Shown here piece after piece: positions 1 through 52,323 of a stretch of DNA of 52,323 nucleotides (positions are counted from its first letter, which is position 1; the number at the start of each line of letters is the position of its first letter). The DNA lies in the NCBI GenBank assembly GCA_035550055.1, contig DASZRO010000062.1, positions 1 to 52,323 of the forward strand, given 5' to 3'. A program made the translations under genes and the position numbers. This DNA is from Mycobacteriales bacterium (GTDB lineage Bacteria; Actinomycetota; Actinomycetes; JAFAQI01). The notes under the pieces are model-generated. The model had not been told where the DNA came from. It saw only the letters and a program-made list of their open reading frames with translations, and did no database searches.

Positions 1-948
1 TGCCAGCTCACCGCGCTCTGGGTGGACGAGGCGAGCGGCCGGTTCGAGACGATGCGCACGATCGCGCCGCCGGTGGGACGCGGCTGGGAGTGGATGACCG
101 GCGGCTACGACTGGGACGCGGAGCTGGCCCAGCTGCCGGAATGGCTCGCCGAGAAGTCGACCGCGCCGTCGGTCGAACCCGGCCGGTACGACCTCGTCAT
201 CGACCCGTCGAACCTCTGGCTGACCATCCACGAGTCCATCGGTCACGCCACCGAACTCGACCGCGCCCTCGGCTACGAGGCGAACTACGCCGGGACCTCG
301 TTCGCCACGCCCGACAAGCTGAACAACCTTCGGTACGGCACCGAGCTGATGCACGTCACCGGAGACCGGCAGGTCGACAACGGGCTGTCCACGATCGGCT
401 TCGACGACGAAGGCGTCGCAGGTCAGACCTGGGACCTGGTCAAGGACGGCATCCTCGTCGGCTACCAGCTCGACCGTCGGACCGCGGCGCTGTCGGGCTA
501 CGACCGCTCGAACGGGTGCGCGTTCGCCGACTCCCCGCTGCACGTCCCGATCCAGCGCATGGCCAACGTGTCGCTGCAACCCGTCGCCGACGGTCCCTCC
601 ACCGACGACCTGATCGCCGGCATCGAGGACGGGCTCTACGTCGTCGGTGACAAGTCGTGGAGCATCGACATGCAGCGCTACAACTTCCAGTTCACCGGTC
701 AGCGCTTCCATCGCATCAAGAACGGCCGCCTGGCCGGTCAGGTCCGCGACGCGGCGTACCAGTCGATGACGACCGACTTCTGGGGATCGATGTCGGCGGT
801 CGGCGGACCACAGACCTACGTCCTCGGCGGCGCGTTCAACTGCGGCAAGGGCCAGCCGGGGCAGGTGGCCGCGGTCAGCCACGGTTGTCCGGCCGCGCGG
901 TTCGACCATGTGCGCATTCTCAACGCGACGCAGGAGGCCGGACGCTGA
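1..948 (+). CDS. tldD: TldD family metalloprotease, 5' truncated by window edge
   Basis: Open from the first base and read in frame into a complete C-terminal part, so the true start lies upstream of the window; the GTG at 22 is only an internal in-frame codon. The metal-binding motif HESIGH (HExxxH, bases 229-246) followed by ATELDR is the hallmark of TldD/PmbA peptidases. TldD normally pairs with TldE (PmbA) as a heterodimeric zinc protease that degrades unfolded or modified peptides; TldD carries the metal site. The stop codon overlaps the start of the next gene by one base (TGATG), which fits translational coupling of the two subunits. The family is clear; the natural substrate here is unknown. 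Confidence 0.93.
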   Translation, partial: CQLTALWVDEASGRFETMRTIAPPVGRGWEWMTGGYDWDAELAQLPEWLAEKSTAPSVEPGRYDLVIDPSNLWLTIHESIGHATELDRALGYEANYAGTSFATPDKLNNLRYGTELMHVTGDRQVDNGLSTIGFDDEGVAGQTWDLVKDGILVGYQLDRRTAALSGYDRSNGCAFADSPLHVPIQRMANVSLQPVADGPSTDDLIAGIEDGLYVVGDKSWSIDMQRYNFQFTGQRFHRIKNGRLAGQVRDAAYQSMTTDFWGSMSAVGGPQTYVLGGAFNCGKGQPGQVAAVSHGCPAARFDHVRILNATQEAGR

Positions 949-2333
949 TGGCGCTCACTCCCCAAGACGCCGTCGAGCGGGCCCTTGCAACCTCGGCGGC
1001 CGATGGCTGCACCGTCATCGCCAACCATGACGCGACGAGCAATCTCCGCTGGGCGAACAACACCTTGACGACCAACGGCGTCACCGAGTCGCTCGGCGTG
1101 ACAGTGGTCTCCACGGTCGAAGGACCCGACGGGTCGCGTGCGGCTTCGGTCAGTCGCAACACGACGTCGGCCGAGGAGATCGAAGACCTGGTGCGTGAAG
1201 CCGACGCGGCGGCACGCGCGTCGTCGGTCGCCGACGACGCGGCGCCACTCATCGAAGGCGGTGACGCCGCGGACTGGGACGCCGAGCCGGTCGAGGCGCC
1301 GGTCGCTGCGCTCGGCGGAATCGCCGAGTGGCTGGGTGAGATCTTCGGGGCGGCAAGTTCGGCCGGGCAGGGCCGTTACGGCTACGCCGAGCATTCCGTC
1401 GTCACGACGTACCTGGGCTCCTCGACCGGGCTGCGTCGGCGACACGCCCAGCCGGCCGTGCGGCTCGAGCTCACGGGACGCAGCGACGACGGCAAGCGAT
1501 CGGCGTGGAGCGGGCAAGGCGCGGCGGACGTAGGCGCGATCGATCTCGCCGCGATCGAGGCGGACGTCGCGACGCGGCTGGCGTGGGGTGAGCGGCAGCT
1601 CGCCCTCGACGCGGGTCGCTATTCGACGATTCTGCCGCCGTCCGCGGTAGCCGACCTGCTGATCTATGCCTACTGGAGCGCAGGCGCCCTCGACGCCCAT
1701 GAAGGACAGTCGGTGTTCTCCCGGCCGGGCGGTGGCACGCAGGTGGGACAACGACTGTCCGACGTCCCGCTGACGTTGCGCAGCGACCCGTCGATGCCGG
1801 GACAGGAGTGCTCGCCGTTCGTCGTCGCAGGAGCGTCGAGCCGGATGGCCTCGGTCTATGACAACGGCGCCGCAATCGAAGCGACCGACTGGATCCGCGA
1901 CGGCAGCCTGGAGGCGCTGATCCAGACGCGGCACTCGGCTGCGGTCACCGGGTTGCCGTTCACACCCGGCGCGGACAACCTCGAGCTCAGCGCACCCGAC
2001 ACGACGGCCTCCGTCGCCGACCTCGTCGCGTCGACCGAGCGCGGCCTGTTGCTGACCTGCTTGTGGTACATCCGCGAGGTGGACCCGCAGACCTTGCTGC
2101 TCACCGGCCTGACGCGCGACGGTGTGTTCCTGGTCGAAGGCGGCGAAGTGATCGCAGCGGTGAACAACTTCCGCTTCAACGAGAGCCCGGTCGGCATGCT
2201 CCGGCGCATCGCCGAAGTCGGGCGAACCGAGCCGACGTTGGCGCGCGAGTGGGGCGACTACTTCACCCGCACCCGGATGCCGGCGTTGCGGATCGCGGAC
2301 TTCAACATGAGCACGGTCTCGCAGGCGTCCTAG
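948..2333 (+). CDS. tldE: TldE/PmbA family protein, TldD partner
   Basis: About 461 residues from ATG at 948, which overlaps the tldD stop by one base. The protein begins MALTPQDAVERAL and has the PmbA/TldE fold, with no HExxxH motif, as expected for the non-metal subunit. C-terminal family features include the GLTRDGVFLVEGGEV region near residue 385 and NNFRFNES just after it. It probably forms the TldD-TldE protease with the product of the preceding gene. It ends 18 bp before the convergent dodecin gene, so the two transcripts meet there. The ORF is also open upstream of 948, but that part is only a shadow of tldD. Confidence 0.93.
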   Translation: MALTPQDAVERALATSAADGCTVIANHDATSNLRWANNTLTTNGVTESLGVTVVSTVEGPDGSRAASVSRNTTSAEEIEDLVREADAAARASSVADDAAPLIEGGDAADWDAEPVEAPVAALGGIAEWLGEIFGAASSAGQGRYGYAEHSVVTTYLGSSTGLRRRHAQPAVRLELTGRSDDGKRSAWSGQGAADVGAIDLAAIEADVATRLAWGERQLALDAGRYSTILPPSAVADLLIYAYWSAGALDAHEGQSVFSRPGGGTQVGQRLSDVPLTLRSDPSMPGQECSPFVVAGASSRMASVYDNGAAIEATDWIRDGSLEALIQTRHSAAVTGLPFTPGADNLELSAPDTTASVADLVASTERGLLLTCLWYIREVDPQTLLLTGLTRDGVFLVEGGEVIAAVNNFRFNESPVGMLRRIAEVGRTEPTLAREWGDYFTRTRMPALRIADFNMSTVSQAS

Positions 2334-2351
2334 GCGGCCGACGCAGCGCGG

Positions 2352-2558
2352 CTACTCGATGCGGAAGCCGACCTTCATCTGCACCTGGAAGTGAGCGACC
2401 GCGCCGTCCTTGAGCTGTCCGCGAACCGACTGGACCTCGAACCAGTCGAGATTGCGCACGGTCTGCGCCGCTTTCGCGATCCCGTTGCGGATCGCCGCCT
2501 CGAGACTGTCCGGGCTGGTGCCGACGATCTCACTGATGCCGTACGTCTGGTCAGCCAC
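2352..2558 (-). CDS. Dodecin family flavin-binding protein
   Basis: A 68-residue protein starting at GTG 2558 (VADQTYGISEIVGTSPDS), preceded at proper spacing by the Shine-Dalgarno-like AAAGGA; a longer reading to 2588 adds ten atypical residues. Size and motifs fit dodecin: the N-terminal EIVGTS strand, a central helix (LEAAIRNGIAKAAQTVRNL), the WFEV segment and a final strand ending KVGFRIE. Dodecins form hollow dodecamers that store or buffer flavin or coenzyme A. It is monocistronic and convergent with tldE. The gene is well supported; the ligand is inferred from the family only. Confidence 0.88.
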   Translation of the reverse strand: MADQTYGISEIVGTSPDSLEAAIRNGIAKAAQTVRNLDWFEVQSVRGQLKDGAVAHFQVQMKVGFRIE

Positions 2559-2706
2559 GGCGGTTCCTTTCTCTAGGCAAACAGCCACTTTTCACTGCGA
2601 CGACCGTACCTATGGACGGAACGTGTCTCTGTTTGGCACCCTGATCGCCAGCGCCTGGGCGGATCCGAGATTCGCGGGGGAACAGCGCACAGACGCTCCC
2701 GGACGC

Positions 2707-2742
2707 GGTGCCGGGCGGCTGCCCCCGTGGCTGCCCGGCACC
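2707..2742 (-). terminator. GC-rich hairpin downstream of the crp/fnr-like gene
   Basis: GGTGCCGGGC (2707-2716) pairs perfectly with GCCCGGCACC (2733-2742) around a 16-base loop. It lies 26 bases past the stop of the minus-strand regulator gene. There is no clear U-tract, as is usual for high-GC actinomycete terminators. The rest of 2559-2768 holds only the promoter side of the dodecin gene; no further ORF was found there. Confidence 0.55.
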
Positions 2743-2768
2743 GCCCGGCAATCGACGCGGGGGGCGTC

Positions 2769-3494
2769 TCAGGCCACGCCGGCGCGGCCCCGCAAGCCTG
2801 CCAGGTCGGTGATCACGATCGTTCGGCCGTCGACGTGGATCAGCCCGCGGGCGACGAAGGACGACAGTGCCGCGTTGACGCTCTGCCTGCTCCCGCCGGC
2901 GAGGTCGGCGAGCTTGCCCTGCGTCAGCGACACCACCGGCAGCCCGCCGTGAGCCGCCGACCCGTCGTGGTTGTCGACGAGCCGGAGCAAGGTCTTGGCC
3001 ACCCGAGCAGGCAGGTCGAGCAGCCCATCGTCGGCGACCTGGTCACTGAGCCGGCGGATGGTTCGCCCGAGCTCGCGCACCACCCCGTCGATCAGCCGCG
3101 GGTCGCGGGACAACAGACTCAGGAACGCCGTGCGCGAGATCGCGAACACCTCGCTGACCTCGAGCGCTTCGATCGACGCCGATCGCGGCCGGTTGTCGAG
3201 AAGCGCGAGCTCGCCGAACGACCCGGGAGCTTCGATCACGTGAAGCGCTCGATGCCCTCCGGTCCGCGCCTCGCGCTTGACGAGGACGCAGCCGCGCGCC
3301 ACGACGTACAAGCCGTCGCCCTCGGTGCCCTGCTGGATGATCAGGGAGCCGCGCGGGTACACCTTGCGCTCGGCCGCGGTCGCGATCGACTCGAGCTGCG
3401 GTTCCGGCAGCCGGCTGAACATCGGCACCGACCCGAACAGCGTGATCAGCTCGGCTCTCGTCCACTCCCGCCGGCTTGCGGTTGCCCTGCCCAT
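2769..3494 (-). CDS. Crp/Fnr family transcriptional regulator
   Basis: 241 residues from ATG 3494, chosen because GGGGGG stands just upstream and the 15 residues before it look non-coding. The N-terminal half is a cyclic-nucleotide-binding beta roll: LFGSVPMFSRLPEPQLESI, then GSFGELALLDNRPRSASIEA, in which the GEL and RSA residues that hold cyclic nucleotide in Crp are kept. The C-terminal winged helix has LTQGKLADLAGGSRQSVNA, the usual Crp recognition-helix pattern. No iron-sulfur cysteine cluster like that of Fnr is visible, so a Crp-type ligand is more likely. It sits downstream of the siroheme synthase gene on the same strand with a 75-bp gap; a link to sulfur or nitrogen assimilation is only a guess. 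Confidence 0.9.
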   Translation of the reverse strand: MGRATASRREWTRAELITLFGSVPMFSRLPEPQLESIATAAERKVYPRGSLIIQQGTEGDGLYVVARGCVLVKREARTGGHRALHVIEAPGSFGELALLDNRPRSASIEALEVSEVFAISRTAFLSLLSRDPRLIDGVVRELGRTIRRLSDQVADDGLLDLPARVAKTLLRLVDNHDGSAAHGGLPVVSLTQGKLADLAGGSRQSVNAALSSFVARGLIHVDGRTIVITDLAGLRGRAGVA

Positions 3495-3569
3495 GACCCC
3501 CCGATGACACGATGCGGCCGCGGACAGCATCCCACGCAACCCGGGTGCCCGGGACGCGCCGCGGCCGGG

Positions 3570-4751
3570 CTAGGTGAGTCGAACGACGTCGCCGACGATG
3601 AGGACGGCGGGCGGCTTGACGCCCGCCGCTCTCGCGGCGCCGGCGAGGTCGGCGAGACGCGCCCGCACCACTCGCTGCTGCGGCAGGGAGGCGTTCTCGA
3701 CGACCGCGGCACCACAGTCCGGCGATCGCCCGCCTTCGATGAGAGTGGCCGCGATCGCCTCCAGGTTGCCCACCGCCATCAGCAGGACCAGGGTGGCGTT
3801 GGTCGCCGCAAGGGTTGCCCACTCCACGGTCGAGCGGGCATCGCCGGGTGGCACGTGACCGCTCGCGACCACGAACTGCTGGGTCGTCCCGCGCTCGGTG
3901 AGCGCAATGCCGGCGAGCGCGGCCGCGGCGGTCGCGCTGGTCACTCCCGGCACGACCTCCACCTCGACCCCGGCGGCGCGGCAGGCGTCGACCTCCTCGC
4001 TGCCCCGCCCGAGCACGAACGAGTCGCCACCCTTCAGCCGTACGACGCGCTGACCAGCCTGCGCTCGCGCGACGAGCAACGCGTTGATGTCGGCTTGCTC
4101 GGCGGCGTGGCCGCCCGGCGTCTTGCCGACGTCGACGACTTCGATCTGGGCGTCGAGGGAGCCGAGCAGGCCGGTCGGGCCGAGCCGATCGGTCACCACC
4201 ACATCGGCGTCCTGAAGTGCGCGAAGCCCCTTCACGGTGAGCAGGTCCGGGTCCCCCGGTCCCCCACCGACCAGCGTCACGCGGCCGGCGGCGCCGCGGT
4301 GCCGCCGAGGCGCGAGCGACCCACTGCGCAGACCGTTGCCGATCAGGTCCCGAAGCTCGGCCGCGCGCGCGGGGTCTCCGCTCGCCGACACCGCGACGGT
4401 CAGCTCGTCGACCTCCGCGACCGCGGGACGCCAGGCGGCGGAACTGGCGGCGTCGTCGGCGCGCACACACCACACGCCGCGGGCCTGCGCAGCCGTCGAG
4501 ACCTGCGCGTTCACGCCGGGGTCGTCGGTGCAGGCGAACACCAGCCACGCCCCGTCCACATCGCCGTCGGCGTACGCGCGCTCGCGTCGCTCCACCGCCA
4601 GGTCGGCGATCTCCGGCGAGATCGACGGCGCCACGACTACGACATCCGCGTGCGCGTCGACCAGCCCGCTGACCCGTCGCGACGCAACCCGGCCGCCCCC
4701 GACCACGACCACCCGGCGGCCGGTCAGGTCCAGAAAGATCGGGTAGCGCAC
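3570..4751 (-). CDS. cysG: Siroheme synthase: fused precorrin-2 dehydrogenase and uroporphyrinogen-III C-methyltransferase
   Basis: 393 residues from GTG 4751. Residues 1-140 resemble the SirC/CysG-N dehydrogenase-chelatase domain, with the NAD-binding VVVVGGGRVASRR near 14-26. From about 158 the SUMT methyltransferase domain follows: VGGGPGDPDLLTVKGL (161-176), then RLKGGDSFVLGRGSEE near 233-248, both binding S-adenosylmethionine and substrate. The product should make siroheme, the cofactor of sulfite and nitrite reductases, from uroporphyrinogen III. The start lies 40 bp after the upp stop, separated by a 14-bp tandem repeat, so it may be co-transcribed with the cytosine-salvage genes. The chelatase activity of the shortened N-domain is uncertain. 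Confidence 0.92.
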   Translation of the reverse strand: MRYPIFLDLTGRRVVVVGGGRVASRRVSGLVDAHADVVVVAPSISPEIADLAVERRERAYADGDVDGAWLVFACTDDPGVNAQVSTAAQARGVWCVRADDAASSAAWRPAVAEVDELTVAVSASGDPARAAELRDLIGNGLRSGSLAPRRHRGAAGRVTLVGGGPGDPDLLTVKGLRALQDADVVVTDRLGPTGLLGSLDAQIEVVDVGKTPGGHAAEQADINALLVARAQAGQRVVRLKGGDSFVLGRGSEEVDACRAAGVEVEVVPGVTSATAAAALAGIALTERGTTQQFVVASGHVPPGDARSTVEWATLAATNATLVLLMAVGNLEAIAATLIEGGRSPDCGAAVVENASLPQQRVVRARLADLAGAARAAGVKPPAVLIVGDVVRLT

Positions 4752-4759
4752 CGACCCAT

Positions 4760-4799
4760 GGTGTCAGGCGGACGGTGTCAGGCGGACGGTGTCAGGCGG
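4760..4799. repeat. 14-bp tandem repeat, about 2.9 copies, over the upp stop codon
   Basis: The unit GGTGTCAGGCGGAC occurs at 4760-4773 and 4774-4787 exactly, and a third nearly complete copy runs 4788-4799 before diverging. On the minus strand the first unit contains the last alanine codon and TGA of upp, and the other two fill the gap to cysG. It looks like slippage duplication of the upp 3' end. Confidence 0.9.
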
Positions 4800-5430
4800 G
4801 CGCGCTGCCGAACAGCCGGTCGCCGGCGTCCCCCAGGCCGGGGACGATGTAGGAGCGCTCGTCGAGCCGCTCGTCGACGGCGGCGACCACCAACGACACG
4901 TCGTCGGACGGAAACGCCGCACTGACCCGGGCGATCCCTTCCGGAGCGGCGAGCAGGCACACGCAGGTCACCGCTTCAGCGCCGCGGGCGAGCAGCGCCT
5001 CGACGACCGCGACCAGCGTGCCGCCGGTTGCCAGCATCGGGTCGAGCACGAAGACGTCGCGTCCCGCCGCATCGTCCGGCAGCCGGTCGGCGTACCAGGA
5101 CGGCTGGGCGGTCCGCTCGTCGCGCGCCAGCCCGGCGAAGCCGACCTCGGCGTCAGGGAGCAGCCGGATCAGACCGTCGAGCATGCCCACACCTGCCCGC
5201 AGCACGGGCACGACCAGCGGCGGCGGGGAGGTGAGCCGCACACCGGTGGTCCGTGCGATCGGGGTTGTGATCGCGACCGCCTCGACCGACACGGACCGGG
5301 TGGCCTCGTAGGCGAGCAACGTGACGAGGTCGTCGACGAGCCGGCGAAACACCGGCGTCGTGGTCTGCACGTCGCGCAGCGTCCCGAGCTTGGCGGCCAC
5401 CACCGGGTGGTCGACGACGGTCACCCTCAC
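4792..5430 (-). CDS. upp: Uracil phosphoribosyltransferase
   Basis: 212 residues from GTG 5430, with AAGGGG upstream as ribosome binding site. This is the usual length for Upp. The PRPP-binding loop DPMLATGGT is at about 130-138, preceded by [13 protein letters not shown] near 75-86, and the C-terminal uracil-binding segment [15 protein letters not shown] is intact. The enzyme converts uracil and PRPP to UMP. It starts 13 bp after the cytosine deaminase stop, making the last step of a permease-deaminase-Upp salvage operon. The stop lies in a small tandem repeat. Confidence 0.96.
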
Positions 5431-5443
5431 GACGGCAGCCCCT

Positions 5444-5908
5444 TCAGCTCTCCTCGCCGATGTCCTCGTTCCACAGCTTCGGGTTCGCGGCGATGAACTC
5501 TCGCATCAGCGTCTTGCACTCCTCGTCGTCGGCGACGACGACCTCGACCCCTCGTGACCGCAGGTGCTCCTCGGCGCCCACGAAGGTGACGTTCTCGCCG
5601 ACCACCACCCGCGGGATGCCGTAGAGCAGGATCGCGCCGCTGCACATGTCGCACGGCGACAACGTCGTGTACATCGTCGACCGCCGGTAGACGCTCGCCG
5701 GCTGGCGGCCGGCGTTCTCCAGCGCGTTCGTCTCCCCGTGGTGGATCGCGCTGCCGTGCTGCACCCGGCGGTTGTGACCGCCCGCCAGCAGCTGTCCGTC
5801 GGCGACCAGCGCGGCACCGATCGGGACCCCACCCTCCTCGCGGCCGGTGCGCGCCTCCGCGATGGCCGCGTCGAGCCAGCGCCGGTCGTCGTCGGAGAGC
5901 TCGGTCAC
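5444..5908 (-). CDS. Yeast-type cytosine deaminase (Fcy1-like)
   Basis: 154 residues from GTG 5908; this GTG overlaps the permease stop (GTGA), so the ORF extension further upstream is a shadow. It is a CDA-fold deaminase with zinc and proton-shuttle residues HGE (H57, E59) and PCDMC (C86, C89). Beyond the shared motifs it keeps Fcy1 signatures: [46 protein letters not shown] and the C-terminal WNEDIGE that closes over the active site in yeast. Cytosine is therefore the best substrate guess, giving uracil for Upp next door. This differs from CodA, the amidohydrolase of E. coli. A guanine or tRNA adenosine deaminase is less likely because of the short length and the C-terminus. Confidence 0.9.
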
Positions 5909-7323
5909 GTCGCCGCGGTTGCCTTCGTCCGGCCGAGACCGGCCTGGTAGAGCACGAAGTAGACGACGGCGGCGAGCACGAACCCGACCTCCGGGGTGAG
6001 GTCGCCGAGGTTCGGGTGGTTGCGTACGACGTAGCCCATGAACTCGGTCTGGTTCGAGAACAGCAGGATCGAGACGGCGCCGCCGACCGCCATGGCGATC
6101 GGTCCTGCCCAGCTCGTGTGCCGGTGGTCGTAGAGCAGATCCGCGTGGTTGCCGCGCCGGAGCACCTGGTCCACGAACACCACGGCCAGCCACGGGGCGA
6201 TCCAGTACGCGATGACCAGAAGGAAGTTGTTGTACTTCTCGGCCGCGTCGTGGAGGCCGGTCCACGCGACGATGAAGCCGGCGACGCCGAACACGCCGGC
6301 GATCATCGCGCGCCGCAGCTTCAACGGGATCTTGAAGCCGAGGGTGTTGAACGAGATCGAGCCCGAGTAGATGTTGATCGCGTTCGCCGCGACCGCCCCC
6401 AGCGCGATCGCGATCAGGGTGAAGTCGGCGATGCCGGTCGGCAGCGGGTTGGTGAACTGGCTCGTCGGCGAGTCTCCCTTCGCGCCGATCGTCGCCGAGG
6501 CGGCGCCGATGATCTCCAGCGCGATGCAGGACAGCGCCACGCCGAACCCGGCCCACCAGCCGGTCGCCGCCTTGGAGGTCTTCGGGTCGAAGTAGCGGGT
6601 GTAGTCGCTCGCGTAGGGGTTCCACCCGCACGCGTATCCGAACGTGGCCGCGGTCGCCAGCGTGAAGCCGCCGTACGTGCCGTAGCCGCCGGCACCCTGA
6701 CCGCCGTAGTGACCCTTGGAGAACGTGTAGATCCCGGCGAGGACGAAGGCGACCAGCAGGATCGGAAACGCGAGCTTCTCGAACAGATGCACCAGGTTGT
6801 GCCCGTACAGCGCGATCGCGATCTGCGCTGCGACGATGATCAGCAGGCAAAGCACCTTGTTCCAGTGCAACAACGTGTTGAGCGCCAGCGCACCCGACAC
6901 GCTGTTGACCGCGAACCAGCCGACGCCCGCGATCAGCGCGTTGATACCCGCCGGCAGGATGTTGCCCCAGTAGCCGAACGAGATCCGGGACAGCACCATC
7001 TGCGGTACGCCGTACTGCGGGCCCTGGGCGGACAGCCCGGCGTGGGTGATCGACCCCAGGACGGTGCCGAGGACGATCGCGCCGACGGACTGGCTGAAGC
7101 TCAGGCCGAAGAACTCGATGCAGATCACGCCGACGAAGACGGTCGCGAACTCGAAGTTCGGCGACATCCAGGTCCAGAACAGGTTGAGCGGCTTGCCGTG
7201 CCGCTCGGCGAGCGGAATGAACTCCGCGCCGCCAGGCTCGATGACGGCGACCTTCTCGCCGTAGTCGCCTTCCCGGATCTCGGTGTTGGCCGCGAGCCCG
7301 GCCTCGTCTTGAACCGTCGTCAT
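5905..7323 (-). CDS. NCS1 family nucleobase:cation symporter, likely cytosine/purine permease
   Basis: 472 residues from ATG 7323, with GGGAGGG ten bases upstream. About 12 membrane segments follow an N-terminal cytoplasmic tail. NCS1 features include NLFWTWMSPNFEF near 50-60, GYWGNILPAGINALIAGVGW in the substrate region and GYACGWNPYASDYTRYF in the middle. It should import a nucleobase driven by a cation gradient. Its stop overlaps the deaminase start and upp follows, so cytosine is the most sensible substrate. Allantoin or hydantoin NCS1 relatives are possible alternatives but do not fit the operon. Confidence 0.92.
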   Translation of the reverse strand: MTTVQDEAGLAANTEIREGDYGEKVAVIEPGGAEFIPLAERHGKPLNLFWTWMSPNFEFATVFVGVICIEFFGLSFSQSVGAIVLGTVLGSITHAGLSAQGPQYGVPQMVLSRISFGYWGNILPAGINALIAGVGWFAVNSVSGALALNTLLHWNKVLCLLIIVAAQIAIALYGHNLVHLFEKLAFPILLVAFVLAGIYTFSKGHYGGQGAGGYGTYGGFTLATAATFGYACGWNPYASDYTRYFDPKTSKAATGWWAGFGVALSCIALEIIGAASATIGAKGDSPTSQFTNPLPTGIADFTLIAIALGAVAANAINIYSGSISFNTLGFKIPLKLRRAMIAGVFGVAGFIVAWTGLHDAAEKYNNFLLVIAYWIAPWLAVVFVDQVLRRGNHADLLYDHRHTSWAGPIAMAVGGAVSILLFSNQTEFMGYVVRNHPNLGDLTPEVGFVLAAVVYFVLYQAGLGRTKATAAT

Positions 7324-7410
7324 CTGCTGGATGCCCTCCCGGTCGTGGTGGTCGGGATGCTAACCATCGAACGCGTCGTGGATGTCACATGCCGAGCTGC
7401 CACGCCGTGT

Positions 7411-7439
7411 CCCGTTACAGCCGACGCAGGTGTGACGGG
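7411..7439. promoter_or_regulatory. Inverted repeat in the divergent region before the permease
   Basis: CCCGTTACA (7411-7419) and TGTGACGGG (7431-7439) form a 9-bp stem with one mismatch that becomes G-U in RNA. It lies about 90 bp upstream of the permease start. The same 195-bp region (7324-7518) also holds GCCGG-TAAT-CCGGC (7455-7468) and three CAGGTG boxes (7427, 7483, 7494), two of them as TCAGGTG spaced 11 bp apart. These could be operator sites for either divergent gene. No promoter hexamers stand out. Confidence 0.35.
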
Positions 7440-7518
7440 TGGGGCAGGACAGCTGCCGGTAATCCGGCGGCCATCTGGTTTTCAGGTGCGACTCAGGTGG
7501 GCAGAGCAAGGTCAGGCC

Positions 7519-7725
7519 ATGAGTACATCGACGGCGCGAGCACAGCGCGGCGAGTCCCGCCGCGAGACGTTGCTGACCGACTTCACGCTCGCCCCTCTCA
7601 CGCCCCAGGAGCGGCGGCGTGCCGCGCTGACGGTCTGCCGCGGTTCCGAGACCGTCGACGAGGCGCGCGAGCTGCTCAGCGCCCTCGGCCTGCTCGACGA
7701 CGCGGCCATCCGGGGCGCGGCGTAG
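7519..7725 (+). CDS. Small hypothetical protein (68 aa)
   Basis: ATG at 7519 with AAGG eight bases upstream; 68 residues, no membrane segment and no cysteine cluster. The N-terminus is basic and Ser/Thr/Arg rich (MSTSTARAQRGESRRE); the rest should form short helices, with RRRAALTVCRG and DEARELLSALGLL. The C-terminal pattern resembles small helical proteins common in actinomycetes, but no function is recognised. It is divergent from the permease and ends 6 bp before the convergent lipoprotein gene. Reading-frame codon use looks normal for this genome. Confidence 0.65.
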   Translation: MSTSTARAQRGESRRETLLTDFTLAPLTPQERRRAALTVCRGSETVDEARELLSALGLLDDAAIRGAA

Positions 7726-7731
7726 CCGCCG

Positions 7732-8094
7732 CTAGTCGGTGAGGTCGGGGATGTCGACGCCCGCGATCCCCGGCTGCTTGTTCATGCAGTCCTCGACCTC
7801 CGCGATCTCCTTGTCGTTGGCGTGATCGATCCGGAAGCGCACGTCCCCGACGAGATCCGCGGTCGGGCCACTCGTGTCGAACGGCTCGGGCACCGCCTCC
7901 GGCGTCACGTGCTCGCACGCGGTCAGCGCCGCCTTGTGCTCGGCCTGCGTCGCATTGGGCGAGAAGTAGAAGACCAGCTCCCGCTTGGTCAGCGCCGAGG
8001 TGTTGCACCCCGCCAGCGCCAGCGTCGTACCGGCGGCGAGCGCGGCGACCAGCAACCGTCGTACTCCCTGTGGCGCCGCGTGGGACGCGACCAT
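7732..8094 (-). CDS. Small putative lipoprotein of unknown function
   Basis: 120 residues from ATG 8094, which has a strong AGGAGG site seven bases upstream. A basic N-terminus and hydrophobic stretch (RRLLVAALAAGTTLALAGC) end in the lipobox LAGC, so the protein should be lipidated and anchored outside the membrane. The mature part has two further cysteines (in LTACEH and EDCMNKQPG) that could form a disulfide, and ends in DIPDLTD. No enzyme motif was seen. It is divergent from the GH15 gene, with 50 bp between the starts. Confidence 0.8.
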   Translation of the reverse strand: MVASHAAPQGVRRLLVAALAAGTTLALAGCNTSALTKRELVFYFSPNATQAEHKAALTACEHVTPEAVPEPFDTSGPTADLVGDVRFRIDHANDKEIAEVEDCMNKQPGIAGVDIPDLTD

Positions 8095-8144
8095 CACCGA
8101 AACCTCCTGGTGCAGCACACCCCGGCGTCTGTCAGCCTACGGGC

Positions 8145-9971
8145 ATGACCAACCAGCCCATCGAGAGCTACGCGCTTCTCGGCGACCTGCACACCGCCGC
8201 GCTGGTGAGCCGCCTCGGCACGATCGACTGGCTCGCGTTTCCGCGATTCGACTCCGGGGCGTGCTTCGCGGCTTTGCTCGGAGACGACGAGAACGGGTCG
8301 TGGCAACTCGCACCGGCGGGCCGGCCGGAATGCACCCGCCGCCGGTACCGCGGCGACACGCTCATCCTCGAGACGGAGTGGGAGACCGCCGGCGGCGCCG
8401 TGCGGGTCATCGACTTCATGCCACCGCGCGGCGAGGCACCGGACGTGGTGCGGATCGTCGAGGGCATTTCGGGCTCGGTCGACATGGAGACGACGATCCG
8501 GGTCCGATTCGACTACGGCTCGATCCTGCCGTGGGTGCGCCAGCTGAACGGCGGGCTGCGGATGATCGCGGGACCCGACTCGCTGTGCCTGCGCTCCCCC
8601 GTCAGCCTCGCCGCAGATGGCACCAGCCACGTCGCGCGGTTCCGGGTGAACGCGGGCGATCGCATCCCGTTCGTCCTCACCTGGCAGGCGTCCCACCGCC
8701 ACCCGCCGCGGGCGATCGATCCTGAGCAGGCGTTGCGCGACACGGAAAGCGAGTGGACCGCCTGGGTCGCAACCTGCCACTACGACGGCGAATGGCGGGA
8801 CGCCGTGATCCGGTCCCTGGCCACGTTGAAGGCGCTGACCTACCGGCCGACCGGCGGGATTGTCGCGGCCGCCACGACCTCCCTTCCGGAGGCGATCGGC
8901 GGTGAGCGCAACTGGGACTACCGGTACTGCTGGCTACGCGACGCGACGATGACGCTGCAGGCGCTGCTCTACGCCGGCTGCACCGACGAGGCCAAAGCCT
9001 GGCGCGAGTGGCTGCTGCGCGCCGTCGCCGGCGACGCCAAGGACATGCAGATCATGTACGGCATCGCCGGGGAGCGGCGGCTCACCGAGTTCACGCTGCC
9101 GTGGCTGTCCGGCTACGAAGGGTCGACGCCGGTGCGGGTCGGCAACGAGGCGTCGGGCCAGTTCCAGCTGGACGTGTACGGCGAGCTGCTCGACGCCCTG
9201 CATCTGGATCGTGAGTCGGGCCTTACCGCCCACGACGACTCGTGGGACCTGCAGCGCACGATCCTGGACGAGCTCGAGGGCCGCTGGGCCGCGCCCGACC
9301 AGTCGCTGTGGGAGATGCGCGGCGACCCGCGTCACTTCGTGCACTCGAAGGTGATGGCCTGGGTCGGCCTCGACCGCGCAGTCCTGGCGGTCGAGAAGTT
9401 CGGACTCGACGGGCCGGTCGACCGTTGGCGCGCGGTGCGCGACGACATTCACGCCGAGGTGTGCGCGAAGGGCTACGACGCAGACCGCGGCACGTTCACC
9501 CAGTCGTACGGCTCGAAGGGGCTCGACGCCTCGACGTTGCTGATCCCCCAGGTCGGCTTCCTGCCCGCCACCGACGAGCGGGTGGTCGGCACCGTCGAGG
9601 CGATCGCCCGGGATCTCACCCACGACGGTTTCGTGCTGCGCTACGACACCTCGCAGGCCGCCGACGGCTTGCGAGGGACCGAAGGCGCCTTTCTCGCGTG
9701 CACTCTGTGGCTGGCCGACGACCTCCACCTCATCGGCCAGGAGGCCCGCGCCAGGGAGACCTTCGAGCGGGTCCTCGACCTGCGCAACGACGTCGGGCTG
9801 CTCTCCGAGGAGTGGGACCCCAAAGCGAAGCGGCAGCTCGGGAACACGCCGCAAGCGTTCAGCCACGTGCCGCTGGTCAACACCGCCCGGGCGCTGTCCA
9901 CGACCGGGGCAAAGACCGGGAGGGTGTCGCGCCGCGAGCCGCGTCACCACCGCGCGGAGCGGGGTCGATAG
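8145..9971 (+). CDS. Glycoside hydrolase family 15 protein (glucoamylase/trehalase-like)
   Basis: 608 residues from ATG 8145, the start that aligns with the family N-terminus PIESYALLGDLHTAALVSR. Residues 1-220 form the N-terminal beta domain; the (alpha/alpha)6 catalytic domain follows with GGERNWDYRYCWLRDATMT, WLSGYEGSTPVRVGNEA and the C-terminal LLSEEWDP and GNTPQAFSHVPLV, where the catalytic acid and base of GH15 are expected. Actinomycete relatives of this architecture include trehalase (as characterised in mycobacteria) and glucan glucohydrolases, so trehalose or an alpha-glucan is the likely substrate. No signal peptide is visible, so it is probably cytoplasmic. A small membrane protein and murT-gatD follow. 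Confidence 0.9.
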   Translation: MTNQPIESYALLGDLHTAALVSRLGTIDWLAFPRFDSGACFAALLGDDENGSWQLAPAGRPECTRRRYRGDTLILETEWETAGGAVRVIDFMPPRGEAPDVVRIVEGISGSVDMETTIRVRFDYGSILPWVRQLNGGLRMIAGPDSLCLRSPVSLAADGTSHVARFRVNAGDRIPFVLTWQASHRHPPRAIDPEQALRDTESEWTAWVATCHYDGEWRDAVIRSLATLKALTYRPTGGIVAAATTSLPEAIGGERNWDYRYCWLRDATMTLQALLYAGCTDEAKAWREWLLRAVAGDAKDMQIMYGIAGERRLTEFTLPWLSGYEGSTPVRVGNEASGQFQLDVYGELLDALHLDRESGLTAHDDSWDLQRTILDELEGRWAAPDQSLWEMRGDPRHFVHSKVMAWVGLDRAVLAVEKFGLDGPVDRWRAVRDDIHAEVCAKGYDADRGTFTQSYGSKGLDASTLLIPQVGFLPATDERVVGTVEAIARDLTHDGFVLRYDTSQAADGLRGTEGAFLACTLWLADDLHLIGQEARARETFERVLDLRNDVGLLSEEWDPKAKRQLGNTPQAFSHVPLVNTARALSTTGAKTGRVSRREPRHHRAERGR

Positions 9972-10012
9972 GCTGTGCGGGCAATCGCCGGAACGTCAAC
10001 GCGGAGATGTCT

Positions 10013-10210
10013 GTGAGCACCGAGGACAAGTTCGTCATCGTCATGGCCGTCTTCAGCGTGCTCCTGCTCATCGCGGGCACCGTCATCGCCAAGGCCCTGT
10101 CCACGGCACACCCCAAGGTGATCCGCACGATGTGGCCGGTCGCCGCCGCGCTGACCGGCGCCTGCTACGCCGCGCTGGTCTACATCGCGCGCTACAACGT
10201 CAAGGGGTGA
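10013..10210 (+). CDS. Small two-segment membrane protein coupled to murT
   Basis: GTG at 10013 gives 65 residues and has GGAG at a proper six- to seven-base distance; the in-frame ATG at 10007 touches that GGAG and is less likely. Two hydrophobic segments are visible: FVIVMAVFSVLLLIAGTVIA and WPVAAALTGACYAALVYIA, with a short loop between them and a basic tail ending RYNVKG. The stop overlaps the murT start (GTGA), so the two are translationally coupled. No known domain was recognised. A role near the lipid II amidation enzyme at the membrane is inferred from position only. Confidence 0.72.
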   Translation: MSTEDKFVIVMAVFSVLLLIAGTVIAKALSTAHPKVIRTMWPVAAALTGACYAALVYIARYNVKG

Positions 10211-11433
10211 CGAGTGCGCGCTACGCGCTCGGACGCGCGGCAGGCACCACTGCCGCGGCGCTGTCTCGTCTCACCGGCCGGGGTGACGGCACGACGGTCG
10301 GCGGTCGGCTGACCCTCGCGATCGCGCCCGACGCGCTGGCTCTTTCGGCGGCGGGCCGCGAGCTCGCCCTCGTCAGCGGCACCAACGGCAAGAGCACGAC
10401 CCGGTCGTTCCTGGTCGCGGCACTCGAGACGCTCGGTCCGGTGGCGAGCAACGCCGGTGGGGCGAACCTCCCCACCGGGCTGACCGCCGCGCTCACCCGT
10501 GACCGTCGTTCGCCCCGCGGCGTCCTCGAGGTCGACGAGCCCTTCCTGCCGCACGTCGTCGACGCGGTGCGGCCACGAGCGGTGACGTTGCTCAACCTCA
10601 GCCGCGACCAGCTCGACCGCTACGCCGAGGTACGCCGGCTGGCGAGCATCTGGCGGGACAGCGTCGGCAAGCCCACGGGCCCGACGGTGATCGCGAACTG
10701 CGATGACCCGCTGGTGACGTGGGCAGCCTCCGACGCCGACCGGGTGGTGTGGGTCGCGGCAGGCCAGCGCTGGCACGACGACACGTCGGTCTGCCCGAGC
10801 TGCGGCGGCGTGCTGTCGCGGTCGGGCACCGACTGGTCGAGCTCGTGCGGGCTGCGCCGACCCGAGCCTGCTTGGCGGACCGAGGGCACCACTGTGGTGG
10901 ACGCCGGCGGGACGCGACACGAGGTGCGCCTCGGCGTACCGGGCGTCGTCAACGTGGGCAACGCGGCGCTGGCCGCCGCGACCGCCGCACTGTGGGGTGT
11001 CGCGCCGGACGAGGCGTTCGCCGCGATGAGCGCCATCCGGACGGTCGAGGGCCGCTACCTGTCGACGACCTTCCACGGCTCGCCGGTGCGCCTGCTGCTG
11101 GCGAAGAACCCGGCCGGCTGGACCGAGGCGCTGAGCATGGTGCCGGCGCAGTGCCGCAACGTCGTCATCTCGGTCAACGCCCGCGCCGCCGACGGGCGAG
11201 ACCCGTCGTGGCTGTGGGACGTACCATTCGAGCAGCTGGCCGGCAAGCGCGCCGTTGCCACCGGCGAACGCTCCCGGGACGTCTCGCTGCGGCTGCGCTA
11301 TGCCGGAGTGGACTGCGTGCGGGTGGACGAGCCGGCCGCGGCGCTGGCGGCCGCAACGAACGACGGGCCGGTCGAGGTCCTCGCGAACTACACCGCGTTC
11401 CAGGTCTACCGGCGGGTGGTCGGCGATGCCTGA
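10207..11433 (+). CDS. murT: Lipid II isoglutaminyl synthase, Mur ligase subunit MurT
   Basis: 408 residues from GTG 10207, overlapping the previous stop. It has the Mur ligase ATP loop SGTNGKSTT near residues 59-67, the central region NLSRDQLDRYAEV and the C-terminal MurT domain. With GatD it amidates the D-Glu of lipid II to D-isoglutamine using glutamine-derived ammonia. A zinc-ribbon insertion is visible, but only three of the four expected cysteines are present (C196, C199, C214), with S211 at the fourth position. It overlaps gatD by eight bases. Confidence 0.95.
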   Translation: MTSARYALGRAAGTTAAALSRLTGRGDGTTVGGRLTLAIAPDALALSAAGRELALVSGTNGKSTTRSFLVAALETLGPVASNAGGANLPTGLTAALTRDRRSPRGVLEVDEPFLPHVVDAVRPRAVTLLNLSRDQLDRYAEVRRLASIWRDSVGKPTGPTVIANCDDPLVTWAASDADRVVWVAAGQRWHDDTSVCPSCGGVLSRSGTDWSSSCGLRRPEPAWRTEGTTVVDAGGTRHEVRLGVPGVVNVGNAALAAATAALWGVAPDEAFAAMSAIRTVEGRYLSTTFHGSPVRLLLAKNPAGWTEALSMVPAQCRNVVISVNARAADGRDPSWLWDVPFEQLAGKRAVATGERSRDVSLRLRYAGVDCVRVDEPAAALAAATNDGPVEVLANYTAFQVYRRVVGDA

Positions 11434-12181
11434 CCCGGTGCGGATCGCGTTGCTCTATCCGGCGGTCCTCGGCACCTACGGCGACGGCGGCAACGCACGG
11501 GTGCTCGCCGAACGGCTCCGGTGGCGCGGTCTTTCGGCCGAGGTCATCGCAGTCGACATCGACCAGCCGCTGCCCGAGCAGGCCGACCTCTACGTGCTGG
11601 GCGGGGGCGAGGACAGCGCGCAGACCCTCGCGGCGTCACGGCTGGCCGACGGCAGGTTGCGCCGCGTCGCGGAAGGCGGCGCGACGCTGTTCGCGGTGTG
11701 CGCGGGCTTCCAGATCCTCGGCGAGACATTCCTCGACGCCACCGGCTCGGCGTTTCCCGGACTGGGCATCCTCGACTGCCGCACCGACCGGCTGGAGGGT
11801 CCGCGCGCGGTCGGCGAGCTGCTCGTTGCGCCCGAGCTGCCCGGCGTCGGCCTGCTCACCGGCTACGAGAACCACGGCGGGCGTACGACCCTCGGCCCGG
11901 GAGCGACCGCGCTCGGAACCGTCCGGGTGGGAGTCGGCAACGGTGATCGGGCAGTCGACGGCGCGGTCCAGCACAACGTCGTCGCGACCTACCTGCACGG
12001 CCCTGCCCTGGCGCGCAACCCTGCCCTGGCCGATTACCTGCTCTCGACGGTCGTCGGGGAGCTTCAGCCGGTCGACGACAGCGAGGCCGAGGAGCTGCGC
12101 CGCGAACGCATCGATGCGGTCACGTCAGTGGCACGGCTTCGGGCGCGCCGCCAGTGGCGGCCACCTGCCCGCGACCGCTGA
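11426..12181 (+). CDS. gatD: Lipid II isoglutaminyl synthase, glutamine amidotransferase subunit GatD
   Basis: 251 residues from ATG 11426, starting inside the end of murT. It is a class I glutamine amidotransferase of the CobB/GatD type: nucleophile C92 in LFAVCAGFQILGE and H191 in VATYLHGPALARNP. It supplies ammonia to MurT for lipid II amidation. The last 62 bases overlap the 3' end of the convergent membrane-protein gene on the other strand. The C-terminal tail after about residue 225 is basic and looks non-conserved, as expected for an end running into a neighbour. Confidence 0.95.
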   Translation: MPDPVRIALLYPAVLGTYGDGGNARVLAERLRWRGLSAEVIAVDIDQPLPEQADLYVLGGGEDSAQTLAASRLADGRLRRVAEGGATLFAVCAGFQILGETFLDATGSAFPGLGILDCRTDRLEGPRAVGELLVAPELPGVGLLTGYENHGGRTTLGPGATALGTVRVGVGNGDRAVDGAVQHNVVATYLHGPALARNPALADYLLSTVVGELQPVDDSEAEELRRERIDAVTSVARLRARRQWRPPARDR

Positions 12182-14129
12182 CGCGAGAGCCGAACGCGCC
12201 GTACGCCGCGGTGAACCCGACCATGATCGCCATCGCTGCGATCGGGATGCCGGAGTCGTTCAGGCAGACGCCGAGCACCGCGGTCACCGTCGCGGCAATC
12301 GCTCCGGCGCGCAACCCCGGGTCGGACCGCAACGCCGCAGCCACCCGCCGGTGGCCGGCCAGCAACGCGACGATCGCGACCGCCACGACGAACGTGCCGA
12401 CGGTCAGCCCGAAGGTCGAGACCGCCGCGTCGAACTTTCGATGGACCTCGGTGCCTGCCCCGCCGTGCAGCACCTGGCCGACGAAGCGCCCCACGTGGCT
12501 CTGCTCCGTGGCGGGTCGCGAGTAGTCGGCGAGGGCAACCCCGATCGCGACGACGGCGGTCGTGACAGCCACGACGAGCGCCCGGCGCCACGTGAACCTC
12601 AGCCGGAGGAGCAGTGCGATCAGCACGATGGCTCCGGGCACGAGCGAGAACACCCCGCCGATGTCGTCGCCGAGCGGCGGTGCGCCGTCGACCACCACGG
12701 CGGTCCCGGCGATCAGCGCGCCGGCGACGACGCCGCGGCGCCCGCCGACCAACCCACCGACCAGCCCTGCGAGAAGCAGGCCCGATGTCGCGATCTCCGC
12801 GAAGTCCAGGTTGCCGACGCCGGAGAACCTACCGGCGACGATCGGGTTGTCCCCGAGCGGCGCCGACAGCTGGAGGTGGGCGCCGGTGAGCTGGTCGGCG
12901 ACCAACGCGACGAGAGTCGCGGCCAGCGGCACGACGGCGGCGTACACCGCGCCCTTGCGCGCCGCCACCGCAGCCGCGACGAGTGCGATCACCAAGGCGC
13001 CACCGCCGACGATCGCCGCATAGACCGGCTGGCCCCACCGCCACCACGGGAAGGCGTTGCCGATGAAGACCATGACCGGCGCGGGCGCCAGCAGCCGGGC
13101 CAGCCAGCGGGCGGCCAGCCGGCATCCGGCGACGGGGATCAGCGTGAGGACGATCAGCACCATCGTCGCGATGCCGAGTGCGAGGAACGTCCGCTGCCCG
13201 AGCGTCCGCTGGTCGTAGGCGTGCCGGTCGTCGTCGACGAACGATGCGATCGGGGGAACGCGGACGCCGCTTTGCTGCATCGGTCGGCCGACGATCACCG
13301 ACGGCACCCTGACCCCTTCGATCGTCATGATCGTCGGAGCGATGTCGATCAGCTGGACGTACGGCGCGCGGCCGGCGGCCGACGAGCGGAGCTCGGTGTG
13401 GGACCAGCCCGGGCCGGAGATGGCGAGCACGTGCAGGTGCGCCTTGCCCGAGGAGATGTCGCTGATCCCGGCGACGATCACCGTTGCCCCCGCCGGGACC
13501 GCCGACAGCGTCTGGGCGAGATCAGTGTCCGCGACCCGCGCCGCCGGCGCTCGGTCGGCGTCGGGGAGCAGGTAGTACATCTCCGGGTCGAGCGTCGCGA
13601 TGACCGCCCCTTTCGGAGCCTTCTCGGCCTCTCGCACCGCCGCCGGCATCGCCGGGACCTGGACCTGAAGCGCTCCGTCCTCCCCCGCCAGCATCGGCGC
13701 GGCGAGCGGTCCCACCGTGATGGTGGCGACACCCGCCTGTCGAAGCGTCGTGCCGAGCAGCCCGAGGACGGTCTTGTACTTGCTCGCGCCGTTGCCGCGG
13801 CGCAGGCTCGCCCAGTCGGCGGCCGGGATCGGGCAGTCGCCATCCGGGTCACCGGTGCGGTTGCCGGCGGTCACCGCCAGGATGCCCGCCGAGCATCGGG
13901 TGACGCCGCCCGAGGTCTTGACGCTGAGCTCGCCGACCGCGCTGTGTGCGACCAGATGTCGCAACGTCGGCATGTCTTCGACGTCGGACCACCGCAGACC
14001 GGGGATCGCGACGAGAACCACAACCGGCCGGTTCGACGGCGAGCCCGCCGCGGATGCCGTGACGAGCGGGAGCCCGACGACGAATGCGACCGCTGCGAGG
14101 AGCAGCAGCGCGACCCGGCGCGGCCTCAC
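12120..14129 (-). CDS. Large membrane protein with degenerate alkaline-phosphatase-like extracellular domain
   Basis: 669 residues from GTG 14129, overlapping the M16 gene stop (GTGA). A signal-like segment (VALLLLAAVAFVVGLPLV) leads into about 270 extracellular residues resembling the phosphodiesterase/sulfatase fold: VVLVAIPGLRWSDV, GGVTRCSAGILAVTAGNR and YVQLIDIAPTIMTIEGV. The usual first metal-binding Asp of that fold (DG) is Pro here (IPGLRW). From about residue 315 there are nine to ten hydrophobic membrane segments with motifs LGDNPIVAGRFSGVGNLDFA and PPLGDDIGGVFSLVPG. The architecture recalls lipid-linked phosphoethanolamine transferases in outline, but no activity can be assigned. 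The family appears actinomycete-specific to me; the function is unknown. Confidence 0.85.
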   Translation of the reverse strand: MRPRRVALLLLAAVAFVVGLPLVTASAAGSPSNRPVVVLVAIPGLRWSDVEDMPTLRHLVAHSAVGELSVKTSGGVTRCSAGILAVTAGNRTGDPDGDCPIPAADWASLRRGNGASKYKTVLGLLGTTLRQAGVATITVGPLAAPMLAGEDGALQVQVPAMPAAVREAEKAPKGAVIATLDPEMYYLLPDADRAPAARVADTDLAQTLSAVPAGATVIVAGISDISSGKAHLHVLAISGPGWSHTELRSSAAGRAPYVQLIDIAPTIMTIEGVRVPSVIVGRPMQQSGVRVPPIASFVDDDRHAYDQRTLGQRTFLALGIATMVLIVLTLIPVAGCRLAARWLARLLAPAPVMVFIGNAFPWWRWGQPVYAAIVGGGALVIALVAAAVAARKGAVYAAVVPLAATLVALVADQLTGAHLQLSAPLGDNPIVAGRFSGVGNLDFAEIATSGLLLAGLVGGLVGGRRGVVAGALIAGTAVVVDGAPPLGDDIGGVFSLVPGAIVLIALLLRLRFTWRRALVVAVTTAVVAIGVALADYSRPATEQSHVGRFVGQVLHGGAGTEVHRKFDAAVSTFGLTVGTFVVAVAIVALLAGHRRVAAALRSDPGLRAGAIAATVTAVLGVCLNDSGIPIAAMAIMVGFTAAYGAFGSRVSGRGQVAATGGAPEAVPLT

Positions 14130-15481
14130 AGTCCGTCGCGGATGATCTCGACCGGCCCGAGGCCGAGCGAGGGCAGATCGTCGACGAAGCCGGCGGCGTC
14201 CCCCACGATGACCGTGACGAAGTCGTCCGGCCGCAGGTATTTGCGCGCCGACGCGTTGATCTCGTCGAGGCTCACGTCGAGGATGCGCGCGCGCAGGTCG
14301 TCGAAGTGGCGATCCGAGAAGCCGTGCGTGGCGATGTCCCCCAGGCCCGACGCCACCGCCGAGACGCCGGCGAAGTTCACCGGGAACACGCCGGCCCGGT
14401 AGGCGCGCGCCTGCTCGACCTCCTCGGCCTGCAGGCCGTCGGCAGGCACACGTTCGATCTCGGCGACGATGTCGGCGAGGGCGGGGACCGTGACCTCGCT
14501 CTGCACCGCGGCGCGGGCGGCGAAGACGCCGCCGTGCTTGCGGGTGTCGAACCCGCCGAAGGCGCCGTAGGCGTAGCCCTTCTCCTCGCGGATCTTCATG
14601 TTGAGCCGTGAGGAGAACATCCCGCCGAGGACCAGCGCCATCGTCGTCACCGCCACGTAGTCCTCGACGGCACGAGCCGGGCCGTCATGACCCACCATGA
14701 CCACCGACTGCACCGAGCCGGGCCGGTCGACGACGACAGTCCGGCGGCCTGACTGGTGGGGAACGACGTCCGGCGGCGCGCCGCCCGACGGGCTGCCCTC
14801 CCAGCCGTCGAAGACCGTCTGCCCGAGTTCGTCGACGTCGACGTCGGCCAGGTCACCGACGACCACGAGAGTGGCGGTCTCCTTGCGCAGCCGGGCGTCG
14901 CGGTAGCGGCGGATGTCCTCGCGGCCGAGCGCGTCGAGGCTCGACTGGGTTCCGCCGTCAGGCGCCGCGTAGCGGCTGGTCGGCGCGAACAACGCCGCTC
15001 CCAGCGCCTCCGCCGCCAGCACCGCAGGCTGGCTGCGTTCGATGCTGATCTCGTCGATGCGCTCGTCGAGGACGCGGTCCAGGGCGTCGTCGGTGAAGCT
15101 CGCGGCACGGACCGCGTCCGCGAGCAGCTGCGTCGCCGCCGGCAGCTCGCTCACGGGAACCTCGAAGCCGGCCCGAAGCGAGTCCCAGTCGCTCGCGGCC
15201 CGCCACCCCGCGCCAAGCCGCTCGCCTGCCACGCCGAACTCGTACGCGTCACGGCCGGCCGCGCCCTCGGAGAGCGCACGGGCGACGATCTCGGCGATGC
15301 CTTCGTGCCCTCGGGGCTCCAGCGCCGCACCCGCGTCGAACACCACCGACGCGACCGCGAGCGGCCGGCCGGGCAGATGAGCCGCCATGACACGGCCACC
15401 TGCGACCGACCGTCGCTCGAAGGACGGGAAGTGCCAGTCGCGAGGCGCGCCCGGAGCCGGACGTGGTGCTACCGGAGTCAT
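14126..15481 (-). CDS. M16 family peptidase-like protein, inactive subunit
   Basis: 451 residues from ATG 15481, which overlaps the stop of the upstream M16 gene (ATGA); the longer reading to 15697 is a shadow of that gene. It has the M16 fold, with VASVVFDAGAALEPRG near the N-terminus and the tandem-domain C-terminal region containing FSSRLNMKIREEKGYAYGA, the Arg/Tyr substrate-binding motif. The zinc motif HxxEH is missing: the matching region reads GHEGIAEIVARAL. It is therefore probably the non-catalytic partner that completes the active chamber of the neighbouring subunit. Confidence 0.9.
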   Translation of the reverse strand: MTPVAPRPAPGAPRDWHFPSFERRSVAGGRVMAAHLPGRPLAVASVVFDAGAALEPRGHEGIAEIVARALSEGAAGRDAYEFGVAGERLGAGWRAASDWDSLRAGFEVPVSELPAATQLLADAVRAASFTDDALDRVLDERIDEISIERSQPAVLAAEALGAALFAPTSRYAAPDGGTQSSLDALGREDIRRYRDARLRKETATLVVVGDLADVDVDELGQTVFDGWEGSPSGGAPPDVVPHQSGRRTVVVDRPGSVQSVVMVGHDGPARAVEDYVAVTTMALVLGGMFSSRLNMKIREEKGYAYGAFGGFDTRKHGGVFAARAAVQSEVTVPALADIVAEIERVPADGLQAEEVEQARAYRAGVFPVNFAGVSAVASGLGDIATHGFSDRHFDDLRARILDVSLDEINASARKYLRPDDFVTVIVGDAAGFVDDLPSLGLGPVEIIRDGL

Positions 15482-16791
15482 GCGGCGACTTCCTCGTCGC
15501 CGGCCTCCGGAAGGAAGGTGAGCACGACGCGGTTGTCCCGCGTCATCACCTCCGCGATCACCTCCGTGACCTGCTGCGCGGTGACCCGCAGCAATGACGG
15601 CAGCGCCTCGTTGACCAGGCCCGGGTCGCCGAGCAGCGTGGCGTACTCGCTGAAGGTGTCGGCGCGGCCGTCGACCGACGCCATGTGGTGCAGCCACTGG
15701 CTGGTCAGCAACGCCTTCGCGCGGTCGAGCTCGTCGTCGGTGACGCCGGCGGCAAGCCGGTCGACCTCGGCGTGATAAGCCTGCTCGAGCTGCTCGATCG
15801 CGACGCCCTCGCGTGCCGGAAGGTCGGCGATCGTGAGCGTCGCACCGCCGATGAACGGCCAGGAGTCGACGATCGCGTCGCTGGGCTGCAGCAGCTGCTG
15901 GTCGAGCACCAAAGACTTGTACAGCCGGCTGCCGCGCCCACCACCGAGAACCGTGGCGGCGACCTGCATCGCGTCGTACTCGGCCGTCCCGAACGCAGCG
16001 GTGCGGTAGGCGATGAAAGCGCGCGCGACCGGCACCCGGTCGGTGACGGTGGCACGCACCTCACTGCCGATCCGTGGCGCTACCTCGGTCGACGGCGGCG
16101 TCGGGTAGCTGCCCTTCGCCGCGATGGCGCCGAAGTAGGTCTCGGCGAGCCGGAACGCTTCCTCGGACTCCACGTCGCCCACGATCGACAGGACGGCGTT
16201 GTCGGGGCCGTACCAGGTTGCGTAGAAGCTTCTGGCGTCTTCGAGCGACGCCGCGTCGAGGTCGGCCATCGAGCCGATCGTCGAGTGGTGGTACGGGTGG
16301 CCCGCGGGGAAGCTCAGCTCGTGCAACCGGTCCAGCCACGAGCCGTAGGGCTGGTTGTCGCGGGTCTGCCGCTTCTCGTTCTTCACGACGTCGCGCTGGT
16401 TGTCGAGGTTGTCCTGGTCGAGCGCGTCGAGCAGCCCGCCCATCCGGTCGGCCTCGAGCCAGAGCATCGTCGCCAGGTGATGAGACGGCACGGTCTCGTA
16501 GTAGTTCGTGCGATCGCACCAGGTCGTGCCGTTCAGGGTGCCGCCGGCTGCGTTGACCGCGGCGAAGTGTTCACCGCGAGCGACGTTGGCCGAACCCTGG
16601 AACATGAGGTGCTCGAAGAGATGCGCGAAGCCGGTGTGACCCTCCGTCTCGTGCCGGGAGCCCACGTCGTACCAGATGTTCACCGCCACGACCGGGGCGA
16701 GCCGGTCTTCGCTGACGATCACCTTCAACCCGTTGTCGAGCGTGCGGGTGCTGAACGGGTAGGTCACTGACGGCGGCACGCCGGTCAGCAT
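15478..16791 (-). CDS. M16 family zinc metallopeptidase, catalytic subunit
   Basis: 437 residues from ATG 16791. The inverted zinc motif HLFEH is at residues 57-61 and the third ligand is expected in NEKRQTRDNQPYG further on. The protein begins NGLKVIVSEDRLAP and keeps GTTWCDRTNYYETVP, both typical of processing-peptidase and PqqL-like M16 proteins. No signal peptide is visible, so it should act in the cytoplasm, degrading peptides together with the inactive partner encoded next. Paired active and inactive M16 genes like these are known in other bacteria. Confidence 0.94.
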   Translation of the reverse strand: MLTGVPPSVTYPFSTRTLDNGLKVIVSEDRLAPVVAVNIWYDVGSRHETEGHTGFAHLFEHLMFQGSANVARGEHFAAVNAAGGTLNGTTWCDRTNYYETVPSHHLATMLWLEADRMGGLLDALDQDNLDNQRDVVKNEKRQTRDNQPYGSWLDRLHELSFPAGHPYHHSTIGSMADLDAASLEDARSFYATWYGPDNAVLSIVGDVESEEAFRLAETYFGAIAAKGSYPTPPSTEVAPRIGSEVRATVTDRVPVARAFIAYRTAAFGTAEYDAMQVAATVLGGGRGSRLYKSLVLDQQLLQPSDAIVDSWPFIGGATLTIADLPAREGVAIEQLEQAYHAEVDRLAAGVTDDELDRAKALLTSQWLHHMASVDGRADTFSEYATLLGDPGLVNEALPSLLRVTAQQVTEVIAEVMTRDNRVVLTFLPEAGDEEVAA

Positions 16792-16815
16792 ATTGACGGC
16801 CGCTGAGGACCAGCG

Positions 16816-18354
16816 TCAGTTGACCTGTCGCTCCCGGCCGGTCCAGTACGGCTCGCGCAGCTTGAACTTCTGAACCTTCCCGGTCGCCGTACGCGGGATG
16901 ACGTCGACGAAGTCGATCGACGTCGGCGCCTTGTAGCCGGCCATCCGCTGCTTGCAGTGGGCGATCAGGTCCGCCTCGCTGCAGGTGGCGTCGGGGCCGC
17001 GGACGACGATCGCCTTGATCGTCTCGCCCCACTTCTCGTGCGGTACGCCGATGACGGCGCACTCGACGACGCCGGGTGCCGAGAACAGGCAGTCCTCGAC
17101 CTCGATCGAGGAGACGTTCTCCCCGCCCGTGATGATGATGTCCTTCTTGCGGTCGGAGATCGTGAGGTAGCCCTCGACGTCGATCACCCCGCCGTCGCCG
17201 GTGTGGAACCAGTCGTCCTCGAGCGCGTCCGCGGTCGCGTCGGGCTGCTGCCAGTAGCCCTCGAGCACCACGTTGGAGCGGGCCTGCACCTCGCCGGAGT
17301 CGCTGATCCGCAGCGTCACGCCCAGCGCCGGAGCGCCGGCGCGGCTGAGCTCCTTGGAGATCTCGGTGATCGGCCGGCCCGCCTGCTCCCGCCGGCGCCG
17401 GTTGATGGTCAGCAGCGGGGAGGTCTCGGTGAGGCCGTAGATCTGGCAGAACTCCCAGCCAAGCTCGTCCTCGATGCGCTCGATGGTCCTCGACGGCGGC
17501 GGGGCCCCGGCGCAGACCACGCGGGCACGCCGGCCGGCGCCCGGGATCGGCCCTTCCCACGTCGCTCCGGCTTCGAGCACCGCGTTGACCACCGCCGGCG
17601 CGGCGCACATCAGGGACACGTCGTGGCGTGCGATCCGGTTGAGGATCTCGCCGCCGTCGACTTTGCGCAGCACCACCTGCGGGACGCCGAGCGCAGCCGT
17701 CGTCCACGTCATGCCCCAGCCGTTCGCGTGGAACATCGGCAGGGTGTGCAGGTAGACGTCCCAGTCGCTGACGCCCGCGTGCATGCCGAAGGTGACCGCG
17801 TTGAGCCAGACGTTGCGGTGGGTGAGCTGCACCCCCTTGGGCCGGGCTGTGGTCCCGCTCGTGTAGTTGATCGTCGCCGTGGCGTCCTCCGACGCATCCG
17901 CCCACGGCTGCGGCTCGCGGTCGAAGCGCAGCAACGCGTCGTCGCTTTCCGCGCCGAGCAGGAACCGGTGCTTGGCCGAGACGGTCGGGATGTCCTCGTT
18001 GGTCTCCGGGTCGACGAGCAGGACCGTCGCGCCGGAGTGCTCGACGATGTACTCGACCTCCTCGGTGCGCAGTCGGAAGTTGATCGGGACGAGGACCCGC
18101 CCGGAGGCAGGCACGGCGTAGTACAGCTCGAGGTGGCGTGCGGCGTTCGGAGAGACGACCGCAACCCGCTCTCCCACGCCGACCCCGAGCTCGTCGAGGC
18201 CAGCCTGCAGCGCACGAACCCGGCGGGCGACGGCGCCGTAGGTCAGCTCGCCCAGACTGTCGTGAGCAGTCGGCTCGTCGATGACGCCGATCCGGTCGGC
18301 GTAGACGGTCTCGGCGCGTGCGAGAAAGTCAGCAGTGGTCAGCGGCACCTTCAT
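16816..18354 (-). CDS. Long-chain fatty-acid-CoA ligase / acyl-CoA synthetase (AMP-forming)
   Basis: 512 residues from ATG 18354 (MKVPLTTADFLARAETVYAD); 17 further upstream codons are open but do not resemble the family. The AMP-binding loop YTSGTTARPKGV, the central YGLTETSP motif, the hinge WFHTGDGGVIDVEGYL and SDRKKDIIITGGENVSS, and the C-terminal catalytic lysine region TATGKVQKFKLRE are all present. It should activate a carboxylic acid to its CoA thioester through an acyl-adenylate. Chain-length preference cannot be read from sequence. A terminator-like hairpin about 69 bp upstream separates it from osmC. Confidence 0.93.
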   Translation of the reverse strand: MKVPLTTADFLARAETVYADRIGVIDEPTAHDSLGELTYGAVARRVRALQAGLDELGVGVGERVAVVSPNAARHLELYYAVPASGRVLVPINFRLRTEEVEYIVEHSGATVLLVDPETNEDIPTVSAKHRFLLGAESDDALLRFDREPQPWADASEDATATINYTSGTTARPKGVQLTHRNVWLNAVTFGMHAGVSDWDVYLHTLPMFHANGWGMTWTTAALGVPQVVLRKVDGGEILNRIARHDVSLMCAAPAVVNAVLEAGATWEGPIPGAGRRARVVCAGAPPPSRTIERIEDELGWEFCQIYGLTETSPLLTINRRRREQAGRPITEISKELSRAGAPALGVTLRISDSGEVQARSNVVLEGYWQQPDATADALEDDWFHTGDGGVIDVEGYLTISDRKKDIIITGGENVSSIEVEDCLFSAPGVVECAVIGVPHEKWGETIKAIVVRGPDATCSEADLIAHCKQRMAGYKAPTSIDFVDVIPRTATGKVQKFKLREPYWTGRERQVN

Positions 18355-18423
18355 GGCCGGGACGATATGCCTCGACCCAGCGCCCCGCTTCATCGCGGCG
18401 ACCAAGAGCGCGGCCGATCCCCT

Positions 18424-18488
18424 GTCGCCGAGCCCTACCTTTTTGGTCTTTCAGACCCCCTTGAAAGACCAAAAGCGTTGGGCTCGAC
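18424..18488 (-). terminator. Two-tier hairpin terminator after osmC (copy 1 of a repeated element)
   Basis: A perfect 13-bp inner stem, TTTTGGTCTTTCA (18441-18453) with TGAAAGACCAAAA (18462-18474), encloses an 8-base loop. An outer pair, GTCGCCGAGCCC (18424-18435) and GGGCTCGAC (18480-18488), extends the symmetry. Read on the minus strand it starts one base after the osmC stop and is followed by an A/G-rich stretch. The same flank and stem recur after pgl at the window end. Confidence 0.85.
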
Positions 18489-18489
18489 G

Positions 18490-18930
18490 TTAGGCGAGGC
18501 GGGCGTCGAGGGTGATCGTCGTACCGGACAGCGCCTTGCTGACCGGGCAGCCCGCCTTGGCGGTCTGCGCCGCGGTCTGGAAGCCTGCGGCGTCGAGGCC
18601 GTCGACCTCGGCTTCGACCTCGAGCGCGATGCCCGTGATCGCGAAGCCGCCGCGCTCGGCGTCGGGGCCGAGCGTGACGTGGGCGGTGACGTCGAGTGCC
18701 TGCGGTGTGCCACCTGCCTGCGCGATCTCGTTCGACAGCGACATCGCAAAGCAAGCCGCGTGTGCCGCCGCGATCAGCTCCTCCGGGCTGGTCGTCCCGG
18801 GCGACTCCTCGGCGGCCCGTTTCGGGAAGCTCACCTCGTAGGTGCCGACTCCGCTGCTGGTGAGCTCGACCTGACCCGACCCTTCCTGCAAGGTGCCGTT
18901 CCACGCCGTGCGTGCGGTCCTGGTGGGCAT
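18490..18930 (-). CDS. OsmC family peroxiredoxin-like protein
   Basis: 146 residues from ATG 18930, with GAGG close upstream. The fold is that of OsmC/Ohr: an N-terminal strand pair (TARTAWNGTLQEGSG), SPEELIAAAHAACFAMSLSN carrying the first reactive cysteine, and KAGCPVSKALSGT carrying the second. The two-cysteine pair reduces organic hydroperoxides in this family. The TSPEELIAAAHAACF pattern fits the OsmC rather than the Ohr branch. The start is 48 bp from the divergent alcohol dehydrogenase start, so the two may share a control region. A strong hairpin follows the stop. Confidence 0.93.
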   Translation of the reverse strand: MPTRTARTAWNGTLQEGSGQVELTSSGVGTYEVSFPKRAAEESPGTTSPEELIAAAHAACFAMSLSNEIAQAGGTPQALDVTAHVTLGPDAERGGFAITGIALEVEAEVDGLDAAGFQTAAQTAKAGCPVSKALSGTTITLDARLA

Positions 18931-18978
18931 CGGGGCCTCCTCGTCGACGAGTGGTACGCCGAACCCTATGTTGACGCC

Positions 18979-20055
18979 ATGGTGCGCGCCGCCGTCCTGG
19001 ACGAGGTCAACGGAACCCACTCGGTCCGCGAGATCGCGTTGCGGGAGCTCGGTCCGGATGACGTCAGGGTTCGAATCGCAGCGGCAGGGATCTGCCACTC
19101 GGACCTGTCCCTCGCCAACGGGACGCTGGCACAAACGTTTCCCGCCGTACTCGGCCACGAAGGATCCGGCGTCGTCGACGCGGTCGGCGAGCAGGTGACC
19201 CACGTCGCCCCCGGCGACCGCGTCGTTCTCAACTGGGCTCCCCCGTGTCGCAGCTGCTGGTTCTGCCAGCACGACGAGCCGTGGCTGTGTGAGAACTCGG
19301 CCGCCGCCTCACGCCAGCCGCACGCCACGCTGGAGGGCGTCGACCTCTACCCCGGGATCGGCACCGGCGCGTTCGCCGAGCAGACGGTCGTGCCGGCGGC
19401 CGCTGTCATCCCGATCGCCGACGACATCCCGCTCGAAGTCGCCGCGCTGCTCGGCTGCGCGGTGCTGACCGGAGTCGGCGCCGTGCAGAACACCGGGCGG
19501 GTGAGGCAGGGCGACGCGGTGCTGGTGCTGGGCCTCGGCGGCGTCGGGCTGTCGGCGCTGCAGGGCGCGCGGCTCGCGGGCGCGTCCGTGGTGATCGCCG
19601 CGGACCTGAGCGCCGACAAGGAGCCGCTGGCCAGGCAGTGTGGCGCGACGGAGTTCGTCGTCGGCGGTGACGATCTGGCCAAGCGGGTCCGGGCGCTGAC
19701 CGGCGGCCGAGGGGTGGACGTGGCGCTGGAGTGCGTCGGGCGCAGCGCGACCATCCGGCAGGCATGGAGCTGCGTCCGGCGCGGCGGCCGCGCCGTCGTC
19801 GTCGGCGTGGGCAGCAACGACGACCGGGTCGAGTTCGGCGCGTTGGAGCTGTTCTACTTCGCGCGCTCGGTCACCGGGTGCGTGTACGGCGCGACCGACC
19901 CGGACCGCGACGTACCGCGCCTCATCGACGCCTGGCGGGCGGGCGAGCTCGACCTGGACGCGCTCGTCACGAACCGCACGGATCTCTCCGGCGTCGATGC
20001 GGCGTTCGAAGCGATGCGCGCGGGTCACGGCGGCCGCACCCTGCTGATTCCGTAG
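18979..20055 (+). CDS. Zinc-dependent alcohol dehydrogenase (MDR family)
   Basis: 358 residues from ATG 18979. The catalytic zinc site is expected at GICHSD and GHEGSG, and the structural zinc site is complete in CRSCWFCQHDEPWLC. The coenzyme loop VLVLGLGGVGLSAL and a following acidic residue (ADLS) indicate NAD. It oxidises or reduces alcohols and aldehydes; the subgroup resembles class III-type dehydrogenases, some of which use thiol adducts of formaldehyde, but the substrate cannot be assigned. It is monocistronic, divergent from osmC and followed by the acnR promoter region. Confidence 0.92.
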   Translation: MVRAAVLDEVNGTHSVREIALRELGPDDVRVRIAAAGICHSDLSLANGTLAQTFPAVLGHEGSGVVDAVGEQVTHVAPGDRVVLNWAPPCRSCWFCQHDEPWLCENSAAASRQPHATLEGVDLYPGIGTGAFAEQTVVPAAAVIPIADDIPLEVAALLGCAVLTGVGAVQNTGRVRQGDAVLVLGLGGVGLSALQGARLAGASVVIAADLSADKEPLARQCGATEFVVGGDDLAKRVRALTGGRGVDVALECVGRSATIRQAWSCVRRGGRAVVVGVGSNDDRVEFGALELFYFARSVTGCVYGATDPDRDVPRLIDAWRAGELDLDALVTNRTDLSGVDAAFEAMRAGHGGRTLLIP

Positions 20056-20074
20056 CGGCACCTCGGCGAGGGCG

Positions 20075-20092
20075 GAATTTTCGCCGAAATTC
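20075..20092. promoter_or_regulatory. AT-rich perfect palindrome upstream of the acnR-like gene
   Basis: GAATTT (20075-20080) and AAATTC (20087-20092) are perfect inverted arms around TCGCCG. It is an AT-rich island in about 70% GC surroundings, 50 bp before the regulator start, and looks like a protein-binding site or part of the promoter upstream region. Confidence 0.45.
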
Positions 20093-20113
20093 GTATGCTT
20101 CGGTTATTGCAAG

Positions 20114-20130
20114 ACGAACGTACGGTTTGT
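20114..20130. promoter_or_regulatory. Candidate TetR-type operator overlapping the acnR promoter
   Basis: ACGAAC (20114-20119) and GTTTGT (20125-20130) are inverted arms with one mismatch around GTACG. A possible -10 element TGTAAT (20128-20133) overlaps the right arm and TTATTG (20104-20109) could be a -35 element with an 18-bp spacer. Transcription would then begin about two bases before the GTG at 20143, giving a nearly leaderless mRNA. Binding here by the encoded regulator would give autorepression. Confidence 0.45.
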
Positions 20131-20142
20131 AATCTCCGGGGT

Positions 20143-20753
20143 GTGCCGAAGGTTTCCCCCGAGCGACTCGAAGCAACCCGGCGTCGGGTTCTCGACGGCG
20201 CCCGGCGGGCATTCGCCAGACATGGGTACGAAGGCGCCACCGTACGCCGGCTGGAAGAGGAAACCGGCCTGTCCCGCGGCGCGATCTTCCACCACTTCGC
20301 CGACAAGGACGCGCTGTTCCTCGCCCTCGCCGAGGAAGACGCCGAGGAGGTCGCGACCCTCGTCGACGACTTCGGTCTGGTCGGCGCGATGCACAAGCTG
20401 CGCGACAAGGATGCGGGCTGGCTCGGCGTACAGCTCGAGGTGTCGCGCCGGGTCCGCACCGACCCCGCGTTCGCCGCACTGTGGGCGCATCACCTGCGCG
20501 CCATCACCCGCGCCACCCAGGCCCGGCTGGCCCGGCAACGAGACGCCGGAGTCGTCCGGGATGATGTTCCGGTCGAGACGCTCGCGGCGTTCCTGCTGCT
20601 CGTGTACGACGGGCTAGTTGCGCAGATGGCGACCGGGCTGCCGGTCCAGCACTTCGAGGCGATCCTCGACCTCGCCGAGCAGTCAGTTCGCGAGACCCCA
20701 CCGCACCACGACGCACCGATTTCCGCACCACCGACCAGCACAGGGAGAGCACA

Positions 20754-20757
<4 letters not shown>
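20143..20757 (+). CDS. acnR: TetR family regulator, AcnR-like aconitase repressor
   Basis: 204 residues from GTG 20143; 16 upstream codons are open but overlap the promoter-like sequence. The N-terminal TetR helix-turn-helix is clear: [22 protein letters not shown], then [16 protein letters not shown]. The ligand domain is typical in size. It overlaps the acn start by four bases (GTGA), the same arrangement as acnR-acn in corynebacteria and mycobacteria, where AcnR represses aconitase. The symbol rests on this context and the HTH, not on a database match. The C-terminal tail after about residue 185 is low complexity. Confidence 0.85.
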
Positions 20758-23516
<2,759 letters not shown>

Positions 23517-23521
23517 CCACG

Positions 23522-24265
23522 ATGGACCTCGGACTCACCGATCGGGTGTACGTCGTCACGGGCGGCACCAAAGGGCTCGGCTTCGCCGGTGCCAGAGCGC
23601 TGGTCGCCGACGGTGCGCGCGTGGTCGTGTCGTCGCGGTCGCAGGCCTCGGTCGACGCCGCCGTGGCGCAGCTCGGCGACAACGCGCGCGGCATCGCCGC
23701 GGACAACGCCGACCCTGGTACGCCGCAGCGTCTGGTCGACGCCGCCGTGGACACCTGGGGCCGCCTCGACGGGGCCCTGCTCAGCGTCGGCGGACCGCCG
23801 GGAACGGACGCGCTCGGCGCCACCGACGAGCAGTGGCGCGAGGAGTTCGACACCGTCTTCATGGGCACCGTCCGGACCGTCCGCGCGGTCGCCGCACAGC
23901 TCGGCGAAGGCGGGGCGATCGGCCTGGTCCTGTCGACGTCGGCGAAGAGCCCGATCCCCGATCTCGCCATCTCCAACGGGCTGCGACCGGGCCTGGCGAT
24001 GTGGGCGAAACAGCTCGCCGACGACCTCGGCCCGTCCGGCGTGCGCGTCGTCAGCTTCCTGCCCGGCCGGATCCTCACCGACCGCACGCTGGCCCTCAGC
24101 CCCGAGCCCGCCGACCGCGACCGGATCGCGGCCGCGATCCCGCTTCGCCGCTACGGCGACCCGGCGGAGTTCGGTCGCGTCGTGGCGTTCGCGCTGTCCC
24201 CTGCCGCGTCGTACCTCACCGGGTGCGCGATCCCGGTCGACGGCGGAGCGCTACGACCGCTCTGA
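23522..24265 (+). CDS. SDR family protein lacking the canonical Tyr-Lys pair
   Basis: 247 residues from ATG 23522, five bp after the acn stop. The Rossmann fold is complete: TGGTKGLG (13-20) for NAD(P), SVGGPPG in place of the usual NNAG, and a C-terminal LTGCAIPVDGGA. In the active site the serine is kept (STS, 138-140) but the usual YxxxK reads SNGLR (151-155), so both catalytic Tyr and Lys are replaced. Relatives with the SNxLR pattern exist among bacterial SDRs annotated as 3-oxoacyl reductases. Either chemistry differs or the protein is regulatory or structural. No substrate can be proposed. Confidence 0.88.
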   Translation: MDLGLTDRVYVVTGGTKGLGFAGARALVADGARVVVSSRSQASVDAAVAQLGDNARGIAADNADPGTPQRLVDAAVDTWGRLDGALLSVGGPPGTDALGATDEQWREEFDTVFMGTVRTVRAVAAQLGEGGAIGLVLSTSAKSPIPDLAISNGLRPGLAMWAKQLADDLGPSGVRVVSFLPGRILTDRTLALSPEPADRDRIAAAIPLRRYGDPAEFGRVVAFALSPAASYLTGCAIPVDGGALRPL

Positions 24266-24309
24266 CTCGGCGAGCAAGCGAACACCTGTCGTCTGCAAGG
24301 ATGTTCGCC

Positions 24310-25128
24310 ATGTCTGAGTCGAAGATGACGCTCGCCGAGGCCAAGGCGCTCGTCGACACGGTGCCCACCTGGTACCACAACATGGAGCTCATGCCGGGCC
24401 TGCGCAGCCCGGGCGGGTGGGACGTCGGCCAGACGGTCGACCTGCTCCCGTGGCCTGACCTCAGGGGCAAGCGCTGTCTCGACATCGGCACCTTCGACGG
24501 CTTCCTGGCCTTCGAGATGGAACGCCGCGGCGCGTCCGAGGTGATCGCCACCGACATCCCCGACCACCACTCCTGGGACTGGCCGCCGCTGGAGCGAGAG
24601 GCCGGCATCGCCGCCATGGACGCCACCATGGCCGAGAAGGGCAAAGGGTTCGCGGTCGCCAAGCAGATCCTCGGCTCGAAGGCGGAGCGCAAGGTCATCA
24701 GCATCTACGACCTCTCCCCCGAGACGGTCGGCGAGTTCGACATGGTGGTGTGCGGCGATCTGCTGCTCCACCTTCGCGACCCGCTGCGCGCGCTCGACGC
24801 GGTGCGCAGCGTCACCAGGGGCCACTTCATGTCCTGCGAGCTGCTCGACGCGCCCCTCACGCTGATGCACCCGCGCTATCCGGCGGCGACCGTCTACCTC
24901 GCTCACGGCCCTCGCCAGTGGTCGGTGCCCAACGCGGCGGCTCACCGGCGCCAGCTCATCGGAAGCGGCTTCGGGATCGAGAAGGCCGTCCGCTACTCGG
25001 TGCCGACGCAGAACGTCTCCACCCGGCCGCGTGGCCTTCGCGGCTGGCCTCGCTACGCCGCCAACTACCTGGTGTCGAAAGGTCCGGGTACGCCGCACCA
25101 GGCGCTGCTCGCCCGACCGCTCGTGTAG
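24310..25128 (+). CDS. Class I SAM-dependent methyltransferase of unknown substrate
   Basis: 272 residues from ATG 24310, which has AAGGA eight bases upstream; the ATG at 24301 touches that site and is less likely. The AdoMet-binding motif CLDIGTFDGFLAFEMERRG near residues 57-75 and ATDIPDHHSWDWP are followed by DMVVCGDLLLHLRDPLRAL, the later motifs of the fold. The type resembles proteins often annotated as CmoB-like tRNA methyltransferases in actinomycetes, but true CmoB use cannot be shown. It stands 44 bp after the SDR gene and may be in the same transcript. Confidence 0.85.
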   Translation: MSESKMTLAEAKALVDTVPTWYHNMELMPGLRSPGGWDVGQTVDLLPWPDLRGKRCLDIGTFDGFLAFEMERRGASEVIATDIPDHHSWDWPPLEREAGIAAMDATMAEKGKGFAVAKQILGSKAERKVISIYDLSPETVGEFDMVVCGDLLLHLRDPLRALDAVRSVTRGHFMSCELLDAPLTLMHPRYPAATVYLAHGPRQWSVPNAAAHRRQLIGSGFGIEKAVRYSVPTQNVSTRPRGLRGWPRYAANYLVSKGPGTPHQALLARPLV

Positions 25129-25172
25129 AAAAACCGATCGCGGAGTTGATCATCTGTCCGGATACTTCGGAC

Positions 25173-25430
25173 ATGGCGGGTCTGGTCTTTCTCGGTGTGC
25201 TGCTCGCGCTCGGTGGCGCGTCCGCGCTCGGCTGGACCGCCGACAGCCGCGACAGCGACTACGGGATCGGGCCGGTGCTGCAGCCGGCTAACCGACGAGC
25301 GGACCGTCCGCCAGCGGCGCGTCGCTCGCCTGACGCTCGAACTGGGTCCGGTACAGCTCCGCGTACAGGCCGCCCGCCGCGAGCAGGTCGTCATGACGGC
25401 CGCGCTCGACGATGCGGCCGTCGTCGATGA
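25173..25430 (+). CDS. Possible small single-span membrane protein
   Basis: ATG at 25173 opens MAGLVFLGVLLALGGASALGW, a clear membrane segment, followed by TADSRDSDYGIGPV; an aliphatic span followed by a short DSRD tail occurs in small actinomycete membrane proteins. No good ribosome site precedes it; instead a TGTCCG/CGGACA inverted repeat (25155-25173) covers the start. The frame stays open to 25430, so the last 143 bases run antisense through the ABC exporter 3' end, which is suspicious. It is a real candidate only for its first 40 residues. Confidence 0.3.
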   Translation: MAGLVFLGVLLALGGASALGWTADSRDSDYGIGPVLQPANRRADRPPAARRSPDARTGSGTAPRTGRPPRAGRHDGRARRCGRRR

Positions 25431-27207
25431 CGAGGATCACGTCTGCCTCACGGATCGTCGACAGTCGGTGGGCGATGACGAGCGAGGTACGCCCGGCGAG
25501 CGCGGTCGCCAGCGCCCGCTGAACCGCCGCCTCGGATTCGGAGTCGAGGTGCGCGGTCGCTTCGTCGAGCACCACGACCGACGGCGCCTTCAGCAGCAGC
25601 CGGGCGATCGCCAGCCGCTGCTTCTCGCCGCCGGAGAGCCGATAGCCGCGGTCCCCGACGAGGGTGTCGAGGCCCTCGGGCAGGCTCCGGACCAGCTCGG
25701 CGATCTGCGCCGCCTCGACCACGGCCCACAGCTCGTCCTCGGTGGCGTCGGGCTTGGCATAGGTGAGGTTGGCCCGAATGGTGTCGTGGAACATGTGCGC
25801 GTCCTGCGTCACCACTCCGATCACGCCGCGCAGCGACTCGAGGGTCACCGAGCGCACGTCCCGGTCCGCGACGAGCACCGCGCCGGACTGTACGTCGTAC
25901 ATGCGCGTGACGAGCTGGGAGATCGTCGTCTTGCCGGCGCCGGACGGACCGACGAGTGCCACCAGCTGGCCGGGCTCGGCACGGAAGGAGACGTCGTGCA
26001 GGATCTCCCGCTGGGGGGCGTTGTCGAGGACCGCCACCGCCTCGAGGGAGGCCAGCGACACCTCTGAGGCCACGGGGTAGCGGAAGGACACGTGGTCGAA
26101 CTCGATCGCCAGCGGCTGGCCGCGCTCGGCGCTCAGTGCAGTGGCGTCCGGCGCGTCGGCGATCATCGGCGGCAGGTCGAGCACCTCGAAGACCCGGTCG
26201 AAGCTCACCAGGGCGGTCATCACGTCGACCTGCACGTTGGACAGCGACGTCAGCGGCCCGTACAAGCGGTTGAGGAAGGCCGTCAGCGCGACCACCGTGC
26301 CGACCGTCAGCGCCCCGTGAATCGCCAGCCGACCGCCGAGACCGTAGACGAGCGCGGTGGCGAGCGCCGCGACCAGCGACAGCGAGACCAGGAAGATCCG
26401 GGCGTACATCGCCTGCTGGACGCCGATGTCGGCGACCCGGCGCGCCTTGGTGCGGAACAGCCGGTCCTCGTCGGCCGGCCGGCCGAACAGCTTCACCAGC
26501 AGCGCGCCCGCCACGTTGAAGCGCTCGGACATCTGGGTCGACATCTCCGCGTTGAGCACGTAGCTCTCCCGGGTGATCCGCTGCAGCCGGCCCGCCATCA
26601 GCCGGGCCGGGATGATGAACAACGGCAGCAGCACCAGCGCCAGCAGCGTGATCTGCCAGGACAGGTAGAACATCGCGCCCAGCACGATCGCCACGCTGAT
26701 CACGTTGCTGACGACGTTGGACAGGGTGCCGGTGAACGCCTGCTGCGCGCCGAGGACGTCGTTGTTGATCCGGCTGATCAGCGCGCCGGTCTGGGTGCGC
26801 GTGAAGAACGCGATCGGCATCCGCTGGATGTGCTCGAACACCTTCGAGCGCATGTCGTAGATCAGCCCTTCACCGATGCGCGCGGAGAACCAGCGGCTGG
26901 CCAGCGACTCGACCGCGTCCACCACGGCCAGGACGGCGACGACGCCGGCCAGTAGTTCGGTGAGCCCGACCCGGTGGTGGCCGATTCCCTTGTCCAGGAT
27001 GGCGCGGAAGATCAGCGGGTTGACTGCCCCGATGACCGCGTCGAGAACGATCAGCAGCAGGAACCACACCAGCTGACGCTTGTACGGCGCGGCGAACCTC
27101 GCGATCCGGCGCAGCGTCCCCGGCGGCAGCTTCGCGTCGACCACGGAGCTGTCGCGGCGGAACGACTGGGCGAGATGCATCCCCGCCATGGGTCCGTGCA
27201 TCGACAT
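25288..27207 (-). CDS. ABC exporter, fused membrane and ATPase domains
   Basis: 639 residues from ATG 27207. Residues 35-330 hold six membrane segments of a type IV exporter (KRQLVWFLLLIVLDAVIGA onward, with the RTQTGALISRINND coupling region). The ATPase domain has Walker A GPSGAGKTT, signature LSGGEKQR, Walker B VVVLDEATAHLD and the switch His in IAHRLSTI. It should work as a homodimer or with a partner to export a lipid or hydrophobic compound; the substrate is unknown. The gene follows the acyl-CoA dehydrogenase gene on the same strand, and its ribosome site lies in a small hairpin. Confidence 0.94.
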   Translation of the reverse strand: MSMHGPMAGMHLAQSFRRDSSVVDAKLPPGTLRRIARFAAPYKRQLVWFLLLIVLDAVIGAVNPLIFRAILDKGIGHHRVGLTELLAGVVAVLAVVDAVESLASRWFSARIGEGLIYDMRSKVFEHIQRMPIAFFTRTQTGALISRINNDVLGAQQAFTGTLSNVVSNVISVAIVLGAMFYLSWQITLLALVLLPLFIIPARLMAGRLQRITRESYVLNAEMSTQMSERFNVAGALLVKLFGRPADEDRLFRTKARRVADIGVQQAMYARIFLVSLSLVAALATALVYGLGGRLAIHGALTVGTVVALTAFLNRLYGPLTSLSNVQVDVMTALVSFDRVFEVLDLPPMIADAPDATALSAERGQPLAIEFDHVSFRYPVASEVSLASLEAVAVLDNAPQREILHDVSFRAEPGQLVALVGPSGAGKTTISQLVTRMYDVQSGAVLVADRDVRSVTLESLRGVIGVVTQDAHMFHDTIRANLTYAKPDATEDELWAVVEAAQIAELVRSLPEGLDTLVGDRGYRLSGGEKQRLAIARLLLKAPSVVVLDEATAHLDSESEAAVQRALATALAGRTSLVIAHRLSTIREADVILVIDDGRIVERGRHDDLLAAGGLYAELYRTQFERQASDAPLADGPLVG

Positions 27208-27208
27208 G

Positions 27209-27224
27209 CGTTACCTCCGTAACG
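27209..27224 (-). promoter_or_regulatory. Hairpin that presents the ABC exporter Shine-Dalgarno in its loop
   Basis: On the minus strand CGTTAC and GTAACG form a perfect 6-bp stem around the tetraloop GGAG, and GGAGG is the evident ribosome binding site of the gene starting at 27207. It could be a translational control element or, as DNA, a palindromic operator. Confidence 0.45.
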
Positions 27225-27261
27225 GCAACGTCGACCCGCGCCGCACGCTTCCCGGACCGGT

Positions 27262-28413
27262 TCAGCCGAAGGCGGAAACGCCCGTGACGGCGCGCCCGAT
27301 CAGCAGCTTCTGGATCTGCGACGTGCCTTCGTACAGCGTCGTGACGCGCGAGTCACGCAGCAGTTTGCCGACCACGAACTCGTCGACGTAGCCGTAACCG
27401 CCGTGCACCTGGACGGCGGCGTTCGCGGCGCGCACCGACGCCTCGGACGCGTAGTACTTCGCCATCGACGCCGCCAGCGTGTACTTTTCGCCGCGCATCT
27501 TCAGGTCCGCGACCCGCCAGGTCAGCAGTCGCGCCGCCTCGACCTCGACGGCGGTGTCCGCGATGAGCTCCTGCACGAGCTGGTAGCTCGCGATCGGCTT
27601 GCCGAACTGCTCTCGCTGACCGGCGTAGCCGGCCATCACGTCGAGCGCGTTCTGGGCCAGCCCGGTGCACGATGCGGCCAACGACATCCGGCCGTCGTCG
27701 AGGGCGGACAGTGCGACCTTGATCCCGTCGCCTTCCTGGCCGAGCAGCGCGCCCGCCGGGACGACGACGTCGCCCAGCGCGATCTCCGCGGTGTCGCAGG
27801 ATCGCAGCCCGAGCTTGCCGTGGATCGGCTTCGGGGTGAAGCCGGCGCTGTCACAGGGGACGAGGAACGCCGACACGCCGCGCGCTCCGGGCCCGCCGGT
27901 GCGTGCCATCACCAGCGCGACGCCCGCGATGTCACCGTTGGTGATGAAGATCTTCGAGCCGTTGATCCGGTAGGTGTCCCCTTCGCGGACCGCGGTGGAC
28001 TCCAGCGTTGCCGGGTCGGACCCGTGGTCGGGTTCGGTGAGGCAGAAGCAGCCGAGCGCCTCGCCGCTGGCCATCCGCGGCAGCCACTGCTGCTTCTGCT
28101 CCTCGCTGCCCCAGCGCGCGATCGATCCGGCCACCAGACCGAGGTGCACCGACAGGATCGACCGGACGTTGGCGTCCCCGCGCCCAAGCTCTTCGATGAC
28201 CAGGCAGTAGGTCAGCGGGTCAGCGCCGCCGCCGCCGTACTCCTCGGGGATCGTCAGCCCGATCCAGCCGTCACGCTTGAGCCCCTCCAGCGCCTCGGCG
28301 GGGAAGCGCTCCTCGCGGTCGTTGCGGATGGCTTGGGGCGCGACGACGGCGTCCACCCACTCGCGGACCGTACGACGGGCCGCCTCCTGCTCAGGGCTGA
28401 GGGCTAGATCCAT
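27262..28413 (-). CDS. Acyl-CoA dehydrogenase
   Basis: 383 residues from ATG 28413, the usual length. The family motifs are present: LGCFCLTEPDHGSDP (FAD and substrate binding), the C-terminal signature GKLLRDSRVTTLYEGTSQIQ with the catalytic glutamate in YEGT, and QVHGGYGYVDEF. It introduces the trans-2 double bond in an acyl-CoA and passes electrons to ETF. The YEGTSQIQ form fits short- or branched-chain types. It lies 20 bp downstream of an enoyl-CoA hydratase-like gene, a natural beta-oxidation or amino-acid catabolism pair. Confidence 0.93.
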   Translation of the reverse strand: MDLALSPEQEAARRTVREWVDAVVAPQAIRNDREERFPAEALEGLKRDGWIGLTIPEEYGGGGADPLTYCLVIEELGRGDANVRSILSVHLGLVAGSIARWGSEEQKQQWLPRMASGEALGCFCLTEPDHGSDPATLESTAVREGDTYRINGSKIFITNGDIAGVALVMARTGGPGARGVSAFLVPCDSAGFTPKPIHGKLGLRSCDTAEIALGDVVVPAGALLGQEGDGIKVALSALDDGRMSLAASCTGLAQNALDVMAGYAGQREQFGKPIASYQLVQELIADTAVEVEAARLLTWRVADLKMRGEKYTLAASMAKYYASEASVRAANAAVQVHGGYGYVDEFVVGKLLRDSRVTTLYEGTSQIQKLLIGRAVTGVSAFG

Positions 28414-28433
28414 GCCCTCATTCTGTCTGACCG

Positions 28434-29219
28434 CTAGTTCGATGCGAGCGAGAGCAGGGCGCGCAACCGCTGGACCTGCGCCTCACGCTCGGCGCGCCGT
28501 TGCTCGTCGTAGGAGCGGTCACGGGCACCGAGCAGCAGGCGCTTGGTCTCCCGTGTGGCGTCGACGTTCGTGCTGAGCAGCGCCGCCACCAGGTCGTCCA
28601 CGGCGGCGGGCAGCTGATCGCCCGGGACCACCAGGTTGGCCAGGCCGATGCGTTCGGCCTCCGCCGCCCCGACCCGGCGTGCCGTCGCGCAGATCTCGAC
28701 CGCCTTCGCGTAACCGATCGCGTCCACGAGCAGCTGCGTCCCGCCGAGGTCGGGCACCAGGCCGAGCGCCGGCTCGAACATGCAGAACTGCACGTCCTCC
28801 GCGGCGATCCGGATGTCGCAGTGCAGGGCGAGCTGGAAGCCGGCGCCGATCGCGTGACCCTGCACTGCCGCCACCGACACGAAGGCCGGGTCGCGCAGCC
28901 AGGTGAAACCCTGCTGATAGGTGTCGATCCGGTCAGCCGCTTCGGCGTCGCTGGCGCTGCCCAGGTCCAGCGACGGCTCGCCCGGGACTCCTTCCGGACT
29001 GAGCATCCGGCGGTCGAGACCGGCACTGAACGACGACCCGTCCCCGCTGAGCACGACGATCCGCACGTCGGACGGCAGCGCCGCGCCGATCTCGGCCAGC
29101 GCGAACCACATCGACGGCGTCTGCGCGTTGCGGCGCTCCGGCCGGCACAACGTGACGCGCGCGACGCCGCCTTCGATGTCGAGGCGTACGCCGCGCGCTT
29201 GGTAGTCGCTGGATGTCAG
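28434..29219 (-). CDS. Enoyl-CoA hydratase/isomerase family protein, probable CTG start
   Basis: A crotonase-fold protein. A TTG at 29150 would give 238 residues and remove the first family strand; the upstream reading TSSDYQARGVRLDIEGGVAR is clearly homologous, yet contains no ATG, GTG or TTG. The CTG at 29219 gives 261 residues, the normal length, and overlaps the previous stop as CTGA, just like the many ATGA and GTGA junctions here. The oxyanion region SSFSAGLD is kept. One catalytic glutamate remains (FEPALGLVPDLGG), while the other position reads Gln (GAGFQLALHCD), so simple hydratase activity is doubtful. Confidence 0.85.
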   Translation of the reverse strand: MTSSDYQARGVRLDIEGGVARVTLCRPERRNAQTPSMWFALAEIGAALPSDVRIVVLSGDGSSFSAGLDRRMLSPEGVPGEPSLDLGSASDAEAADRIDTYQQGFTWLRDPAFVSVAAVQGHAIGAGFQLALHCDIRIAAEDVQFCMFEPALGLVPDLGGTQLLVDAIGYAKAVEICATARRVGAAEAERIGLANLVVPGDQLPAAVDDLVAALLSTNVDATRETKRLLLGARDRSYDEQRRAEREAQVQRLRALLSLASN

Positions 29220-29428
29220 GGTGATCTCTTCTTTCGGGTCGCACCGCCTCGTCCGCGAAGGCTAGCGCCCGACTCGACCAACATGCGATGGATGAAGCCG
29301 TAGGAGCGTCCCGTGGACGCAGCGAGCTCGCGGATGCTGGAGCCGCCGTCGTACCGCTTCCGCAGCGTCGTCGACAGCTTGTCCCGATCGCCGCCGGTCA
29401 CCCGGACGCCCTTTTTCAGCTCGGCCAC
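29216..29428 (-). CDS. Small helix-turn-helix protein
   Basis: 70 residues from GTG 29428, preceded by GGAGG at six bases. Most of the protein is one basic DNA-binding domain: KLSTTLRKRYDGGSSIRELA, then STGRSYGFIHRMLVESG as the turn and recognition helix, and a glycine/arginine-rich tail RGRGGATRKKRSP. Short proteins like this are frequent in actinomycetes, with no established role. It overlaps the enoyl-CoA hydratase start and lies 100 bp after the ABC-F gene on the same strand; the gap 29429-29528 has no ORF and no convincing promoter. Confidence 0.88.
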   Translation of the reverse strand: MAELKKGVRVTGGDRDKLSTTLRKRYDGGSSIRELAASTGRSYGFIHRMLVESGASLRGRGGATRKKRSP

Positions 29429-29528
29429 GACGTACCTCCGTCTCACCCCGCTGAGTTCCCCTGAACCTGGTCCCTCTTGGAGATATCCCCGGGCCCTCGT
29501 GTCTAATCCCTGACGAGAAGACAATCGA

Positions 29529-31115
29529 TCATGCAAGCGCGATCAGATCGACGAGATCGGCGCTCCAGTGGTCCTCGACGCCGTCGGGCAGCAACAACAC
29601 GCGTTGCGGGTCGAGAGCGTGTACCGCACCTTCGTCGTGGGTAACGAGCACGATCGCGCCGCGGTAGGAGCGAAGCGCGTCGAGCACCTGGTCACGACTG
29701 GCCGGATCCAGGTTGTTCGTCGGCTCGTCGAGCAGCAGCACGTTGGCGCTCGACACCACGAGCCGGGCGAGGGCGAGCCGGGTCTTCTCACCGCCGGACA
29801 GGGTCCCGGCCGGCTGGTAGACCGCCTCGCCGGTGAACAGGAACGAGCCGAGCACGCGGCGCTGCTCCACCTCCGGGAGGTCCGGCGCCGCCGAAGCGAG
29901 GTTCGCCAGCAGGGTCGCCTCCGGATCGAGCGTCTCGTGCTCCTGCGCGTAGTAGCCCAGCCGCAGACCGTGTCCAGCCTCGACCACTCCGGTGTCCGGC
30001 TTCTCCACCCCCGCGAGGACGCGCAGCAAGGTGGTCTTGCCCGCGCCGTTGAGACCGAGTACGACGACCCGGCTCCCCCGGTCGATCGCCAGGTCGACGT
30101 CGGTGAACACCTCGAGCGAGCCGTAGGACTTCGACAGCTCCTTGGCGGTGAGTGGCACCTTGCCGCAGGACGCCGGTTCCGGGAAGCGCAGCCGCGCGAC
30201 GCGGTCGGCCTGACGTTCCGGCTCCAGACCCGCCAGCAGCTGTTCGGCGCGCCGCGCCATCTGCTGCGCGGCAACCGCCTTCGTGGCTTTGGCGCGCATC
30301 CGGTCGGCCTGCGCCGACAGCACCGCAGCCTTCTTCTCGGCGTTGGCCCGTTCGCGCTTGCGCCGACGCTCGTCGGTCTCGCGCTGGGTCAGGTACGCCC
30401 GCCACCCGACGTTGTAGACGTCGAGCGCGCCGCGCGTGGCATCGAGGTGGAAGACCTTGTTGACCGTCACCTCGAGGAGCTCGACGTCGTGGCTGATGAC
30501 CACGAGGCCGCCCTTGTGGCCCTTCAGGAAGTCGCGCAGCCAGGCGATCGAGTCGGCGTCGAGGTGGTTGGTCGGCTCGTCGAGCAGGAGCGTGTCGGCT
30601 CCGCTGAACAGGATCCGGGCGAGCTCGACCCGACGGCGCTGCCCGCCCGAGAGGGTCTGCAACGGCTGGCCGAGCACCCGGTCGGGCAGCCCCAGGCTGG
30701 CCGCGACCGTGGCCGCCTCGGACTCCGCGGCGTAGCCACCGAGGACGTGGTGGCGCTCCTGCGCCGCGCCGTACCTCGAGATCGCCCGCTCGTCGCCGTT
30801 GGCCATGGCCTCCTCGGCGCTGCGGAGCTCGGCGGTCACGACATCCATCCCGCGGCCGGACAGCACCCGGTCGCGGGCGAGGACGGTGAGGTCGCCGGTC
30901 CGCGGGTCCTGCGGCAGGTAGCCGACGCTGCCGGTGCGCTCGACGGTGCCGGCGGCCGGCTGGCCCTCCCCGGCGAGGACGCGCGCAAGCGTGGTCTTGC
31001 CGGCGCCGTTGCGCCCGACGAGGCCGACCCGATCGCCGGCCGCAACTCGGAAGGTGGCGCCGTGCAGCAGGAGGCGGGCGCCGGCGCGGAGCTCGACACC
31101 GGAAGCGGTGAGCAC
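29529..31115 (-). CDS. ABC-F family ATPase (ribosome-associated)
   Basis: 528 residues from GTG 31115, where homology begins; the longer frame is a shadow of the MFS gene. There are two ABC domains without membrane segments: Walker [10 protein letters not shown], signature LSGGQRRR and Walker B LLLDEPTNHLD in the first; GLNGAGKTT, LSGGEKTR and LLLDEPTNNLD in the second. Between them lies a charged linker (RETDERRRKRERANAEKKAA) of the type that reaches into the ribosome. ABC-F proteins rescue or regulate stalled ribosomes, and some protect against antibiotics; nothing here marks it as a resistance type. Its start is 28 bp from the divergent MFS start. Confidence 0.94.
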   Translation of the reverse strand: MLTASGVELRAGARLLLHGATFRVAAGDRVGLVGRNGAGKTTLARVLAGEGQPAAGTVERTGSVGYLPQDPRTGDLTVLARDRVLSGRGMDVVTAELRSAEEAMANGDERAISRYGAAQERHHVLGGYAAESEAATVAASLGLPDRVLGQPLQTLSGGQRRRVELARILFSGADTLLLDEPTNHLDADSIAWLRDFLKGHKGGLVVISHDVELLEVTVNKVFHLDATRGALDVYNVGWRAYLTQRETDERRRKRERANAEKKAAVLSAQADRMRAKATKAVAAQQMARRAEQLLAGLEPERQADRVARLRFPEPASCGKVPLTAKELSKSYGSLEVFTDVDLAIDRGSRVVVLGLNGAGKTTLLRVLAGVEKPDTGVVEAGHGLRLGYYAQEHETLDPEATLLANLASAAPDLPEVEQRRVLGSFLFTGEAVYQPAGTLSGGEKTRLALARLVVSSANVLLLDEPTNNLDPASRDQVLDALRSYRGAIVLVTHDEGAVHALDPQRVLLLPDGVEDHWSADLVDLIALA

Positions 31116-31143
31116 GGTGGCGTCTAGTTTACGAGGGGTGGTC

Positions 31144-32517
31144 GTGACCGGGGAGATCGCGGAAGGGGCGGCGCCCCGCATCCTCGATCCGCGATACCGG
31201 CTGCCGGTCATCGGCATCGTCGCGGTGATGACCGTGGTGGCGACCGAGGCGATGGCGGTCACCACGGTCATGCCGACGGTGGTCCGGGCCCTGCACGGCC
31301 TGCGTTACTACAGCTGGGGGTTCACGGCGTACCTGCTCGCCGACGTCGTCGGCATGGTCGATGCCGGCCCGCGCACCGATCGGGAGGGCGCCACCCCCTC
31401 GCTGGTCGGCGGCATGGTGGCGTTCACGGCCGGTCTCGTCGTCGCGGCGACGGCCACCGACATCTGGATGTTCCTCGTCGGTCGGGTGTTGCAGGGCCTC
31501 GGCGGCGGTTCGCTGATCGTCGCGTTGTACGTCGTCATCGCGCGCGCCCTGCCGGCGAGCCTGCACCCGAAGGCTTTCGCGCTGACGTCGGCGGCCTGGG
31601 TGGTGCCCTCGCTGGTCGGGCCGAGCCTGGCGGGTCTGGTCGCGTCGACCCTCGGCTGGCGCTGGGTGTTCGGCGGGATGGCGCCACTCGCGCTCGCCGG
31701 CGCGCTGGTCCTCATCCCCTGCCTGCGGGCACTGCGGCCCGACGCCGGCCCACCGGCCGCCGGCCAGCCCGTTGCCCGCCGTACCGATGCCGGTTGGATC
31801 ACCGGAGTCCGGCTCGCGGTCGGGCTCGGAATGGTGCAGGAGGCCGCGCAGCTCGCCGACGGGTGGAGCGTCCTGCTCGTCCTCGCCGGAGCGGGGCTGT
31901 GCCGCCGACCGTTGCTCGCGCTGCTTCCCGCCGGCACGTTCCGGATGACCCGAGGCCTGCCGAGCGTCATCGCCCTTCGCGGCATCCTCACCTGCGCGTT
32001 CTTCGGCGCCGAGGCCTACCTGCCGCTGACGCTGACCCGGCTGCACGGCGGCACGCCGCGCACCGTGGGCATCCCGCTCACGATCGCCTCGCTCGGCTGG
32101 TCGGCCGGGTCGTGGTGGCGCGGCCGGCACAGCGGCGGGCGGGTGGGCTCGATGCAGGCAGGCTTCGCCCTGCTCGCCACCGGGGTAGCGCTGCTGATCG
32201 TAATCGCCAGACCGTGGGCGTCGCTGTGGCTGGCGACCCCGGCGTGGTCGGTGGCGGGCACCGGGATCGGGCTGGTCATGCCGGTGCTGTCGGTGCTGCT
32301 TCTCGAGCAGTCCCCCGAAGCGGATCAGGGCTCGAACTCGGCAGCCCTTCTGCTCTCGGACATGACCGGCACCGTCGTCGGCATCGCCGTCATCGCGGCG
32401 ATGGTGAACGGCCTCGGGCTGGCCCACCTGTCGACGGCGGTGTCCATCGGCGACGTGATCCTCGCCGCGGTCGCCGTTGTCGGGATCTGGGCCGGCACCC
32501 GCGCGGTCAGACGTTGA
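31144..32517 (+). CDS. MFS transporter
   Basis: 457 residues from GTG 31144, with GAGGGG about six bases upstream; GTG 31138 is a possible alternative. Around 12 to 14 membrane segments are visible, starting LPVIGIVAVMTVVATEAMAV, with the family loop TDREG and RVLQGLGGGSLIVALYVVI. The DHA2/EmrB-like sequence suggests efflux of small molecules, but the substrate is unknown. It shares a very short region with the divergent ABC-F gene. The last 11 bases overlap the convergent sufT end. Confidence 0.88.
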   Translation: MTGEIAEGAAPRILDPRYRLPVIGIVAVMTVVATEAMAVTTVMPTVVRALHGLRYYSWGFTAYLLADVVGMVDAGPRTDREGATPSLVGGMVAFTAGLVVAATATDIWMFLVGRVLQGLGGGSLIVALYVVIARALPASLHPKAFALTSAAWVVPSLVGPSLAGLVASTLGWRWVFGGMAPLALAGALVLIPCLRALRPDAGPPAAGQPVARRTDAGWITGVRLAVGLGMVQEAAQLADGWSVLLVLAGAGLCRRPLLALLPAGTFRMTRGLPSVIALRGILTCAFFGAEAYLPLTLTRLHGGTPRTVGIPLTIASLGWSAGSWWRGRHSGGRVGSMQAGFALLATGVALLIVIARPWASLWLATPAWSVAGTGIGLVMPVLSVLLLEQSPEADQGSNSAALLLSDMTGTVVGIAVIAAMVNGLGLAHLSTAVSIGDVILAAVAVVGIWAGTRAVRR

Positions 32518-32830
32518 AGCCGAGCGCGCTGAGCTGCTCGCGACCTTCCGGGGTGATCTTGTCCGGGCCCCACGGCGGCATCCAGACCCAGTTGATCGTC
32601 ACGCCGTTCGTGACGCCGTCGAGCGCCGCCGCAGCCTGGTCCTCGATGACGTCGGTGAGCGGGCAGGCCGCCGAGGTGAGCGTCATGTCGAGTACGGCGT
32701 TGTGGTTCTCGTCGATGGTGACGCCGTAGAGCAGGCCGAGGTCGACCACGTTGATCCCGAGCTCGGGGTCGAGCACGTCGTGCATCGCCTCGGTCACGTC
32801 CTCGACGGTGGGAGCAGTCTCGGTCGTCAT
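32507..32830 (-). CDS. sufT: SufT/MIP18 family iron-sulfur maturation factor
   Basis: 107 residues from ATG 32830. The domain formerly called DUF59 is complete: DPELGINVVDLGLLYGV at about 21-37, and the conserved cysteine in LTSAACPLTDVI. The family helps deliver or maintain iron-sulfur clusters. It is the last gene of the SUF operon and begins one base after sufU. Its 3' end overlaps the convergent MFS gene by 11 bases. Confidence 0.93.
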   Translation of the reverse strand: MTTETAPTVEDVTEAMHDVLDPELGINVVDLGLLYGVTIDENHNAVLDMTLTSAACPLTDVIEDQAAAALDGVTNGVTINWVWMPPWGPDKITPEGREQLSALGFNV

Positions 32831-32831
32831 G

Positions 32832-33305
32832 TCATGAACCTTCCGACTCGGCGACCGCCTGTGCGGTCGCGTCCTTCCACGCCATCCAGGAAAGCAAGGC
32901 GCACTTGATCCGGGCCGGGTACCGCGAGACGCCGGCGAACGCCACGGCGTCCTCGAGCACGTCCTCGTCCGGGACGAGCTCGCCCTTGGACTGCATCAGC
33001 CGCAGGAACTCCTCGTGCACCGCGAGCGCGTCGTCGACCGACTTGCCGATCACCAGGTCGCTCATGACGCTCGCCGACGCCTGCGAGATCGAGCAGCCGT
33101 GGCCGTCGTACGACACGTCGCCGACCACGCCGTCGGCGAGGTGGACGCGCAACGTGATCTCGTCGCCGCACGTCGGGTTGAGGTGGTGCACCTCGGCCTC
33201 GAACGGCTCGCGCAGACCCTTGTGGTGCGGCGTGCGGTAGTGCTCGAGAATGATCTCCTGGTAGAGCGAGTCCAGCTGCGGGCTGGGTACGGCGGCGCCG
33301 CTCAT
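32832..33305 (-). CDS. sufU: SufU, zinc-dependent sulfurtransferase
   Basis: 157 residues from ATG 33305, overlapping the sufS stop (ATGA). It has an IscU-like fold with the three conserved cysteines in NPTCGDEITL, GHGCSISQASASVMSD and RIKCALLSWMAW, plus the zinc-binding Asp in the first. In Gram-positive bacteria SufU accepts sulfur from SufS by zinc-ligand swapping rather than acting as a scaffold. A longer open frame upstream is a shadow of sufS. Confidence 0.95.
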   Translation of the reverse strand: MSGAAVPSPQLDSLYQEIILEHYRTPHHKGLREPFEAEVHHLNPTCGDEITLRVHLADGVVGDVSYDGHGCSISQASASVMSDLVIGKSVDDALAVHEEFLRLMQSKGELVPDEDVLEDAVAFAGVSRYPARIKCALLSWMAWKDATAQAVAESEGS

Positions 33306-34522
33306 CCGAAGAAGCTCCTCACCCGATCGAGCCCCGCGACCAGCGCGTCGACGTCCGACGTGTCGCTGTAGAGGTGCAACGAGGCGCGGGTGGTCGCCGG
33401 GATGCCGAATCGCAGGCAAGCGGGCCGCGCGCAGTGGTGCCCGACCCGCACCGCGACGCCGCTCTCGTCGAGGAGCTGGCCCACGTCGTGCGGGTGAACG
33501 CCCTCCAGCACGAACGACACTGCGCCACCGCGCGCCTCGGTCGTGGCCGGGCCGATGACCCGCAGTCCGGGGACGGTGGACAGGCCGTCGAGGAGGTAGC
33601 CGGTCAGCGCAACCTCGTGTTCGTGGATCGCGTCCATCCCGAGCCCCGACAGGTAGTCGACCGCCGCGCCGAGCCCGACGGCCTGCGCGATCGGCGGGGT
33701 ACCCGCTTCGAACTTGTGCGGCGGCGGCGCCCACGTCGAGCCGGCCATCGTGACCTCGTCGATCATCTCGCCGCCGCCAAGGAACGGCGGCAGCTGCTCG
33801 AGCAGCTCGAGCCGGGCCCAGAGCACCCCGATGCCGGTCGGGCCGCACATCTTGTGGCCGGTGAACGCCATCGCGTCGACGCCGAGGCTCGCGACGTCGA
33901 CCGGCAGGTGCGGGACCGACTGCGAGCCGTCGAGCACGGTGTAGGCGCCGACCTGCTTGGCCCGCGCCGCTACCGCGGCGACGTCGTTGACGGTGCCCAG
34001 CAGGTTCGACTGGTGAACGAACGCGACGACCTTGGCGCGGTCGGTGATGACCTCGTCGAGGTTGCTCAGGTCCAGCCGGCCGTCATCGGTCAGGCCGATC
34101 CACTTCAAGGTCGCGCCCGTCCGGGCGCAGGCCAGCTGCCACGGCACGAGGTTGGAGTGGTGCTCCATCTCGGTGACCACTACTTCGTCACCAGGTCCGA
34201 ACGGCAGCGTCTGCGCCATCAGGTTCAGCGCTTCGCTGGAGTTCTTGGTGAACACGACCTCGCGCCGGTCGGGCGCGCCGATGAACTCGGCCACCTTGGT
34301 ACGCGCGCCTTCGTACGCCGCAGTCGCTTCCTCGGCGAGCGTGTGGATGCCGCGATGCACATTGGCGTTGTGACGCTCGTCGTGATCCCGGATCGCATCG
34401 AGCACGTGGATCGGCTTCTGTGACGTCGCGGCGCTGTCGAGGTAAACCAAGGGCACGCCGGGGCGGACCTCGCGATCGAGGATCGGGAAGTCCTTGCGCA
34501 CCACGTCGACGTCGTAGGTCAT
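33302..34522 (-). CDS. sufS: Cysteine desulfurase SufS
   Basis: 406 residues from ATG 34522. PLP-dependent group II desulfurase: the Schiff-base lysine is in AFTGHKMCGPTG, histidine and aspartate that position PLP are in VTEMEHHSNLVPW and VLDGSQSVPHL, and the active-site cysteine is in GHHCARPACLRFG. It removes sulfur from cysteine and hands it to SufU. Start and stop both overlap neighbouring suf genes by four bases. Confidence 0.97.
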   Translation of the reverse strand: MTYDVDVVRKDFPILDREVRPGVPLVYLDSAATSQKPIHVLDAIRDHDERHNANVHRGIHTLAEEATAAYEGARTKVAEFIGAPDRREVVFTKNSSEALNLMAQTLPFGPGDEVVVTEMEHHSNLVPWQLACARTGATLKWIGLTDDGRLDLSNLDEVITDRAKVVAFVHQSNLLGTVNDVAAVAARAKQVGAYTVLDGSQSVPHLPVDVASLGVDAMAFTGHKMCGPTGIGVLWARLELLEQLPPFLGGGEMIDEVTMAGSTWAPPPHKFEAGTPPIAQAVGLGAAVDYLSGLGMDAIHEHEVALTGYLLDGLSTVPGLRVIGPATTEARGGAVSFVLEGVHPHDVGQLLDESGVAVRVGHHCARPACLRFGIPATTRASLHLYSDTSDVDALVAGLDRVRSFFG

Positions 34523-35334
34523 GTCGAGGTTTCTTCCGGTGCCCCCGCGGACGCGTGAGCGGAGCGAGCGCTGTCGTGGGGCGTGAACTTCTCGTAGCCC
34601 TCCGCTTCGAGGGTGTCGGCGAGCTCCGGGCCACCTTCGGCGACGATCCGGCCGCCGACGAACACGTGGACGTAGTCCGGCTGGATGTAGCGCAGGATCC
34701 GGGTGTAGTGCGTGATCAGCAACGTGCCGGTCGCCCCGGCGTTGCGGACCCGGTTGACGCCCTCGGAGACGATGCGGAGGGCGTCGACGTCCAGGCCCGA
34801 GTCGGTCTCGTCGAGGACGGCCACCTTCGGCTTGAGCATCTCGAGCTGCAGCACCTCGAGCCGCTTCTTCTCACCGCCGGAGAAGCCCTCGTTGAGCGAC
34901 CGCTCCTTGAACGACGCATCGATGGCCAGCCGCTCGAACGCCTCGTTGAGCTCCTTGGCCCAGGTTCGAAGCTTCGGCGCCTCACCGGAGACAGCCGTCA
35001 CCGCCGTACGAAGGAAGTTGGACACGCTGACACCCGGGACCTCGACGGGGTACTGCATCGCGAGGAACAGCCCGGCGCGGGCGCGCTCGTCCACCGTCAT
35101 CGACAGCACGTCGGCGCCGTCGAGCGTCACGCTGCCGCCGGTCACGGTGTAGCGCGGGTGACCTGCGATGGAGTAGGCCAGCGTCGACTTGCCCGACCCG
35201 TTGGGGCCCATGATCGCGTGGGTCTCGCCCTGCTTCACGGTGAGGTCGACACCGCTGAGGATCTCGCGCGGTTCGCCGCCCTCACCGTCGGCGGCGACGG
35301 TCACGTGCAGGTCCTTGATCTCCAACGTTGCCAT
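34519..35334 (-). CDS. sufC: Fe-S assembly ATPase SufC
   Basis: 271 residues from ATG 35334 (MATLEIKDLHVTV); the upstream extension is not part of the family. Walker A GPNGSGKST, signature FSGGEKKRLE, Walker B VAVLDETDSGLD, and the conserved loop THYTRILRYIQPD are all typical of SufC. It powers the SufB-SufC-SufD scaffold. The C-terminal tail (about 15 residues rich in Ala, Ser and Thr) extends past the usual end. The gene starts eight bases after the Rieske gene and overlaps sufS. Confidence 0.97.
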   Translation of the reverse strand: MATLEIKDLHVTVAADGEGGEPREILSGVDLTVKQGETHAIMGPNGSGKSTLAYSIAGHPRYTVTGGSVTLDGADVLSMTVDERARAGLFLAMQYPVEVPGVSVSNFLRTAVTAVSGEAPKLRTWAKELNEAFERLAIDASFKERSLNEGFSGGEKKRLEVLQLEMLKPKVAVLDETDSGLDVDALRIVSEGVNRVRNAGATGTLLITHYTRILRYIQPDYVHVFVGGRIVAEGGPELADTLEAEGYEKFTPHDSARSAHASAGAPEETST

Positions 35335-35342
35335 GACGGCGA

Positions 35343-35654
35343 CTACTCCTTCACGGCGACGAAGACGTCGTCGCCGTCGATGCGTACCGGATAGGTGGTC
35401 ACTGCTTCTGTGGCGGGCGGACCGATCGGCTTGCCGGTGCGCAGGTCGAAGCGCGACCCGTGCAGCCAGCACTCGACCGTGCCGTCGGCAACCTCACCGT
35501 CGGACAGCGCCACTTCGGCGTGGGAACACTCGTCGAGCAACGCCGTCACCTCGCCCTGCGAACGGGCCAGGCACACGGCGACGCCGTCGATCTCGACCGC
35601 CTTCGCGCTGTCCTCGGCCAGCTCCGACAGCGAGCACGCCCTCACGTAGCTCAT
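35343..35654 (-). CDS. Rieske [2Fe-2S] ferredoxin-like protein
   Basis: 103 residues from ATG 35654, overlapping the sufD stop (ATGA). The Rieske cluster motif is complete: CSHAEVALSDG and CWLHGSRFD provide two cysteines and two histidines. It resembles small NirD- or biphenyl-dioxygenase-type ferredoxins. This gene sits between sufD and sufC in many actinomycete SUF operons; a role as electron donor for cluster assembly is inferred from position. Confidence 0.95.
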   Translation of the reverse strand: MSYVRACSLSELAEDSAKAVEIDGVAVCLARSQGEVTALLDECSHAEVALSDGEVADGTVECWLHGSRFDLRTGKPIGPPATEAVTTYPVRIDGDDVFVAVKE

Positions 35655-36787
35655 CGGGCCAGCTCGCTCTCGACCGCGGCGAGCAGCCGCTCGCGGACCT
35701 CGGGCACCTCGATCCGCTCGATGATGTCGGCGAAGAACCCGCGTACGACGAGCCGACGTGCCTCGTCCTCGGGGATCCCTCGTGCCATCAGATAGAACAG
35801 CTGCTCGTCGTTGAAGCGGCCGGTCGTGCTGGCGTGACCGGCGCCGGCGACCTCGCCCGTCTCGATCTCGAGGTTCGGCACCGAGTCCGCCCGCGCCCGG
35901 TCGCCGAGCAACAGGTTGCGGTTCTCTTCGTAGGTGTCGGTGCCGGTGGCGGCCGCCCTGATCAGGACGTCACCGATCCACACCGTCCGGGCACCGTCAC
36001 CCTGCAGCGCGCCCTTGTACGTCACACGACTGCGGCAGTTCGGCTGGTCGTGGTCGATGAACAGCCGGTGCTCGAGATGCTGGTCGGCGTCGGCGAAGTA
36101 GAGCCCGATCAGCTCCGCACTGCCTCCCGGACCGGCGAAGCTGACGGTCGGCGTGAGCCGCACCAGGTCGCCGCCGAGGGTCACCACAGCCGAGGTGAAG
36201 GTGGCGTCACGACCGACCCGCACGGCGTGGTGCTCCAGGTGGACCGTGTCGTCGTCCCAGTCCTGGAGGCTGACCAGCTTCAGCCGCGCACCGTCGCCGA
36301 CGACCACTGACAGCAGTCCGCTGAACGTCGCGCTGCCGGTGTAGTCGAGGACGACGGTCGCGGCCGCGTTGGCGCCGACCTCGATCACGAAGTGGCCCCA
36401 GGCCTGTTCCGCGGTGCCGTTGCCGCGCCGCTCGACGACCACCGGCCGGGTGAGCTCTGCGTTGGGCGGGACGCGCAGTGCGGTCGCGCCGGCCGCGTGA
36501 CGGAACGCGAGCGCCGACGGCCGGTCCATGGGGGCCGGAGCCTTCGTCCGAAGCGGGTCGTCCGAGGCGAGCTCGACCAGCTCGACACCGTCCGGGAGCT
36601 CAGCGGTGCACTTGAGCCGTTGCGTGCTCGCGGCCGCATCGAAGATGCCGCGCAGCCGGCGGGTCGGCGTGAACCGCCATTCCTCCTCGCGCCCGCTGGG
36701 GATCGGGAAGTCGTCGACCTCGTAGGACGCCACCCGCTCCGCGGCGGAGCGCAGCGGGGGTGACGACACGGTTGCGGGTGGAGCCAT
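35651..36787 (-). CDS. sufD: Fe-S cluster assembly protein SufD
   Basis: 378 residues from ATG 36787. The right-handed beta-helix of the SufB/SufD family is recognisable (AATVVLDYTGSATFSGLL, then HRLFIDHDQPNCRSRVTYKG), with the C-terminal helical MARGIPEDEARRLVVRGF. SufD partners SufB in the scaffold complex with SufC. The start overlaps the sufB stop by one base (TGATG), and the stop overlaps the Rieske gene. Confidence 0.96.
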   Translation of the reverse strand: MAPPATVSSPPLRSAAERVASYEVDDFPIPSGREEEWRFTPTRRLRGIFDAAASTQRLKCTAELPDGVELVELASDDPLRTKAPAPMDRPSALAFRHAAGATALRVPPNAELTRPVVVERRGNGTAEQAWGHFVIEVGANAAATVVLDYTGSATFSGLLSVVVGDGARLKLVSLQDWDDDTVHLEHHAVRVGRDATFTSAVVTLGGDLVRLTPTVSFAGPGGSAELIGLYFADADQHLEHRLFIDHDQPNCRSRVTYKGALQGDGARTVWIGDVLIRAAATGTDTYEENRNLLLGDRARADSVPNLEIETGEVAGAGHASTTGRFNDEQLFYLMARGIPEDEARRLVVRGFFADIIERIEVPEVRERLLAAVESELAR

Positions 36788-38199
36788 CAGCCGACGGCAC
36801 CTTCCATCTGCAGCTCGATCAGCCGGTTGAGCTCGAGGGCGTACTCCATCGGGAGCTCGCGCGCGATCGGCTCGACGAACCCGCGCACGATCATCGCCAT
36901 CGCCTCGTCCTCGGCGATGCCGCGGCTCATCAGGTAGAACAGCTGGTCCGCGCTGACCTTGCTGACCGTCGCCTCATGACCCATCTGCACGTCGTCCTCA
37001 CGGACGTCGACGTACGGGTAGGTGTCGGAACGGCTGATGTTGTCGATGAGCAGCGCGTCGCACTTCACGGTCGACTTCGAGTGATGCGAGTTCTTGTTGA
37101 TCTGCACCAGACCGCGGTACGACGTACGTCCGCCACCTTGTGCAACCGACTTGCTCACGATGTTGCTCGACGTGTTCGGCGCCGCGTGGACCATCTTCGC
37201 GCCCGAGTCCGTGTGCTGACCGTCCGCGGCGAAGGCCAGCGACAGCGTCTCGCCCTTTGCGTGCTCGCCCACCAGCCAGACCGCCGGGTACTTCATGGTG
37301 ACCTTCGAGCCGATGTTCGCGTCAGTCCATTCCATGACTGCGCCCTCGTGAGCGATGGCTCGCTTGGTCACGAGGTTGTACACGTTGTTGGACCAGTTCT
37401 GGATGGTCGTGTAGCGAACGCGGGCGTCCTTCTTCACGATGATCTCGACGACAGCCGAGTGCAGTGAGTCCGAGGAGTAGATGGGGGCCGTACACCCTTC
37501 GGTGTAGTGCACGTAGGAGCCCTCGTCCGCGATGATCAGAGTCCGCTCGAACTGGCCCATGTTCTCCGTGTTGATCCGGAAGTAGGCCTGCAGCGGAATG
37601 TCGACCTTCACGCCCTTCGGCACGTGCACGAACGATCCACCTGACCACACCGCGGTGTTCAGCGCCGAGAACTTGTTGTCACCGGCAGGGATCGCTGATG
37701 CGAAGTACTCGCGGAACAGCTCCTCGTGCTCGCGCAGCCCGGTGTCGGTGTCGACGAAGATGACACCCTGCTTCTCGAGATCCTCGCGGATCTGGTGGTA
37801 CACGACCTCGCTCTCGTACTGAGCAGCCACGCCCGCGATGAGGCGCTGCTTCTCCGCCTCGGGGATGCCGAGCTTGTCGTAGGTGTTCTTGATGTCCGCC
37901 GGCAGGTCTTCCCACGACGCCGCTTGCTTCTCAGTGGAGCGGACGAAGTACTTGATGTTGTCGAAGTCGATGCCGGAAAGGTCGGCACCCCAACCCGGCA
38001 TGGGCTTCTTCTCGAACAGCCGAAGGCCTTTGAGCCGCATGTCCAGCATCCACTCGGGCTCGTTCTTCAACGCCGAGATGTTGCGCACGACGGCCTCGGA
38101 CAGCCCGCGCTGCGCCACTGCCCCCGCCTCGTCGGAGTCGGCCCAGCCGAACTTGTAGCGGCCGAGACCTTCGAGCTGGCCCTGGGCGACGTCGGTCAT
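36787..38199 (-). CDS. sufB: Fe-S cluster assembly scaffold SufB
   Basis: 470 residues from ATG 38199, with GGAG nine bases upstream and an ATGA overlap with sufR. Key regions are [37 protein letters not shown], and [17 protein letters not shown] with the C-terminal cysteine thought to receive sulfur or coordinate the cluster. It is the main scaffold for de novo [4Fe-4S] assembly with SufC and SufD, and should serve aconitase and other clients encoded nearby. No intein was seen; in mycobacteria this gene often has one. Confidence 0.97.
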
Positions 38200-38903
38200 G
38201 AAGCTGGCTCCTCGCGAGTTGCTGGGACTGCCGGACGCATGGTCACGTCCGTAAGCGGAATGTGGGTCGTGCAGACGCCGTCGCCGCGCGCGATGGTCGC
38301 GAGCCGCTGCACGTGACGTCCGACCAGCCGGCCGATCGCCTCGGTCTCCACCTCGCACATGACCGGGAACTCCTCGGCCACGTGCTGCACCGGGCAGTGG
38401 TGCTGGCAGACCTGTACGCCGATCGTAGTGTCGTGGACGGTGGACGCGTAGCCGTCCTCGGCCAGCGCCGCGGCAAGGGCCTCTGCGCGCGCGTCCAGCG
38501 GCAGCGAAGCGATCCGGTCGGCGTACCGGGCCTCCCAGGCCGCCATCCGGCGGCGGGCGAAGTCCTCGACGGCCTGTTCGCCGGCGGACTCGCGCAGGTA
38601 GCGCAGCGCGTCGACCGCGACGTCGTCGTAGGCCGTCGGGCCGGCCGCATGCCCCGCCTCGCTCAGCGAGAACCGTCGGGCCGGCCGGCCGCGACCGCGC
38701 GGGCCGTGGCGGCGTTCCTCGGTCGCGACGATCAGGCCGTCGTCGAGCGCGGCGTCGAGGTGGCGGCGGATCGCCGGCGTGGTGAGGCCGAGCCGCTGGG
38801 CGAGCTCGGTCGCGGTCGACGGGCCGTGGTCGAGCAGCGAGCGGACCACGCGGTCGCGGGTCCGCTGGTCCGCCGCATCGAGGCGTGGCACCACGGTTTT
38901 CAC
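38196..38903 (-). CDS. sufR: SufR-like iron-sulfur-sensing transcriptional regulator
   Basis: 235 residues from GTG 38903. The N-terminal winged helix is clear ([20 protein letters not shown], then [18 protein letters not shown]). The C-terminal part has cysteines in [19 protein letters not shown] and GDGVCTTH, spaced as candidate cluster ligands. SufR represses suf operons while its cluster is intact. As first gene of the operon it should be autoregulated. A possible -10 TAATTA lies about 15 bases upstream (minus strand) and a short ACGA/TCGT inverted repeat at 38905-38919 overlaps it. No strong ribosome site precedes the start. Confidence 0.94.
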
Positions 38904-38963
38904 AACGACATTCTTTCGTAATTACCGGCGAGAGGCAAACCGCCCACCCCTCACCCGCCGCCG

Positions 38964-39058
38964 CCTTTCCCGAAGTAGCACACAACGCCGCCGCCGCCGC
39001 CCGATCCGTACCCCGCTGTCCGAATCGGTGGCCCGGTTGTGTGCTACTTCGGGGAAGG
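38964..39058. repeat. 95-bp inverted-repeat element between sufR and the ABC transporter
   Basis: The left arm (38964-38986) and right arm (39036-39058) are 23 bases long and match with a single mismatch that can be a G-U pair in RNA; the shared core is CCGAAGTAGCACACAAC. The 49-base loop begins with a GCC triplet run and contains a nested CCGAT (39001-39005) and ATCGG (39024-39028). The right arm ends 15 bp before the ABC ATPase ATG. No ORF lies inside. It is far too long and symmetric for chance; it could be a mobile miniature element, a regulatory hairpin or a double operator. Confidence 0.9.
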
Positions 39059-39073
39059 CCGGAGACTGGAGGT

Positions 39074-40003
39074 ATGGCGGCGGTCGTGGTCTCCCACCTC
39101 GCCAAGCGCTACTCCCCCACCGCGGGGGTGGTCGACGTGTCGTTCGAGGCGCCGGCGGGCGCGGTCACGGCGCTGCTCGGCCGGAACGGCGCCGGCAAGA
39201 CCACCAGCGTGGAGGTGTGCTGCGGCCTTCGCCGCGCCGACTCCGGTGAGGTCCGCGTCCTCGGCCTCGATCCGCGACGCGATCACGCGCAGCTGGCGTC
39301 CCGGGTGGGCGTCATGCCGCAGACCGGTGGATCCGGCGCCTGCGGCATCTATCCATCGGTGCGGGTCGGCGAGGTCGTCCGCCACTACGCCGCGATGTAC
39401 GCCGATCCGCTGCCGGTGCCGGCGCTGCTCGAACGGCTGGGCCTCGACCCGGTCGAACGCACGCCCTGGCGGCGGCTGTCCGGCGGCGAGCAGCAGCGGG
39501 TCTCCCTCGCACTGGCCCTCGTCGGCCGACCGGCGGTGGCCTTCCTCGACGAGCCGACTGCTGGGCTCGACCTTCACGCCCGCCACACCACGTGGGCGCT
39601 GGTCCGCGAGCTTCGCGATGCCGGCGTCGCCGTCGTACTCACCACCCACGCCCTCGACGAGGCCGAGGCGCTGGCCGACACGGTCACGATCCTCGACCAC
39701 GGCCGCGTCGTCGCGACGGGCGCTCCCGCCGAGCTCGCCAAGGCCAAAACGCCTCCGGAACTGACGTTCGAGGCGCCGCCTGACCTCGACACGGCGGCGC
39801 TGTCGAAGGCGCTGCCGGACGGCGCCTCGGCTCACGAAGAACGCCCCGGCCGCTACGTGATCGGCCCGCGGGTCGACCCGGAGGTGGTCGCCGCCGCCAC
39901 CGCGTGGTGCGCGAGCGTCGGGGTCATGGTGGACAACCTCTCCACGTCGAGCCGGTCGCTGGAAGACGTCTTCCTGGAGGTCACCGCGGCGGTCCCGCAG
40001 TGA
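39074..40003 (+). CDS. ABC transporter ATP-binding protein
   Basis: 309 residues from ATG 39074, with GGAGG just upstream; the earlier open frame runs through the inverted repeat and is not used. Walker [10 protein letters not shown], signature LSGGEQQR, Walker [13 protein letters not shown] and the switch His in [11 protein letters not shown] are intact. The type is the multidrug or lipid-export family (ABC-2 systems), whose C-terminal extension [11 protein letters not shown] is present. The stop overlaps the permease start, so the pair forms one transporter. In many actinomycetes this pair sits between sufR and the heme A/heme O synthase genes. Confidence 0.93.
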
Positions 40004-40764
40004 CCACCCTCGAGCTGACACCGAGCGTCGACGCGACGCCGCGGTCGCGCGCGATGCTCGCCCAGACGGTGATGGAGACCAAGCTGATCCTCCGCAACGG
40101 CGAGCAGCTGCTGCTGACGATCGCGATCCCGGTCGCGCTGCTGGTGCTGTTCGCGAAGGCGCCGATCGCGAACATCCCCAAGCCGCGCATCGACTTCATG
40201 GCGCCCGGGGTGTTCGGCCTCGCCGTGATGTCGACCGCGTTCACCGGGCAAGCGATCGGGACCGGCTTCGAGCGGCGCTACGGCGTCCTGCGCCGGCTGT
40301 CGACGACGCCGCTGTCCCGCGCCGGTCTGCTCGCCGCCAAGACCGCTGCGGTGCTCGCCGTCGAGGTGCTCCAGGCGGTGCTGCTGTGCGTCGTGGCGAC
40401 GATCCTCGGCTGGCACCCCCACGGCTCCGTCGCCGCGGCGATCGGCCTGGTCCTGCTCGGCACCGGGTGCTTCAGCGCGCTCGGCCTGCTGATGGCCGGC
40501 ACGCTGCGCGCCGAGGCCACCCTGGCCGGCGCGAACCTGTTCTATCTGATCTCACTCGGTCTCGGCGGCGTGGCGTATCCGCTGTCGGACTACTCACACG
40601 GCGTCCAGGACGCGCTCGGTCTGCTGCCCCTGACAGCGCTGTCTGGCGGCCTGCGGGCGGTGCTCGATCACGGTGGCGCCGTGCCGCTGCACGACTGGGT
40701 GACGCTGCTGATCTGGGGCGGCCTGGCAACCGCGGCCGCCGTCCGCTGGTTCCGGTGGGACTAG
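40000..40764 (+). CDS. ABC-2 type transporter permease
   Basis: 254 residues from GTG 40000 (GTGA overlap with the ATPase gene). Six membrane segments are predicted by eye, including LLLTIAIPVALLVLFA, GVFGLAVMSTAFTGQAIGTG, LAVEVLQAVLLCVVATILGW and LFYLISLGLGGVAYPL; the ERRYGVLRRLSTTPLSR loop is the hallmark of ABC-2 permeases. It should export an unknown substrate together with the ATPase. Its 3' end is 17 bp from the convergent MFS gene. Confidence 0.92.
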   Translation: MTTLELTPSVDATPRSRAMLAQTVMETKLILRNGEQLLLTIAIPVALLVLFAKAPIANIPKPRIDFMAPGVFGLAVMSTAFTGQAIGTGFERRYGVLRRLSTTPLSRAGLLAAKTAAVLAVEVLQAVLLCVVATILGWHPHGSVAAAIGLVLLGTGCFSALGLLMAGTLRAEATLAGANLFYLISLGLGGVAYPLSDYSHGVQDALGLLPLTALSGGLRAVLDHGGAVPLHDWVTLLIWGGLATAAAVRWFRWD

Positions 40765-40780
40765 CGAGGCGCCAGGAGGG

Positions 40781-42493
40781 CTACGACGCGGCGGCGACGG
40801 CCTCCGGGACCGCGATCTCGTCGGGCTCGGTGTAGTGGTACTTGCCGCCCCGGATCCAGGACGCACCCGCCGCAAGGATGCTCATCGCGATCGCGAGGTC
40901 GAGTGCAGCGTGCAGTCCCGTCTTGAACGGGCCGCTGATCATGCTCGGGAAGAAGTTGCGGCTGGTCAGCACCGCCTGCTGATGAGCGCTGAGCCCCGAC
41001 AGGACCTGCGAGCCGACAAGGTGCTGGATCGGGTTGTAGCCGAGGAACGCCGCGAACAGCGTCGCCACCGGCGGCAGGTGCGAGACGTGGGTCGCGACCG
41101 CGGCAGGGACGCCCTGCTGGGTCAGCCCGTGGTAGAGCGTCTGCGGCAGCGAGGAGGAGAACCCGACGATCATCAGGGTGAAGAACATCCCGATGGACAG
41201 CACCTGTGCGGAGTTCTGGAACGTTGAGTTCATCCCCGACCCGGCGCCGCGATGCCGCGGTGGCAGCGCGTTCATCACCGCGGCGCGGTTGGGTGAGCCG
41301 AACATCGCCATCGTCAAGCCGAGGAAGAACAGCAGTACGGCGAACTCCGGATAGCTGAAGTTGATCGGCAGCAGCTCGAGGACGCCGAAGAAGACCGCCG
41401 TACCGATCATCCCGCCCGTGGCGAAGGGCCGCGCACCGAAGCGATCGGACAGGACGCCCGACAACGGCCCTGCGATGAACAGGCCGAACGTCAGCGGCAG
41501 CATCGCGATCCCGGCCTTCAGCGGGGTGTCGGCGAAGTCGACGCCGTGGCGAGGCAGCCAGATCCCCTGCAGCCAGATGATCAGCGTGAACATCAGCCCG
41601 CCGCGAGAGAGCGCGGCGAGGAAGCTGGCGAGCACCCCGGCGGTGAACGCCCGGATCTTGAACAGCTGCAGCCGGAACATCGGTTCGGGGACGCGGGTCT
41701 CGATCACGCAGAACGCCGCGATCAACGCCACCCCGCAGACCAGCTCGCTGATGACCGCGGGGCTCCCCCAGCCCATCGAGTGACCGTGGTAGGGCTCGAT
41801 CCCGTAGGTCAGCCCGATCATGATCAGCACGAGCCCGACCGCAAACGTGACGTTTCCCCACACGTCGATCGAGGAGTGGTGGCGCTCCGAGAGCTCTTGA
41901 AGCTTGAGATAGCCCCACACCGTGGCGAACAGGCCGATCGGCACCGACACCAGGAAGATCAGCCGCCAGTTGATCGGCGCGAGCACGCCGCCGAGGACGA
42001 GGCCGAGGAACGTCCCGCCGAAGGCGACCGCCTGGTTGATCCCGAGCGCCATCCCCCGCTGGTTGACCGGGAACGCGTCAGTGAGGATCGCCGAGGAGTT
42101 GGCGATCAGCATCGCCGCGCCCACGCCCTGGAACAGCCGCATCACGATCAGGTAGATGCCGGCGGCGTGACCGGTGTTCCAGGTCACGGTCAGCAGCAGC
42201 GAGAACAGGGTGAAGATCGCGAAGCCGAGGTTGTAGATGCGGACCCGGCCGTAGATGTCACCGATCCGGCCGAGGCTCACGACCAGCACGCTGGTCACGA
42301 CCATGAAGCCGAGGATCATCCAGAGCAGGTAGAAGCTGTTGCCGGCCTGCAACGGGTCGATGTGGATGCCGCGGAAGATGTCCGGCATCGCGATCAGCGT
42401 GATCGAGGCGTCGATCGTGGCCATCAGCACGCCGAGCGTGCAGATGAACAGCGCCGTCCACTTGTACTTGCTGGTGTCGGGGGCGGCGCTCAC
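40781..42493 (-). CDS. MFS efflux transporter, DHA2 (14-segment) type
   Basis: 570 residues from GTG 42493. The length and about 14 hydrophobic segments fit the EmrB/QacA drug:proton antiporter group. The N-terminus reads WTALFICTLGVLMATIDASI, motif A is GRIGDIYGRVRIYNLGF and motif C-like GINQAVAFGGTFLGLVLGG follows. The substrate is unknown. Together with the ferritin-like gene it occupies the space where heme A synthase is found in related genomes. An inverted repeat lies just upstream of the start. Confidence 0.92.
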   Translation of the reverse strand: MSAAPDTSKYKWTALFICTLGVLMATIDASITLIAMPDIFRGIHIDPLQAGNSFYLLWMILGFMVVTSVLVVSLGRIGDIYGRVRIYNLGFAIFTLFSLLLTVTWNTGHAAGIYLIVMRLFQGVGAAMLIANSSAILTDAFPVNQRGMALGINQAVAFGGTFLGLVLGGVLAPINWRLIFLVSVPIGLFATVWGYLKLQELSERHHSSIDVWGNVTFAVGLVLIMIGLTYGIEPYHGHSMGWGSPAVISELVCGVALIAAFCVIETRVPEPMFRLQLFKIRAFTAGVLASFLAALSRGGLMFTLIIWLQGIWLPRHGVDFADTPLKAGIAMLPLTFGLFIAGPLSGVLSDRFGARPFATGGMIGTAVFFGVLELLPINFSYPEFAVLLFFLGLTMAMFGSPNRAAVMNALPPRHRGAGSGMNSTFQNSAQVLSIGMFFTLMIVGFSSSLPQTLYHGLTQQGVPAAVATHVSHLPPVATLFAAFLGYNPIQHLVGSQVLSGLSAHQQAVLTSRNFFPSMISGPFKTGLHAALDLAIAMSILAAGASWIRGGKYHYTEPDEIAVPEAVAAAS

Positions 42494-42503
42494 CCGCCCA
42501 CAT

Positions 42504-42522
42504 TACTTGCGACCCGAAAGTA
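42504..42522. promoter_or_regulatory. Short inverted repeat before the DHA2 transporter
   Basis: TACTT (42504-42508) and AAGTA (42518-42522) are perfect arms around nine bases, about 10 bp before the GTG start, in an AT-rich spot. A TAATGT (minus strand, 42506-42501) could be the -10 element, which would make the transcript nearly leaderless and place an operator on the promoter. Confidence 0.35.
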
Positions 42523-42559
42523 TCGGCGCGCGCCGCGCCCGCGGCAGCCCGCCTCGGGC

Positions 42560-43090
42560 TCAGCCGACCTTGTCGAGGAAGCCGATCAGGTCGTCCGCGT
42601 GCTCCTCCTCGACAGCCAGGATGTCCTCGAACAGCCGCCGGGTGGTCGGGTCACTCGTACCGAGCCAGTTGATGATCTCGGTGTAGGAGGCGATGGCGAT
42701 GCGCTCGGCCACCAGGTTCTCCCGGATCATGGTCTCCAGGCTGTCGGCGGTCTCGTACTCGGAGTGCGACCGTGAGGTCAGCGTGTCCGGGTTGAAGTCC
42801 GGCTTCCCGCCGAGCTGGGCGATGCGCGTGGCCAGCCGGTCGGCGTGCTCCTGCTCCTCATTGGCGTGCACCAGGAACTCCGCCGCCACCGGCTCGGCGT
42901 CGAGGCCCGTTGCGACGAAATGGTGCTGGCGATAGCGCAGCGCGCAGACCGTCTCGGTCGCGAGCGCCGCGTTCATCACTTCGATCACCCGGTCGACGTC
43001 GGCGCGGTACGCCGAGGTCACCGGACCCTTTTCCATCTCTTCACGAGCTTGCTTGCGAAGGGTTTCAACGTCAGTCAGGAAGTCAGCCAC
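42560..43090 (-). CDS. Ferritin-like / bacterioferritin-like protein
   Basis: 176 residues from GTG 43090. A four-helix ferritin fold with a diiron site: ALATETVCAL (Glu), EEQEHADRL (Glu and His), ENLVAERIAI (Glu) and VEEEHADDL (Glu and His). The arrangement is that of bacterioferritin, but the heme-ligand methionine of Bfr (EMKHAD) is replaced by Gln (EQEHAD), so heme binding is not expected. It may store iron or detoxify peroxide. Its place near the SUF operon and heme O synthase suits iron handling, an inference from position only. Confidence 0.9.
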   Translation of the reverse strand: MADFLTDVETLRKQAREEMEKGPVTSAYRADVDRVIEVMNAALATETVCALRYRQHHFVATGLDAEPVAAEFLVHANEEQEHADRLATRIAQLGGKPDFNPDTLTSRSHSEYETADSLETMIRENLVAERIAIASYTEIINWLGTSDPTTRRLFEDILAVEEEHADDLIGFLDKVG

Positions 43091-43138
43091 GCCAGCGACT
43101 TACCCAAAAGATCTTGAGTTGATACCTCTGCCCGGCGC

Positions 43139-44005
43139 TCAGACGAGCTGGCTGATGGCCACCGCGGCGAACAACAGCGCGAGGTAGCTGATCGAGGCAT
43201 GGAACAGCGTCATCGGGCGCGCCGCCTCACCACGCGCCACGCGCCGGTGCAGCCGATGGGCCTCGACGAGGAACGCGACGCCCAGCACCCCGGCCGACAC
43301 GTCGTACACGACCCCGGCCCCGAACGGCACGAGAACCAGCGACGCGGCGACCATCGCCCACGAGTACCAGAGGATCTGCCGCGTGACCGACGCCTCGGCC
43401 GCGACCACCGGGAGCATCGGTACGCCGGCCGCCGCATAGTCGTCGCGGAACCGCATCGCCAGCGACCAGAAGTGCGGCGGCGTCCACAGGAAGATCACCG
43501 CGAACAGGATGATCGCCGGCCAGCCGACGTCCCCACGCACCGCCGACCAGCCGATCAGCACCGGGAAGCAGCCCGCCGCGCCGCCGATCACGATGTTGGA
43601 CGGGGTACGCCGCTTCAGCCCGAGGGTGTAGACGAAGACGTAGAACAAGATCGCCGCGTCGGCGAGCAACGCCGACAGCCAGTTGGCGCCCAACCCGAGC
43701 AGCAGCGTCGCAGCCGCGCCGAGCGCGATCCCGAAGCGCAGCGCGTTCGCCGGCGACACCTGCTCCCGGGCGAGCGGGCGGCGCTTGGTGCGGTTCATGA
43801 CCGCGTCGATGTCCCGGTCGGCCACGCAGTTGATCGCGTTGGCGCTGCCCGCCGCGAGGGTGCCGCCAACCAGAGTCGCGCACGCGGTCCACAACGACGG
43901 CAAGCCCTTGGCCGCGAGGACCATCGCCGGAAGCGTCGTGACCAGGAGCAGCTCGATGATCCTGGGTTTGGTCAGCGCGACATAGCTGCTGACCCGGTCG
44001 CGCAC
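43139..44005 (-). CDS. ctaB: Heme O synthase (protoheme IX farnesyltransferase)
   Basis: 288 residues. A polytopic UbiA-type prenyltransferase with the first Asp-rich motif [15 protein letters not shown] (near residues 68-82) and the second segment [20 protein letters not shown]. It attaches a farnesyl group to heme B to make heme O, the precursor of heme A for cytochrome oxidase. The gene is divergent from tkt, as in many actinomycetes. No heme A synthase gene is in the window. Confidence 0.96.
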
Positions 44006-44135
44006 AGACGAATCCTATCGGGGCAGGTGGGAAGGACTGTCACCGACTCGTCCCTCGGCGTTAGCACTCCCGCGATTGCGGGGCGAGACGATCTCACTAC
44101 GCTCGGGCTTGATCAACTGACAGGAGACCAAAGCG
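44006..44135. promoter_or_regulatory. Divergent control region between ctaB and tkt
   Basis: 130 bp without an ORF. It must hold promoters for both genes, though no good -35/-10 pair stands out. A CCCGC-GATT-GCGGG hairpin lies at 44069-44082, directly after TTAGCACTC (44061-44069). GGAG just before 44136 is the tkt ribosome site. Confidence 0.4.
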
Positions 44136-46217
44136 GTGACCGCAACGAGCGATCGGCTCGACTGGACCGAGACCGACGACCTGGCGGTGAAGGTGATCCG
44201 CGGCCTGGCCATGGACGCCGTGGAGGCGGCCGGCAACGGGCACCCGGGCACCGCGATGAGCCTGGCCCCGGCGGCGTACCTGCTCTTCCAGCGGCTGCTG
44301 CGCCACGACCCCACCGACCCGGGCTGGCTGGGCCGCGACCGGTTCGTGCTCAGCTGCGGGCATTCCAGCCTGACGCTCTACATCCAGCTGTTCCTGTCCG
44401 GCTATGGCCTGACGATCGAGGACTTGAAGCTGCTCCGGCAGTGGGGCTCGCTCACGCCGGGTCACCCGGAGCACGGCCACACCGCGGGCGTCGAGGTCAC
44501 GACCGGACCGCTCGGCCAGGGCGTCGCCAACGCGGTGGGCATGGCGATGGCCGCCCGCTACGAGCGCGGCCTGTTCGACCCGGACGCGGCGGCGGGTGAG
44601 AGCCCGTTCGACCACACGATCTGGTGCTTCGCCTCCGACGGCGACATGGAGGAGGGCATCTCCGGCGAGGCGAGCTCGATCGCCGGGCACCAGCAGCTCG
44701 GCAACCTGGTCGTGCTCTACGACGACAACCACATCTCGATCGAGGGCGACACCAAGGTCGCCTTCTCCGAAGACGTCGCCGCCCGCTACGAGGCCTACGG
44801 CTGGCACACGCTGCACGTGCCTGACGTCAACGACGTCCAGGCCGTGTACGACGCGCTCGTTGCCGCCCGCGCCGAGACCGAGCGGCCGACCCTGGTCGTC
44901 GTCCGGTCGATCATCGGCTGGCCCGCCCCCACCAAGCAGAACACCGGGAAGGCGCACGGCGCCGCGCTCGGCGCCGAGGAGATCGCGAAGACGAAGGAGA
45001 TCCTCGGGTTCGACCCGGCGGTCTCGTTCTACTGCCCGGAGGAGGTCCTGGCCCACACCCGCCAGGTGGTCGACCGCGGCCGCGCCGCCCACGCAGCGTG
45101 GCAGGAGCAGATGGACGGCTGGGCCAAGGCGGATCCGGCCCGCGCCGCCGAGCTACAGCGGATCAGCGAGCGCAAGCTGCCGGCCGGCTGGGACGCCAAG
45201 CTCCCCGACTTCGCCGGCGAGACATCGATCTCGACCCGCAAGGCCAGCGAAGCGGTCATCCAGGAGCTCGCCGCCGCGCTGCCCGAGCTGTGGGGCGGCT
45301 CGGCCGACCTCGCCGAGAGCAACAACACCGGCATCCACGGCGCGGACTCCTTCCTGCCGGAGGCGCACGGCGGCTCGCCGTACGGTCGTGTCCTGCACTT
45401 CGGGATCCGGGAGCACGCGATGGGCGCGATCCTGAACGGCATCACGCTGCACGGCGGGACCCGCGTGTTCGGCGGGACGTTCTTGACGTTCTCGGACTAC
45501 ATGCGCGGGTCGGTGCGGCTCGCCGCGCTCATGAAGCTGCCGGTGACCTACGTCTGGACCCACGACTCGATCGGCCTCGGCGAGGACGGCCCGACCCACC
45601 AGCCGATCGAGCACCTCGCCTCGCTGCGGGCCATCCCCGGACTCGACGTGGTGCGTCCGGCGGACGCCACCGAGACCACCGTCGCCTGGCGCACGATCAT
45701 CGAGCACACCGACCGCCCGGCGGGGCTGATCCTGAGCCGGCAGAACCTGCCGGTCATCGACCGCGCGACGCACGCCTCCGCCGAGGGCGTCGCACGCGGC
45801 GCTTACGTGCTCGCGGAGGCATCGACCGGCACCGCGGAGGTGATCATCATCTCGACCGGCAGTGAGGTGCCGATCGCGCTCGAGGCCCGGGAGCGGCTCG
45901 AGGCGGATGGCACGCCGACGCGCGTTGTCTCGATGCCCTGCCGGGAATGGTTCGAGGCGCAGGACGCTGCCTACCAGCAGGAGGTGTTGCCGCCGCGGAT
46001 CCGGGCCCGGGTCTCCGTCGAGGCGGCCGTCGCGATGGGGTGGCGCGACTTCGTCGGCGACCACGGTGAATGCCTGTCGATCGAGCACTTCGGCGCCAGC
46101 GCGCCGTACCAGATCCTGTTCGAGCAGTTCGGCTTCACCGCGGACCGCGTCGTCGCCGCCGCGCACGCCAGCTTGTCCAAGGTCGGTGCCACCAAGGGAT
46201 CGACCACCGGCAACTAG
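44136..46217 (+). CDS. tkt: Transketolase
   Basis: 693 residues from GTG 44136, with CAGGAG upstream. Thiamine-diphosphate binding and catalytic motifs are intact: [50 protein letters not shown] with the metal-binding segment [12 protein letters not shown], and in the pyrimidine domain [14 protein letters not shown] and [19 protein letters not shown]. It moves two-carbon units in the non-oxidative pentose phosphate pathway. It is first in a run of six pathway genes; the gap to tal is 50 bp. Confidence 0.98.
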
Positions 46218-46267
46218 CCCGACCACCGCGAACACCACCCGGGACCTCGACACAAGGAGCGGTACAG

Positions 46268-47383
46268 ATGACCGACGCGCTCAAGCAGCTGTCCGACACG
46301 GGGGTCGCGATCTGGCTGGACGACCTCTCGCGGTCCCGGCTGGCCACGGGCAACCTCGCCGGCCTGGTCCGCGACAGCCACGTCGTGGGGATCACGACCA
46401 ACCCGACGATCTTCCAGAAGGCGATCAGCGGGAGCGAGACCTACGACGACCAGGTGCGCGACCTCGCCACCCGCGGCGTCACCGTCGAGGAGGCACTGCG
46501 TGCGATCACCGCCTTCGACGTCCGCGAAGCGTGCGACGTGCTCCGTCCCGCGTACGAGGCCAGCGGCGGCGTCGACGGTCGCGTCTCGATCGAGGTGAGC
46601 CCGGCGCTGGCGAACAACACCGAGGCCACGAGCGCGGAGGCGCGAGCGTTGTGGTGGCTGGTCGACCGACCCAACCTGTTCATCAAGATCCCGGCGACGA
46701 AGGCGGGCCTGCCGGCGATCGCGCAGGTGCTCTCCGAAGGCATCAGCGTCAACGTGACGCTGATCTTCTCCCTGGAGCGGTACGCCGAGGTCCTCGACGC
46801 CTTCATCGACGGCATCGAGCGCGCCCGGTTGGCCGGTCACGACCTGTCGAAGATCGGATCCGTCGGGTCGTTCTTCGTGTCCCGGGTCGACTCCGAGGTC
46901 GACGCCCGGCTGGACAAGATCGGCAGCGACGAGGCCAAGGCGCTGCGCGGCAAGGCCGCGATCGCCAACGCCCGGCTCGCCTTCGAGCTCTACGAACGCA
47001 AGCTCGACACGGACCGGTGGCGGGCGCTGCGCGAGGCCGGCGCGAAACCGCAGCGACCGCTGTGGGCGTCGACCTCGACCAAGGACCCGTCCTACGACGA
47101 CACGATGTATGTCGTCGAGCTGGTCACCGACGGGGTGGTCAACACGATGCCGGAGCCGACGATCCACGCGGTCGCCGATCACGGCAAGGTGACCGGCGAC
47201 ACGATCCGGCCCAACTACGCCGACGCCCACGAGGTGATGGACGCACTGGCGGACGTCGGCATCGACTTCGACGACGTCGTCCAGCTCCTCGAGGACGAAG
47301 GCGTCGGGAAGTTCGTCGCCTCCTGGAACGAGCTCACCGAGTCCACGAAGCAGGAGCTCGAGAAGCTGGCTGCCGCCAAGTGA
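46268..47383 (+). CDS. tal: Transaldolase
   Basis: 371 residues from ATG 46268 with AAGGAGCGG upstream. Typical actinomycete type: [15 protein letters not shown] near the N-terminus, the Schiff-base lysine in [29 protein letters not shown] and [12 protein letters not shown]. It transfers dihydroxyacetone units between sugar phosphates. The stop overlaps the pgi start (GTGA). Confidence 0.97.
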
Positions 47384-48999
47384 GCTCGGACAGCGTGACC
47401 GCAGGCGGCGTCACCGTCACCTTCGCCGGCACCGACGTCGTCGCCGCCCGCGACCGGGCGCTCGCCGACAACATGGGCGTCGCGGCGCGCATCGCCGGCA
47501 AGGACGCCGGGCTGTGGGGACCCGAAGCCGCCGCTGAGGCCACCGTCCGGCTCGGCTGGCTCGACTGCACCACCGTCTCGCGTCCGCTGGTCGCGGAGAT
47601 CGAACAGCTGCGGGCCGACCTGCTCGGCCGCGGCGTCGATCACGTCGTACTCGCCGGGATGGGCGGGTCGTCGCTGGCCCCGGAAGTCATCGCCGCGACG
47701 TACGGCGTGGAGCTCGTCACCGTCGACACGACGGATCCGGGTCAGGTCGGCGCGGCCCTTCACGACCGGATCGAGCGCACCGTGGTCGTCGTGTCCAGCA
47801 AGAGCGGCGGCACCCTCGAGACCGACAGCCACCGGCGCGCCTACGAACAGGCGTTTCGCGACGCCGGTATCGATCCCGCCGAGCGCATCGTCGTCGTCAC
47901 GGACCCGGGATCGCCGCTGCACCGGATCGCCACTGACGCGGGATACCGTGTCTTCGAAGCGGACCCGAACGTCGGCGGCCGATACAGCGCGCTGACCGCG
48001 TTCGGGCTGGTCCCCAGCGGGCTTGCCGGCGTACCCGTCGGGGAGCTGCTCGACGCCGCGGAGGCGGTCTTCGCCACGCTGTCGGGCGACTACGGCAACG
48101 CGGCGGTCGCGCTCGGCGCCGCGCTCGGCGGGCTCGGCGTCGACGGTCACGACAAGGTCGTCATCGCCGACGGTGGCTCCACGATCGTCGGCTTCGGCGA
48201 CTGGGCCGAGCAGCTGATCGCCGAGTCGACGGGCAAGTCCGGGCGGGGGCTGCTGCCGGTGGTGGTCGAGTCCGTCGATGCTGCCGGGTTCACCCCACTC
48301 GCCGACACCCATCTGGTCACCATCGGCGCGACCGCACCGAGCGTCGGCACCTCGGTCGACGGACCGCTGGGCGCCCAGTTCCTCGCCTGGGAGTTCGCGA
48401 CCGCGGTCGCCGGCCGGATCTTCGGCATCGACCCGTTCAACCAGCCCAACGTGCAGGAGTCGAAGGACAACACGAAAGCCGTGCTCGAAGCCGCCGGCGA
48501 CGGCGACCTGCCGACCGGCACCCCCGCGTTCACCGACGGCCCGGTCGAGGTCTACGCCGACGCGGACGACCTCGCGGGAGCGACCGACCTCGCCGGCGTG
48601 ATCGATGCGCTGCTCGCCGCGGTTCCCGCCTCCGGCTACCTCGCCGTCATGGCCTACCTCGACCGGCTCGCCGACCACGACGCGGCCGGCATCCGCGCCG
48701 CTCTCGCGGCGCGCATCCCGCACCCGGTTACCTTCGGCTGGGCCCCGCGGTTCCTGCATTCGACCGGCCAGTTCCACAAAGGCGGCCCGCCAGTCGGCGT
48801 GTTCCTTCAGATCACCGGCGCGGTCACGACCGACGTCGCGATCCCCGGTCAGCCGTTCAGCTTCGGCCGGCTCCAGATGGCGCAGGCGCTCGGCGACCTC
48901 CAGGCGTTGCGCGCCCGGTCGCGCCCCGCCGTACGCCTTCACCTGACCGACCGCGCCGCGGGCATCGCGGCGCTGCTCAAGGCCGCGCGAAAGGGCTAG
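47380..48999 (+). CDS. pgi: Glucose-6-phosphate isomerase
   Basis: 539 residues from GTG 47380 overlapping the tal stop. It has two SIS domains: [16 protein letters not shown] and [16 protein letters not shown] in the first, [16 protein letters not shown], and later [18 protein letters not shown] and [16 protein letters not shown]. This layout is the actinomycete isomerase variant found between tal and zwf, not close to the E. coli Pgi. It links glycolysis with the pentose phosphate genes around it. Two bases separate it from zwf. Confidence 0.93.
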
Positions 49000-49001
49000 G
49001 T

Positions 49002-50540
49002 GTGACCGTTCCATCGGGCACCGCGGGCAACCCGCTGCGTGATCCGCGTGACCGGCGGCTGCCGCGTGTCCCCGGGCCGTGCGCGATCGTCGTGTTCGGC
49101 ATCACCGGTGACCTGGCGCGCAAGAAGCTGATCCCGGCGATCTACGACCTGTCCAACCGAGGTCTGCTGCCGCCCGGCTTCGCCCTGCTCGGCTTCGCGC
49201 GGCGCGACTGGGACACCGGCGACTTCGAGTCCCTCGCCCGCAAGTCCGCACAGGACCACGCCCGCACCGAGTTCCGCGAGGACGTCTGGAAACGGGTGGC
49301 CGCCTCGCTGCAGTTCCTGCCGGGCTCCTTCGACGACGACGAGGCGTTCGACAACCTCGCGACCTGCCTCGTCGAGCTCGAGACCAGCCACGGCATCCAA
49401 GGCAACGCCGCGTTCTACCTGTCGATCCCGCCGGCAGCCTTTCCGCTGGTGCTCAAGCAGATGCAGCGCACCGGCATGGCGGACAACGAGAAGTCCGGCG
49501 GCTGGCGGCGGGTCGTCGTCGAGAAGCCGTTCGGTCACGACCTCGCGTCGGCCCGCGACCTCAACGCGCTGGTCGACGAGGTGTTCTCCCCCGCCGACGT
49601 GTTCCGCATCGACCATTACCTGGGCAAGGAAACGGTGCAGAACATGTTGGCGCTGCGCTTCGCCAACACGCTGTTCGAGCCGATCTGGAACTCCAACTAC
49701 GTGGACTCGGTGCAGTTCACGATGGCCGAGGACGTCGGAATCGGCGGCCGTGCGGCGTTCTACGACAGCGCCGGCGCCGCGCGCGACGTGCTGCAGAACC
49801 ACATGCTTCAGCTGCTCGCGCTGACCGCGATGGAGGAGCCGGTCTCCTTCGACGCCGAAGCCATCCGCACCGAGAAGCTGAAGGTCCTCAACGCGATCTC
49901 GTTGCCGGACAACCTCGCTCGCTACGCGATCCGCGGCCAGTACGACCAGGGCTGGCTCGCCGGCGAACGGGTGCCGGCGTACCTCGACGAGGAGGGCATC
50001 CCGAAGGACTCCCGCACCGAGACCTACGCGGCGGTCCGCCTCGGCGTCGAGACCAGGCGCTGGGCGGGCGTGCCGTTCTACCTGCGTACCGGCAAGCGGC
50101 TGCCGCGACGGGTCACCGAGATCGCGGTGAGCTTCAAGACGGCACCGCACCTGCCGTTCGACGTCACCGACACCGTCGAGCTCGGCCACAACCAGCTCGT
50201 CGTACGCGTCCAGCCCGACGAGGGCGTGACGCTGCGCTTCGGGTCGAAGGTGCCCGGCTCGGCGATGGAAGTGCGCGACGTGTCGATGGACTTCCTGTAC
50301 GGCGAGGCGTTCACCGAGTCCTCGCCCGAGGCCTACGAGCGGCTCATCCTCGACGTCCTGCTCGGCGACGCGACGCTGTTCCCGCGCAACGAAGAGGTCC
50401 ACGCGTCGTGGCAGGTCATCGACCAGCTCGAAGAGTTCTGGGCGGGCACTCAACCGGAGAAGTACCGCGCCGGCGAGTGGGGGCCCCGAGGCGCCGACGA
50501 GATGCTCGCGGCGGACGGTCGCACCTGGCGACGCCCATGA
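49002..50540 (+). CDS. zwf: Glucose-6-phosphate dehydrogenase
   Basis: 512 residues from GTG 49002. The coenzyme loop IVVFGITGDLARKKLIPAI and the substrate motif RIDHYLGKETVQN with EKPFGHDLASA are intact, and the C-terminal domain has FYLRTGKRLPRR. It makes 6-phosphogluconolactone and NADPH, the entry to the oxidative branch. It is followed by opcA, needed for its activity in actinomycetes, through a very short bridging ORF. Confidence 0.98.
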   Translation: MTVPSGTAGNPLRDPRDRRLPRVPGPCAIVVFGITGDLARKKLIPAIYDLSNRGLLPPGFALLGFARRDWDTGDFESLARKSAQDHARTEFREDVWKRVAASLQFLPGSFDDDEAFDNLATCLVELETSHGIQGNAAFYLSIPPAAFPLVLKQMQRTGMADNEKSGGWRRVVVEKPFGHDLASARDLNALVDEVFSPADVFRIDHYLGKETVQNMLALRFANTLFEPIWNSNYVDSVQFTMAEDVGIGGRAAFYDSAGAARDVLQNHMLQLLALTAMEEPVSFDAEAIRTEKLKVLNAISLPDNLARYAIRGQYDQGWLAGERVPAYLDEEGIPKDSRTETYAAVRLGVETRRWAGVPFYLRTGKRLPRRVTEIAVSFKTAPHLPFDVTDTVELGHNQLVVRVQPDEGVTLRFGSKVPGSAMEVRDVSMDFLYGEAFTESSPEAYERLILDVLLGDATLFPRNEEVHASWQVIDQLEEFWAGTQPEKYRAGEWGPRGADEMLAADGRTWRRP

Positions 50541-50566
50541 CCGGCAACTGGACGGTGGACGACTGA
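50537..50566 (+). other. Nine-codon ORF bridging zwf and opcA
   Basis: ATG 50537 overlaps the zwf stop as ATGA; the frame reads MTGNWTVDD and stops at 50564-50566, where TGATG overlaps the opcA start. It exactly spans the 25-bp gap and could carry ribosomes from zwf to opcA. Chance cannot be excluded for so short a frame. Confidence 0.4.
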
Positions 50567-51546
50567 TGGCGACGACACTGTGGGACACCACCGGCAGCGA
50601 TGTCGTGAAGGCCCTGCTCGCCGAGCGCCGGGCCGCCGGTGCGCTCGCGTCCGGGCTCGCGCTGACGCTGGTGGCCGTCGTCGACGAGCGGCGGGTGCAA
50701 GAGGCGGAGCAGGCAGCGACCATCGCCGCGGCCGCCCACCCTTGCCGGCTGGTGATGATCGTGCGTCACTCGATCAACGCCGAGAGCCGACTGGACGCCG
50801 AAGTGCAGATCGGCGGACGCCTCGGTTCGACGGAGGCCGTCGTGATGCGCATGTACGGCCGGCTCGGGCTGCACGCGGAGTCGGTCGTGCTGCCGCTGCT
50901 GGCCCCGGACGCGCCGGTCGTCACCTGGTGGCACGGGCCTCCCCCGGCCGAGATCGCGACCGACGCGCTCGGCGTGCTCGCGAACCGGCGCGTCACCGAC
51001 TCCTCGCTCGCGGACACCCCGATGGACGCCTTGCGGACCCGCGCCGCCGACTTCGTGTCCGGTGACACCGATCTGGTCTGGACCCGCGCGACGCCGTGGC
51101 GCGCGCTTCTCGCCTCGGCCCTCGACGGGATCGACGGGACGCCGGTCTCCGCGTCGGTGTCCGCCGCAGCGGGCAACGCGACGGCCGCCCTCCTGGCCGG
51201 CTGGCTCGGCTCGCGGCTGTCCGTGACCAGCACGCTCGACGAGACCGGCGGGCCGGGCATCACCGCCGCCGAAGTGGTGATGCGACAGCCCGACGGCAAG
51301 GACTGCCCGATCCGGATCGACCGGCCGGACGGGGTGTCGGCGACCTTCACCCGGGGAGACGAAGACCGTCGGGTGCTGCCGCTGCCGCGCCGCGAGCTCG
51401 GCGACCTCCTCGCCGAGGAGCTGCGCCGCATGGACCCCGACCCGGTCTACGCCGACGCGCTCACCCACAGCACGGGCGTGAGCGTCGACACGACGCCACG
51501 GTCGCGGGTGTTGGTGTGGCGGGACCCGGCCCTCGCGGACTCATGA
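50566..51546 (+). CDS. opcA: OpcA, glucose-6-phosphate dehydrogenase assembly protein
   Basis: 326 residues from ATG 50566. The family pattern is present: N-terminal WDTTGSDVVKALLAERRAAG, then AHPCRLVMIV and LLAPDAPVVTWWHGPPP, and GLTLV-like core segments. In actinomycetes and cyanobacteria OpcA is required for assembly or activity of Zwf. The stop overlaps the pgl start (ATGA). No catalytic motif is expected. Confidence 0.95.
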   Translation: MATTLWDTTGSDVVKALLAERRAAGALASGLALTLVAVVDERRVQEAEQAATIAAAAHPCRLVMIVRHSINAESRLDAEVQIGGRLGSTEAVVMRMYGRLGLHAESVVLPLLAPDAPVVTWWHGPPPAEIATDALGVLANRRVTDSSLADTPMDALRTRAADFVSGDTDLVWTRATPWRALLASALDGIDGTPVSASVSAAAGNATAALLAGWLGSRLSVTSTLDETGGPGITAAEVVMRQPDGKDCPIRIDRPDGVSATFTRGDEDRRVLPLPRRELGDLLAEELRRMDPDPVYADALTHSTGVSVDTTPRSRVLVWRDPALADS

Positions 51547-52265
51547 CGGCGCCGCTCGTCGCGGTCCATCGGGACGCGATGCTGCTCGCGCAGGCCGTCG
51601 CGGCACGGATCATCAGCGGGATCGCCGACGCGCAGGCCGAGCGTGGCACCGCCTCGATCGTGCTGACCGGAGGCGGGATCGGCGGCGCCACGCTTCGCGA
51701 GCTCGCCGCGGCGCCCGCGCGCGACGCGATCGACTGGGCGATGCTGGACGTCTGGTGGGGTGACGAGCGGTTCCTGCCGGCGGGCAGCCCGGATCGCAAC
51801 GAGACCCAGGCGCGGGAAGCCCTCCTCGCCCACGTCCCGCTCGACCCGCAGCGCGTTCACCCGATGGCGGCGGCCAACGACGAACCTGCGGACGACCTCG
51901 ACGCCGCCGCCGCGGCGTACGCCGCCGAGCTGCATGCGGCAGGCGATCCCACCTTCGACATCCTGCTGCTCGGCGTCGGACCCGACGGGCACGTGGCATC
52001 GCTGTTCCCCGGGGCCGCGGGCCTCGGCGACGACCGGTCCGTCGTACCGGTCCGGGGGGCAGCCAAGCCGCCGCCGAACCGGATCTCGCTCGGGCTGTCC
52101 ACGATCAACCGGGCCCGGGAGGTCTGGCTCATCGCGGCCGGCGAGGAGAAGGCCGCCGCGGTGAAGGCAGCGCTCGCCGGCGACGCAGACCTGCCCGCCG
52201 CCGCCGTCCACGGCCGAAGCGCGACGAAGTGGCTGCTCGACCGCGCCGCCGCCTCCGCCCTCTGA
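51543..52265 (+). CDS. pgl: 6-Phosphogluconolactonase
   Basis: 240 residues from ATG 51543. Family motifs: SIVLTGGGIGGATLRELA, WWGDERFLPAGSPDRN and LLLGVGPDGHVASLFPG. It hydrolyses 6-phosphogluconolactone from Zwf to 6-phosphogluconate. It is last in the tkt-to-pgl run, followed by a strong hairpin terminator. No 6-phosphogluconate dehydrogenase gene is in the window. Confidence 0.97.
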   Translation: MTAPLVAVHRDAMLLAQAVAARIISGIADAQAERGTASIVLTGGGIGGATLRELAAAPARDAIDWAMLDVWWGDERFLPAGSPDRNETQAREALLAHVPLDPQRVHPMAAANDEPADDLDAAAAAYAAELHAAGDPTFDILLLGVGPDGHVASLFPGAAGLGDDRSVVPVRGAAKPPPNRISLGLSTINRAREVWLIAAGEEKAAAVKAALAGDADLPAAAVHGRSATKWLLDRAAASAL

Positions 52266-52280
52266 CCCACTCCCGTACCC

Positions 52281-52323
52281 GTCGAGCCCAACGTTGTTGG
52301 TCTTTCAGCGAGGCTGAAAGACA
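52281..52323 (+). terminator. Hairpin terminator after pgl (copy 2 of a repeated element), cut by window end
   Basis: GTCTTTCAGC (52300-52309) pairs with GCTGAAAGAC (52313-52322) around GAG. The 5' flank GTCGAGCCCAACG (52281-52293) and TTGGTCTTTCA match the osmC terminator in the same orientation relative to transcription. The right side continues beyond the window. Confidence 0.8.

Follow-up and report, generated by a model that had tools for sequence, protein, structure and literature searches.

A long palindrome between sufR and an ABC transporter gene

The window, by which we mean the whole analysed stretch of 52,323 nucleotides, carries a gene for a sufR-like regulator and, divergent to it, a gene for an ABC transporter ATPase, with a long palindromic element between them (Table 1). 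The left arm of this element (CCTTTCCCGAAGTAGCACACAAC, 38964-38986) pairs with the right arm (GTTGTGTGCTACTTCGGGGAAGG, 39036-39058) with a single T.G position, which is compatible with G-U pairing, and an additional G-C pair at 38963/39059 closes the stem and brings the arms to 24 nt. The sequence-only reading had described two 23-base arms with one such mismatch around a 49-base loop; this geometry was borne out, the stem being even one pair longer, and the distances also agreed, with 14 nt between the end of the element and the ATG at 39074 and 59 nt between the element and the start of sufR (38903). The folding energy of the hairpin as RNA is -66.1 kcal/mol for the plus strand and -69.0 kcal/mol for the minus strand (z of -6.5 and -5.5), and no shuffled sequence folded as well. 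Among the palindromes of 36-130 nt in the window it has the longest arms (24 nt, compared with 17 nt for the runner-up).

Table 1. Coordinates and properties of the features discussed in the text.
Feature	Position	Strand	Remarks
Whole palindromic element as foldable here	38963..39059		24-nt stem arms, 49-nt loop
Left family arm, CGAAGTAGCACACAAC	38971..38986	+	Profile of 44 copies; GAAGTAGCACAC essentially invariant
Right family arm, same 16-mer as the left arm, CGAAGTAGCACACAAC	39036..39051	-	Profile of 44 copies
Conserved inner motif TGTCCGAATCGG (family consensus TGTCCGGTTC), gives the orientation of the element	39017..39028	+	Family profile
Weaker direct copy of the inner motif, CGCCCGATCC, about 19 bp left of it	38998..39007	+	Family profile
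Interior, fixed length, nearly random sequence	38987..39035		Pairwise interior identities
sufR-like regulator (wHTH, cysteine cluster)	38196..38903	-	Upstream strip AATTACGnAAnAATG kept in relatives, untouched by the element
ABC transporter ATPase, divergent to sufR	39074..40003	+	AGACT box 6 nt before the start codon, kept in relatives
Second palindromic element, other family (GCCGAGCCCTACCTTTTTGGTCTTTC..GAAAGACCAAAAGCGTTGGGCTCGAC; arms GAGCCCAACG / TTTTGGTCTTTC)	18427..18488		Arm resembles one flanking the nuclease gene G000:C95:3-830

One other species of the genus was compared with the genome of the window (G000), namely the MAG "Frankiaceae bacterium LS_ISSM_2_bin.122" (G001), hereafter the congener. 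Its sufR/ABC site is also occupied, with identical arm cores and an interior that has diverged and is longer. Because the congener is an independent assembly, the suspicion that the hairpin might be an assembly artefact can be set aside. No element is present between sufR and the ABC gene in three related genera (G002, G003 and G005), which keep the gene pair, the AATTACGnAAnAATG strip and AGACT-type boxes. The question whether the arms would be absent from relatives thus received a divided answer: they are present and intact in the congener and absent from the three other genera. The sufR/ABC copy would have arrived in the ancestor of the genus and stayed there. In both species, 19 nt separate TTGTGT in the right arm from the AGACT box that follows it ahead of the ABC start (39037-39067 in the window). 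Judged from the sequence, this box is a possible leaderless promoter, to which the element may supply a -35-like sequence; any effect of the element on the expression of the ABC gene or sufR would possibly be a secondary one. In another genus, the corresponding intergenic region upstream of a sufR-like gene (L105, G008:C357) contains tandem CCCAGCGGTGTGCCACCGGTGGG-like repeats, and a similar repeat, CCAGCGGTGTGCCACTGCTGGG, is common to both flanks of a DUF559 gene in L211.

The palindrome belongs to a dispersed family

Family copies were gathered by sequence search and from genome stretches. When the 141-bp region was searched against its own genome, 51 matches were found, and the arm pattern returned 44 copies in which both 12-nt cores are perfect; a profile model gives about 50 copies in the 3.5-Mb genome, and the congener has at least 16. 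With this outcome of an arm-core search that had been proposed from the sequence, the story of a one-off sufR operator hairpin gives way to membership in a genome-wide family, and the annotation that suits the sufR/ABC copy best is that of a REPIN-like palindromic element from the family with ACACAA arms and associated DUF559/AbiEi genes.

Each copy consists of two near-invariant inverted arms of 13-16 bp (CGAAGTAGCACACAAC) and, between them, an interior whose length is fixed and whose sequence is almost random. In the profile of 44 copies, C followed by GAAGTAGCACAC is essentially invariant on both sides, with AAC strongly preferred next, and the interior is poorly conserved except for the TGTCCGGTTC motif, which stands at a fixed place and has a weaker direct copy about 19 bp off. 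Measured from GAAG to CTTC, the copies are 79, 80 or 81 nt long, with a second class at 89-90 nt, and related elements in another genus have 92-93 nt including the outer C and G. This step of about 10 bases, seen in a few length classes, suggests that both arms must face the same side of the double helix. The median pairwise identity of the interiors is 62%, compared with 56% for shuffled sequence. The arms are perfect or one base off, and at two mismatches the count is close to that of a reversed-pattern control. Such a picture of perfect arms and a free interior is not what an old mobile element would leave behind by neutral decay. A few copies at loci with unrelated flanks, including two on C30 and one on C18 as well as a pair on C106, have interiors that are 85-96% identical, and therefore the unit was copied precisely and, for those pairs, recently.

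Across 62 copies there was no covariation beyond arm positions 14-15, which means that the interior has no conserved RNA fold; the nested inverted repeat that had been noted in the loop is found in the sufR/ABC copy but is not conserved across the family. Searches of Rfam returned only matches to mir-885 and mir-253 below the gathering score, and thus no structured RNA or riboswitch. An extension of the stem into the flanks or the interior was considered and rejected: the pairing of the flanks is compositional (C-rich on the left, G-rich on the right) and not specific to each copy. An exact-arm scan of GTDB genomes found only the congener and one REP-like locus in Acidobacteria, and IMG/VR and phage records contained no copies of the element. 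A lone family arm was seen at L156:1534 onward (G000:C68:3333), near an unrelated perfect palindrome of 23 bp (GAGCCCAACGATATTGGTCACTC) and close to a contig end.

Copies cluster at the 3′ ends of genes

Gene neighbours were assigned with a home-made gene caller based on codon usage. Convergent genes surround 22 of the 43 placed copies, in comparison with a background of 69 of 402 adjacent gene pairs (p=2e-6). In the two species together, the element comes within 20 nt of 59 of the 82 gene 3′ ends next to it but of just 4 of the 38 adjoining gene 5′ ends, and in 26 cases the arm's GAAGTAG itself supplies the stop codon, TAG. Because the family is found mostly within 20 nt of gene 3′ ends and rarely near 5′ ends, the sufR/ABC copy, which lies between divergent genes, is unusual. 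The placement at 3′ ends is compatible, as far as the sequence goes, with a role as intrinsic terminator; operator and terminator roles of the palindromes are possible but secondary.

The element occupies the same place in the two species at three loci, and some syntenic sites of the congener have no element. These sites did not provide a clean pair of empty and occupied sites: they hold other insertions, two of which are DUF559 genes. At L115 of the congener (6391-6441 and 7450-7500), a DUF559-type gene takes the place that an element has in G000; one end of the gene carries a different palindrome of its own (TTTGTTCTGCAGGCTGTCC), and a partial copy of this palindrome lies close to the opposite end. 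No target-site duplication was found, in that no direct-repeat signal stood out after many offsets were tested (best z about 3).

Palindromes flank AbiEi-DUF559 nuclease genes

At G000:C30 and G001:C178, two elements of the ACACAA-arm family bracket a single gene, and the only gene found between the family's ends is a DUF559 nuclease. Its product combines an AbiEi-type N-terminal part with a DUF559/MTES_1575 (Vsr-like) nuclease domain; the DUF559 match is above the Pfam cut-off and that to MTES_1575 just below it. The AbiEi assignment is backed by all 12 scanned members, which match PADLOC AbiEi models, and 6 of these 12 also match Pfam AbiEi_1. In the alignment of the nuclease part, D225, G239 and R255 are invariant and E236 is near-invariant, as in a Vsr-like nuclease, and weak PDB profile matches include 3r3p, a mobile intron endonuclease. 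A profile search found about 100 such nuclease genes in 12 genomes of the family, and the gene family is present in 90 of 108 sampled actinomycete genomes. Further paralogues of the nuclease in these genomes likewise have palindromes on their flanks, with arms that are different for each.

The association is not confined to one gene. Both flanks carry a palindrome with arms of at least 13 nt in 23 of 70 nuclease genes and in 1 of 195 control genes; a stretch of at least 14 nt is common to both flanks in 39 of the 70 nuclease genes and in 1 of the 195 controls (p=3e-26), the controls having been drawn from G000 and the congener only and thus being narrower than the nuclease set. At these thresholds, the remaining 31 of the 70 nuclease genes have no shared flank repeat of 14 nt. 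In other families of the class, 12 of 21 sampled loci share at least 14 nt between their flanks. At L224, a 68-mer recurs unchanged in both flanks as a direct repeat. Among publicly annotated genes, AL755_RS00945 of Arthrobacter sp. ERGS1:01 (NZ_CP012477; our locus L296) is an example, with the same palindrome on both sides: the copies at 1199-1252 and 2241-2309 share GTTGAGGGCCC..GATAATCCG, and the right one occurs at 7 places in that replicon. In a second Arthrobacter, one flanking palindrome was located 6 times on one replicon and 5 times on another. Other dispersed palindrome families turned up when 0.46 Mb of the congener was examined; one of them, a 46-nt family (GCGATTGCCGCCTGA..), is represented by seven copies that do not differ in length. 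Palindromes of this 46-nt family are seen in L244, L246 and the G001 stretches L114, L125, L127, L131, L136, L141 and L145, and also beside DUF559-type genes.

The arms vary with the nuclease

In other genera, the arms of related elements differ from those of the window element, and the change affects both sides alike: the variants are CGTTTCAGCACACAAC in G005, CGAAGCTGAACACAAC in G003 and CGCCAGCACACAA in G011. Both flanks of the nuclease gene at G005:C77 carry the dispersed arm of that genome, CGTTTCAGCACACAAC, and the gene at G003:C6 has a G003-type arm, CTGAACACAAC, on its right side. Over 59 genes, arm similarity is correlated with protein similarity (Mantel r=0.18, with 0 of 2000 permutations as high), and the six proteins with ACACAA arms, from four genomes, form one well supported clade. 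The exception is G011, a draft assembly with 8% contamination, in which 4 related elements are present and no nuclease of the ACACAA clade was found. Each dispersed palindrome family is thus tied to one AbiEi-Vsr-like nuclease lineage, with arms that co-vary with it.

A proposed nuclease-maintained palindrome and its alternatives

We conclude that the hairpin is probably a REPIN-like, non-autonomous palindromic unit of about 81 bp and about 50 copies, maintained not by a RAYT but by a Vsr-like nuclease. Of the three guesses made from the sequence, the miniature mobile element came nearest: the roughly 50 dispersed copies and the near-identical interiors at unrelated loci speak for it, and its mobilisation is the part that we infer. 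In the mechanism we propose, the AbiEi part would recognise and bind the arms, a role that we assign to it because inverted repeats are the known targets of AbiEi-family antitoxins (PMC7319586). The nuclease part would nick or cut at the arms, and repair or replication would copy the element elsewhere, so that it homes into new intergenic sites, taking the gene along where flanking copies are present. Insertions next to stop codons may predominate because they are tolerated there and hence are what survives. We lean towards the view that the AbiEi-DUF559 proteins are the mobilising enzymes themselves, the AbiEi domain recognising its own palindrome and the Vsr-like domain nicking it, which would sustain a non-autonomous palindrome population. 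Against the REPIN-like reading stand the search for movement, which gave neither a clean pair of empty and occupied sites nor a target-site duplication, the 31 nuclease genes whose flanks share no repeat of 14 nt, and the elements of G011, where no nuclease of the ACACAA clade was found; perfect arms with diverging interiors could, moreover, mean host selection and not mobility.

One alternative, which we regard as unlikely, is that the solo elements are scars. The gene would then move or home as an element-gene-element unit, and recombination between its direct-repeat flanks would delete the gene and leave a solo element, much as solo LTRs are left. The congener indeed has element-gene-element at G001:C178 where G000:C113 has one element, and the direct order of the 68-mer in the L224 flanks suits such a deletion. 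However, this is just one pair of that kind, and about 50 solo elements to one or two genes of the clade would call for very frequent loss. In addition, the near-identical solo copies on C18 and C30 look as if the element itself had been copied.

It seems improbable to us that the palindrome is a host-adapted DNA site, selected by the host, whose arms bind a DNA-bridging or a terminator/insulator protein at gene 3′ ends and which nuclease genes use as a safe insertion point. Such a site would fit the intact arms of nearly all copies and their near-random interiors, the fixed spacing with its steps of about 10 bp, the strong bias towards 3′ ends and convergent genes, and the shared position at three loci in two species. 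It would not fit the symmetrical differences between the arms of different genera, which follow the nuclease tree, the separate palindrome of each nuclease paralogue, or the syntenic sites of the congener that have no element, and a host regulator with 50 sites would be expected to change slowly.

The AbiEi-type protein might also regulate itself through the palindrome as its operator, in the manner of AbiEi and Rv2827c, with the dispersed copies making up a regulon. The arms do follow the protein tree, and the promoters of AbiEi-family antitoxin genes contain inverted repeats to which the antitoxins bind (PMC7319586); nevertheless, palindromes occur on either side of the gene, and most of the dispersed copies are downstream of genes and not in promoters, which makes this explanation quite improbable. 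Finally, a cis-regulatory hairpin or paired operator specific to the sufR/ABC region is highly improbable: although the element sits between two divergent starts, is kept in two species and places the TTGTGT of its arm at what may be a promoter distance of 19 nt from the conserved AGACT box, Rfam gave only sub-threshold chance matches, and the iron-sulfur/heme operator suggested by the sequence-only reading is unsupported because the same arms recur at about 50 unrelated loci, mostly gene 3′ ends, and the element is missing from G002, G003 and G005, which keep the gene arrangement.

If the palindromes are maintained by AbiEi-Vsr-like nucleases, as we propose, then a very common, multi-copy and functionally unexplained actinobacterial family, the DUF559/AbiEi fusions, gains a concrete and testable role, many scattered actinobacterial palindromes gain a candidate source, and the two together would offer matched enzyme/target pairs for sequence-specific nicking. 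This pairing of nuclease and repeat in actinobacteria is apparently undescribed so far. Its novelty is provisional because our literature search covered open-access papers; within that scope we found nothing relevant on palindromes in Actinobacteria, or on any link of palindromes or flanking repeats to DUF559, AbiEi or Vsr.

Comparison with known systems

The element shares with MITEs and Correia-type repeats its short length, terminal inverted repeats, intergenic position and want of coding capacity. It differs from them in that no target-site duplication was found and the interiors are not homologous at the level of MITEs, and we know of no transposase with the ends of the element. Integron attC sites and CALINs were considered and rejected, since the RYYYAAC..GTTRRRY core does not fit CACACAAC/GTTGTGTG and the copies are dispersed singly, with no cassette arrays.

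The partner gene resembles Vsr-like (EDxHD-type) homing endonucleases and free-standing homing genes in its Vsr-like fold, to which the 3r3p match is weak, and in being a multi-copy intergenic gene. Unlike these, it is flanked by complete palindromes with no split target site, it has an AbiEi domain, and its palindromes are also dispersed without the gene. With the AbiEi antitoxins of type IV toxin-antitoxin systems (PMC7319586) it has in common the N-terminal AbiEi-type region, in a family that binds inverted repeats; here, however, this region is fused to a nuclease, the gene has palindromes on either side, and palindromes are dispersed as well.

The arm contains GTAG (GAAGTAGC), as do the GTAG-tagged REPs (PMC3733652), but the related arms in other genera (GTTTCAGC, GAAGCTGA, CCAGC) lack GTAG, and there is no RAYT. 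An element in an Acidobacteria MAG (L077:1098-1187; GAAGTAGCACA..TGTGCTACTTC, also GAAGTAGCACAGACTTTAGTC..TGTGCTACTTC) is like a classical GTAG REPIN, with a hairpin in each half.

The closest resemblance in anatomy is to REPINs, which are mobilised by RAYT (Y1/HUH) transposases (PMC3116915, PMC8049555). Like these, the element has two invariant inverted ends at a conserved distance around a less conserved spacer, is extragenic and dispersed in tens of copies per genome, and has an end sequence that also flanks an enzyme gene, with enzyme-specific arm types; here the gene is that of a DUF559/AbiEi nuclease, whose part in mobilising the ends is a proposed one. Searches for RAYT (Y1_Tnp, PF01797) gave no match in the 12 genomes, with positive controls detected in 5 well-known genomes, and because the defining RAYT is absent we describe the element as REPIN-like in anatomy and not as a member of the REPIN family. 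Unpaired arms are nearly absent here, whereas REP singlets are common in REPIN systems, and no hairpin is evident inside each arm. The partner, above all, is different, being a Vsr-like PD-(D/E)XK nuclease with an AbiEi DNA-binding domain. If our interpretation is correct, the RAYT/REPIN system would have been invented a second time with an unrelated enzyme, and it would follow that a Vsr-like, restriction-type nuclease, in place of an HUH transposase, can drive populations of REPIN-like repeats.
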